A stretch of DNA of 45,509 bases from Candidatus Zixiibacteriota bacterium (GTDB taxonomy: Bacteria > Zixibacteria > MSB-5A5 > GN15 > FEB-12). The notes beneath the pieces are model-generated. The model saw only the letters and a program-made list of their open reading frames with translations. It searched no databases and was not told the DNA's origin. Where the stretch lies: assembly GCA_020348905.1 (NCBI GenBank), contig CP070756.1, forward strand, positions 1,987,736 to 2,033,244, written 5' to 3'. Positions 1-45,509 of the stretch are shown here, piece after piece (within the stretch, counting starts at the first letter, position 1; each line of letters starts with the position of its first letter). A program made the translations under genes and the position numbers.

Positions 1-1514
1 GATTCAGATGAATCATCCGCTCCGCCTGGTTGATACATAAGCCACCTGTCTGCTCCGCCTAACCTGATAGCCTGTATTACAACACAACCCCTGAGAGCGC
101 CGTCCGTGTCGAGAACCATTGAGTCACCTTCATGCGACACAGCGGTTAACTCTCCGCAGATAATGCTGCCCGATTTCAGATTCGCTTCGGTCGATGAATC
201 ACTAATGCGATCTAAGACAAAGCGGCATCCTCTGTTGAAGCGTGGCAAGTTGAACTGCTTGACGACGTATTTTTTGACCGCCTTGTCATGGCAAAACTCT
301 AAGACTGCATCGGAGTTAGCTTCCGAAAGCAAGATTCGGTAATAGCCACAACCCGCGCCTGATTTGTCATCCGGTCGATAACGATAACCCTGATCCCGGT
401 AAAATCGCGTCTTCAGCGGCCAAATTCGAACGCCATGTTTTGTCATCAATCGCCTGGCACATTCGATGAGATCCGTCGCCGTGCAGCACTCGTGCCGAAT
501 CAAGCCGATACCCGTACCAGCAGGTAACTTCTCGAGATGCTGGTCGTCGCCTGTCGGAGATGGAAAGAGTTTCAGTTCTAACCGCGTGACCGCACTGCCG
601 CGACCGGCGAGATGTTTTGTCAGTTGCTCCTCACCGCAGCGCTCCTTACCCCGATACCCGATCAGTTGGCCATAGACGTCGTCAAATGCCGGCAGTTCCC
701 CCACGTTTAGACGCTCAACCACCCGGGAGTCGATAACCTCTCCGTTGATGTTCACCAATTCCAATCCGCCGTCCTCGACGCTGGCCAGTACCGGTACCGA
801 TTCATAGAAGGGTACAACGAGAAAAGTCGTGTCAAGCGCCAGCTCGGCAGGGCTGGCAATAACAATTTCCCCCGGTCCATTGCCGCTGTCGTTGGGTGCT
901 TTTTCGATCAGCTCCTTTGACATCGAAGTGTCGGCCACCGCGCCCCGGTAGACCATTGAGGTTTCGAGCACGCGATCTATTTGCCGGTAGTTGAAATGGC
1001 ACTCCCGCTGCTCGCCCCCGACCTGATACTTTTCAAAGGGTTCATGCCGGCAACGGCGGATATCCTTACCGCAAATGGAACACTCGGGCAAGTGGTAGGT
1101 GAAGCCGATGGAGCATTCCTTGTAAATCCCACCGTCGATATTGTCCAGCAGATCGTCTGCCCCTTTCGCTGAGCGCAACCAGTAGAAGTAACTCTTGACC
1201 CAGCTCTTCCCTTCACGCGCTACTATTTCGGCATAGAATGTCCTGGCCACCGGTAGACGGTCCTTGCGATGTCCGACCATCACCGGTGAGTCGACCAGGA
1301 GCTCGGTCAATCGCTGAAGTTCATCTGAGGGAAACCTGCCGCCGAAGCTGTTAACCTGGTCCGATACGATATACATCGCGCGGATATAAATGTCGTTTTC
1401 GGTCACCGTAGAAGGTGGGTTAACATTTTCATTGATTAGCCCGACCAATTCAGTTAGCCGGTCAACCGCCGGCTCCGCTAACCGGGCCTTGATTCTGCCT
1501 AAACTGGCGTCCAT
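1..1514 (-). CDS. Prohead-protease-like phage head protein with long C-terminal extension (partial, runs off left edge)
   Basis: The minus-strand frame opens at an ATG (1512-1514) behind a GGAGGT ribosome site and stays open to base 1, giving at least 504 residues; the 3' end is outside the window. Residues about 40-200 resemble HK97-type prohead maturation proteases. A GHRK segment carries a candidate catalytic His82, and a CSIGF segment carries candidate Ser135. These are followed by a zinc-knuckle-like CSICGKDIRRCRH (Cys145, Cys148, Cys155, His157) and an ETSMVYRGAV segment, both typical of such phage proteases. In that family the enzyme trims scaffold and capsid during head assembly. Residues about 200-504 match nothing I recognise, and usual prohead proteases are only about 200 residues. 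It lies downstream, on the same strand, of portal and terminase genes at 4709-7314. The family call is by motif memory and the catalytic pair is unproven. Confidence 0.6.
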   Translation of the reverse strand, partial: MDASLGRIKARLAEPAVDRLTELVGLINENVNPPSTVTENDIYIRAMYIVSDQVNSFGGRFPSDELQRLTELLVDSPVMVGHRKDRLPVARTFYAEIVAREGKSWVKSYFYWLRSAKGADDLLDNIDGGIYKECSIGFTYHLPECSICGKDIRRCRHEPFEKYQVGGEQRECHFNYRQIDRVLETSMVYRGAVADTSMSKELIEKAPNDSGNGPGEIVIASPAELALDTTFLVVPFYESVPVLASVEDGGLELVNINGEVIDSRVVERLNVGELPAFDDVYGQLIGYRGKERCGEEQLTKHLAGRGSAVTRLELKLFPSPTGDDQHLEKLPAGTGIGLIRHECCTATDLIECARRLMTKHGVRIWPLKTRFYRDQGYRYRPDDKSGAGCGYYRILLSEANSDAVLEFCHDKAVKKYVVKQFNLPRFNRGCRFVLDRISDSSTEANLKSGSIICGELTAVSHEGDSMVLDTDGALRGCVVIQAIRLGGADRWLMYQPGGADDSSE

Positions 1515-1758
1515 TTTACCTCCGTTCTGTTGCCTTTTACCAACTGGTCGGGGGTAGAATTCACCTCAGGTTTTCCTTCGAATTTGCGCAAAATGTTGCT
1601 GGATTTTGTAGCTGCCACAGCTGCTCAAAAGCTGCGCTGGCGAGCCCTATCTTGCCGTACCACAAATACTTAGGGTTTGCCGGAAGAGCCTGCCTGTATG
1701 CGGCACAACCTTTGCTTTTTGGGCAGTGGAATTGACACTAAGAAAAGGATGTGATCGA

Positions 1759-1884
1759 ATGACTATTATAAGAAAGAAGATGACCCGCAGATTGTCGCTG
1801 GTGACCAAGCTTGTGGTTTTTATCATTGTATTTGTTCTGGCCATGACCATCACATTTTCCGATGTCTACGGAGCAACTTTCTAA
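1759..1884 (+). CDS. Small membrane or secreted peptide, 41 aa
   Basis: An ATG sits 6-10 bases behind a purine-rich AGAAAAGGA ribosome site. The 41 codons encode a basic N-terminus (RKKMTRR), one hydrophobic stretch (about residues 18-33, LVVFIIVFVLAMTITF) and a short tail ending FSDVYGATF. This is either a single-pass membrane peptide or an unusually short exported one. It has its own flanking sequence and a good terminator about 130 bases downstream, which argues for a real transcription unit. No known small-protein family was recognised. The opposite strand also has an open frame here, but it has no comparable ribosome site. Confidence 0.45.
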   Translation: MTIIRKKMTRRLSLVTKLVVFIIVFVLAMTITFSDVYGATF

Positions 1885-2018
1885 ACCACCGGCGATCATC
1901 CTTTGGGAATACGAAGCACATCATCCGCGGTTCTGATATAGAATGTGGTTATTCGGTGGTGAGGGTGCCGGTACGGCATAATAAAGCGGCCGGCACAACC
2001 AGAGAAAGCCCATCTCTT

Positions 2019-2058
2019 AAAGCGCCCTCTGAAACTCCTCCCTCAGTGGGCGCTTTTT
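2019..2058 (+). terminator. Rho-independent terminator after the 41-aa peptide gene
   Basis: AAAGCGCCC (2019-2027) pairs with GGGCGCTTT (2048-2056). An inner CTGA/TCAG pair (2029-2032 with 2043-2046) extends the stem, and a T-run follows. The interval 1885-2018 between the peptide gene and this hairpin has no open frame that I can support. Confidence 0.7.
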
Positions 2059-2128
2059 ATTGCAGGCCGTTGACCGTCTCACCCCTGTTGACCAGGAAAT
2101 GTGAACCGTGCATTATTCAAGATATTAG

Positions 2129-2776
2129 ATGAGAATCGAGATTATGCCAGCAAGATTCTATCACAGAACCCGTCTTGTCCATTTCATAGCAGCCGTTGTC
2201 GTATTGACATTACTCTTTACAATCTGGCTCTCGTTCTATCGCTTTACTTTGCTCGTAGCAGTACCGTCGCTGCTATTGGGGTACTGGCTTGGCAGTATCG
2301 ATTGGAGACGGCAGGAGCGAAGAATCGATAAGCGCAACGGACTCATCCTCTACTTCAGCGACTCCTACGCCTATTTCGTGCTCGTCATGCTTTACCTGTT
2401 CACGCTGCCGGGCGGGAGGTCCTTCGTAGGTCGCACTCTCAGCGCAAGCCCCTGGGTATTTCCGGTCCTGACATGGTTTACCGCCGCCGTAGCATCCGGT
2501 TATAATCTGGCTTTCTATATCGGAGTTCGAAGATTTGAGTCCGAGCGCGGTCCCCTCAGGGTCAAGAGGTTTTATGCTCGAAGTGCCGTCGGAGCCGAAT
2601 CGCTAATCGGCAAAACCGGAACCGTTCAGCAGGACTGCGATCCGAACGGAACAGTCAAGATCGAAAACGCTATCTGGAGCGCGGAGTCAATTGACGGCAG
2701 CGCTCTGACGGCCGGCAGCAGAGTGGTTGTGAAAGATATCGAAGGGCTAAAAGTTTTTGTCGAACTGATACCGTAG
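2129..2776 (+). CDS. NfeD-like membrane protein
   Basis: The protein has 215 residues. Four hydrophobic segments (about residues 15-34, 36-53, 80-95 and 107-131) precede a soluble C-terminal domain of about 65 residues. That domain runs from LIGKTGTVQQD through VKIENAIWSAE and GSRVVVKDIEG to the end, and matches the OB-fold of NfeD proteins, where the pattern is LIGxxGxA, then a VxIxGExW-like strand, then GxxVxVxxVxG. NfeD proteins work with stomatin/SPFH proteins or membrane serine proteases in membrane-microdomain upkeep. No such partner is next to it here. An alternative start is Met6 (2144). It stands alone, converging on the chagasin-like gene with a small hairpin between. The NfeD domain call is fairly sure; its partner and role are not. 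Confidence 0.65.
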   Translation: MRIEIMPARFYHRTRLVHFIAAVVVLTLLFTIWLSFYRFTLLVAVPSLLLGYWLGSIDWRRQERRIDKRNGLILYFSDSYAYFVLVMLYLFTLPGGRSFVGRTLSASPWVFPVLTWFTAAVASGYNLAFYIGVRRFESERGPLRVKRFYARSAVGAESLIGKTGTVQQDCDPNGTVKIENAIWSAESIDGSALTAGSRVVVKDIEGLKVFVELIP

Positions 2777-2787
2777 CCGCACTAAAG

Positions 2788-2810
2788 ATAACCGCCGGTT
2801 ATTACTTTTT
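2788..2810. terminator. Weak bidirectional terminator between convergent genes
   Basis: ATAACCG (2788-2794) and CGGTTAT (2796-2802) form a short hairpin followed by five T's on the plus strand, with A-rich sequence on the other side. It separates the NfeD-like gene from the convergent inhibitor gene and overlaps the latter's stop codon. Confidence 0.4.
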
Positions 2811-3203
2811 GATCTCCACAAAGAAGTCTACCGTTCGATCAACCGAGGTTGAATCCCAGGGCTGCAGATAACGAAGCGAAATGGTAGTCGTATCTTCTCT
2901 CAGCGGCTCAAACAGCCAATGATGGTGTCCTCCGCGACCCATGAGCTTTTTCGGGTTGGGCATGGGTTCATGTTTACTCTCTACCAGTTTCAGCAGGGTG
3001 GAATCGACCTCACCCACGAACTGCCAGCTGTACCCGGTGGTCGGGTTGGCTTCCAGCACAATTGTGAACTGTTCGCCGATGGCTACCCTAATCGTATCGG
3101 ATGGATCAGAGTATGCTCTGGGATCGGCACTCTCACCACTACAGGCTATGGTTATCACACAGACAAATGTCAGAATATAGCTGAGGCCGGTGGCACGTTT
3201 CAT
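2802..3203 (-). CDS. Chagasin/ICP-family (I42) peptidase inhibitor lipoprotein
   Basis: The start is the internal ATG at 3201-3203 rather than one ten codons upstream, because it gives a clean lipoprotein signal (MKRATGL..., lipobox ITIAC). The mature part carries the inhibitor loops of the chagasin family. NPTTGYSW is the L2-type loop, GRGGHHHWLFEP fits the glycine/histidine-containing L4 region, and LRYLQPWD fits the L6 RPW-like loop. These inhibitors block papain-like cysteine peptidases, and a lipid-anchored copy would act in the periplasm or at the surface. At 133 residues including the signal it fits the family. It sits alone on the minus strand between a membrane-protein gene and a glycosyltransferase gene. 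No cysteine peptidase is visible nearby, so the target is unknown. Confidence 0.75.
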   Translation of the reverse strand: MKRATGLSYILTFVCVITIACSGESADPRAYSDPSDTIRVAIGEQFTIVLEANPTTGYSWQFVGEVDSTLLKLVESKHEPMPNPKKLMGRGGHHHWLFEPLREDTTTISLRYLQPWDSTSVDRTVDFFVEIKK

Positions 3204-3271
3204 TAACGTTCTCCCGTAACAGTTTAACCGCACATCGAGTTCTCTTTATAAGATAACAGCGGTAACCCAAC

Positions 3272-4705
3272 GTGACAAGCAAATACACCGCCGGGTTGAA
3301 ACCGGTCAGAACGGGTATTCAAACATTGACAATGCCTATCGCATTTCTGAAATTCGCTGCAGTGATTCGCCGGTTCCTAACAAAGCTCAGGGTTGGACCC
3401 CGAAGGTATTATATTGTCATTTTCGTTTCGGCTCTGACCGCCCGGTTCATCTGGTTTGCGCTGGTACTCAACCAGGTTGATGCGGAACAGCTTGGCTACG
3501 AGTCACGTGATTCCGATATCACATCATATTTTATTTCTGCTGATGCCATCGGTTCGGATTTCGATTTTAGCACCAGCGGCGTCTACATTTTCGGACCCGG
3601 ATACCCGTCTCTTCTGGCGCTAATCGGCTCCCTGGCCGGATCCGATCCCCGCGTTTTGATAGTGATTCAGATTGTAATTAGTTCCATCGCTGCCGTGCTA
3701 CTGGCCGTTCTAGCCATGAAACTTACCTCTGATACTCGTATCGCCTTGATAGCCGGTATGCTGAACGCCCTGTCGGTTCTCTCTATCGCCCTGGCCAATA
3801 CTCTATTTTCTGACACCCTTTTCTTCATCCTCGTCTTAGCGGGCATTCTGACGTATCTATCATCCATTGAGCGAAATAAAATCTGGCTCAGCTTACTGAG
3901 CGGCCTTCTTCTGAGCGCAGCAGCGTTCACCAAGTCCATGGGCCAGTTCCTGATCATAATCCTCGTGCTCATGACTGCTCTCAAAAACCCGATACCCGGT
4001 GTCGGGCGCACCCGGATGTTTGTCAGACGTCTGAGGCTTCTGGTTCCAGCCGTGCTAGTAGTAACGTTAGCCACTATCGCCTGGACCGTAAGAAACAGCC
4101 ACGTTTATGACGTTCCGTATCTGGCGGGGGCCGCGCCCGAAGGGATGGCCAAAGTCAGCCTGATGATCCAATCCAGCGTCGAGGGTGCATCATTCGACGA
4201 GCGGTTGCAGGCCGTGCGGGCCGAAGTGGAGCAGCGTGAGGATGCTACGGGTCGGGGCGAGCAGGTCTATCTCGACTACGCTCGGGCTCTTCCAAATTTG
4301 GTCTGGCAACACCCGCTCACCGCGGCTCGGGTGTTCTTGCGGAATGTGGTCGTTAACACGAACACCGGCTGGGGGGTAGTCCACGTAAACCTGCCGCGAT
4401 GGGAAAAACCTTACTACCGGTTAACCTGCTTTCTCAACAAAACCGGTCTTAGTTTTCGCGTAACGATACTCGCCATAATCGGTTGTGTAATGCTGTTTCG
4501 GGCCAGGCGCTATTCGTTGGCGGTAATGTTACTTTCGATCTATGCTTACTTCGCTTTTTTCTCTGGATTCAGCACGTATCAGGGCATACGGATTTTCTAC
4601 GCCGGTCAAATCGCGTGGACAATGTTGGCTGCTTACCCCTTACTGTCCGCCTGCCAGGCTTTACAAGACTATCGGTCAAAGCGCAAACAACGCAGCCAAA
4701 CCTAG
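3272..4705 (+). CDS. GT-C fold integral membrane glycosyltransferase (ArnT/PMT-like)
   Basis: This is a multi-pass membrane protein of up to 477 residues with about 10 hydrophobic segments beginning near residue 46. An acidic luminal loop (ESRDSDITSYFISADAI) follows the first transmembrane segment. It precedes a GPGYPSLLALIGSL segment that matches the GT39/GT83 pattern of an acidic residue, then Tyr/Ala, then a Pro-rich helix start. Such enzymes move a sugar from a polyprenyl-phosphate donor to a lipid or protein on the outer face of the inner membrane. The 3272 start is GTG; an ATG at 3332 is a good alternative, and neither has a strong ribosome site. It ends only 3 bases from the convergent terminase gene, so host and phage-like genes abut. 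The acceptor is unknown. Confidence 0.6.
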   Translation: MTSKYTAGLKPVRTGIQTLTMPIAFLKFAAVIRRFLTKLRVGPRRYYIVIFVSALTARFIWFALVLNQVDAEQLGYESRDSDITSYFISADAIGSDFDFSTSGVYIFGPGYPSLLALIGSLAGSDPRVLIVIQIVISSIAAVLLAVLAMKLTSDTRIALIAGMLNALSVLSIALANTLFSDTLFFILVLAGILTYLSSIERNKIWLSLLSGLLLSAAAFTKSMGQFLIIILVLMTALKNPIPGVGRTRMFVRRLRLLVPAVLVVTLATIAWTVRNSHVYDVPYLAGAAPEGMAKVSLMIQSSVEGASFDERLQAVRAEVEQREDATGRGEQVYLDYARALPNLVWQHPLTAARVFLRNVVVNTNTGWGVVHVNLPRWEKPYYRLTCFLNKTGLSFRVTILAIIGCVMLFRARRYSLAVMLLSIYAYFAFFSGFSTYQGIRIFYAGQIAWTMLAAYPLLSACQALQDYRSKRKQRSQT

Positions 4706-4708
4706 CGG

Positions 4709-6037
4709 CTACACTCGGCCGACGCGCGGATTCAGGGGCGGCCTGGACCTTCCTTTAAGCGGCCACACGGCCAAAGCCAGCGCCATAAGAGCATCGCAAT
4801 CATTGTTGTCATCCCACCGGGCGCGGCGAAGTTCATCTTCCAGCGACCAGATCTTTCCCGGATCGTCAGGGATATGCCACGGCTGATAGAAAATCAGTTC
4901 CCTCGCATGGAGTAACTCCAGATGAGTCAGCAGTTCGGCCTTGGTTTTCTGGGTGAATATTATTGAAATCGGGTTGTATGATGACAGCTGTTCTACCACA
5001 ACATCACCCAGCCCGGTGGCGTCAAGAACCAATTGGCCCGGATACCGTTGCTGTCTTTGCTTTATCTTCTCGATAACGACGTTCCAATCAAAGCGCTTGA
5101 ACCGTCCCAACTCCACCACCCGCGCTTTTCCCCGAGCAACCTGCACCGTTACACCTACCGTTGCCGTCTGTTTGCGGGCCAGGTCCCAACCACTGACAAA
5201 CATTGTTTGGCCCATGGTGTCGAACCATGAAGCTGACTTTTCAAAGCCGCTCAATGCTCTGTCAACATAATCTCCCCTTAAAATCTCCCCTCCGCAATCA
5301 ACAAACTGTCCCATGATATTCTGCTTTACCCGCCGTTCAGAGAAACTCTCGACACGCTCATGTAGGGCTGCCGAGGATATGAAACGGTTTTCGCGGCTGT
5401 CCCCCGACTGGAAGTAGCCCGGCCTCTTACCTTCCCTAATCTCCCGCACCCTCAGATAAAACCAGTTCTTACCGTTGGGTGTTGAAACCAGATCCAGTCT
5501 TCCCTCGCGGTCGGCGAGTCTCATCCGAATAACTTCTTCGACCACGTACTCCGGGTCGGTTTCGAAGGCCACTTCATCAAATATAAACAGGTCATAGTCG
5601 TTACCCAGAAGATACTCCCCTCTGTTCTGTGTCGTGCGGGCTTCGATCACAGCACCATTGAAGAAGGTCAGTCGTGGATAGGGAGTGCGAGTGATGACCT
5701 GAATCAGCGGCTCGACATGCGGCGATTGACGAGCCAACCGTACCACGTGATTGAAGATTATATTGGCCTGGTCCTGGGTGATCGAGGCCGTGACGATCCG
5801 GTAGCGCCCGCTGCTGTCGTACTGTAGCTTTCGAATCCGGTATATGGCGTTGTGCAGTATCTTTATAGCACAGACAAACGACTTGCCCCACCTGTTACCT
5901 GTGACAAGGGCGTTTTCCTGACTCACGGAACCCTCGAGCCATCGCCGCTGGCCGTCGTGAAGCTCCAGTCCCAGAACTGCTTTGGCGAAATAAGCAGGCT
6001 CCAGTAGCCCCCTTCGCCAGTCTATTTCAGGCGTCAC
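4709..6037 (-). CDS. terL: Phage-type terminase large subunit
   Basis: The 442-residue protein has both domains of a DNA-packaging motor. In the ATPase part, Walker A is GNRWGKS (residues 47-53), Walker B is LFIFDEVAF (Asp153, Glu154), and VSTPNGKN is the coupling motif (about 183-190). In the RNase-H-like nuclease part, acidic residues lie in SGWDLAR (Asp284), LVLDATGLGD (Asp338) and WDDNNDCDALMALA (Asp408-414). These suggest that ATP hydrolysis and DNA cleavage are both intact. In phages and gene transfer agents it pumps DNA through the portal into the head. It follows the portal gene by 5 bases, the reverse of the usual terminase-then-portal order. No small terminase subunit or tail gene is visible in the window. 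A full-length, motif-complete gene argues against simple decay. Confidence 0.9.
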   Translation of the reverse strand: MTPEIDWRRGLLEPAYFAKAVLGLELHDGQRRWLEGSVSQENALVTGNRWGKSFVCAIKILHNAIYRIRKLQYDSSGRYRIVTASITQDQANIIFNHVVRLARQSPHVEPLIQVITRTPYPRLTFFNGAVIEARTTQNRGEYLLGNDYDLFIFDEVAFETDPEYVVEEVIRMRLADREGRLDLVSTPNGKNWFYLRVREIREGKRPGYFQSGDSRENRFISSAALHERVESFSERRVKQNIMGQFVDCGGEILRGDYVDRALSGFEKSASWFDTMGQTMFVSGWDLARKQTATVGVTVQVARGKARVVELGRFKRFDWNVVIEKIKQRQQRYPGQLVLDATGLGDVVVEQLSSYNPISIIFTQKTKAELLTHLELLHARELIFYQPWHIPDDPGKIWSLEDELRRARWDDNNDCDALMALALAVWPLKGRSRPPLNPRVGRV

Positions 6038-6042
6038 GCCGA

Positions 6043-7314
6043 TTATATCAACTTTCGGGCCACTTCGCGCGCCGATGATCTGTCAATCAAACCGGCCTGG
6101 TACAGCTTGAGCAGACTATCAACCCGGGTTGACTCTACCCTGGCTCTCTCGTCGGCCTGGTAGGCAAAGTTGTTATCAAACTTGAAACGGCAGCGTCGGT
6201 CAAACCCTGCCAGGGCCAATTCTATATTTCCGATCCATTCTAAGAAAGCGGCCACCTGAGACTGCACCGATTTCACCTGCCGCATCACCAGATCGAACTT
6301 AAATGACGACCAGGTGGTCGTGGCGCCATAAGAATAGCCCAAAAGAAAAGGCGCCAAATTGGTACCGGCACAGATCTCTTCGATCATGCCGCGATGGTTC
6401 ACAAACCAGCTGTTAGTGACCGCCCGAACATTGTCGGGACCCACATATTCGATACTCACGTTGTCCCAGGTAACGGGATTTTCATCAACCTGACATGATT
6501 TAATCATCGAAACGGTGGAATCGAAGTAGCCGTTAATGCGATCAACGTAGGCTTCGTCCGCCTCACCAGCCATCCGCTCCGGCGGCGTGACTTTGACGTG
6601 GAGGCGATGATACCCGGAATTGTGGCTCGAACGCCGCATATCATCCACCAGTTGCTGTTCGATATAAGCCACAAAAGGTACCGCCTGCAGGATAGACTTA
6701 CCCAGAGGACGGCAGGTATCACCGTTCATAGGAATGTAGTAGAAATCGCTGCGGTTCAGATCAAGGCGACCGTCGTCCAGTTCAAGGCTCAGGCGATGGC
6801 GGTTATTCTCTGTCGTAACTGACAGATCCGCCGCGTCAACCGATATGAAATCGTCGACCCCGCTTCCGTCCTTCTTGACGACCACGAAGCCTCCATAAAC
6901 TCCATCGCGAAACAAGCCCGTGAACAGGTCCGTCAAGAATGTCACCAGGCTGCCCGGGTTACCGCGTGAACCGTGGTACAAACGCTTCGACAAATCCGCC
7001 AGGCACTTTAATGCCCGCTTCTCGTCGCGGGTTCCAGTTGTCTCTTCAAAATAGAAGTCTCCCGGAGCCGAACTCAGCCTGGCCCAGGTCGACACACAGG
7101 CACTGACAACAGGCAGGTTATCAGCGAGAAAGCGATACAGGCCGACCCGATGCCGACCTGATGAGATATCGCGTGAGCCGCACCGTAAAACACGACTGAG
7201 TTGTGTGACCGTAAGTAGAGACTTCTCGGTTTCGGGTTTTACACTCGTTGCCACTTTGAGGCTGTCCGGGATGGGCAGGGTTGGAACCGATTTCCTTCCA
7301 AATAAGAATGCCAT
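6043..7314 (-). CDS. Phage portal protein
   Basis: The start is the ATG at 7312-7314 because AAGGAGG lies 5 bases upstream; the frame extends 36 codons further but those have no ribosome site. The 423-residue product has the layout of HK97-type portals. A LPVVSACVSTWARLSSAPGDF segment near residue 75-95 corresponds to the conserved portal entry region. A mid-protein FYYIPMNGDTCRPLGKSILQA segment leads into a long helical region, and a TTTWSSFKFDLVMRQVKSVQSQVAAFLE helix lies near residue 330-360. Portals form the dodecameric ring through which terminase packs DNA. It is the first gene of the minus-strand pair with the terminase. It faces away from a host TPR lipoprotein gene 164 bases off, and that spacer holds nothing further that I can name. 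Confidence 0.8.
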   Translation of the reverse strand: MAFLFGRKSVPTLPIPDSLKVATSVKPETEKSLLTVTQLSRVLRCGSRDISSGRHRVGLYRFLADNLPVVSACVSTWARLSSAPGDFYFEETTGTRDEKRALKCLADLSKRLYHGSRGNPGSLVTFLTDLFTGLFRDGVYGGFVVVKKDGSGVDDFISVDAADLSVTTENNRHRLSLELDDGRLDLNRSDFYYIPMNGDTCRPLGKSILQAVPFVAYIEQQLVDDMRRSSHNSGYHRLHVKVTPPERMAGEADEAYVDRINGYFDSTVSMIKSCQVDENPVTWDNVSIEYVGPDNVRAVTNSWFVNHRGMIEEICAGTNLAPFLLGYSYGATTTWSSFKFDLVMRQVKSVQSQVAAFLEWIGNIELALAGFDRRCRFKFDNNFAYQADERARVESTRVDSLLKLYQAGLIDRSSAREVARKLI

Positions 7315-7478
7315 GGATCCTCCTTTTTCCCATCCGGATGGCCATACAATTAGAGGAAAACTTGTAGCGTTATTGTCAAACAGGAGGTTCCAGGCAAATT
7401 TGGCCTTGAATACCCCCGGCAAATAACCTATATTCCCAAAACTGTTTGCGACTCAAATCAGTATCCAGTTCTACAGAT

Positions 7479-8990
7479 ATGAAAGAGAATGTTTCAGCAG
7501 CCATAATCGTACTGGCGGTTTCTCTATTTGGCCTGGAATCCTGTTCGGATAGCACACCCATAGAAGTTCGCTATGAAGCCGAGAAAATGCTCTATCAGGC
7601 GGAAAGGTCTCTGGCAGAGGCGAGAAGAAGCCAATCAGGGCAACTATCTCTCTATCAAGCGGATCAGCTGTGCCCTCAGTTTCGTAACTGTATCGACTTC
7701 TGTTATGAAAGCCTCGACAAGGTCGATCCTCAGACCTACCCCACTGAGTACCAACAACTTGTAAGCGTCGCTCATCGCTGTTCCATGCAGTTGGCAGGTT
7801 TGTTTTTCTCGGTAAACCGGTTCGACAGTTCAATCGCCACTATCAACAGGCTCTTGCTGGAATTCAGGCTGGACGCCGGGCAACAGATAGCGGCCAGCCT
7901 GGATCTCGCTCAGGCTCTTCACGCTGGAGGTAAATGGGACAGCGCCCTGGCCGTCTATGACGCCACAGTCTCGCGGTTTTACCCCCCTGTCAGCGCCGGC
8001 GGCGAGCCGATTGTTGCGTTGTTGGGCGTACCGGCCCACGTTTTCCGGGTGGTAACTGCCACCGGCAACTCGACCGCAGCATCCGGAGCTCTCGCCGCTG
8101 CCGAAGGTTACTATACCCGGCTGACCAGGGAATTCCCGAACTCCAAAGTGTCAGCAGTAGCACACTTTACCCTGGCAGATCTTTATGGCAGCAACAAACT
8201 CTGGGAGAAAGAACTCGAGCAACTACGAGCCATATCGGATACTTCATATCCCGGGCATCGAGACATATTGATGAGGATGGCCGACGTTCATCGCCTCGGA
8301 TTGCGTCAGTATGACACAGCCCTTGCGATATATGACTACCTAATGAATACCTCTACGCCCGATGATTCCGGCAGGGCTCCCGAAATCCTGTTCAGAATCA
8401 GCTTGACCAGAATGGACCAGAACCGATATCGGGAGGCCAGAAATCTCCTCAATACGATAAAGAAGGAATATCCGATGTTTTTCGATTCGCTACCCACACC
8501 TCAATACACTCTGGCACGTTCGCTGGAATTGGAGGGCAACTGGGAGAGAGCGGAGACAGAATACAGTCTATTAATAGAGAAGTTTCGCGATTCCGACGAA
8601 GCTATGATGGCCTTGCTATATATGGTCGACAATCTGCGCGCTAAAGGCAGGACGGTTGAATCCGAGCAATGGCACCGGCGGGCCCAGGCCTATTTCGACG
8701 AGGCCGCCAGCCGATACCCCGGAACACCCGTACATGCCAAGGCTCTTTTTTACAAGGCCGACCTGTTCCGCCGCAGCAGCCAATATGAGCGTTCGGTCCA
8801 GGTTCTCCTTTCGCTTTACGAAAAATTTCCAGGCTCAGAGCCGGGTCGCAGGGCCTTGATGGCGGCCGCCAGGATGTATCGAGAGCAGCTTAACAACCCG
8901 GGCAGGGCGGATTCCCTGCTTATGCTGGCGAAATCCAGTATCTCAACTGCTATTCCGACACTTGAAAACCCGGATCTTTCAGCCGATTAA
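7479..8990 (+). CDS. TPR-repeat lipoprotein
   Basis: The start is the ATG at 7479, which places a lipoprotein signal at the N-terminus (MKENVSAAIIVLAVSLFG, lipobox LESC, Cys22). A TTG 33 bases earlier would bury it. The mature 480 residues are helical and rich in tetratricopeptide-like pairs. Examples are AAEGYYTRLTREFPNSKVSAVAHFTLADLY, YDTALAIYDYLM, RYREARNLLNTIKKEYP, WERAETEYSLLIEKF and YERSVQVLLSLYEKFPGSEPGRRALMAAAR, the last with the YbgF/BamD-style FPxS spacing. Such proteins scaffold complexes at the outer or inner membrane. A small secreted-protein gene follows by 39 bases and probably shares the transcript. Specific function unknown. Confidence 0.7.
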   Translation: MKENVSAAIIVLAVSLFGLESCSDSTPIEVRYEAEKMLYQAERSLAEARRSQSGQLSLYQADQLCPQFRNCIDFCYESLDKVDPQTYPTEYQQLVSVAHRCSMQLAGLFFSVNRFDSSIATINRLLLEFRLDAGQQIAASLDLAQALHAGGKWDSALAVYDATVSRFYPPVSAGGEPIVALLGVPAHVFRVVTATGNSTAASGALAAAEGYYTRLTREFPNSKVSAVAHFTLADLYGSNKLWEKELEQLRAISDTSYPGHRDILMRMADVHRLGLRQYDTALAIYDYLMNTSTPDDSGRAPEILFRISLTRMDQNRYREARNLLNTIKKEYPMFFDSLPTPQYTLARSLELEGNWERAETEYSLLIEKFRDSDEAMMALLYMVDNLRAKGRTVESEQWHRRAQAYFDEAASRYPGTPVHAKALFYKADLFRRSSQYERSVQVLLSLYEKFPGSEPGRRALMAAARMYREQLNNPGRADSLLMLAKSSISTAIPTLENPDLSAD

Positions 8991-9029
8991 GAAGTAAAAG
9001 GTAAGACGTGATAAATAGATGGAGGAACG

Positions 9030-9602
9030 ATGATATCAGCGCTAAAGAAGACATGCCACCTGGTTTTACTGTTGTCGCTACCAACCCTGGTGCTGGCGCA
9101 AACGGATAATTTCGGCGTACTGGATACGGTCTACGCCGATGTAGCCAAGATCGACGATAATAACTGGACCGTGACGGTATCATATGTCAACGACCAGAAG
9201 GTGGTTGGTCTATCGATACCCTTGAAACTGGACGCCGGGGATATTGCGGTTGTGGCCGATTCCGCCGTTTACCTTGGAGGTCGAACAGAGATGTTCACCT
9301 ACAAAGGCTTTCGTCCCGATACGGCCGTTCAGTCCGTGACCATGGGATTGATCGCCAACCTTGGCCCGACTGACTACTCCCTGCTGCCGGGAAGAGGACG
9401 AATCGTTACGGTGTTCGTCTCGTCACTGGACGGTCAGCCGATTGAACATCTTGACGTCGACACGACCACCACCCATCCGCAGAACAGTCTCATGGTGGTC
9501 GCCGACCGGTTTCAGGGAGGAGACAACCCGGACACCATCCCGATGCAGAACCGACGCATCCTTCAGATCCGCCCGGCCTGGGTGGTGAGATACTCTCAAT
9601 AG
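9030..9602 (+). CDS. Small secreted protein of unknown function
   Basis: ATG follows GGAGG by 6 bases. Residues 1-23 form a Sec signal peptide (basic start, LVLLLSLPTLVLA, cleavage before QTDN). The mature 167 residues are predicted beta-rich, with WTVTVSYVNDQKVVGLSIPLKL, a GGRTEMFTYKGFRPD segment and a GRGRIVTVFVSSLDG strand. This pattern resembles cohesin-like or other extracellular beta-sandwiches common in FCB bacteria. There are no cysteines in the mature part and no lipobox. It probably forms a two-gene unit with the preceding TPR lipoprotein, ending at a strong terminator. Cohesin-like is a guess from the strand pattern. Confidence 0.55.
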   Translation: MISALKKTCHLVLLLSLPTLVLAQTDNFGVLDTVYADVAKIDDNNWTVTVSYVNDQKVVGLSIPLKLDAGDIAVVADSAVYLGGRTEMFTYKGFRPDTAVQSVTMGLIANLGPTDYSLLPGRGRIVTVFVSSLDGQPIEHLDVDTTTTHPQNSLMVVADRFQGGDNPDTIPMQNRRILQIRPAWVVRYSQ

Positions 9603-9623
9603 GCTGAGCATGAAATGAATCAT

Positions 9624-9655
9624 AAAAAGAACCCGGTCTTTCCGGGTTCTTTTTT
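9624..9655. terminator. Strong bidirectional Rho-independent terminator
   Basis: AAGAACCCGG and CCGGGTTCTT form a perfect 10-bp stem around a TCTTT loop, flanked by A's on the left and a run of T's on the right. It therefore works in both directions. It separates the small secreted-protein gene (plus) from the nuclease gene (minus). Confidence 0.9.
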
Positions 9656-9680
9656 GAGACTCATTCGGCCGGCAATGCCG

Positions 9681-10934
9681 TCAGGAGTCGTTCGAGGATT
9701 CCTCGCCGGCAGGATCCGTCTCGGCATTGAGCTTTGCCGTAACCCGCGATCTCTCCACCTCAACCACGAATTCCTTCAGTTGATTCAGAATATCATCGGG
9801 AAGTCGTTTCTTCTGATAAACCTCCTTCATGAGACCCCTGGCGTCGAGGGAGAAGTATTCATCGAGCTGCAGCTTGCGGCAAAGGGCGGAAAGTTGGGCA
9901 AAAGCTTTCTGATCCCGTGTCTTTGAGATGAACTCATCTTTGCGCGATACACTTACGGTGACTTTACCCGAATCTCCATCGAAGCGCGACAGGTCGTGGT
10001 CCCTGGCGATGTTCAGCAGCTTTTCCTTGATACCATCCAGCTCCGCGTCAATGCGTTTGCTGTCTGAGTACACTCTGAGGTATTCGTCGGCCAGTTCCTT
10101 CAACTGAAGGGCACTTATTTCCCCCGTGTCGCCGGACTGCTCTTCTTCTTCCAGCATCCGGCGGTGAATTTTGGCCGGGCACAAGTGATGGTAACTGCAG
10201 TAAGTGCAGTGACTTCCCTCCTGCGCCGGGAAATCATCCTTGCGAGTGGACTCGATCGTATCGTTTACATCAAGTCGCAGCTGCTCGGCAAGCATATCCA
10301 GTTCGTCCGGGCGAAGGCGATGGCTGACAATCTCATCTTTTCGCAGAAGATACTGCGCCAAATCAACCGATTCGTATTGCGGAAAGTTCGCTTGAACCGC
10401 TAACTGATAAAGCCCCATTTGATACACAAACCTTCGATCGTGCGGCAAAATCGTGCTCTGTCCGGTCTTGTAATCACATATCTCGACCGTGCCGTCATCT
10501 TTTTTCCACAGTCGATCGATATAGCTTTTGAATTTGAACGGCGTGCCCGGCAGTTGAAAAGTCAGGTGCATCTCGGCTCCAAGCAGGGTCCCCTGATCGA
10601 AAGGTTGATAATGCTCGTAATGCCTTACCAGCATTTCCTTTCCGATTCGAATATAATCGTCGATTGTATAGTAATCGGAGGGTGACGTTATTGAATTTCG
10701 GTCGAGCTTTTGCCACTCTTCCAGATATGCCTCAATAGCCCTGTCCATCGGCATCAAAATGCCGTCCGCCCCCAGAGTATACAGTTTTCGCAGCACGCGA
10801 TGTACCGCGTTACCGAGGTAAGTATCAGCCGTTACCTTCGGCGGGATCGGTACTCTGTCGACATAGGCATACTTGAACTTACGCGGGCATACCCGATAGG
10901 TATCTAACGAGCTGAAGCTATAGCTTGACAGCAT
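9681..10934 (-). CDS. RecB-family PD-(D/E)XK nuclease with Cas4/AddB-type Fe-S cysteines
   Basis: The start is the ATG at 10932-10934, which shares one base with the stop of the upstream glycosyltransferase gene (TGATG), giving 417 residues. The N-terminus has FSSLDTYRVCPRKFKYAY with one cysteine. The nuclease core is YIDRLWKKDDGTVEICDYKTG, the PD-(D/E)XK signature with Asp and Lys, followed by a motif-IV-like QMGLYQLA helix. HCTYCSYHHLCP supplies three further cysteines. One early plus three late cysteines is the Fe-S arrangement of AddB, Cas4 and related exonucleases. The C-terminal 150 residues are helical and charged, probably coiled coil, and are not part of the usual domain. A role in DNA repair or end processing is likely. 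There is no helicase, cas1 or cas2 nearby, so CRISPR adaptation is not supported. Confidence 0.8.
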   Translation of the reverse strand: MLSSYSFSSLDTYRVCPRKFKYAYVDRVPIPPKVTADTYLGNAVHRVLRKLYTLGADGILMPMDRAIEAYLEEWQKLDRNSITSPSDYYTIDDYIRIGKEMLVRHYEHYQPFDQGTLLGAEMHLTFQLPGTPFKFKSYIDRLWKKDDGTVEICDYKTGQSTILPHDRRFVYQMGLYQLAVQANFPQYESVDLAQYLLRKDEIVSHRLRPDELDMLAEQLRLDVNDTIESTRKDDFPAQEGSHCTYCSYHHLCPAKIHRRMLEEEEQSGDTGEISALQLKELADEYLRVYSDSKRIDAELDGIKEKLLNIARDHDLSRFDGDSGKVTVSVSRKDEFISKTRDQKAFAQLSALCRKLQLDEYFSLDARGLMKEVYQKKRLPDDILNQLKEFVVEVERSRVTAKLNAETDPAGEESSNDS

Positions 10935-11998
10935 CACGGACCTCCGGTCAATCCCTGAGAACCGCTCGGTCGCTTTGGTAACATCTCGCGGGCAAGCGCC
11001 TTGAGGACACCCAGACCCATACCGAAATGAATGGCGGGAAATATGACCGGACCGTATAGCAGGCAACCAAGGCGCTTCTCTCTTAGGTAAAGAACCAGCG
11101 AGTAGCCGATCACCACCAGCACGTAGAAGGCCAGGATGGTCCTGAATACCTCAAAGAAAGGCCTGGAAATCAGCGACAGCAGAAGCATCAGACACAAACC
11201 GATGATACTCACCGCGGCGAACCACTGCAGCGGCGAGAAAATGTTGTGCTTGGCGGCAAACTTGTAACGGCCCATGCCGATTCGATTCATGTGGTGCCAC
11301 AACTGCTGGATGGTGCTGCGCGGGTATAAGAACACCTTCAGCTTTGGTGATATGTACGACTTGAGGCCCTGAACCTTCACGCGGTGATTGAAATCAACAT
11401 CATTGCAGATGTCAAATTCCTCATCAAACATACCGACTTTTTCGAACACCTCACGCCGGTACACAGCTCCCGACGACGTAGGATCGGTCACTCCTTCAAA
11501 ATCCGAGTAAGCCACCGAACCCGGGTCATGACCCAGAAACGAACCACGACAGACCGCTATGGCGCGCTCGAACTCGTTGATGTCAGGAGGAGTCAACGGA
11601 CGGGGACGACACAAACAGTCGGCTTCGGAGGATTCGAAAATAGCCACTATATCGGACAGAAAATTCTTGCTCGGTATGTAGGTACGACCGTTAAGAAACA
11701 GAATATACGACGCACTGGAGTTCTTGATTCCGACGTTTTTTCCGGCTGAGGCGAAACGCCTGGGATTGTCAAGCACTTTGAGCGAACCGAACCTGTTTTT
11801 GTACGATTCAGCTACCTGCCGCGTGTCATCATCAGAACCGCCATCGACCACAACCACTTCCAGCGCGTCCATGGGGTAGTCCTGCAGATACACCTGGTCG
11901 AGCGTCTGGCCGAGATACCTGCCCTCGTTCCTGACCGGAATCACTACACAGAGCTGGTACTTTGGTTTACCACCTGCCACCACGGGTTTCCTGCTCAC
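10934..11998 (-). CDS. Membrane-anchored family 2 glycosyltransferase
   Basis: Starts at GTG (11996-11998). Its 354 residues open with the GT2 signature CVVIPVRNEGRYLGQTLDQV, then VVVVDGGSDDDT, and the acidic pair lies in the DVDFNHRVKVQG region. A cluster of transmembrane helices (about residues 240-325) anchors it to the inner membrane. This matches ExoA/succinoglycan-type processive or chain-adding transferases that use UDP- or GDP-sugars for polysaccharide or glycolipid synthesis. FLNGRTYIPS stands where DxD is often seen, so the metal-binding motif is divergent. The gene follows a GT4 gene by 104 bases and is coupled to the nuclease gene by a one-base overlap. Sugar and acceptor unknown. 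Confidence 0.8.
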   Translation of the reverse strand: MSRKPVVAGGKPKYQLCVVIPVRNEGRYLGQTLDQVYLQDYPMDALEVVVVDGGSDDDTRQVAESYKNRFGSLKVLDNPRRFASAGKNVGIKNSSASYILFLNGRTYIPSKNFLSDIVAIFESSEADCLCRPRPLTPPDINEFERAIAVCRGSFLGHDPGSVAYSDFEGVTDPTSSGAVYRREVFEKVGMFDEEFDICNDVDFNHRVKVQGLKSYISPKLKVFLYPRSTIQQLWHHMNRIGMGRYKFAAKHNIFSPLQWFAAVSIIGLCLMLLLSLISRPFFEVFRTILAFYVLVVIGYSLVLYLREKRLGCLLYGPVIFPAIHFGMGLGVLKALAREMLPKRPSGSQGLTGGP

Positions 11999-12102
11999 GG
12001 CCGGACAGCCACCGGCTCGGTTACAATCTCCAGTTCAGATTAAGAATATACAGGCGGGATTTTGACGATTACAAGAAAAAACGAAGGAAGAGTTGGCGCT
12101 TA

Positions 12103-13302
12103 TCACTCGTGCCTGAAGGCCACTCTTCGGAACAGCCGGCCCCACTCTTCGCCGGCCGCGGCCAGATCTAATCTTTGAGCGGCAAGGCGGGCATTACGTG
12201 AGAGTTTTTCGGTCAATTGCGGGTCCTCGATCAGTTCAATAATCCGGTCGGCCAGTACCGCGTGATCGTTATAGGACAGTAAGATGATGTTCTCCCCACT
12301 GCGAAACGGCTCACCTGAGCCCGACACCGGCGTCGTGAGAACCGGCAAACCGTGAGCCAGCGCCTCAACCATCTCCGTCGATAAATAATCAATCGTCGAA
12401 CAGTTAACGTACAACTCGGCGTCGGTGAAAATATCCCATCTTTGACGGCGCGTTAGGCCACCGGCAAAGGTTATTCCGGGGATTCGGGCGGTTTCAACAA
12501 AACTCTCAAGCGAACTCTTCTCTCGACCCGAACCTATCACCGTCATTTCCGTGCGCGGATACTTCTGCTTCACCAGCTGATAGGCCCTGATGGCACAGAC
12601 AACATCGAATTCCTTTTCGAGGTCAGTGGCTACGACGATTCTCGGCTGGAGCGCAGAGCGTACCTGAGGTTTTATCTCGCGCGTATCTGCCCTGGCGGTA
12701 ATAAACTCCGCCGTTCCACCCAGGCTGTTGACAAACTGCCTCTGGTAGGCCGATAGCACCAGCACCAGATCGCACAACTTCCAGACTCTCTTGAAAAACC
12801 AGGTCCGATCCGCCAGGCGATTAAACAGTAACGGACTGCGATAATCCAGGATGACCCTCTTCCCCAGAAACCTGGCGATGAGGATCGACGGTAATACCGC
12901 GCGCGTGAACGACGCTCCTGAAAAGTAGACTATATGCAGGACATCAAATGAGGGCAGCCGGCGCGCCAACAGTCTCAGGAACTTCACAAAACCTAACTGC
13001 TGATAGACGGGTCTGATTGAATCCTCTGGTAGCCCTGCCCCGGGAGGAATACCAAGCGAACATAGCTGCGACATGAGCCCCTGCCTTGTCAGGACCTTCT
13101 TAAGGTCCTCAACCATCTCAGCTTCCTTGCCGTTCAAGTGATTCTGTGGAATCGCGATCAGCACGGCCGGCGAGGCTGCCCTGGTTTCGCTCACTTCAAC
13201 GTTCGGCAGACCGGAGGTATCGGTCGAAAGCCGTAATCGATGTGATTGCCCGCTGGAAATTTCTCTCTCCTCGACCTGGTCTTCTATAGTGCTCTCTATC
13301 AT
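12103..13302 (-). CDS. Family 4 glycosyltransferase
   Basis: The protein is 399 residues with a GT-B layout. The N-terminal Rossmann half has VLIAIPQNHLNGKEAEMVEDL and FDVLHIVYFSGASFTRAV. The C-terminal half has RIVVATDLEKEFDVVCAIRAYQLVK, MTVIGSGREKSSLESFV, IPGITFAGGLTRRQRWDIFTDAELYVNCS and a STEMVEALAHGLPVLTTPVSGSGEPF segment. The last resembles the E-x7-E nucleotide-sugar site of GT4 retaining enzymes. Such enzymes build polysaccharides or lipid glycans in the cytoplasm. Residues 1-45 are polar and probably disordered, so the true start could be later. It is the first gene of a probable GT4-GT2-nuclease unit. No donor specificity can be read. Confidence 0.8.
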   Translation of the reverse strand: MIESTIEDQVEEREISSGQSHRLRLSTDTSGLPNVEVSETRAASPAVLIAIPQNHLNGKEAEMVEDLKKVLTRQGLMSQLCSLGIPPGAGLPEDSIRPVYQQLGFVKFLRLLARRLPSFDVLHIVYFSGASFTRAVLPSILIARFLGKRVILDYRSPLLFNRLADRTWFFKRVWKLCDLVLVLSAYQRQFVNSLGGTAEFITARADTREIKPQVRSALQPRIVVATDLEKEFDVVCAIRAYQLVKQKYPRTEMTVIGSGREKSSLESFVETARIPGITFAGGLTRRQRWDIFTDAELYVNCSTIDYLSTEMVEALAHGLPVLTTPVSGSGEPFRSGENIILLSYNDHAVLADRIIELIEDPQLTEKLSRNARLAAQRLDLAAAGEEWGRLFRRVAFRHE

Positions 13303-13420
13303 ATTGTACTATCGACGACTTACAAAGTTTGCCAATTGCCGGGAAAAACAGAAAGTGACGTAAAATAACCATTTATGCCCCATTAAATGAAAATAGGAAC
13401 AGGCTGCTACTACGTAAGCC

Positions 13421-13441
13421 GCTATTTTATAATGAAATAGC
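13421..13441. promoter_or_regulatory. Inverted repeat enclosing a TATAAT box
   Basis: GCTATTT (13421-13427) and AAATAGC (13435-13441) are a perfect 7-bp inverted repeat around TATAATG, which contains a consensus -10 hexamer. It lies in the 347-base divergent spacer between the GT4 gene (minus) and the hydrogenase operon (plus). It could be an operator over a promoter for either side, but no good -35 hexamer is found at the right distance. Confidence 0.3.
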
Positions 13442-13460
13442 CACAGGAAGCTCGAGTGAT

Positions 13461-13480
13461 ATTGTGAATTTTTTCTCAAT
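13461..13480. promoter_or_regulatory. CRP/FNR-type palindrome upstream of the hydrogenase operon
   Basis: ATTGTGA, six bases, TCTCAAT: the two 7-base halves agree at six positions, in the N6 spacing of CRP-superfamily operators. The site ends 6 bases before a candidate -35 element (TTGACT). Position and symmetry suggest regulation of the hydrogenase genes. The regulator is not identified. Confidence 0.4.
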
Positions 13481-13486
13481 TTTTGT

Positions 13487-13514
13487 TTGACTTCGGTGTC
13501 GCAGATGGTACCTT
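13487..13514 (+). promoter_or_regulatory. Candidate promoter of the hydrogenase operon
   Basis: TTGACT (13487-13492), a 16-base spacer and TACCTT (13509-13514) make a modest sigma-70-like promoter about 135 bases before the first hydrogenase gene. The rest of the 13303-13649 spacer has no open frame I would call a gene. Confidence 0.35.
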
Positions 13515-13649
13515 GAGTTATGACCTTTTTGCCTGATATCAAAGATGATATAGTGATCTCTTTTGTTGCGGCGTGTTTGCCGCCCGCGTATCCTCTTATG
13601 GCGCTGCGGACCTTCCCGGTACTCGCAATGAACAAAGGTGGAAAACCTC

Positions 13650-14819
13650 ATGCCCGATGATTCAACCCACGGCGGGGGCGAGCATTTCATCCTGGACGGC
13701 AAGGCTCTGCCGGACCTGGTACAAAGCATAATCAACGCCGGTTACTGGCTAATCGGACCCGCGGTTCGTGACGGAGCCATTATTTATGATGAAATCAAAT
13801 CATGCAGCGATTTGCCTCGAAGCATGACTGATACCCAGGAGGCTGGAACCTACCGTCTGCAGCAACGAAGCGATCAAGCCTGGTTCGGATTCAACACCTG
13901 CGCGCAGTCGCTCAAGCCCTTCCTGTATCCGCCCACCGCCACAGTTTGCAGGGCGACGCGTGAAAAGCAGGGTTACAGCATAACTGGTCCCACCAGTGAT
14001 ACCACCAAAATGGCGTTTCTCGGTGTACGCCCCTGCGACCTTGGCGCTGTTCTCATCCATGACCGCGTCCTGGCCGACGGAGAATATGCCGACGAGAGTT
14101 ACATCAGCAGGCGCGAGAATACTTTGCTGATAGCCGTCAACTGCACCGAAGCTGGCAATACCTGCTTTTGCGCCTCCATGGAAGCCGGTCCGAAGGCGAG
14201 CCAAGGCTTCGACCTGGCTATGACCGAGATTATTGAGAATGACGACCATTATTTTGTCGTCGAGATCGGCAGCCAAAAGGGTCGGAGCGTGGTCTCAACT
14301 CTGTCATTGGCAAGTGCTACCAAGGAACAAGTCCTCCAGGCCGACCGAAGAATCCGGCCGGCAGCAGAGCAGATGGGTCGGTCGCTTGATACTTCCGGGA
14401 TAAGAGATGTATTGGTAAGAAACATAGATAACGTTTACTGGGATTCGGTCGGGCGTCGCTGCCTGTCCTGCGGCAACTGTACGCTCGTTTGCCCGACCTG
14501 TTTTTGTTCCACGGTCCAGGACGTAACCGATCTGACGGGAGCGGAGGCGGAGCGAATCCGCCGCTGGGATTCATGTTTTAATCTGGAATTTTCCCATATC
14601 CATGGTGGTTCCGTGCGTCACTCACCCAAGGCTCGTTACCGCCAGTGGATTACTCACAAACTGGCCTTCTGGCACGACCAGTTTGGCACCTCGGGTTGTG
14701 TCGGCTGCGGCCGGTGTATTACCTGGTGTCCGGTTGGTATCGATATTACTGCCGAGGCCCACGCTATCCGAGAGCATGATCTTCAGGCCGCCCCGGTTAA
14801 AGAGAAAACGGAGGTATAA
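13650..14819 (+). CDS. hydB: Group 3b [NiFe]-hydrogenase beta subunit (HydB-like, two [4Fe-4S] clusters)
   Basis: The start is ATG 13650, behind AAAGGTGG; a GTG 12 bases earlier is possible. The 389-residue protein contains [19 protein letters not shown], diagnostic of the HydB/sulfhydrogenase beta family. It also has two ferredoxin-like motifs, [16 protein letters not shown] near residue 275 and [17 protein letters not shown] near residue 355. It carries electrons between the NAD(P)-binding subunit and the small subunit in the cytoplasmic bidirectional hydrogenase. It is the first gene of a tightly packed run that ends with the maturation protease at 18667. The next start codon lies one base past its stop, and the next gene's GGAGGT site is inside its own 3' end. 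In archaeal relatives the same family also reduces sulfur or polysulfide; that activity cannot be read here. Confidence 0.88.
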
Positions 14820-14820
14820 A

Positions 14821-15282
14821 ATGCAATCGCTTGAGCCTTACCTGGCTGAGCACCCCTTCTTGAAGGGCATGGAAAAACGCCATATCGAATTGCTGGTCGG
14901 TTGCGCAGCCAATGTCCGTTTCGACGAAGGGCAGTACATTTTTCGTGAGGGTGATGAAGCCAAAACCTTCTATTTCATACGCCACGGGAAACTGGCGCTG
15001 GAGGTGTTTCGTCCTCAGAAAGGACCCCTCGTTATCCAAACCCTGCAGCCGGGCGACGTGGTAGGCTGGTCATGGCTTTTCCCGCCGCACTTTCGACACT
15101 TCGACTGCCGGGCAGTCGAACTAACCCGTGCTATCGCCCTTGACGGGACTTGCGTAAGAGACAAATGCGAGGAAGACCACCAGCTTGGATACGAAATTAT
15201 GAAGCGCTTCGCCCACCTCATGGGACATGAGTTGCTGGCTCTCAGGCTTCAGCTTCTGGACGTTTATGGAGAACACGCTTAA
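14821..15282 (+). CDS. Cyclic-nucleotide-binding-fold protein inside the hydrogenase operon, no DNA-binding domain
   Basis: The start is ATG 14821, with GGAGGT 6 bases upstream. The 153 residues are almost entirely one CRP-like beta-roll: FDEGQYIFREGDEAKTFYFIRHGKLAL, VIQTLQPGDVVGWSWLFPP, then the C-helix. The helix-turn-helix of CRP/FNR regulators is absent. In the phosphate-binding cassette, where cAMP binders have Gly-Glu and Arg-Thr/Ser-Ala, it reads GWSWLFPPHFRHFDCRA. Normal cAMP binding is therefore doubtful. Its placement between two hydrogenase subunit genes and overlap with the next one suggest it binds or regulates the enzyme rather than transcription. I recall similar genes in other bacterial group 3b operons, but their role is not established. 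Confidence 0.75.
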   Translation: MQSLEPYLAEHPFLKGMEKRHIELLVGCAANVRFDEGQYIFREGDEAKTFYFIRHGKLALEVFRPQKGPLVIQTLQPGDVVGWSWLFPPHFRHFDCRAVELTRAIALDGTCVRDKCEEDHQLGYEIMKRFAHLMGHELLALRLQLLDVYGEHA

Positions 15283-16135
15283 CAACACTACGGCCCAACA
15301 GGGGCACGCGGTGGGAGCAATGGTCCCCCGGCCTCATGTAATAAAGAGAGTTCGCCGGGATACCAAAGATACTTTTACCATCGAATTGGTCGGCGCCGAA
15401 AACCCGACCGGTATGTTCTTCTCCCCCGGCCAGTTTAATATGCTCTATGCCTTCGGCGCGGGAGAGATTCCGGTTTCCATAAGCGGCGATCCGACCAAAA
15501 CCAAAAGACTCATCCATACCGTCCGCGTGGTCGGTCCGGTTACACGAGCATTGCGAGTCCTGAAAGCCGGCGATACGATTGGCGTTCGCGGACCCTATGG
15601 CACTCCCTGGCCAGTGGAAAAAGCTGAGGGCAGCGATGTTGTCCTGGTGGCCGGTGGCATCGGATTGGCGGCTATCCGGCCGGCCTTATACTACCTTCTG
15701 GCCAACCGGAACAAGTATGGTAAGATAGCACTGCTTTACGGCACGCGAACGCCGGCTGACATTCTCTATCGATCCGAACTGGAATCCTGGCGCGGCAGGT
15801 TTGACCTTGAGGTCGATGTGACTGTTGACCGTGGCGACAGCAGCTGGTGGGGCAACGTAGGCGTCGTGCCAATGCTCATCCCGCGGGCGCAGTTTGACCC
15901 CTTGAGCGCCGTGGCGATGATGTGCGGCCCGGAGATCATGATGCGTTTCTCGGTGATGGCGCTGCGTAAACAGGGTCTGACAACTGATAATATTTATGTG
16001 TCGATGGAACGCAACATGAAATGTGCCATCGGGCTGTGCGGCCATTGCCAGTATGGCGGCAGGTTTGTTTGCAAAGACGGTCCCGTCTTTGCCTTCGATA
16101 GCATTGTCGACCTGTTCAACAAGCGTGAGATTTGA
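15266..16135 (+). CDS. hydG: Group 3b hydrogenase gamma subunit, FAD/NAD(P)-binding (HydG-like)
   Basis: The start is ATG 15266, overlapping the previous stop by 17 bases; the frame extends further back without a ribosome site. The 289-residue protein is a ferredoxin-NADP reductase-type module. The FAD domain includes TFTIELV and [14 protein letters not shown]. The nucleotide domain includes [20 protein letters not shown] and [14 protein letters not shown], and [11 protein letters not shown] precedes a C-terminal [2Fe-2S] motif, [17 protein letters not shown]. It exchanges electrons between NADP(H) and the Fe-S chain of the hydrogenase, and resembles dihydroorotate dehydrogenase electron-transfer subunits, the same fold family. 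The next gene starts one base after its stop. Confidence 0.88.
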
Positions 16136-16136
16136 T

Positions 16137-16919
16137 ATGAAGAAGAAGAAACCGAAACTGGCCGTATGGAAATTCGCATCATGCGATGGCTGTCAGCTCA
16201 GCTTGCTTGACTGTGAGGATGAACTGTTGGCTGTCGCCGGGGCTATCGACATCGCCAACTTTCCCGAAGCCTCGCGCGCCATAGCCAGGGGTCCATACGA
16301 CTTATCGCTCGTGGAAGGTTCCATAACCACCCCCCATGACGCCGAAAGAATTCACAAAATTCGACGCTCATCGAAGTACATGGTAACAATCGGAGCCTGC
16401 GCAACGGCAGGTGGCATTCAGGCCCTGAGAAACTTCACCGATGTCAAGGAGTATGCCTCGCTAATCTACGCCAATCCGGAATACATCTCGACGCTGCAGA
16501 ATTCCACGGCCATCGCCGATCACGTGCCGGTCGATCTGGAACTGCGAGGATGCCCGATAAGCAAATACCAACTTATTGAAGTTGTAAGCGCCTATCTCAA
16601 CCACCGCAAGCCTAACTTGCCATCTTTCAGTGTGTGCATCGAATGTAAACTGCGCGGGACCACCTGCGTTATGGTTGCCCACGGCACACCGTGCCTGGGA
16701 CCGGTAACACATGCGGGATGCGGCGCTATTTGTCCAGCTTACAACCGGGGCTGCTATAGCTGCTTTGGCCCGAAGGAAACCGTCAACACCGAGGCCCTGG
16801 CCGAGCAACTCAAGTCTATGGGAACACCGCCGGCAGACCTGGTCCGGATGTTCCGGTCCTTTAACGCTGAAGCGCTTGAATTCAGGCAGGAAAGCACGAT
16901 CCATGAAAGAGAAGATTAA
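16137..16919 (+). CDS. hydD: Group 3b [NiFe]-hydrogenase small (delta) subunit
   Basis: The start is ATG 16137, one base after the previous stop; upstream in-frame codons overlap the HydG gene and are ignored. The 260 residues show the small-subunit cysteine set. [12 protein letters not shown] (Cys16, Cys19) ligates the proximal cluster with GACATAGG and [53 protein letters not shown] holds ligands for two more [4Fe-4S] clusters. There is no twin-arginine signal, so the enzyme is cytoplasmic as expected for group 3. It pairs with the large subunit, whose gene overlaps it by 17 bases. Confidence 0.9.
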
Positions 16920-18198
16920 ATCCATCAAGGTTGACTACCTGGCCCGGGTCGAAGGTGAAGGCGCCCTCCACGTGAAGATCAAGGAAGGCAAAGTCACCGA
17001 TGTCAGATTTAACATCTTCGAACCGCCCCGCTTCTTTGAAGCTTTTCTGCGAGGTCGACACTTTACCGAGGCACCCGATATCACCGCCCGCATCTGTGGC
17101 ATCTGTCCGGTGGCCTACCAGATGAGCGCCGTTCACGCCATGGAGAATGCCCTCAGCGTCTCTGTCGACGGGCAACTGCGCGCTCTGCGCCGTCTGATTT
17201 ACTGTGGCGAGTGGATTGAAAGCCACGCCCTTCACGTCTATATGCTGCACGCGCCGGACTTTCTGGGCTACCAGGATGCCATTGAAATGGCCAGAGATTA
17301 TCCCGAAATGGTCAAGCAGGGCCTTCGACTGAAGAAAATCGGCAACGAACTGGTGACCCTTATCGGCGGCCGCGAGATACATCCCATAAACGTCAAAGTC
17401 GGAGGTTTTTACAAACTTCCGACGAAGGCGGACCTCGCTGTAATCGCAGAGAAATTGACCTGGGCCAGGTCTGCCGCCCACGACATGATTGATTTCACCG
17501 CCAGACTCGACTTCCCCGATTTCAAGCAGGACTACCAGTATGTCGCTCTGCGTCACCCCGATGAATACCCCTTTTGTGAGGGGCGCATAGTGTCGAACAA
17601 AGGGCTCGACATATCGGTCGAAGAATATGAGAACTTCTTTCAGGAAGAGCACGTGAAGCACTCAACTTCGCTTCATTCGCTTACCAGAAACGGCGAGCCT
17701 TACGCGACCGGCCCGCTGGCCCGCTACAGCCTGAATTTTGACCGCCTTTACCCGGATGTTCAGAGGGCGGCTACCGGCGCACGCCTGAGCGAAACCTGCT
17801 TCAATCCCTTCAAGAGCATAATCGTCAGAAGCGTGGAAACGCTTCAGGCCGTTGAAGAAGCCACACGGATTATTGAGGCTTACCAGCAGCCGGAGAAAGC
17901 CTGCGTGGATATTGAAGCGCGTGAATCCCGTGGCTGTGGTTGCACCGAAGCACCGCGGGGAAGCCTGTATCATCGATACACCCTGGATGCCGAAGGTACC
18001 ATATTGAACGCGAAGATAGTGCCACCCACGTCGCAGAATCAGAAAATCATTGAATCCGACCTCTGGCATTTCGTGCCTGAAAATTTGAATCTCTCACACG
18101 ACGATCTAACCTGGAAGTGCGAACAGGTCATTCGCAACTACGACCCATGCATCTCCTGTTCCTGCCATTTTCTTAATCTGACGGTTGAGCGAGGCTGA
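16903..18198 (+). CDS. hydA: Group 3b [NiFe]-hydrogenase large (alpha) subunit
   Basis: The start is ATG 16903; the longer frame from 16711 lies inside the small-subunit gene. The 431-residue protein has both nickel-site motifs: RICGIC (residues 63-68) and DPCISCSCH (414-422). After His422 only nine residues (FLNLTVERG) remain, the short tail normally removed by the maturation endopeptidase once nickel is in place. An extra cysteine sits between the second ligand cysteine and the His, an unusual variant of DPCxxCxxH. The protein performs H2 splitting or formation. The maturation protease gene follows directly, which fits a functional operon. Confidence 0.92.
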
Positions 18199-18202
18199 TA
18201 AC

Positions 18203-18667
18203 GTGACCGCGGACGCGAAAACCCTGGTAATAGGAATCGGCAACGAGTACCGGGGCGACGATGCTGTCGGCCTTGATGTCGCGCGCCGGTTGTCTCAGTC
18301 AACTCCAGGCAAATGCGAAGTTATTCAGGCTAATGGCGCGGGAATTGACTTGATTGGAAAGTGGGAGAACTACGATCATGTGATCGTGGTTGATGCCGTC
18401 AGGTCAGAATCCGCGCCGGGCACCATTCATCGCATTGACGCGGTAAATGAAGAATTGCCCGACGCCTGGTTTCATAGTTCAACTCACACCGTCAGTCTAC
18501 CCGAGGCCATTGGACTGGCCGGAACACTGGGCCTGATGCCGACAAACCTTACTATCTATGGAATCGAGGGTGAGAACTTTGAGCCCGGGGTTAGTCTCTC
18601 GCCGGCTGTAAAACAGGCAGCCGAACATTTAATAGCGCGAATCCTTGATGAGGTAGCGACTGCGTAA
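18203..18667 (+). CDS. Hydrogenase maturation endopeptidase
   Basis: The GTG at 18203 is preferred because GCGAGG lies about 10 bases upstream; a TTG at 18185, overlapping the large-subunit stop, is the alternative. The 154-residue product has the HycI/HoxW/HybD signature: TLVIGIGNEYRGDDAVGLDVARRL, where the Glu/Asp binds nickel, then VIVVDAVRSESAPG with the second Asp, and HSSTHTVSLPEAIGLAG, which includes the third metal ligand His. It would cut the large-subunit tail after His422. It is the last gene of the operon. The short hairpin-like sequence just after the stop has no T-run, so no clear terminator is seen. Confidence 0.88.
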   Translation: MTADAKTLVIGIGNEYRGDDAVGLDVARRLSQSTPGKCEVIQANGAGIDLIGKWENYDHVIVVDAVRSESAPGTIHRIDAVNEELPDAWFHSSTHTVSLPEAIGLAGTLGLMPTNLTIYGIEGENFEPGVSLSPAVKQAAEHLIARILDEVATA

Positions 18668-18681
18668 GACCTGCTTACGGC

Positions 18682-19599
18682 TCACTGTGAGCAACCCGTA
18701 CCAAGAGCACCGATAGTGACGTTACAGCTGTTGTTCTCAGCGACACATGGCGACGCTGACTGAAGATGGTAGTCTCCGGCCCCCCAATCGCAGAACAACG
18801 GATCGGCTGACATGTTTCCCTGAATGCTCGACAGATTCGTCAGGCACCCAATCCAATCACCACCCTCGTTGCTGTATATATTCGAGCAGTCAAGGTCCGG
18901 CAGGTCATCATTGCCGGAGCATTCAATGATATCTCCTCCGGTTGAGTAGGCCAGGATACAGTTGATAAATCTGGGTGAAGATCCACCCAGAAGATAGGCA
19001 ATCGCTCCGGTAGGCGCGCTGTTGCCGACGAATGTGCAGTTCTCAAAGGTGGGTGAGGCACTCTTGCAACGAATCGCCCCTCCGCTAATCATCCCGACAT
19101 TATCCGCCAGAACGCAGTTCTTGATGAGCGGGCCGGCCGACCGGAAGTTTATGGCGACCCCCTGTGAGTGATAGCCGCCGCGGATCGTGAATCCGTCGAT
19201 TACCAGCAGCGATTCACTGGCCATACTGACGTTGAAACCGGCGTGAAGGTTAAGCGGATCACCTCCGCAGTCTATTATCGTATGGCTGGCACCGTCCTCC
19301 GACATAAGTACGATCGACCTGCCCCCGAATTCAATATCCCGGTTGCCGTCGTCGGTATAGACCCCGTCGGCTACCAGCACCGTATCCCCCACACTAGCCG
19401 AATCGATCCCCGCCTGAATAGTCGGCTGGTCAGCCGGGACCCTTATTACCACCGTTGCCGGCGGTGGCAGGCTGTCGCCGTTATGGTTGTCATCATCGCC
19501 GCCGGCGGTCACCCCTGTTATTTGCTCGGAACCATCGCCGGAGCACATCAGTAAGGCCGCTATGCTTGCGACCGCAAGTATCAATAGTAAGCTTCTCAT
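18682..19599 (-). CDS. Parallel beta-helix surface lipoprotein
   Basis: A good ribosome site (GGAGGAAAGCGT) precedes the ATG. The N-terminus is a lipoprotein signal ending LLMC, followed by a Asp/Asn/Pro-rich linker. The rest is a right-handed beta-helix of the DUF1565/pectin-lyase type. It opens with VRVPADQPTIQAGIDSASVGDTVLVADGVY and continues with repeated turns (DGFTIRGGYHSQG, IKNCVLADNVGMISGGAIRC, FENCTFVGNSAPTG, FINCILAYSTGG). Cysteines recur about once per turn and may form stacked disulfides. No lyase or sulfatase residues are recognisable. Typical of FCB surface proteins that bind polysaccharide; the ligand is unknown. It converges on the hydrogenase operon. Confidence 0.7.
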   Translation of the reverse strand: MRSLLLILAVASIAALLMCSGDGSEQITGVTAGGDDDNHNGDSLPPPATVVIRVPADQPTIQAGIDSASVGDTVLVADGVYTDDGNRDIEFGGRSIVLMSEDGASHTIIDCGGDPLNLHAGFNVSMASESLLVIDGFTIRGGYHSQGVAINFRSAGPLIKNCVLADNVGMISGGAIRCKSASPTFENCTFVGNSAPTGAIAYLLGGSSPRFINCILAYSTGGDIIECSGNDDLPDLDCSNIYSNEGGDWIGCLTNLSSIQGNMSADPLFCDWGAGDYHLQSASPCVAENNSCNVTIGALGTGCSQ

Positions 19600-20131
19600 A
19601 CGCTTTCCTCCGCACCGACTGACTGCAATACCAGCCTCTATAATATAGTACGAATCGAACCGGAAGACCGATTATTTGTGCCCTGGCGGACTGATTAACC
19701 TTGTCAGACCCGGTAATTACGTCGGTATTCTCAACACCTGGCCCGGATCGGCGGCCAGACCCGGGGCCATCATTGTAAGCGAATGCCTTACATGAAGTTG
19801 CCTTTGTCCGGGGACGGTCGACTCCATTATATCGGACTTTATCTGACTTCGGATAAGCTAGCGGTCAGGACATCTCACTGCCACTTTTTGACAGAGTTTT
19901 TGTTGAAATGTCCACAAATTTAACCTTAATTACCGCCATAAAAGAGTTTACTTCTGTGGGCTCACACCAGGATGTCGAGAGGAAAACACGGGGGCCAATT
20001 GTAAAGGATGTTGTTTGTTCTGACTGCGATACGAGCGCTGACACCGCCCCGTATTCTCACAGGTAACTGAGACAGCGCCCGGCAGGACAAGGGTACTGCA
20101 GCAGGATCAGACAACTATCCGGAGGGCTGAA
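19600..20131. other. Non-coding spacer between divergent genes
   Basis: About 530 bases separate the beta-helix lipoprotein (minus) from the sensor kinase (plus). No open frame, RNA gene or repeat is convincing. A TTGACA hexamer lies at 19888-19893 but has no good -10 partner, and an A/T-rich TATAATATAG stretch near 19639-19648 could serve the minus-strand gene. A GGAGGG ribosome site closes the spacer before the kinase ATG. Confidence 0.4.
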
Positions 20132-23100
20132 ATGAAGCAGTTACAGCGGAGCGCCTGGGAGCGCGGTCTCTATGCCGCTTTGCTCGTCGCGGCATGCGCC
20201 ATTCTCGGCGCCATGCTGTTCATCTGGCGTTCCGGCAATCAGATGATTGACAAGATCACACCGCTTACCGACGCCACCATGGAAGTGGGCATGGAGGCAA
20301 CCATAGCTCACCTGTGGCTGATGGAGGCTGCGGTGCGGGAGAATCACCAGTATTTCGATACCGCCAAGGTTCATCTTCAACGGGCCGAGGCTCTGGCTGT
20401 GGCTATGCTTGAAGGAGGGGTAGTACATGAGACAAAGCTGTCGCCTCTGGACGACCCTACCATGCGTCGCAGGGTTGAGGTAATCCGACAGAGTCTCAGG
20501 CACCTTGTCCTTGTCGACCACGACCAGTTACCGGATATCTTGCTTGGGCACGAACACGACGACGGCAGCTATCACACCCACGATCTGGTGTTTGCCGACC
20601 TGTTGACGCAAACTGCCGCCGTTGAGGAAGAACTTCGTCAGGTAATTCGCCAGGAACATTCCTATTTCCGCCACGTTCAGCTTACTCTCTTCTCAATCTG
20701 TATTGGCTTTTTCATTTTGGTAGGGGCCGTATTGTACCGCTATATCTCGGCACAGAAGCGATATGAGGCCAGAATCAAACGTCTCAATCTCATTCTCAGA
20801 GCCGTTCGCAACGTTAACCATCTAATCACCCGCGAAAAGAACGAACAGCGGCTCATTCAGAGCACCTGTGAACTCCTGGTGGAAACTCGCGGTCTCCATA
20901 ACGCCTGGATTACGTTGGTTGATGAAACGGGCCGACCGACTATTCATGCCGAAGCCGGCCTGAATTCCGATTTCGCCCCCGCTGTCGAGCGCCTGCTAAA
21001 TGGGCACTTGCTGCCGTGCTGTATCAAGGCCATTAAACACGACGGCGTGCTCGTGATCGAGGATCCCCACCGGGACTGCCCGGAATGCCCTCTGTCCGAA
21101 AAGTATACTGGACGATCCGGTCTTGCCGCAAGGCTTCAGCACGCCAACCGAATTTACGGATTCATGGTGGTCTCGTCTCCGCGCGACTACGCTTTTGACC
21201 GGGAGGAACACAACCTCTTCGAGGAACTTGCCGAAGATATCGCCCTGTCGCTTCACCTGCTCAATGTGGAGCGAGAGCAGGTTGCCTCGGAATTGGCCCT
21301 GCGCGAAAGTGAGAAACGTTACCGGACCCTGGCCGCCAACATACCCGGCTGTGATATTTACCTGTTTGATAACGACATGCGCTATCTCGTAGCCGAGGGA
21401 TCGGAGATGAAGAAAAACGGGCTCCGTAGTGACTTCTACGAGGGCAAAACTCTCTATGAAACCTGGGAGAAACCCCTGATAGGAGTGATCGAACCACTAT
21501 ATCAGAGCGCCCTGGCCGGGAAACCGGCCAGCAAAGAGTACCAGTGCTGCGGAAAATTCTATTTCCTGAACGTGATGCCCGTGTTCAACGGCCAGCAAAA
21601 AATCGTCGGCGGCATCGCCCTGTCACAAAATATAAGCGAACGCAAAAGGTCGGAGGAAGCCATCAAAAGATCTGAGAATATTCTGCGCCACACGTTCGAG
21701 GCCATTCCCGACCTGATTTCGGTCCACGACCGGGACTACAACATAGTTCTGAGCAACTGGCACCAGCGACCACAGGCTCGCTCGCGCTACCGCAAAGGGC
21801 AAGTTAAGTGTCATGAGGCCTACATGGGCAGCAGCGACCCCTGCGATCCGTGTCACTCAAAAGACGTATTTAAGGACGGTAAGCCGGTGCGGATAGAAAA
21901 GACCAATGCGGCCGATGGAATCACTCGGGAAATCAACGTCTACCCGGTCTTCGACGAGTTCGGAAATATCACCATGACCACCGAGCACATTCGTGATATC
22001 ACCGAAAGGAAGCGGGCTGAAAAACTCCAGGCGGCCCTGTTCAGTATTTCCGAGGCTACCAACCTGACAACCAACCTCACCGAATTGCTGATGATCATCC
22101 ATGAGACCCTCGGTACCCTGATCGATACCACTAACTTTTATGTTGCCCTCTACGATGACAAGAATAACCGTTATTCATTCCCCTACTGTGTCGACGAGTA
22201 CGACAGCACCGACTTCCGCCCGGAACAACTGGAGAGAAGTCTCACTGATTACGTTCGTCGAAGCGGCAGACCTCTACTGGCCGACGAAAAGGTCCATAAG
22301 GAACTTCAGCAATCGGGCCAGGTAGACTTGGTTGGCAAACCCTCGCTGGTATGGCTCGGTGTACCATTAACGACATCCCACGGTGTAATTGGAGTTGTCG
22401 TTGTTCAGAGTTACACCGACCCCAATCTGTACAGCCGATCCGATATGGACTTGATGACTTTCGTATCGGGACACATCACCATGGCTATCGAACGAAAACT
22501 TGCCGAAGAAGCTCTCAGAACAAGTGAGGAAAGACTCAGAGCAATGTACGAACAGGCCTCGGTCGGCGTGGCCCTGTTGTCAACCTGCGGACGGTGGTTA
22601 ACTGTCAATGAGCGGCTGTGTAATATCGTTGGCTATACGCGCCGGGACCTGCTTAAAATGACATGCCGGGACCTCACTCACCCGGACGACCAGGACAATG
22701 CCAACTGCATCATAGACCAACTGTCGCCGGACGTTAGTGGTAACTGCTCCTGCGAAAAACGCTTTGTGCGCAAAGATGGCGAATTCGTCTGGGTCCACAT
22801 CTCGGCGGCCGTGGTCACTGAACCGGCCCGTGCGGACAAATATCTAATCACCATTATCCAGGATATTACCGAACGAAAAAACGCCGAGGATATGGTGGCC
22901 AAGTATACTGATCGACTGATACGTGCCAATCGAGAGCTGGAGGCAAAGCAGGCCGAACTCGAGGAATTCATCTATACTGTGTCACACGACCTGAAAGCAC
23001 CCATTGTTTCCATCTCAGGCTTCACCGGACTGATCCGCGAACGGCTGTCAGGTATAATGGATCAAACCAGCTCCCGCCACCTGGATCGAATCAGACATAA

Positions 23101-23710
23101 TACCAATGTCATGGAGTCACTCATAGGTGACTTGCTCGAACTTTCTCGCATCGGCCGGACCGACGAACCGGTGGTTGAAATCGATATGGAAGAGCTGGCC
23201 GATGAGGTGCTGGAATCCTTCGGGGTAGCGGCAGCGGCCAAGAGTATAACGGTCACCAAGACCAGCCCGCTTCCCGGTACCTCCGGTCGACGTCATAGGA
23301 TACGGCAGTTGCTAACCAATCTAATTGATAACGCCATCAAGTACATGCCGGAAAAAGACAACGGCAAGATTGAGATTGGCTTCGATACCGCCGTTCCCGA
23401 TTCCGATGGTGGAAGCGAAGCTTACTATATACGCGACAACGGCCAGGGCATCCCCGAAGAATTTCATGAGCGAATTTTCGGGATGTTTCAACGCGCCCCG
23501 TCAGCGGGCAATCAAACTGATGGCACCGGTGTAGGCCTGACCATCGTACGGCGAATCGTCCAGAAACATGGCGGTCGTATCTGGGTCACGTCAAAGGCCG
23601 AACAGGGGTCGACTTTTTACTTTACGCTGCCGGTGGGAAAGTCCGGCGAGAGCGAAACAGTGGATAGCAGTGACATGATCGGTGAAATCGAATACATGGG
23701 TGAGGAGTAA
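20132..23710 (+). CDS. Multidomain sensor histidine kinase (two membrane helices, GAF, PAS, PAS, GAF, PAS, HisKA, HATPase)
   Basis: The protein has 1192 residues. Two transmembrane helices (about 13-32 and 186-207) flank a roughly 150-residue periplasmic region with alpha-helical character (DKITPLTDATMEVGMEA...). Then come a GAF-like domain (about 230-385), PAS (about 395-505), and a PAS with cysteine motif KCHEAYMGSSDPCDPCHSKD (about 515-620). A GAF (about 635-790) and a PAS (about 805-915) follow. HisKA has its phosphorylated His952 in VSHDLKAPIVSI. The ATPase domain shows the N box (LLTNLIDNAIKYM), the G1 box (YIRDNGQGIP) and GTGVGLTIV. It signals into the receiver proteins encoded immediately downstream. 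The first GAF contains DCPECPL, so two domains carry cysteine pairs that might bind metal or sense redox; that is inference. The stimulus is unknown. Confidence 0.88.
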   Translation: MKQLQRSAWERGLYAALLVAACAILGAMLFIWRSGNQMIDKITPLTDATMEVGMEATIAHLWLMEAAVRENHQYFDTAKVHLQRAEALAVAMLEGGVVHETKLSPLDDPTMRRRVEVIRQSLRHLVLVDHDQLPDILLGHEHDDGSYHTHDLVFADLLTQTAAVEEELRQVIRQEHSYFRHVQLTLFSICIGFFILVGAVLYRYISAQKRYEARIKRLNLILRAVRNVNHLITREKNEQRLIQSTCELLVETRGLHNAWITLVDETGRPTIHAEAGLNSDFAPAVERLLNGHLLPCCIKAIKHDGVLVIEDPHRDCPECPLSEKYTGRSGLAARLQHANRIYGFMVVSSPRDYAFDREEHNLFEELAEDIALSLHLLNVEREQVASELALRESEKRYRTLAANIPGCDIYLFDNDMRYLVAEGSEMKKNGLRSDFYEGKTLYETWEKPLIGVIEPLYQSALAGKPASKEYQCCGKFYFLNVMPVFNGQQKIVGGIALSQNISERKRSEEAIKRSENILRHTFEAIPDLISVHDRDYNIVLSNWHQRPQARSRYRKGQVKCHEAYMGSSDPCDPCHSKDVFKDGKPVRIEKTNAADGITREINVYPVFDEFGNITMTTEHIRDITERKRAEKLQAALFSISEATNLTTNLTELLMIIHETLGTLIDTTNFYVALYDDKNNRYSFPYCVDEYDSTDFRPEQLERSLTDYVRRSGRPLLADEKVHKELQQSGQVDLVGKPSLVWLGVPLTTSHGVIGVVVVQSYTDPNLYSRSDMDLMTFVSGHITMAIERKLAEEALRTSEERLRAMYEQASVGVALLSTCGRWLTVNERLCNIVGYTRRDLLKMTCRDLTHPDDQDNANCIIDQLSPDVSGNCSCEKRFVRKDGEFVWVHISAAVVTEPARADKYLITIIQDITERKNAEDMVAKYTDRLIRANRELEAKQAELEEFIYTVSHDLKAPIVSISGFTGLIRERLSGIMDQTSSRHLDRIRHNTNVMESLIGDLLELSRIGRTDEPVVEIDMEELADEVLESFGVAAAAKSITVTKTSPLPGTSGRRHRIRQLLTNLIDNAIKYMPEKDNGKIEIGFDTAVPDSDGGSEAYYIRDNGQGIPEEFHERIFGMFQRAPSAGNQTDGTGVGLTIVRRIVQKHGGRIWVTSKAEQGSTFYFTLPVGKSGESETVDSSDMIGEIEYMGEE

Positions 23711-23746
23711 GGCCCCGTAACCAACGGTAAAGGAGGAACAGATAGC

Positions 23747-24205
23747 ATGACACCGGTGCTAATAATGCTCGTTGAGGATAATGACGATCACGCCGAACTG
23801 ATAACGGATGCTCTTAATAACACAATTGTAGCTAATCGCGTCCTTCGCTTCGTCAACGCCGAATCCGCTCTGGAATATTTGATGGGAGAAAAGGCCCACG
23901 CCGCACCCGAGGAATACCCGCTGCCGGGAGTCATTCTTCTGGACGTCAAGTTGCCCGGCATGGACGGACTTCGGATGCTTCGGAAGATTAGAAAAAACAA
24001 AAGAACCAGACGGGTCCCGGTAGTTATCCTCACCACCTCGAAAAGAGAGGATGAAATCGCCAGGGGATACGAACTTGGGGCCAACAGTTACATCGTAAAG
24101 CCGGTGAAATTTGAAGAGTTTCGGGCAAAAATAATTGACCTGAAAATGTACTGGGTACTCACCAGTGAACTGCCAAATTCGGTTCAGGAGTCGGTGGAAG
24201 GGTAA
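23747..24205 (+). CDS. Single-domain response regulator (Rcp1-like)
   Basis: AAAGGAGG lies 11 bases before ATG, 36 bases after the kinase stop. The 152 residues form one receiver domain: acidic pocket VEDNDDH (Glu10, Asp11), phospho-acceptor Asp66 in VILLDVKLPG, Thr96-Thr97 and Lys118 in YIVKPV. The slightly long loop around residues 46-60 (MGEKAHAAPEEYPLP) is characteristic of the Rcp1 group that partners PAS/GAF kinases such as cyanobacterial phytochromes. With no output domain, it most likely relays phosphate or binds a target protein. It closely resembles the next gene product and likely arose by duplication. Confidence 0.85.
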   Translation: MTPVLIMLVEDNDDHAELITDALNNTIVANRVLRFVNAESALEYLMGEKAHAAPEEYPLPGVILLDVKLPGMDGLRMLRKIRKNKRTRRVPVVILTTSKREDEIARGYELGANSYIVKPVKFEEFRAKIIDLKMYWVLTSELPNSVQESVEG

Positions 24206-24275
24206 TATCATACCATTCCTCACCGAACAATAGCGACGATAGACAGACATTCGGACGAACATAAGGAGAGTCGCC

Positions 24276-24746
24276 ATGCGCTCACAAGCATTGACAGTGA
24301 TGCTAATCGAAGATAACGACGACCATGCCGAACTGGTCTCGGCCGCCCTGGCCGTGAACGACCTCGTTGGCAATGTGGTTCGGTTTGCCGATGCCGAAGC
24401 CGGGCTGGGTTATCTGTTCGGCGAAACTCAATCAGCCAATCGCCAGGACTACCCTCTGCCCGACCTCATCCTGCTGGATCTAATGCTGCCCGGCATGAGC
24501 GGAATTGAGATGCTCAAGGTTGTCAAGCAACGTGCTGAAACAAAGAGTGTCCCGGTAATAGTGCTGACCACGTCGTCGCAAGACAGCAAGATATCCGAGG
24601 CTTACGAGCTGGGCGCCAACAGCTATATCGCCAAGCCCGTCGGACACCAGGATTTCGTAATCAAGCTGGCTGAGTTGAATATGTTCTGGTCAGTCACAGC
24701 TGAACTCCCGCCGACGACAAACCGGCAATCTAACCCTTCGCCATAA
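24276..24746 (+). CDS. Second single-domain response regulator (Rcp1-like)
   Basis: The start is ATG 24276, behind AAGGAG. The 156-residue receiver has IEDNDDH (Glu12, Asp13), phospho-acceptor Asp68 in LILLDLMLPG, and Lys120 in YIAKPV. It shares the extended loop and the C-terminal FWSVTAELP with the preceding receiver (YWVLTSELP), so the two are paralogues in tandem. It may compete for or share the upstream kinase. The 70-base gap before it contains no recognisable element beyond the ribosome site. Confidence 0.85.
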   Translation: MRSQALTVMLIEDNDDHAELVSAALAVNDLVGNVVRFADAEAGLGYLFGETQSANRQDYPLPDLILLDLMLPGMSGIEMLKVVKQRAETKSVPVIVLTTSSQDSKISEAYELGANSYIAKPVGHQDFVIKLAELNMFWSVTAELPPTTNRQSNPSP

Positions 24747-24771
24747 AGGCTCCCGCGAAACGGAGAACCGA

Positions 24772-25503
24772 ATGAGCCGAAGACAACCTGATAATCTGCG
24801 AGGTTCACCCGAATTGCTGACTGATGCCTCGACCACTACCATTCTCATGGTCGAGGATAACCCCGATCACGCCCATCTGGCCCGCACGGCACTTGAAAAG
24901 TACGGCTTCTGGATGATCGACATCGCCAATACCATGGCACAAGCATTTCGCTTGATGAAATTACGGACTTACCAGGTACTCCTGGTCGATTACTGTCTCC
25001 CCGACGGCTACGGAATCGACCTGCTGGATTGGGTCGATGACAATTGTACGGTCGTAATGATGACGGCCCAGGGCAGCGAGAAAGTCGCTGCCGATGCCTT
25101 CAAGCGTGGCGCGCTGGACTATGTGGTCAAGGATTCGCTGTTTCGCGAGGTACTGCCTGAAATTGTGATGCAGGCGATGGCCAAGAACGAGGCTATCAAG
25201 AAGGCCATCCCGGCCTCAGGGATCGAACCCGACCCGGGCCGTAAATCCGCTATTGCCTACTCGCAGAATATCCCCTTGTTGAATGGTTATATCCATTCTG
25301 ATCATCTCAAGTCGACCATCGCCAAGGCCAGACGCCACCTGGCCGAGATCAGGGGCTGCCTGCGTGTCGTGCGCTACAATCCCGAGGAACCCCCGACCGA
25401 AACGCAGGTCGATTTCCTGGAATCGGCCCTCGAGGATTGTGAAGTAATCGAGGAGCTAATTGTTGGCATAGCCCTCAAAACCGAAGAAGAGCCGAGTCTC
25501 TGA
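24772..25503 (+). CDS. Response regulator with receiver and C-terminal helical domain
   Basis: The protein has 243 residues. The receiver spans about 20-140: VEDNPDH (Glu28, Asp29), phospho-acceptor Asp73 in VLLVDYCLPDGYG, and Lys120 in DYVVKD. After a linker (about 145-170) comes a helical stretch of about 75 residues (HLKSTIAKARRHLAEIRGCLRVVRYN, then TETQVDFLESALEDCEVIEELIVGI). It is neither a helix-turn-helix nor a GGDEF, HD-GYP or ATPase domain. Two long helices could form a dimerising four-helix bundle, resembling Hpt or HisKA dimerisation helices, but no phosphorylatable His in a conserved context is obvious. It is third after the kinase and divergent from the two Rcp-like receivers. 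Output unknown. Confidence 0.75.
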   Translation: MSRRQPDNLRGSPELLTDASTTTILMVEDNPDHAHLARTALEKYGFWMIDIANTMAQAFRLMKLRTYQVLLVDYCLPDGYGIDLLDWVDDNCTVVMMTAQGSEKVAADAFKRGALDYVVKDSLFREVLPEIVMQAMAKNEAIKKAIPASGIEPDPGRKSAIAYSQNIPLLNGYIHSDHLKSTIAKARRHLAEIRGCLRVVRYNPEEPPTETQVDFLESALEDCEVIEELIVGIALKTEEEPSL

Positions 25504-25651
25504 TCTTGCCCGACCGATCCATTCCGGGCACGGCAGAATCTTACCTGAAAACTATAAAAACGCACTGCTCGTTGCCAAGCAGCAGACGACGCACGAGAGG
25601 ACGCGCTTTATTTTAGTTGCCTGTTTACAGTCGAATTGTTTTAATTGTAGC

Positions 25652-27367
25652 ATGGACGAACAGCTTATCGGCAACTACAAAATCCTTGAAAAAATCGGCG
25701 CCGGCGGTATGGCCAAGGTATACCTGGCCGTTCACAAGGATGTCCCCAATCTCAAGGTTATTCTCAAGATCCTCACCGACAGTCGATTGGTGGAACGATT
25801 CAAACAGGAAGCCGACAAGCTGGCTCTGCTCGACGGCAACGCCAACATCTGCCGCATCAAGCACTTTTTCAATCACGGTGAAGACATTGTTATCGCCATG
25901 GAGTACATCGATGGTGTAACACTCGATGAGAAGATCAAGAAGGAGGGGCGGTTTACTATCGATGAGTCGCTGCGGATAATTCACGATGTCCTCGGTGTTC
26001 TGGAATTTGCCCATGGTAAAGGCATCTTCCACCGCGACATAAAACCCAGTAACATCATGCTCGATTCGGCCGGCAACGTCAAGGTCATTGATTTCGGCAT
26101 TGCCAAGGCCAAGTCCGATCCCAGCCTCACTATCGCCGGCACGTCTTGCGGAACACCACCATACATGGCCCCCGAGCAGTTCACCCCTTCCGATGACACC
26201 AATTATGCCCTGGTTGACATTTATGCGGTTGGAACGACTCTTTATCACATGCTGTCCGGTGAACTGCCCTTCAAAGGTGACAATGAATTCGCCATCAGGG
26301 ACGCTAAACTGTTCACCGATCCGCCTTCGCTGAAAGAAAAGGTTCCGGCGGTATCGAAGGCACTCGATCAATTAGTGATGCGAAGCCTTCAGAAAAATCC
26401 ACTCGACCGGTTTGCGTCGGTAGCAGAAATGATTGAAGCGATTGACTGCATCCGCTGCAAAGAGGAAGCTAAGCAACCGACGAAGGTGGTCGCAACCGCC
26501 CCCGGACCGGCGAAGAAACCATCGTTCAAAGCGGTTGGCTATGCCGTAGCTGCCATTGTCGTCGCCGCTGTGGTATACTTCGGCTTTGGCCTGTTTTCCG
26601 ATTCAATTACCGACATCCCGGCACCTGTCTCTCCGCGCAACGGAGCCGTAATTGCCGATAACACACCTACCCTCCAGTGGCAGGGCACCGGCTCGGAGGG
26701 CTACAATCTCGAATACGCCAGCAATCCCGATTTCCTCATTCCTGAATTCGTAGCAGACATCAGCGATACTTTTTACGCCATTGATGAGGGCCTTGGCAAC
26801 GGCGAGTATTTCTGGCGCGTGCAGTCAGTAAGCGATGGCGACCGTGGCCCGTTTTCCGCCCCGGCCTCATTCAGCATCGAAGGCGTGGCCCCTACCGGGA
26901 CAGTTCAGATTTCAGTCCGGCCGTCGGGAGACATCTACATCGACGACGAGCTGATTCAACAAAACTCCTCCGGTACTTCGGTAACCCTCGATACCGGTCT
27001 ACACCAGTTGCGCTTGCTCAATGAAAGGGCTGTAAACCGTGAGATACGCGACGACCTGATCGTTTCATCCGACACCTCTATCGCGGTCAGTTACACCTTC
27101 CGTTTCCCAACCGATCCTCCACCTCAAGTGGATCCGCCAGTCACAGAGGGCGAAGTAAAAGTGGGCTCGAAACCGACCATCGGGGCTGATATCTACATTG
27201 ACGGCGAACTTCAGTCACGCAAGACCCCCAGCGGCTTCAAACTTAATCCCGGGCGGCACATTGTTCGGGCGGTATTGCTCGTGGATGGTGTTTCCCGCGA
27301 GCGTGTCGACACCGTCGTGATAGCTGCTGGAGAGTCGCAGAGAATCATGTTCGATTTCGAAAAATAA
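25652..27367 (+). CDS. Transmembrane Ser/Thr protein kinase with periplasmic PEGA domains
   Basis: The protein has 571 residues. Kinase domain about 8-270: glycine loop GAGGMAKV (16-23), Lys39 in VILK, HRD (127-129) in FHRDIKPSN, DFG (147-149) and APE in YMAPEQF. All catalytic residues are present, so the kinase should be active. A hydrophobic segment (about 294-314) crosses the membrane. Outside lie a fibronectin-like or Ig-like stretch (PVSPRNGAVIADNTPTLQWQG..., about 322-405) and two PEGA-like modules (GDIYIDDELIQQNSS and GADIYIDGELQSRKTPSG). It begins a five-gene plus-strand run with CsgG-like, beta-barrel and cohesin/LRR genes, likely its targets or outputs. The 148-base gap before it holds no recognised element. 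Homology to PpkA in T6SS loci is by context, not by a PpkA-specific motif. Confidence 0.88.
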   Translation: MDEQLIGNYKILEKIGAGGMAKVYLAVHKDVPNLKVILKILTDSRLVERFKQEADKLALLDGNANICRIKHFFNHGEDIVIAMEYIDGVTLDEKIKKEGRFTIDESLRIIHDVLGVLEFAHGKGIFHRDIKPSNIMLDSAGNVKVIDFGIAKAKSDPSLTIAGTSCGTPPYMAPEQFTPSDDTNYALVDIYAVGTTLYHMLSGELPFKGDNEFAIRDAKLFTDPPSLKEKVPAVSKALDQLVMRSLQKNPLDRFASVAEMIEAIDCIRCKEEAKQPTKVVATAPGPAKKPSFKAVGYAVAAIVVAAVVYFGFGLFSDSITDIPAPVSPRNGAVIADNTPTLQWQGTGSEGYNLEYASNPDFLIPEFVADISDTFYAIDEGLGNGEYFWRVQSVSDGDRGPFSAPASFSIEGVAPTGTVQISVRPSGDIYIDDELIQQNSSGTSVTLDTGLHQLRLLNERAVNREIRDDLIVSSDTSIAVSYTFRFPTDPPPQVDPPVTEGEVKVGSKPTIGADIYIDGELQSRKTPSGFKLNPGRHIVRAVLLVDGVSRERVDTVVIAAGESQRIMFDFEK

Positions 27368-27439
27368 AGCTTTCCGAGCGGGAAGTATACGGTATATTGA
27401 AGTAAACCCATCTATTATCTTAAGCCAGGAGGATCAGAG

Positions 27440-28489
27440 ATGTATCACCGTACCATCTCGAAGATTTTTCTTTTAGCATCATTTGCCGTCGCCACTGTGT
27501 TTGGCTCGTTCGGCACGGTTGCCGGACAGCAGGAAGTCGCGGTAGCCGACAAGCTGGCCGAGGCCCTCAACTATTACGCCGAGATTGAATTCGACAAAGG
27601 GCTGGAAATTGCTCAGCAGCTTTTGACCCGAGACAACCTCACCAAGAAGGACAGCGTCGCAATCTTTGAAACAATGAGCATTATCACCTACGCCAAAGGT
27701 GAAGATTACCTTAAACAGTCTCTGGCGTATCTCGAGCAGATATCGAAGATTGGCCCCTGTGTCACTCACCTGCCGCAGGAAATCTGGCCCCGCGAGTTGC
27801 GTGACAGCTGGTACAAGTTGCTAAAGGAAATGAACAGGCTCAGCTGCGACCAGGGCGGGCCGAAAGAAATTCAAACCATCGCCATTATGGAGTTCGACAA
27901 CCACTCCATCGGTGAGTACCAGGAAAAGCTGGGTTCGCTTGCCAAGGGGCTGGCGGATTTCTTCGAGCACGACTTCGCCAAGATCTCCACTCTAAGGGTT
28001 GTCGAGCGTGACAAGATAGACTTCATTCTCAAGGAGATTGAACTGCAGCAGTCGGGAAGTGTCGATGCTGCCACGGCGGTCAGAGTCGGCAAAATCGTCG
28101 GGGCACAGGTGATGGTCTTCGGCAGCATTACTCAGCTCGATGATGACAATACCCGTATGGTTGTCCGTGCCGTAAACGTTGAAACCTCGGAGATAATGGC
28201 TTCCGTTGACAAAGAAGGCAAGCCGGAGTACTCCAAACTGGAGAAAGAACTGGTCAAAGAACTGGCGGCCATGCTCGATATCCAGCTGTCCGATGAAATC
28301 AGCATGCTGATTGAACAGGGCGGTACTTCTTCCCTGGATGCCACCACGTTCTACTCGATGGGTCTGGAGTACATGGACCGCTACGACTATAAGAATGCCT
28401 ACGAGCATTTCAAGAAAGCCTACGAACTTGATAACGAGTTCACCGAGGCAAAGAGAAAAATGGAAATCTATCGCCCCCTTGTCGGTTAA
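27440..28489 (+). CDS. Secreted CsgG-domain protein with TPR-like tail
   Basis: AGGAGG lies 8 bases before ATG. Residues 1-29 form a signal peptide (cleavage near VAG-QQ) without a lipobox. A helical N-terminal region (about 35-135) precedes a CsgG/HfaB-type domain (about 145-280). Its core is IQTIAIMEFDNHSIGEYQEKLGSLAKGLADFFEHDFAK, LRVVERDKIDFILKEIEL and VGKIVGAQVMVFGSITQ. One or two TPR-like helical pairs end the protein (YSMGLEYMDRYDYKNAYEHFKKAYELD). CsgG family members form outer-membrane pores for curli-type fibre export or act as periplasmic sensors. The transmembrane hairpin of true CsgG was not identified. It resembles its neighbour at 28517-29815. Confidence 0.75.
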   Translation: MYHRTISKIFLLASFAVATVFGSFGTVAGQQEVAVADKLAEALNYYAEIEFDKGLEIAQQLLTRDNLTKKDSVAIFETMSIITYAKGEDYLKQSLAYLEQISKIGPCVTHLPQEIWPRELRDSWYKLLKEMNRLSCDQGGPKEIQTIAIMEFDNHSIGEYQEKLGSLAKGLADFFEHDFAKISTLRVVERDKIDFILKEIELQQSGSVDAATAVRVGKIVGAQVMVFGSITQLDDDNTRMVVRAVNVETSEIMASVDKEGKPEYSKLEKELVKELAAMLDIQLSDEISMLIEQGGTSSLDATTFYSMGLEYMDRYDYKNAYEHFKKAYELDNEFTEAKRKMEIYRPLVG

Positions 28490-28516
28490 GGCGTAGACAA
28501 CACAAAGCGAATACCT

Positions 28517-29815
28517 ATGTCTGTAAAACGCATAATAGTACTACTGACGCTGCTTCTCGCCGGCTGTTCGCAGAGTTTCTACTCATCGGGCAGAAAGCAC
28601 CTGCAACAGGGGCAGTACGAGCAGGCAGTGCAGAGTTTCTACGAGGAAATCGCCGTTCACCCGGATAACGCTGCCGCATGGAGGGAGCTGGGTGTCACTT
28701 ACTACCGCATGGGCGAGATGGCCAAGGCCGACGACGCTCTCAAGCAGGCCAACACCATCGCACCCGATGCCCGCACCCACCTGTTCTTTGGACTGATATA
28801 TGAACAGCAGGGTGAATACGAGAAGGCAATCGATGCATACGCGGCGTCGCTTAATCTCAATCCGACCGGAAAAACGCGTGAAAAGGTCTCGGCTCATCTC
28901 GACCAGCTGATTTACCAGAAGATGTCGCATGATATCTCTCTGGCCGTCGAAGATGAAGCCAACATCCAGACCGACACGATTCCGGACAACACCGTTGCGG
29001 TGGTCAATTTCGATGGCTCGCACCTGGGATCCGATCTCGCCCCGCTCGCTATCGGTATGGCCGAGTTTACCTCGGTTGACCTCGCCAAAGTCAGGTCCTT
29101 GAACCTGGTCGAGCGACTCAAAATTGACGCCATTATCAACGAGTTGAAACTGGGGCAGTCCGGCTATGTTGATCCGGCCTCCGCCCCTCGTATGGGACGG
29201 CTTCTGGGAAGCAGCAAAATAATTACCGGATCGCTGCTTGGCATTGGTGACGATGGCTTCCGGCTGGACGGTGTCATCGTTGGCGCCACCGATTCGACGG
29301 CCACCTTCACCGAGTCCAACGAAGGAAGACTACGAGAAATCTTCGCGGTCCAGAAACAGTTTGTATTCAGTATCCTCGATTCTCTCGGTATCGAACTCAC
29401 CATCGAGGAAAGAGATGCCATCGCCGAAGTGCCAACCGAGTCGTATCTCGCCTTCCTGGCCTACAGTCGCGGCCGCTATTTCCAGCAACAGGGCATGCAC
29501 GAACAGGCCCGGCAGGAGTTTAACACGGCCGTGTCGTACGATGCCGGTTTCTCCGCGGCAGGAACTCAAGCGGCCAAGGCTGCTGCGGCCGTCTCATCAG
29601 GCGGATACAGCCAATCGCAGCAGGCGCTGGAATCATACGCTCTCAGTTCGGACCTGGATGTAGACGCACTGGTCGCTGGACTTGATTCGCGTCTGGTGAC
29701 AATCTTACTCAATAGCGGCCTTTTACCCGATGCCACTTTGACCAATCTGGCCACGTCGCAGCCACAGGTCGGAGGTACCGGAAGAGTCGTTATAGAAGTG
29801 GATCTGGAACAATGA
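28517..29815 (+). CDS. TPR plus CsgG-domain lipoprotein
   Basis: The signal peptide ends in a lipobox, LLAGC. The mature N-terminal part is a TPR array (about residues 25-120: GRKHLQQGQYEQAVQSFYEEIAVHPDN, AAWRELGVTYYRMGEMAKADDALKQAN, THLFFGLIYEQQGEYEKAIDAYAASLNLN). Then comes a CsgG-type domain (about 155-290: NTVAVVNFDGSHLG, LNLVERLKIDAIINELKLGQSGYVD, MGRLLGSSKIITGSLLGI). TPR-like helices recur at 310-345. It shares VERxKIDxIxxEIxLxQSGxVD with the preceding gene product, so the two are paralogous with reversed domain order. Its stop overlaps the next ATG by 4 bases. A lipid-anchored CsgG partner fits an outer-membrane assembly or sensing complex. Confidence 0.78.
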   Translation: MSVKRIIVLLTLLLAGCSQSFYSSGRKHLQQGQYEQAVQSFYEEIAVHPDNAAAWRELGVTYYRMGEMAKADDALKQANTIAPDARTHLFFGLIYEQQGEYEKAIDAYAASLNLNPTGKTREKVSAHLDQLIYQKMSHDISLAVEDEANIQTDTIPDNTVAVVNFDGSHLGSDLAPLAIGMAEFTSVDLAKVRSLNLVERLKIDAIINELKLGQSGYVDPASAPRMGRLLGSSKIITGSLLGIGDDGFRLDGVIVGATDSTATFTESNEGRLREIFAVQKQFVFSILDSLGIELTIEERDAIAEVPTESYLAFLAYSRGRYFQQQGMHEQARQEFNTAVSYDAGFSAAGTQAAKAAAAVSSGGYSQSQQALESYALSSDLDVDALVAGLDSRLVTILLNSGLLPDATLTNLATSQPQVGGTGRVVIEVDLEQ

Positions 29816-30924
29816 AGAGACAAACTTGCTTGATGATATTGATGGTGATGGTCCTGGCTGGTTCTGTCAGCGGTCAGATAATCTTCGGACAGCCTGCCAG
29901 CGGCAATCCGCAATTCGTTTACAGTCACTGGACACTGACGGATGTGCTCGGTAATGAAACCACCATCAGTCAATCGTACCTGCCGATAGCCGGGTTTGTC
30001 CCTCTGCGAGACAATCTCGAGGCAACCATCTTTATCGCCAACTCCTCGAGTGCGATGGAGGTGGCCGGTCTGGAAAACACTGTCTCGGGTCTTACGGATG
30101 CTCGCATACAGGTAAGCCAGGCTCTGAGCAATGACCGAATCCTGATTAGCGGCGGGCTGAATCTCCCCACCGGCAAGACCAAGCTCGACTTTGTCGAAGA
30201 GTGGGGCGTTATAGAACTCCTTTCTCAGGATTTTCTGGACTTCCCTGTCCGCCGTCTCGGGGAAGGATTTGGCTTTAATCTCCTCGTCGGTGGTGCCACC
30301 AAGGTCGGCGATTTCCGCGTCGGCGGCGGGGCCATGTATCGCTACGCTGGAGAATATCAGCCGTACGAACAATCCGGTGATTACGATCCCGGCGATGTAT
30401 TCAGTGTAAACGGTGGCGGCGACCTGCACAAAGGCAGTATGACCTGGTCGGCGAACATCGTATACACAGCCTATGCCACAGATAAGCTGGATGGCGTGAA
30501 GACCTTCAAACAAAGTCAGCAATTGGCGTTATCGGCCAGCGGCGTGCACAAAGGCGACCCGGTCACAATCAGCGGCTGGATTAGCTGGATTGGCCGCGGA
30601 AACAATACCTTTTACGATACCACCGAAACCATACTCAGCGAACTGAAGCTTTATGGTGACGAATTCACGTTTGGTGCCGCCGCCACCTTCGAGTTGTCGG
30701 GCGACTGGCGCATCACCCCTTCGGCCAAACTGCGCTTGATTTCCGAAAATGAGATTTCGATTGGCTCGTCGGACGTGATAGCTCTCGGTATGGCTGCGGG
30801 CAAGAACTTCAACGAAAACATCAGCGCCCAAGCTGGTTTCACGTACTTCAGCGGCAGCGCTTACGATGATCTTATCGACTTGAGCGGCTACCAGTTGTCG
30901 TTCGGGCTGCTGGCGGCATTCTAA
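29812..30924 (+). CDS. Outer-membrane beta-barrel protein
   Basis: The protein is 370 residues, with a signal peptide ending near VSG-QI. Alternating hydrophobic/polar strands follow, with aromatic-rich turns (FGFNLLVGGATKVGDFRVGGGAMYRYAG, MTWSANIVYTAYATD, ISAQAGFTYFSGSAYDDLID). The terminal residue is Phe (SFGLLAAF), the classic BAM recognition signature. There is no plug, TonB box or OmpA domain. The start overlaps the stop of the CsgG/TPR lipoprotein gene by 4 bases, implying translational coupling and joint assembly. It is probably a channel or anchor for the kinase/CsgG system. No named barrel family was recognised. Confidence 0.75.
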   Translation: MKRQTCLMILMVMVLAGSVSGQIIFGQPASGNPQFVYSHWTLTDVLGNETTISQSYLPIAGFVPLRDNLEATIFIANSSSAMEVAGLENTVSGLTDARIQVSQALSNDRILISGGLNLPTGKTKLDFVEEWGVIELLSQDFLDFPVRRLGEGFGFNLLVGGATKVGDFRVGGGAMYRYAGEYQPYEQSGDYDPGDVFSVNGGGDLHKGSMTWSANIVYTAYATDKLDGVKTFKQSQQLALSASGVHKGDPVTISGWISWIGRGNNTFYDTTETILSELKLYGDEFTFGAAATFELSGDWRITPSAKLRLISENEISIGSSDVIALGMAAGKNFNENISAQAGFTYFSGSAYDDLIDLSGYQLSFGLLAAF

Positions 30925-30936
30925 GGTGAATAAGAT

Positions 30937-33396
30937 ATGAAACAGATAACCTTAAACGCAGAATTGAAAGTCATACTGACCGTCATCGTCGTTGCGGCCC
31001 TGGCCTGGGGGTGCTCCGACCGAGTCATTGAGAATCATAACCAGGTTCGTGTTCCGGTGAAGATGGAAACCACTCTGGCCCTCAGTGAAATGGCCCAGGC
31101 TGTAAACCTTGTCTGCCTGACTATAACCGCCGCAGACATGGAACCGGTTGTGTCGTGTCAGGTTTATGACGGCAACCCGGTTACTTTTGACCTGGAGGTT
31201 CCCGCCGGGCCGGACCGTCGCTTCACTCTCGAAGGGATTGCTGTTACCATGCTCGAGGTCTTTGAGGGAGACAGCGTAATCTATCGCGGCAGTACCGTCA
31301 CAGACATCGAGCCTAACGTAGAGGTCACTCTTACGATCCAAGTTGAGCCGGTTGTCCCTCTGTTCCGGTTCACACCCTCGCGGTCCGATGTGGCCTCCGG
31401 GCAATCCTTTACGGTCGCCATGGAGATATTCAACATCCCTAACCTCAGACAAACCGATTTTGAATTGCTGATCTTCCAGCACATGCTGTTTCTGGACTCT
31501 GTTGTGAAGGGTGCCACTCTCGATGCCGGCGACGTGATCGATATCGTGGCAGGGGACGTTAATGCGAACCTTCAGGTGACAGTGACCGATCCGAACACCG
31601 CTTCCGGCGCAATCGTTGATTCCGAGGGCTATTCTCATCTGGCCACGCTTTACCTCACGGCAAATCTTATCTCGGAACCCATGCCTACCCCGCTGGTCAT
31701 ATTGCCGACGTCGTTCACGACCAACGACGGCAGTGTGGTTCTGGTTGATGACGTATTTTCACAGACCGCCCTGGTAAACATCAGCAGCTACACCGACCCG
31801 CTGATAAGATTGGTGCCTCAGACCCAGGACGTCGCGTCCGGCGACGTCTTCGCGCTCAATCTGGAAGGCTTCAACCTCGATGGCCTCCGTCAGGCGCAGA
31901 TCGATCTGGTCTTCGACCCCGACGTGGTTCAACTTGATTCGATAGCCAAGGGCGCTACCCTTGGACTCGAGGATATCGTCGAGTTGCCGGTGGGAGCTGC
32001 CGCGGCCACCATTCTCATCAGCGACCCCAACACCGCAACCGGAAGCATCGTGAACTCCGACGGATACTCCCAGTTCGCGACTCTCTATTTCACTACCAAT
32101 ATACGGGTGCTGCCGGGCGTTGCCGAGATTGCACCGGGCCCGGTCGAACTGCTGACGGTAGGGGGCAGTATCCCGGTTAGCAGCTTGCCGACCGAGAGTG
32201 CATTTGTGAATATTGCCCCAACCCAACTACCGGTCATGAAGCTAATTCCTTCCGTGACCACAGTCGAGTCGCCCGAGAGCTTCTCACTTGATGTAGAGTT
32301 GTACAACTTCACCGATCTGAGTGACATGCGGTTCTATTTAGATTTTGACTACACCTACATGCACATCGACTCTGTGCAGAAAGGCTTGAGTCTCGACACC
32401 TACGACACCATATACTTCTATGAAGGTGCGTTCCCGGGTACTGGCTTATGGATCTACGACGGGGGCAGCGCCGAGGGAACAATTGTTGAGAGCGATGGTT
32501 CCTCTTTGCTGGCGACAATCTACTTTTCTACCGAGATTATCAATATTCCGGTCGAAGCGTTCCTCGGCAGCGTCGCCGAAACACTGATTACCGTCGACGG
32601 CGGATTCATACCCACCACCAGCGTCGTTCACAAGGATACTGCTGTCAGTATTACGGAATTTCAGGACGCTGAGGTCACTTTCCTGGACTTTTATCTGGAT
32701 TTACTGATACGCGACGTTACCGGAATTTCATCCGGCCCGATAATGCGCTCCGACGTTTACCTGATTACCTCATTGAACGCTCAGGGCGGGACGTATTTTA
32801 TAACTGACCTGACCGGAATCGAGGAGTTGGTCAATTTGACATATATTGACTTCAATACCTGCGGCATCACTGATCTCACACCTTTATCGCAGTTGCCGGT
32901 TCTTCATACGCTCAATCTCAATTTCAACAATGTCTCTGACATCTCACCGCTGGCCAATATTACCAGTCTGAGATACCTGTATCTGGTTGAGAACGACCTG
33001 CTCGACACATCTTCGACTAATATCCCGATTCTGCAACCGCTAAGCTCTCTAACCGGTCTGGTAATCCTGGATCTGCACAATCGAGTTGATTATCCGGGCA
33101 ACAGCTTACAGTACTTGTCGCCCCTGTCTAACATGAACCAGTTGACTACTCTGGACCTGGGTCAGGTAGGTAATATTTCAGATGTCACACCGCTGCAGTC
33201 ACTGGCCAGCATCACGAATCTTATTCTGACTTATAACAATATCGAGGACATTGCGCCGCTTGCCAACGGCGTTGTCCTGACCAGCGGTGATGTGGTCAAC
33301 CTGGATTACAATCCTCTGAGCGCCGAGTCCTGCGGGCTGGTAGGCGAGCTCTCAATTGCCGGCGTAACCGTGTACGCCAACTATTGCGGGCGATAA
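30937..33396 (+). CDS. Surface lipoprotein with three cohesin-like repeats and internalin-type leucine-rich repeats
   Basis: The protein is 819 residues with the lipobox at Cys26 (AWGC). Three homologous beta-sandwich units of about 145 residues begin near 142, 287 and 431. Each opens with an LxPsxxxVxSPxxFxL-like segment and contains LDSVxKGxxL (or LDSIxKGxxL) followed by a TGxIVxSDGYSxLATLYF-like strand, the layout of cohesin-like domains. From about 625 to 800 there are leucine-rich repeats of the internalin/22-residue type (LTYIDFNTCGITDLTPLSQLP, LHTLNLNFNNVSDISPLANI, YNNIEDIAPLANG). Both domain kinds bind partners, so this is an adhesin or scaffold on the outer surface. It is the last gene of the kinase/CsgG run and ends at a strong terminator. 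Confidence 0.8.
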   Translation: MKQITLNAELKVILTVIVVAALAWGCSDRVIENHNQVRVPVKMETTLALSEMAQAVNLVCLTITAADMEPVVSCQVYDGNPVTFDLEVPAGPDRRFTLEGIAVTMLEVFEGDSVIYRGSTVTDIEPNVEVTLTIQVEPVVPLFRFTPSRSDVASGQSFTVAMEIFNIPNLRQTDFELLIFQHMLFLDSVVKGATLDAGDVIDIVAGDVNANLQVTVTDPNTASGAIVDSEGYSHLATLYLTANLISEPMPTPLVILPTSFTTNDGSVVLVDDVFSQTALVNISSYTDPLIRLVPQTQDVASGDVFALNLEGFNLDGLRQAQIDLVFDPDVVQLDSIAKGATLGLEDIVELPVGAAAATILISDPNTATGSIVNSDGYSQFATLYFTTNIRVLPGVAEIAPGPVELLTVGGSIPVSSLPTESAFVNIAPTQLPVMKLIPSVTTVESPESFSLDVELYNFTDLSDMRFYLDFDYTYMHIDSVQKGLSLDTYDTIYFYEGAFPGTGLWIYDGGSAEGTIVESDGSSLLATIYFSTEIINIPVEAFLGSVAETLITVDGGFIPTTSVVHKDTAVSITEFQDAEVTFLDFYLDLLIRDVTGISSGPIMRSDVYLITSLNAQGGTYFITDLTGIEELVNLTYIDFNTCGITDLTPLSQLPVLHTLNLNFNNVSDISPLANITSLRYLYLVENDLLDTSSTNIPILQPLSSLTGLVILDLHNRVDYPGNSLQYLSPLSNMNQLTTLDLGQVGNISDVTPLQSLASITNLILTYNNIEDIAPLANGVVLTSGDVVNLDYNPLSAESCGLVGELSIAGVTVYANYCGR

Positions 33397-33414
33397 GATT
33401 CAACTCATCAATAG

Positions 33415-33447
33415 AAAAGCCAGGCTCAAACGAGCCTGGCTTTTTTT
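33415..33447. terminator. Rho-independent terminator shared by convergent operons
   Basis: GCCAGGCTC (33419-33427) and GAGCCTGGC (33432-33440) make a perfect 9-bp stem with an AAAC loop, flanked by A's and seven T's. It can end transcription of the kinase/CsgG run (plus) and, from the other side, the T6SS-associated run (minus). Confidence 0.9.
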
Positions 33448-33465
33448 GCTGCGAAAATTTGGTGT

Positions 33466-33978
33466 CTATTCTGTATCCTGCAGAATTACGGACTCGGCCA
33501 CGGTTGCGGTGAAGATTTGACCGCTGGGGATCTCCCCCTGGCCACCCTTGATGAACAGGCCGAATATAAAGAGGTACGACAGGGTTTTCTTCCCCTTGCC
33601 TTCGGCCGTGACACTCCCTTTCAGTTTGATGTTGGAGCCGTCGACTGCCTTCCACGGCTCCGAAGGAGCCAGCTCGACGAACTCGATCGTTATCTTACCC
33701 GGCTTGCCGCCTTTTTTGGCCTTGACGGATTCCTTGACGACGGCCGTCCCGGTGGCACCCTTGGCGACGATAACCTTACCGCCGATTTCTACCGGCGTGG
33801 CCAACTCAAACAGAAGCGGAATGCCTTCACTCATCTCACCGGACGAGATTTTTATGCTCGCAGGAAATTTCACGCTGATATTGGTTCCCTCGGGAACCTG
33901 AACTTTTGCGGCATTGGCTGACACCGCCAGCAGCACCAGAATCGCGCTACACGTCACTAAGACTTTAATCAATCTCAT
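33466..33978 (-). CDS. Small periplasmic protein at the end of the T6SS run
   Basis: 170 residues. The signal peptide is MRLIKVLVTCSAILVLLAVSANA, with cleavage before AKVQ and no lipobox. The mature part is beta-rich: VPEGTNISVKFPASIKISSGEMSEG, VEIGGKVIVAKGATGTAVV, KITIEFVELAPSEPW and a GGQGEIPSGQIFTATVAES end. The IVAKGATGTAVV motif recalls small outer-membrane or periplasmic beta-barrel-like proteins (OB/SH3-like), but no family was recognised. It follows the TssM-like gene on the same strand, 49 bases later, so it may be cotranscribed. It could be a periplasmic partner of the secretion complex; that is inference. Confidence 0.6.
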   Translation of the reverse strand: MRLIKVLVTCSAILVLLAVSANAAKVQVPEGTNISVKFPASIKISSGEMSEGIPLLFELATPVEIGGKVIVAKGATGTAVVKESVKAKKGGKPGKITIEFVELAPSEPWKAVDGSNIKLKGSVTAEGKGKKTLSYLFIFGLFIKGGQGEIPSGQIFTATVAESVILQDTE

Positions 33979-34027
33979 ATTCGTTACCCTGCCCTTCTTT
34001 GCTTACTCCATTTCTTGCCGGCCGGCC

Positions 34028-36247
34028 TTACTTTCTCAGTCTCGGCAGGCGCTCGGCCAGTTCCGGTTTAAAACTGATACTGACTTGCTTGCCCAGGTTT
34101 TCAAACCTGACATCACCTTCCATATCAAAGATGGATGCCTGTCCTTTAAGCACTTTTTTGTCGCTTGGACTGTTGCCCCAGTTGCACGGATGTTTCATTT
34201 CGTCAAAAGTGATATGCACGTCGTCATTCATCTTCCACTCGATAGTATACTCGTCACCCTCAAAGATCTGGGTTTCCCATGACCATGTCGGATCCTCTCC
34301 GCGCCGCGTCACCTCAATGTGGATGTGACCGTTGTCCGGAATCGTCTCGATACGGTAGGTAAACCTCTGGGGCCTGTTCCAATTGCGGGCATCTGAAAGG
34401 TAACGATCTATCGCCGCAATACCCTCAGCATCGGTGGCCGGATTCAATTCCGACTTCAGCCGCTGCAGCCTCTCGACCGCTGTCACCAAGCGGAATTCGC
34501 CGTCGTTGTTGCTGTTGATTTCCGATATCACATCGTCCAGTTCAACGCTTGCCTTCTGGGCAATTTCCTTTTTCTCCTGAATAGCCGCCTGTACTTCGAG
34601 ATTCGCGGCGAAGGTTGCGGCCAGTTTCTCTTCAGCCGCACTGAGCTCGCTCCCATAGGTCTTGGAATTGAAATCAACCTGCTCCAGTATCCTGGCGGCG
34701 AAAGCGGTGTCGAAGCGCCCGGCGATATACTGAGAGAAGAGGTCCCAGTAGCTCAGAACGCGGTCACTGCGGGTATATAGTACGCCGTCTTCATCACCAA
34801 CGTGATATTCTCCGACGTCGGCCACGAGTTTTTCCCACTCCGGCGATAACTGCAGCGAATCGGTACTCGGATTGAGCTTCGGCCACAGGGCCGAATCGGC
34901 TACCATTACGTCCATCCGGCCGATGAGCTTATCGAGAGCCTTGACGGCTTCTGAGATATCGAAATCACGGTAAAACTGGCGAATCTTGCCCGACGGCGCC
35001 TGGAATTTCTGAAAGAGCCAATTGATCAGTTTTGAATTCTCGTACCGACTGTAAGCCGAGATAACTTTGCGGCGCTCCTCGTTGGAGGTCGTAAACACAT
35101 TCCCTTCGTTGGCCTTGAGTATCTCTTGCTCGACCTGCTCCGTGCGCGGTAGTTGATACGCAAAGTGATACAGAAATGGAAGTGAATACACCACCGCCCA
35201 TATAATGCACACCATTGCCACCGTTCGGGCTATTGACCTTAGCCGCGCTATCTTACGGTTACGGAGAATGCCGTTGAGCAGCCAGTAGAAAGGTTCCTTA
35301 ACACCCTCCGCATGAATTTTCTCCGGTGGTTTGTAAATTGAACGCCCAACGTCGGTGCCAATCTTTTCCGGAGTCTGACCGGTGCAGGACACGAAAAATA
35401 TCTGGAAATTAAGCGTGCGCCCGACCACCACTTTCAGAAAATCAGCCAGTCGCACCAGAAGGTTGCGCACGGTGCCGGTCCAGGTCGGATCGGTGGCAAT
35501 CTTACTGCTCACGAGAATCTTGTTGAGAAACAGGTCAAAGTCTTCCGATAGCAGATGTTCGTCGTCAGGGCTTATCAAGACCGATTGGTCTTCACCGGTG
35601 AAACCCGGCAGGACGTCCGCCTTGGTCACTACCAGAGCGATCGGAATGGGCAGGCGTTTGTGATGAGGTGCCAGCATTTCCAGCATACTCACGAATGAGG
35701 CAACGTGCGCCTGACTCTCCAGCTCCGAGCCCATTATCTTTGGATCATAGAAGAAGACTAACCCGTCGCATCCGGCCATGAAATCCGCGACCTTCTCCTT
35801 AATTTCATCGGCGCCCGTAATCGAAACCGCCTTGCCGGGATAGTCATAAGTGACGACCGAGACCTTGCGGTCACCGTCGAGGATTGCATTAAAAAGCAGC
35901 ACCTTGTCCCGTTCGGTCGGATCAGGAAACTTCTGCTCCCCCTGCAGGTCAACCACAGTGCCAACATCGCTGGTTGTACCCAGCCCCCAAATCGAACGAC
36001 GATTGGCCAGAAACTCCGACGAAGTAGCGTTATCGGTAACGGAAATCTGGAGGTTTCGTGATATCTTGCACTCCTCGTTGAGAACAGTGAAGTAGACTGT
36101 CTTGCCGGAGTTATTGTGGCCGTAGATGCCTACCCTGATTCCGGATGGCCAGTCAAAGGCGGATACCGGCCCTCCCTTGTCCTTTCCCTTGGCTGCCTTG
36201 GCGCCCTTCTTACCCAGCTTAAACAATTTCGTGAATATCTTTAACAC
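34028..36247 (-). CDS. TssM-like GTPase membrane protein, short form
   Basis: The protein is 739 residues, against roughly 1100-1200 for canonical TssM/IcmF. A basic N-terminus (FKLGKKGAKAAKGKDKGG) leads to a GTPase domain. Its P-loop is GHNNSGKT (43-50), with DYPGK as the switch-II-like motif and TKAD (in VALVVTKADVLPG) as the guanine-specificity motif. One transmembrane helix near 343-365 (VAMVCIIWAVVYSLPFLYHF) is followed by about 370 periplasmic, partly coiled-coil residues, ending with a beta-rich C-terminus. Canonical TssM has two extra N-terminal helices, which are missing here. It follows a TssL-like gene by 24 bases. The TssM assignment rests on the GTPase motif, topology and locus, and is likely but not proven. 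Confidence 0.65.
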   Translation of the reverse strand: MLKIFTKLFKLGKKGAKAAKGKDKGGPVSAFDWPSGIRVGIYGHNNSGKTVYFTVLNEECKISRNLQISVTDNATSSEFLANRRSIWGLGTTSDVGTVVDLQGEQKFPDPTERDKVLLFNAILDGDRKVSVVTYDYPGKAVSITGADEIKEKVADFMAGCDGLVFFYDPKIMGSELESQAHVASFVSMLEMLAPHHKRLPIPIALVVTKADVLPGFTGEDQSVLISPDDEHLLSEDFDLFLNKILVSSKIATDPTWTGTVRNLLVRLADFLKVVVGRTLNFQIFFVSCTGQTPEKIGTDVGRSIYKPPEKIHAEGVKEPFYWLLNGILRNRKIARLRSIARTVAMVCIIWAVVYSLPFLYHFAYQLPRTEQVEQEILKANEGNVFTTSNEERRKVISAYSRYENSKLINWLFQKFQAPSGKIRQFYRDFDISEAVKALDKLIGRMDVMVADSALWPKLNPSTDSLQLSPEWEKLVADVGEYHVGDEDGVLYTRSDRVLSYWDLFSQYIAGRFDTAFAARILEQVDFNSKTYGSELSAAEEKLAATFAANLEVQAAIQEKKEIAQKASVELDDVISEINSNNDGEFRLVTAVERLQRLKSELNPATDAEGIAAIDRYLSDARNWNRPQRFTYRIETIPDNGHIHIEVTRRGEDPTWSWETQIFEGDEYTIEWKMNDDVHITFDEMKHPCNWGNSPSDKKVLKGQASIFDMEGDVRFENLGKQVSISFKPELAERLPRLRK

Positions 36248-36271
36248 AACGTTACTCCGCCAGGTATGCCT

Positions 36272-37189
36272 TTATGGTCCACCCATGTCATGAAGCTCAT
36301 TAGCTCGCTGCTGAAACTCCTCAAGCTTGTTGTCTTCGTAACTGCCCCAGAGGGCCATCGAACCCAGAGCGATACCCAGAGCGATTACAATGGCCAGGGT
36401 ATATGTCAGGTATGCCAGCTTGCGCTGGGTACTGAGAAGTCGAAAATAGCCGAAACTCTGGAAAGCGCCCCGAAACTTGGCGCCAAGCTCCTTGAGCCAG
36501 CCGTTAAGTCGAGCCCACAGACTGGTTCGCGCCAGGTAATCCCACTGTGTCAAATACTGTTCAAACAACCTGCCTTTAGCGCCCACGCGATTAAAGGTCG
36601 AAACACGCTGCAGGTGGAATTCCAGCGATGTCCGGTCTTTGACTATGTTCGGACCCAGGGCCAGTCGACGCCGCATCAACTCGAGCATCTTGGCCGGATC
36701 GGTTAAACCGTCGAACTGCTCCGGGTTGAGATCGGTCTTGACGCTCTTGCCGTACTTATTGATATACGATGCCATTTCCTCCAGCAGAAAGGCGTTGATG
36801 CGAAAGTTGTTGTTCAAGCTGCCTTCGTTAAACAAAAGCTGGGCCAGATTCTTCTCGAAGAACGGCACATCCTGCTTTACCGGCCGAAGGTTACGGCAAT
36901 AAGAATAGGCCTGGTTACAGCGACCGTCGGTATCGACCTCCGATTCAAAACGCGTGATCAGCACCTGAACGGCAAGCTGGCGAAGGTCGGAACTTGTCAG
37001 TGGCTGAAGCTTGATCTTGTCCAGAAAATAATAGTCGACCTCTACCGCCTGATTGCGGTCGCTGCGGAGAGTCTGGTACACGGTGGTTATGCCGTTGTAA
37101 GTCTGTAGAAAGGCCTCCGTCTCGAATTGCGAATAATTGCTCTCGTAAGTATCGATGTATTTGAAGAGGTCATCTATATACGATTTCAT
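36272..37189 (-). CDS. TssL-like (DotU-like) membrane protein
   Basis: The protein is 305 residues. A cytoplasmic alpha-helical domain (about 1-255) is rich in charged helices (SQFETEAFLQTYNGITTVYQTLR, LRQLAVQVLITRFESE, FFEKNLAQLLFNEGSL). A single C-terminal transmembrane helix follows (about 260-281: YLTYTLAIVIALGIALGSMAL), then a short charged tail. An N-terminal cytoplasmic helical domain plus one C-tail helix is the topology of TssL/DotU, which joins the baseplate to TssM. It lies between tssK and the TssM-like gene, exactly where TssL usually sits (K-L-M). Sequence similarity to known TssL was not established, so the call is by topology and position. Confidence 0.5.
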   Translation of the reverse strand: MKSYIDDLFKYIDTYESNYSQFETEAFLQTYNGITTVYQTLRSDRNQAVEVDYYFLDKIKLQPLTSSDLRQLAVQVLITRFESEVDTDGRCNQAYSYCRNLRPVKQDVPFFEKNLAQLLFNEGSLNNNFRINAFLLEEMASYINKYGKSVKTDLNPEQFDGLTDPAKMLELMRRRLALGPNIVKDRTSLEFHLQRVSTFNRVGAKGRLFEQYLTQWDYLARTSLWARLNGWLKELGAKFRGAFQSFGYFRLLSTQRKLAYLTYTLAIVIALGIALGSMALWGSYEDNKLEEFQQRANELHDMGGP

Positions 37190-37221
37190 TTGGGCCTGTG
37201 TTTCTTTCCGCTGCTACCGTA

Positions 37222-38670
37222 CTACAGCGAGTATATTATCAAGTCCGTTTTACCAAGGTTGGCCAGTTTCTCAGCCTCTCCGGCACCCCGAAATATCAGG
37301 GTGACCTGACTGACCAGGGCCGACTTCATCATATCCTGCGGGTGAAGCGCCACCTTGTTGCCGAAGGTCGACGTATCAACCGTCACCGGGTCCGTCTCCC
37401 CCAGACCCCGGGCTTCATTGAGTCCAAGGCGCACCTGCATGTTCGACCACGTTCGTTCACCAAAAAGGTCTTTGCTCATCAGAATCGCGGTGTCAGACAT
37501 GGGACACGGGTTGGCGATCTCCACCAGCACGTAGCTGAGCTCGCCCACCTTCTCCAGTCGACAACTGCTGTAATCGGCCAGACTGTAGGTCTTGCCGTGG
37601 TAAGTGAGCGTCTGAGTCGCCATCGCCTGAGGACCCAGCTGATCCTTCTTCACCTGGGCGAAGAATCCGAGTAACTCGCGCAGAGTCGTGAACAAGTCAT
37701 CGATGGTCCTGACGTGACCGCCGATGTCGTTGTGATTGTACTCCGACAGCAAGAAGCCGTCAATCGACGACATATAGCGGCCGATGTCGGAGCTCGTCTG
37801 CTTCACGAAGAACCGCTCGTTTATATAATCCTTCAAGGCTGGGTGCAGATTCATGAGGGTGGAGAAAACACGGAAAAGTCGCTTGAAGTGGATATACAAC
37901 TGCATCGGATGGGAAGCATTGCGACCGGCCATCAGCTGATCGTACGAGGAAGCCAGATATTGAACAAAGCGACCAACCGTTTCCTTAAACTCGGCCTGAA
38001 GATTGGTTCCCTGGGCTGATGCGGAACTCTCCGCCGAAATGGCCATGTACGCCTGCGAGGACAGAGCTATCAACTTCTCCAGGCGGTTCTTGAAGTCGTT
38101 AACCTTCTGGTTCAGGCGTTCATCGGCGTGAAGCGATAGACAGGGTGGATAATATGTGTCGGAATGTACCACCTCACCCTCGGAAACTTTCAACTCAGCC
38201 AGCTTCACGTACTGGCCTTCAGCCATATTAGGCTTGTCGCCGATGTGGAGTGTATAGTCATAGCTAAGAAATGGCACGCGCGGCAGGTCCTCGCCCGGAT
38301 CGGGATGACCCACCTGAGTCTTGCGAGAATCTTCAACACCAATAAACAGCGGCACGACTCCTTCGGAGACATCTGCTTCGGTCTTAACGTGACCTTCAGT
38401 CGACTCGTTAATCTCAATGTAATGCCCGTCCGGCGTTACCGCCTGACAGCGGTCAACTTCAACCGACAGTCGCCGCCCGCTGAGCAACAGGTTGAGGCTG
38501 AGTGCCGGCTTGCCCGCCAGTGATTTCTTTACCAGACCGTAGAAATCGCCGATATGCAGCGCATGCCACCGAATCAGATCCTCGAAATACTTCTCCTGGT
38601 CCTTGAGATGCTGCTGGGTGACCAGCATCCCGTCCTGCCAGTTTACAGAATATAAGCTCAAGTCACTCAT
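37222..38670 (-). CDS. tssK: T6SS baseplate protein TssK
   Basis: The protein is 482 residues, close to family size. The N-terminus carries the TssK hallmark: LYSVNWQDGMLVTQQHLKDQEKYFEDLIRW, matching the pattern W-x-x-G-M-x-L-x-x-Q-H-x-Q/K. Later come SAYMAISAESSA, AGRNASHPMQLYIHFKRLFRVFSTLM and YNHNDIGGHVRTIDDLFTTLREL, consistent with its central helical part. A C-terminal beta domain (FGERTWSNMQVRLGLNEARG) is where it would bind the membrane complex. TssK trimers link the baseplate to TssL/TssM. It follows tssG after a 90-base gap containing a hairpin and precedes the TssL-like gene by 32 bases. Confident by signature and locus. Confidence 0.85.
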   Translation of the reverse strand: MSDLSLYSVNWQDGMLVTQQHLKDQEKYFEDLIRWHALHIGDFYGLVKKSLAGKPALSLNLLLSGRRLSVEVDRCQAVTPDGHYIEINESTEGHVKTEADVSEGVVPLFIGVEDSRKTQVGHPDPGEDLPRVPFLSYDYTLHIGDKPNMAEGQYVKLAELKVSEGEVVHSDTYYPPCLSLHADERLNQKVNDFKNRLEKLIALSSQAYMAISAESSASAQGTNLQAEFKETVGRFVQYLASSYDQLMAGRNASHPMQLYIHFKRLFRVFSTLMNLHPALKDYINERFFVKQTSSDIGRYMSSIDGFLLSEYNHNDIGGHVRTIDDLFTTLRELLGFFAQVKKDQLGPQAMATQTLTYHGKTYSLADYSSCRLEKVGELSYVLVEIANPCPMSDTAILMSKDLFGERTWSNMQVRLGLNEARGLGETDPVTVDTSTFGNKVALHPQDMMKSALVSQVTLIFRGAGEAEKLANLGKTDLIIYSL

Positions 38671-38712
38671 GGTCTTGCCTCAAGTAAAAAGGACTCGTCA
38701 GGAATCTAGGGC

Positions 38713-38747
38713 CACCGGTAGGCAAAGTCAAGGTAAATGTACCGGTG
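38713..38747. repeat. Inverted repeat between tssG and tssK
   Basis: CACCGGTA (38713-38720) and TACCGGTG (38740-38747) are perfect complements 19 bases apart, and a G-U-tolerant extension lengthens the stem. No T-run follows, so it is more likely an mRNA-processing or stability hairpin than a terminator. A protein-binding site is also possible. Confidence 0.45.
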
Positions 38748-38760
38748 ACCGCTATTGCCT

Positions 38761-39681
38761 TCAAGCTCCTATGTATGAAGTATACCCCAAATAGTTCTTA
38801 TGTTCCTTTTTCCCGATTACGGTTTTGACCGCCCTGGTCTTAACGCGGATCTTGTACTCAAGATTGGTGGGCATAAAGACCGACAGAGCCCGTTCTATTT
38901 TGGCTCGAATTCGGCCTCCGGGCCGAAGCTCCGGCACATGGTCCATCGGCACCCCACTGATGATAAGCTCATAGCCAGAGTCGTAATCGGAAAACGACCC
39001 GCCAAGAATCAGTCCCTGCCCCAGCCGATCGGTGGTGGCGCCCAGCCTGCTGCGACACGATTCGGGCATGACATGCTCGGCCTTCGTATTCTCCCTGATT
39101 CTGAATTCATAGCCGAACAGCGCCTGGAAGACACGACAGACCAGAACAGGACTGCCCGACCACTGGCTGAACGCCGGAAAAACCGATGCCCACACCACCG
39201 ACTCGTGAATGTCCGATGTCTCCTTATCCAACGCGAAATCAAAAATACCGAGGAAATTCTTGATCTGGTCATACTCGGCCAGCCCGAGATTGCTTCGGAG
39301 ATCCTGCAGCTTCGTGGTAGCCAGATGTCGAATTACGCTGGCATCGAAGGGTGCCAGCAAGCACCGGGCATCGTCCTCCCAGGCGCCGGAAGAAGCCCGG
39401 AATCCACTCAAACCGTAGAAAAACTGATACGGCATTTGGTCGACCGCACTCGGAAAGCCGATTTTCAAGGTGATCCTGGTGCCTGGTCCTATGTCTTCCC
39501 CGGGCACCGGCTCCTGCTCCCGCACCTCACCTTTGTAATTCTCATATTCACCCACCGCCAGCAAATCTACCTGATTGATATCGACACCCATCTTGGTCAG
39601 GGTGTTCAGAGCCGTCATAAAGTGGAAAGGAGCCCGTCGGCTGACAAAGTTCGGCATCTGCCTGGTCTGGGCCGCACTCAT
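38761..39681 (-). CDS. tssG: T6SS baseplate protein TssG
   Basis: The protein is 306 residues, within family range. It opens MSAAQTRQMPNFVSRRAPFHFMTALNTLTKMGVD, whose R-x-x-P-F-x-F pattern is the TssG N-terminus. Y-x-x-L-x-G-F (QFFYGLSGFRASS) and a segment SQWSGSPVLVCRVFQALFGYEFRIREN also fit the family. Within the T6SS baseplate it forms TssK-bound wedges with TssF. The start overlaps the tssF stop by 4 bases (ATGA), so the two proteins are translated in stoichiometric fashion. No oddities seen beyond its divergence. Confidence 0.82.
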   Translation of the reverse strand: MSAAQTRQMPNFVSRRAPFHFMTALNTLTKMGVDINQVDLLAVGEYENYKGEVREQEPVPGEDIGPGTRITLKIGFPSAVDQMPYQFFYGLSGFRASSGAWEDDARCLLAPFDASVIRHLATTKLQDLRSNLGLAEYDQIKNFLGIFDFALDKETSDIHESVVWASVFPAFSQWSGSPVLVCRVFQALFGYEFRIRENTKAEHVMPESCRSRLGATTDRLGQGLILGGSFSDYDSGYELIISGVPMDHVPELRPGGRIRAKIERALSVFMPTNLEYKIRVKTRAVKTVIGKKEHKNYLGYTSYIGA

Positions 39682-41348
39682 CGCTTGATTATCTCCACCT
39701 GAAACCGTGAGTTGACCGGTGCTCGCGATTTGAGAAACTGTTTCAATCTCTGCGTAAGCAAAGATGTCTCATCGTCAGAGTAGAAATCTTCGGCGCTGAC
39801 ATGCACCTTGACCAGGATACACCGGCGCACGCCGCGAGCTGCCCGTTCGACACTGTTCTCGCATTCGGCCCGCTTGATTCTGGGGTCAAACGTTCTGGTC
39901 CAGGCAGCTACTTCATGAAAACTCAGCGCCCGGTCACGATTGCGCAACCTGGTGGAAACCTCAGTGATTATCTGTGCTTCGGTTTTGGCCGGTATGGCGC
40001 CTTTAACCGAAACTATATTCTCAATCGACTCTACCCCGGGATGCTTCTCATAGAACTCGTTTATCTGCCCTACCTCTATGCCATTGGCGGCTACCCCGGC
40101 CGTGATTGAATAGTAAACCGTAATGTAATCAGGTGGCACCTCGAGCTGCGAAGAATAATCGAACCACAATACCAACCTGTCACCCCGCTCCTCGACGGAA
40201 TAGGTGGGGTCGGTAAAATCCGTGCGTACCCGGTAACGCGGCAGGTATTCATTTCGGTTGGAATCGATGACCTGCGATATTTCCAGGATTGTCTCCAGCG
40301 GCTCCGGAATCTCAATTTCAACCAGACGGTTGCCGCCGGTATACTTGTAAGTCGACAGACCGTTTTTGTTTGTAGCCACGAAACAGTTGAAATACAACTG
40401 AAACCCTTCCTTGAACCGAACCTTGTCACCACCGTGCGGCAGATCAACCCTGATCCAGTAAAGATTGGACTCCTCGACGCTATATTTCACCTCATCTTCA
40501 TCTATCAGACCCAGCAGGGCCGGGTCCGGTGGACCCAACTCCCAGGTGGAGGTGAACATTTCCGGTAGAACTATAAAGTTGTTCTCCAGCGGTTTAAACA
40601 GATCCGAACTGGACCGCAGTCCACCCCAGTTGGCGGGCTCATCGCCTGCGGAGAACAGATCTTCAAGAGTAGTCGACATACCTGGACAGAAACCGCTATC
40701 GTCGTAGAAGCCTCCCGAATTCGAACCGGGATACCAGTACCCCCAGCGAAGTTGCCTCAAAACGGTTTCCGCACCCATCGTGCACAAAGTAGCGCCCCTG
40801 AATCCGGTAGGCATACCGCTGTATTCAACTCCGATATATATTTTCCCCGGTCCTTTCCCTTTCAATCGGGCATCGGACAATGCCGTTGACCCACTTTCCG
40901 AGGCCGCGCCCGGAGAGATGTTGAGCAGGATATCCTCGAAACAGGCGAAAATGTGCTTCACCGAAGCCGCGACCAGCTTTTCCTTCTTTTGCGCCGAAAA
41001 GAAAAACGTTTGTCCTCCTTCCCGCTTCTCTTTGTAAAAGAAGCGAGCCAGGGGATCTATTTCGGTTATCGGGTCGGCGGGCTGACATTTCATGATGGTA
41101 TAGGCCGGAACCGGCCAGCGCTGACTCTCGGGGGACAGGGCCCGAATAAGTGAGTTTACCGCCACTTCCCAGGTCTGGTCGATACGCTTGTCTATACGTT
41201 CCAGCTGGTGGGCGTACAGCTCCAGGAGAATCTTCAATAGCGGATCCAGGCGATCAACCGATTCCGGAATCGAAGGATTCCACTTGCGAAGTTCTCGATG
41301 CATGTCTGCGAAGATGCGCTCTTTCGATCTGGATTTTTGAATTGCCAT
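39678..41348 (-). CDS. tssF: T6SS baseplate protein TssF
   Basis: The protein is 556 residues. The N-terminus has RIFADMHRELRKWNPSIPESVDRLDPLLKILLELYAHQLERIDKRID. The middle contains EILLNISPGAA-like and YIGVEYSGMPTGFRGATLC segments, and the C-terminus has DETSLLTQRLKQFLKSRAPVNSRFQVEIIKR. The general TssF/J pattern of a helical start, beta domains and a terminal gpJ/wedge-like domain is kept, with a Bacteroidetes-type sequence character. It assembles the wedge with TssG and TssE. It overlaps tssG by 4 bases and follows tssE by 22 bases. A frame running the other way across the gene is not coding. Confidence 0.82.
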   Translation of the reverse strand: MAIQKSRSKERIFADMHRELRKWNPSIPESVDRLDPLLKILLELYAHQLERIDKRIDQTWEVAVNSLIRALSPESQRWPVPAYTIMKCQPADPITEIDPLARFFYKEKREGGQTFFFSAQKKEKLVAASVKHIFACFEDILLNISPGAASESGSTALSDARLKGKGPGKIYIGVEYSGMPTGFRGATLCTMGAETVLRQLRWGYWYPGSNSGGFYDDSGFCPGMSTTLEDLFSAGDEPANWGGLRSSSDLFKPLENNFIVLPEMFTSTWELGPPDPALLGLIDEDEVKYSVEESNLYWIRVDLPHGGDKVRFKEGFQLYFNCFVATNKNGLSTYKYTGGNRLVEIEIPEPLETILEISQVIDSNRNEYLPRYRVRTDFTDPTYSVEERGDRLVLWFDYSSQLEVPPDYITVYYSITAGVAANGIEVGQINEFYEKHPGVESIENIVSVKGAIPAKTEAQIITEVSTRLRNRDRALSFHEVAAWTRTFDPRIKRAECENSVERAARGVRRCILVKVHVSAEDFYSDDETSLLTQRLKQFLKSRAPVNSRFQVEIIKR

Positions 41349-41370
41349 GTTGTCCTATTATGGTTTAATA

Positions 41371-41745
41371 TCAACCTAACACGTAGTTGGCCTGAAATTT
41401 CTTCTCCTCGTCGCCTTCTTTGTAATTGCCGCTAACCTGCACCGCCAGCCCCAGAGAGTGAGGGGCGTTGTCTTCTACGCTTACGAACGACACCGATACG
41501 TTGTAAAGTCGCTCTTCATACTTGTTAAGGGCATTTCTCAAGCTGGCTCGAATATCGGCCTTGTTGGCTGCATACAAATCCGAAAACTCCTTGTTCCAGA
41601 TGTCACACCCGTATTCCGGGTCAAAGTGCATCATACCCGGCCGGGTACTCAGCAGCAAACCAACTGAATAGGTAATCGACTCGAGCAAAGAAGTTTTGTC
41701 GAGGTAACCATCCCGCAGCACAAACGGTAACGCCAGATAATCCAT
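41371..41745 (-). CDS. tssE: T6SS baseplate protein TssE (gp25-like)
   Basis: The protein is 124 residues, matching gp25/lysozyme-like baseplate proteins. The GPW/gp25 signature shows as SITYSVGLLLSTRPGMMHFDPEYGCDIWN, where the phage consensus has an I-x-x-L-L-x-T-x-x-G-x-R pattern. DIRASLRNALNKYEERLYNVSVSFVSV matches the following helix and strand. It has no lytic residues, as in other TssE. It joins sheath and wedge and initiates sheath assembly. It lies 7 bases after vgrG on the same strand. Confidence 0.82.
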   Translation of the reverse strand: MDYLALPFVLRDGYLDKTSLLESITYSVGLLLSTRPGMMHFDPEYGCDIWNKEFSDLYAANKADIRASLRNALNKYEERLYNVSVSFVSVEDNAPHSLGLAVQVSGNYKEGDEEKKFQANYVLG

Positions 41746-41752
41746 AGCTGCC

Positions 41753-43462
41753 CTAATTCAGATTTATGATGGCTCCCTTAACAACGCACTGGGCGCTGGC
41801 TTCGACGTTGAGATTGGCACTCGCCGTGGCTTTGAGGTTGGCGCCGCCCTCAAGATTCAAATCCGCTCCGGATTTCACATCGATGGCCGCATCACTCTCT
41901 ATCTTTACGTTCTTGCCCTTGATGCTGAAATCGCCGGTACTTTCGAATTTGATATCGCCATCGGTAGTGATGGAAACGGAGGGGTCCTTGCCGCTGAGGA
42001 CAATCACATTCTTACCATCCTTGGTGCTGATCTTGATCTCTTCTTCGCCGTCCTTGTCCGTCAACTTGATCTCATTGCCGCCCTTGGTGAGGAAGACTTT
42101 GACCTCGTTCTTGGTGTCGGGTGTCACGGGAAGAGTGTCGGTTCCGCTATAAAGCGAACCCAGCGCCACCGGCAAATCGGGGTTGCCGTTTTCCCATCCT
42201 ATCAACACCTCGTCATCAACTTCCGGCATGGTCACCCAGCCATGCTCGCTACCGGCATGAGGCCAGACGTAGCGCACCCACAGGGTTTCGATGCCCAGGG
42301 CCGGGATTTTCACCTTAATGCGACCAAGTCCGTCGGGATCATCGAGATCGGTGACCAATCCGCTTTGAAGATTGGTTATCGACGGACGCGATGTCTTTCT
42401 GGCCGGGAAAGATATATCCAGAGGCGAGCAGACAAACTCGTTGCTGTATTTTCCGCTTTCATCAAAAGAATGGGTGACCGCTTTGACCCAGTACAGACCG
42501 TCAAGCTTACTCATTCCTGCGATCTTAATACAGTGACCCACCTTAACGGCCGGAACGATTGACTCACCCACACAGGAAACCATCTGGCCGACCTGGCTTT
42601 CAACCCGCTTGCCCAGTGACGTGTCAACACTGGATTGATCGGTGGCCTTGACTGTCGGCACATAGCCTGGTCGCTCAAAAATCTTCTGGGAAGCATCAAT
42701 GGAAACACGGGTAATATCCGACGGGGCCGAGCGAAGGGTACTGCTGTCAATCTGGCTTTCCAAAACAGCCTTCTTGCCATATTCCCATGATTTGGACTCG
42801 TACTTACTCGGCGCCGTACCAAGACCCATCGAAAAACTGCCCAGCGTTTCCCGCCATACAAGTTCCTCGAACGATGAGCCGTTCGATTTCTGCAGCGAGA
42901 ATTCCTTCCCGTCGTAATAAGCATACAATCCGGCACCCTCCGCCAGACGCTTGATGTAGGTCCAATCCGTCTCGCGGTATTGCACGCTGTACTTCATCGT
43001 TGAACCGCCGGATTCAATCTTCCCTCTTGTTAACGGAAAGTTAGCTACGATGGCTCCAATGATATCGCTGGCTGATTGATCCTGATACACCGTCATCTGG
43101 GGAGAACCGTCCATGGTAACAGTCGGGCTCTTGGCCACGATCAATACGGTGTTGAGACCGTCGATGCTGTTCTCCAACTTTACATCCGTCACCAGGCCGA
43201 TAAACTCAAGTTCGCGGCCCGGATCGACAATCCCGCCCGCCGGGGCCATGGTAACCGCGGCCGATTTGCCCAGAAAGGCGGTGTATGTTCCGGGGTCGTC
43301 AAAGTCCTGTTCCGAGGAAGCTTTGCCTACCTGTTTAACCCGTATCTGCAGCTCATGATGGTCATCGATGTACTGTTTCAGTTGAACCGAAGATACCGTA
43401 TGCTTTATTTCCTTGTTGTCGATCTTTATCGTACAAATACAGGGTGTTTCGATTTTTGCCAT
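41753..43462 (-). CDS. tssI: T6SS spike protein VgrG/TssI
   Basis: The protein is 569 residues. The N-terminal gp27-like region (about 1-360) contains SAAVTMAPAGG, YKQ-like and DWTYIKRLAEGAGLYAYYDGKEF segments. It leads to a gp5 OB-fold (DPDGLGRIKVKIPALGIETLWVRYVWPHAGSEHGWVTMPEVDDEVLIGWENGNPDLPVALGSLY) and a repetitive beta-helix needle (DGDIKFESTGDFSIKGKNVKIESDAAIDVKSGADLNLEGG...). It ends after the needle with no extra effector domain, so toxins would have to load through PAAR, adaptors or Hcp. It is between hcp and tssE. No PAAR or immunity gene is in the window. Confidence 0.88.
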   Translation of the reverse strand: MAKIETPCICTIKIDNKEIKHTVSSVQLKQYIDDHHELQIRVKQVGKASSEQDFDDPGTYTAFLGKSAAVTMAPAGGIVDPGRELEFIGLVTDVKLENSIDGLNTVLIVAKSPTVTMDGSPQMTVYQDQSASDIIGAIVANFPLTRGKIESGGSTMKYSVQYRETDWTYIKRLAEGAGLYAYYDGKEFSLQKSNGSSFEELVWRETLGSFSMGLGTAPSKYESKSWEYGKKAVLESQIDSSTLRSAPSDITRVSIDASQKIFERPGYVPTVKATDQSSVDTSLGKRVESQVGQMVSCVGESIVPAVKVGHCIKIAGMSKLDGLYWVKAVTHSFDESGKYSNEFVCSPLDISFPARKTSRPSITNLQSGLVTDLDDPDGLGRIKVKIPALGIETLWVRYVWPHAGSEHGWVTMPEVDDEVLIGWENGNPDLPVALGSLYSGTDTLPVTPDTKNEVKVFLTKGGNEIKLTDKDGEEEIKISTKDGKNVIVLSGKDPSVSITTDGDIKFESTGDFSIKGKNVKIESDAAIDVKSGADLNLEGGANLKATASANLNVEASAQCVVKGAIINLN

Positions 43463-43500
43463 AAGAATCGATATTAATTACTGTTCAAAAACAAGCAGCC

Positions 43501-43530
43501 GGATAGAAGGCGCCTGGCGCCTTCCTATCC
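43501..43530. repeat. Strong hairpin between hcp and vgrG
   Basis: GGATAGAAGGCGCC pairs with GGCGCCTTCCTATCC with one bulged C. On the minus strand it follows the hcp stop and is succeeded by GGCTGCTTGTTTTTG. The T-rich stretch is displaced by several bases, so this may act as a partial terminator or mRNA stabiliser, lowering vgrG relative to hcp. Confidence 0.6.
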
Positions 43531-43547
43531 GGCCTGTGAAAGAAAAA

Positions 43548-43952
43548 CTATTCTTCCCAGCGATTGTCTATGCTGGCCCCGCCGATATTCAACTTCCGGC
43601 AGGAGATTTCAAAGTACTCAAACACCTGATCATCCGGCTTCATCTTGATATGAGGAACTCTCTCCTCAAAGCGGGTAATAAAGCCTTCTTCCCAGGTAAG
43701 CACTTTCATCTCGGAGTCATCCGGTTTCTTGAAAGTTACGGAACCGGCCTTCCAGTTCGGCTGACTGGTATCCATCGCCCACGCGGCAATGGCATCGGTT
43801 TCATCGGATTCTCTCAAGACTTTGATGGTACCGGCATGAGCCCGATCGGACGGACGTCCGGTTTCATCCGAGGCGGTGTAGATTTCGTAAGAAACCTCGT
43901 ACACGTTTTTGTACTTCACGCCATCGATTTCGAGAACTGGTCTGCGAGCCAT
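43548..43952 (-). CDS. tssD: T6SS tube protein Hcp/TssD, Bacteroidetes-like
   Basis: The protein is 134 residues. VLEIDGVKYKNVYEVSYEIYTASDETGRPSDRAHAGTIKVLRESDETDAIAAWAMD resembles the T6SSiii tube proteins of Bacteroidetes. In those, ETDxxGRPSxRxxxGxIxVxxES is the family marker. WKAGSVTFKKPDDSEMKVLTWEEGFITRFEE and YFEISCRKLNIGG complete the barrel. It stacks as hexamers to form the inner tube that is ejected. Proteobacterial Hcp are usually about 160-170 residues and look different. The gene follows tssC after a 109-base gap with a hairpin. Confidence 0.85.
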   Translation of the reverse strand: MARRPVLEIDGVKYKNVYEVSYEIYTASDETGRPSDRAHAGTIKVLRESDETDAIAAWAMDTSQPNWKAGSVTFKKPDDSEMKVLTWEEGFITRFEERVPHIKMKPDDQVFEYFEISCRKLNIGGASIDNRWEE

Positions 43953-44012
43953 TTAGGTTTCCTCCACCTAAGTTATGTTAGTAGTTTAAGGTTGCTTGAC
44001 TCTGTTCTGTAA

Positions 44013-44053
44013 GAAGCGGTCGCGACCGAACTTGTCCGGCCGCGACCAACTTC
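44013..44053. repeat. Long hairpin between tssC and hcp
   Basis: GAAG-GGTCGCG (44013-44024) pairs with CGCGACC-CTTC (44041-44053), with a further inner CCG/CGG match. No T-run is present on the minus strand after it, so mRNA processing or stability is more likely than termination. Confidence 0.55.
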
Positions 44054-44061
44054 TCGAATTC

Positions 44062-45492
44062 TTACTTATCCTTCACATTAGTCTGATCCCCTTCACCCCA
44101 GGCCACAAATTCGATATTGAACGTGCGGGCTGGATACTTGGGGTTCAGACTCACTTTGACGTCTACTTCCTGACGCTTGCGCATCTCCTCGTCGGCGAAA
44201 ATATCGACCTTGTAATCCTGAAGAATATTATCTCCCCCGGAGATGGCCTTCATGAACTTGTCGATATCCTTACGCATGGTATCGATAAAGCGCTGATCGA
44301 TAACCGAGAAGGTTTGCTTGTTCAGGTAGTTGCGAAGGGTCTTGTAAACGTAGTCGTAGGTGCGCCGGATGGAATATACGTTGAAGGTTTCCTTTGTGAA
44401 AAGAGTCGAGGCGCCCATGGCCACCGCCGTACCTTCAAAGTTAACCAGCGGGTTGACACCCTTCTCGTTGATCTTGCTGGCATCAGGCTGATTAGCCTTG
44501 AAGCGCAGGTACTTGGCATCGGCAATCTTGCCGTGCTTGAACCCGGCCATCGGCTGCTGCATGCCAACGGTCGTGTCACCCTGATACATCTTGCCCGCCA
44601 CCGCCGCCGAGGGTGGGATCCACATGTCGTCATCCTCGTACTGGTTGGCTCCGCGGGCCATGATATAGTTGGCAAACACGGACACGTATTGCTTGTAATC
44701 ATCGATCCCGGGAAGGTTGGCATATGCGGGATCCTCGAGCATATCCATGACTTCCTCGAACTTCTCAAAGTTCGGCAAATCGGTCATGACATGCACCTTG
44801 TTCGGCAACCCCAGTTGACGGGCAACCGTGTCGATGTTCTCCACGCTGCCAAGATAACCGGGCACCACAAACATGGCGTAGGCATCCTTTACACTCCACT
44901 CGCGGAAGAGATCCGACACCGCCTTGGCAAGCTCCTCGAACTTCTCGCGATCGTTGGGATCGGTAAGCTCATCAGGACTGACGTTAGCGAAGTAGGCGTT
45001 AACCTTCTCATCCGGTTCCTGTTGAGCGTTGGAAAAGAATTTGTCGATGGCCCGATAGGTCATCTCCAAATCGCGACCGGAACGGTGAACCTTCTTCATG
45101 TTCTTTTCCAGGTTGGCCTCAAGCTTGGTCGCTTGCTCATTAAGGTTCTTACGGACATCGTCAAGGTTACCTTCCGAGGCCAGATGCTCGGTCCACAGCT
45201 TAAGTCGTTGGGCTAAAAGCTGGCGCTGCTTGGCGAAGTCTTTCTTGGTCAAGAATTCCTTGCGCTGGAAGTCCTTCTTCGGATCCAGCCATTCAACGCC
45301 CCGGACCAGATCCCCGTCCGGTGTTTTGAACGACGGCAACAATGCCGATAACTTGCTGAAATCCGCGAACGATTCCCCGAGGATAGAGGCAAATTCCTCT
45401 TCGGATACTTTCTCTACCGGGGCCGCTTCCGGCTGTGCCGGTGCCGCTTCTGCCGGTTGAGGCTGTGCTTCTCTTTTTTCTTCTTCACCCAT
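44062..45492 (-). CDS. tssC: T6SS sheath protein TssC
   Basis: The start is ATG at 45490-45492, behind GAGGTGAT. The 476-residue protein has an Ala/Pro/Gln/Glu-rich N-terminus (about 9-30) and then a region with ILGESFADFSKLSALLPSFKT and FLTKKDFAKQRQLLAQRLKLWTEHLAS. Further on are YVFANYIMARGANQ-like and FEGTAVAMGASTLFTKETFNVYSIRRTYDYVYKTLRNYLN segments. The C-terminus DYKVDIFADEEMRKRQEVDVKVSLNPKYPARTFNIEFVAWGE fits the TssC sheath fold. It resembles the Bacteroidetes (DUF5458-type) sheath more than proteobacterial VipB. TssB, its partner, would be upstream beyond the right edge. ClpV and TssA are not in the window. Confidence 0.78.
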   Translation of the reverse strand: MGEEEKREAQPQPAEAAPAQPEAAPVEKVSEEEFASILGESFADFSKLSALLPSFKTPDGDLVRGVEWLDPKKDFQRKEFLTKKDFAKQRQLLAQRLKLWTEHLASEGNLDDVRKNLNEQATKLEANLEKNMKKVHRSGRDLEMTYRAIDKFFSNAQQEPDEKVNAYFANVSPDELTDPNDREKFEELAKAVSDLFREWSVKDAYAMFVVPGYLGSVENIDTVARQLGLPNKVHVMTDLPNFEKFEEVMDMLEDPAYANLPGIDDYKQYVSVFANYIMARGANQYEDDDMWIPPSAAVAGKMYQGDTTVGMQQPMAGFKHGKIADAKYLRFKANQPDASKINEKGVNPLVNFEGTAVAMGASTLFTKETFNVYSIRRTYDYVYKTLRNYLNKQTFSVIDQRFIDTMRKDIDKFMKAISGGDNILQDYKVDIFADEEMRKRQEVDVKVSLNPKYPARTFNIEFVAWGEGDQTNVKDK

Positions 45493-45509
45493 TACGTATC
45501 ACCTCTTTC

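Follow-up and report, generated by a model that had tools for sequence, protein, structure and literature searches.

The window analysed in this study is the whole stretch of 45,509 nucleotides (G000:C1:1987736-2033244), taken from a single-record genome of 3.27 Mb with a completeness of 80.65%. The genes that concern us lie in it as follows.

3..1514, minus strand: prohead-protease-like protein, with H82, S135 and the Cys/His knuckle kept and the 3' end cut by a gap
1759..1884, plus strand: s8, a small hydrophobic peptide of 41 aa, on the opposite strand between terminase and protease
2129..2776, plus strand: NfeD-domain membrane protein, a host-type insert (Pfam PF01957, E 2e-16)
2802..3233, minus strand: I42 chagasin-type protease inhibitor lipoprotein (Pfam PF09394, E 3e-23)
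3272..4705, plus strand: GT-C / PMT_2-like glycosyltransferase, a host-type insert (PF13231 just under cut-off)
4709..6037, minus strand: large terminase TerL, 442 aa (Pfam PF03237, Terminase_6N, above cut-off; PHROG_2 terminase, E 2e-29)
6043..7314, minus strand: portal protein, 423 aa (PHROG portal families, E 2e-16 and 2.5e-10)
7446..8990, plus strand: TPR lipoprotein, host neighbour upstream of the portal (TPR families; same position in 26 loci)
9030..9602, plus strand: h3, a secreted protein and conserved host neighbour (28 loci)
9681..11066, minus strand: PD-(D/E)XK nuclease, conserved host neighbour (25 loci; Pfam PDDEXK_1 in the L008 homologue)

The first-pass annotation of this DNA had reported intact portal, terminase and prohead-protease-like genes among host genes, and this description was borne out by the Pfam and PHROG matches and by relatives of the protease-like reading frame in 41 of the 53 terminase-bearing loci that make up our set of relatives, most of which are labelled Zixiibacteriota or carry the older name GN15. 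The terminases of nearly all 53 loci are 42-76% identical to that of the window. Three loci labelled Thermoplasmata (L012), Calditrichaeota (L031) and Ignavibacterium (L040) have terminases 58-69% identical to the window's, and these are likely mislabelled or mixed bins. The portal start as called fits the relatives, with an N-terminus of M-x-F-x-x-K. The full terminase motif set that had also been claimed was confirmed, as the ATPase residues (Walker A G47-S53, Walker B D154/E155) and the nuclease residues (D285, D339 and D415) are at least 97% conserved among 63 relatives. In the protease, H82, S135 and the knuckle residues C145, C148, C155 and H157 are conserved among 87 relatives, those of a second phylum included; for both proteins we presume the roles of these residues from what is generally known of such enzymes. 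A reading frame of 705 aa considered for the protease was discarded because it runs through N.

Among the relatives, the usual gene order is portal, TerL, s8 (on the opposite strand), protease, g10, g13, g9, capsid, beta-propeller protein, adaptor, g19, g17 and g16, with one variable gene between g17 and g16 and at times an oppositely oriented lipoprotein gene after the protease, the whole cluster measuring about 13 kb. The conserved host genes upstream comprise two glycosyltransferases, the PD-(D/E)XK nuclease, h3 and the TPR protein, and the same host neighbours stand beside the cluster in many species. Several families have their portal and TerL genes, as a pair, at a distance from the capsid block. 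In nearly all species g16 ends the cluster (for example L107:17866-18723 and L104:6937-7749); most of its members carry a Sec-type signal, and it is possibly a receptor or surface factor.

The interval between terminase and protease is prone to insertion, with an extra ORF in 17 of 25 loci, and most intervals of the capsid block have extra ORFs in 0-2 of about 26-39 loci each. A tblastn search found relatives of s8, 40-71% identical, in about 17 loci, mostly in this very interval; the full-length ones, which are spread over the phylum, carry PEP-CTERM and the 41-aa peptide corresponds to their N-terminal signal-like part, and we regard it as a truncated s8 in the source genome. The I42 inhibitor is found between terminase and protease in this genus only (L005/L105, L008/L107 and L123). 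A mis-assembly at 1515-4708, raised in the first-pass annotation, is spoken against by s8 and the inhibitor, which occupy the same place in relatives, whereas the NfeD and GT-C genes have no match at this interval in the other fetched loci and their junctions lack such backing.

The source record is a pseudo-chromosome in which runs of 100 N join contigs. One run spans genome positions 1987636-1987735, and base 1 of the window is the first base after it; homology of the protease reaches to about 13 residues short of this gap, with only about the last 13 residues absent. A search of the source genome with the adaptor matched a second contig end and thereby exposed the gap: the 3' part of the cluster lies at a second 100-N run near genome position 1232224, 0.76 Mb off, from which onward come the adaptor (from residue 119), g19, g17, g21 and g16. 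Compared with L107 of the same genus, about 4.2 kb is absent between the two contig ends, corresponding to g10, g13, g9, capsid, propeller and adaptor residues 1-118, and a search of the source genome itself gave no match to either capsid or propeller. Since both contig ends stop within the cluster, the missing capsid of the source genome is an assembly artefact and not biology. A gap also interrupts the capsid gene of G026, another species of this genus, where the contigs on either side have an exact overlap of 141 bases. Gene spacing across the 100-N runs of the source record is non-biological.

The capsid protein, of HK97 type, has its PHROG matches among major head proteins (E 3e-61); against solved structures its sequence gave only a chance match. 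Structural alignment of the adaptor model (mean pLDDT 86) recovers adaptor and neck proteins of phages, with Z scores of 9.4 for T4 gp13, about 8 for SU10 and Moo19, 6.9 for RcGTA (6toa), 6.4 for T7 gp11 and 5.1 for LME-1, of which only the top few exceed the level that the tool rates as common; an Ig-like segment of the adaptor has, in addition, a match to a tail tube protein that stays under that family's cut-off. For the propeller (mean pLDDT 91 for the model), structural matches comprise sialidases, lectins, the portal-tail complex of phage LME-1 (E 4e-12) and a viral protein like P22 gp10 (E 1e-7), the likeness to sialidases and lectins being at least as good as that to phage nozzles. The first-pass annotation had expected capsid and tail genes to the left of the window; in relatives the protease is indeed followed by capsid, adaptor and a possible nozzle, but no canonical tail genes were recognised: the cluster genes with a family match included neither tape measure nor tube, sheath or baseplate, and several genes match no family. 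Small terminase, holin and endolysin were not identified in Zixibacteria. No integrase or replication gene was recognised among the classified genes, and in the one relative whose flanking genes were classified, these are of host types.

With reference to the phylum as a whole, the capsid gene was detected in 111 of 132 genomes (73 of the 78 good ones), TerL in 115 of 132, two of these matches (G029 and G104) being weak or short, and the portal in 112 of 132, in comparison with 125 of 132 for rpoB as benchmark. All three are almost always single copy. Capsid, TerL and portal are all absent from eight of the 132 genomes, including G055, which is 98% complete and in which the absence is likely a real loss; a near-complete genome without all three genes indicates that the packaging system is dispensable. 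Only two genomes (L014/G057 and G041) have one internal stop codon in TerL, reflecting decay or sequencing error. Distances in the cluster genes follow those of rpoB, with Mantel r values of 0.89 for capsid, 0.87 for portal and 0.86 for TerL, 0.73-0.89 for most core genes, and 0.44 for the protease. In maximum-likelihood trees of 40 taxa, the cluster and rpoB share 26 of 37 splits, 20 of them supported in both, and the conflicts are few and of modest support. The GC content of the core genes tracks that of the host's rpoB (r 0.97) over a range of 35 to 70%. Median dN/dS values for TerL, portal, protease, capsid, propeller and adaptor are 0.10-0.18, with a maximum of 0.36 or less, and close pairs gave at most 0.12 for TerL, 0.06-0.16 for the portal and at most 0.35 for the capsid; these values are based on pairs with dS <1, many of which share sequences. 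An all-pairs estimate with dS up to 2 was set aside because saturation makes its values unreliable. The cluster is maintained, vertically inherited and under purifying selection across Zixibacteria. That its genes are maintained and not decaying, as the first-pass annotation had proposed, follows from their near-universal single-copy occurrence, dN/dS of about 0.1, kept catalytic residues and congruence with rpoB.

Outside Zixibacteria, capsid matches were noticed in eight genomes of a mixed set of 386. Sampling centred on two of these eight disclosed the capsid in 34 of 39 genomes of one further phylum, and sampling centred on a third disclosed it in 46 of 68 genomes of another. Both phyla (L246-L265 and L266-L285) possess homologous capsid, portal, protease and adaptor, the capsid being single copy in most genomes, and in loci of both the cluster genes are interspersed with genes on the opposite strand. 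For the first, profiles indicate homology of capsid, g9, adaptor, portal and protease at 99-100% probability; its TerL gave no profile match to the window-type TerL, and its Q3, considered as a counterpart of g19, was rejected, being alike in length and position but not matching in profile. An Amidase_2 gene follows the cluster in one family of this phylum. The other has a holin-like match (E 9e-5) and matches to tail proteins. Contigs from a viral collection (L058 and L203-L206) carry cluster genes among opposite-strand genes and look like pieces of bacterial chromosome. We put forward tentatively, at somewhat below even odds, that the capsid-portal-protease system is near-core and vertically inherited in at least three phyla; it would then rank among the most ancient and most widely conserved systems of GTA type, its particle in Zixibacteria being reduced and short-tailed.

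Kogay et al. (2022) define a gene transfer agent (GTA) as derived from a caudoviricete, fully endogenised, often in several loci, and inherited mostly vertically with host co-diversification; it packs mostly random host DNA, its own genome is not fully packageable, and it delivers the DNA to cells (PMC9662315). In Zixibacteria, caudoviricete derivation is seen in the matches of terminase, portal and major head protein to PHROGs and in the adaptor fold; endogenisation is seen in the chromosomal position of the cluster in the inspected loci, with separate portal-TerL and capsid modules in some families; and vertical inheritance is seen in the Mantel correlations and the splits common with rpoB. 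Because these modules lie apart, their joint packaging in some families is unlikely. We consider, with a probability of about 0.68, that this is a host-domesticated, vertically inherited, phage-derived packaging and capsid cluster, most likely a GTA. The terminase and portal would load DNA into a protease-matured HK97 head, which the adaptor and beta-propeller protein would seal as a short, podovirus-like nozzle; the cargo would most likely be mostly host DNA, and the particle would serve as a gene transfer agent, freed by the lysis of a few cells. From sequence and models, the particle is probably a podovirus-like GTA: the adaptor and propeller models fit neck and nozzle, though the propeller is compatible with lectins and sialidases too. 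Zixibacteria thus probably make virus-like particles and perhaps use them for swapping DNA, the packing of host DNA and its transfer from cell to cell being what we infer from the genes. A GTA or another domesticated packaging machine, as the first-pass annotation had suggested, appears the best reading in view of maintenance and vertical descent.

Some of the same features would also suit a domesticated capsid machine with another job, such as a DNA-filled killing particle, DNA release in biofilms, or a compartment used for storage or as a decoy. In its favour, canonical tail genes were not recognised, the fold of the propeller protein is lectin-like, and nearly all species have a Sec-secreted g16 after the cluster. 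We regard it as rather unlikely, since the strictly kept nuclease and ATPase sites of the terminase point to DNA packaging, and portal and adaptor serve DNA exit and would be needless in a closed compartment. An encapsulin-like protein compartment would explain why a shell protein of HK97 fold has been retained as a core gene; it is highly improbable, however, as portal, terminase, protease and adaptor are kept alongside the shell and the best matches of the capsid are phage major head proteins, and encapsulins are not known to have a portal, terminase, protease or adaptor.

It might be argued that every core protein is phage-derived and that distant homologues occur in viral contigs, so that related temperate prophages may have integrated widely at a preferred site. 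A full prophage with an integrase, the outcome against which the first-pass annotation had set its reading, was seen on neither side of the cluster in the inspected loci. Near-universal single copies congruent with rpoB, in place of a horizontal and patchy distribution, classified flanking genes without integrase or replication gene, host genes interspersed in both orientations, a GC content in full agreement with that of each host and a cluster of only about 13 kb largely refute this explanation and leave it very unlikely. A decaying prophage remnant could be read from the capsid genes not found in the source genome and from the TerL stops in two genomes, but the former coincides with two scaffold gaps and the G026 capsid is split at a gap with its exact 141-base contig overlap; with dN/dS of about 0.1, purifying selection refutes decay for the phylum as a whole, and we give it scarcely any credence.

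We found no paper that links Zixibacteria with a GTA, capsid or prophage, in a search that stopped short of most subscription journals and all bioRxiv preprints, and the phylum-wide packaging cluster is undescribed in the literature searched. Known GTAs are few and mostly from Alphaproteobacteria, and here a capsid gene is nearly as frequent as rpoB across an uncultured phylum, with relatives common in two more phyla. If our reading is true, capsid-borne DNA exchange or another capsid function would be an ancient and routine trait of these lineages, which would also account for some chromosomal contigs being filed as viruses.

Comparatively, RcGTA and the other alphaproteobacterial GTAs resemble the Zixibacterial cluster in being a vertically inherited head and packaging cluster of about 13-15 kb, of caudoviricete origin and with host co-diversification, and RcGTA shares the neck adaptor fold. 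The Zixibacterial cluster differs in phylum and capsid family, in having no recognised siphovirus tail genes (several cluster genes matching no family), and in the host genes between its core genes, with portal-TerL and capsid modules apart in several families; synteny with a known GTA was not found. FpGTA of Faecalibacterium (PMC12946183), with TerL, portal, scaffold and capsid in about 10 kb, is a GTA-like element of podovirus type outside Alphaproteobacteria and similar to the Zixibacterial cluster by description; it was described from one gut genus, in contrast to the phylum-wide Zixibacterial cluster. The head-neck modules of podoviruses (P22, T7 and LME-1) offer a possible parallel in their portal, their adaptor and a beta-propeller protein of about 470 aa that forms a hub or nozzle, and chains of the LME-1 portal-tail complex are matched by both the adaptor and the propeller models; unlike these phages, the Zixibacterial cluster is chromosomal and vertical, and no needle, tailspike, replication or lysogeny genes were seen in it. 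Gut phages with a PHROG_3922-like major head protein (MT835508 and others) have a capsid of the same family, with 31-35% identity over about 90% of the length, whereas the Zixibacterial capsids belong to a chromosomal single-copy set.
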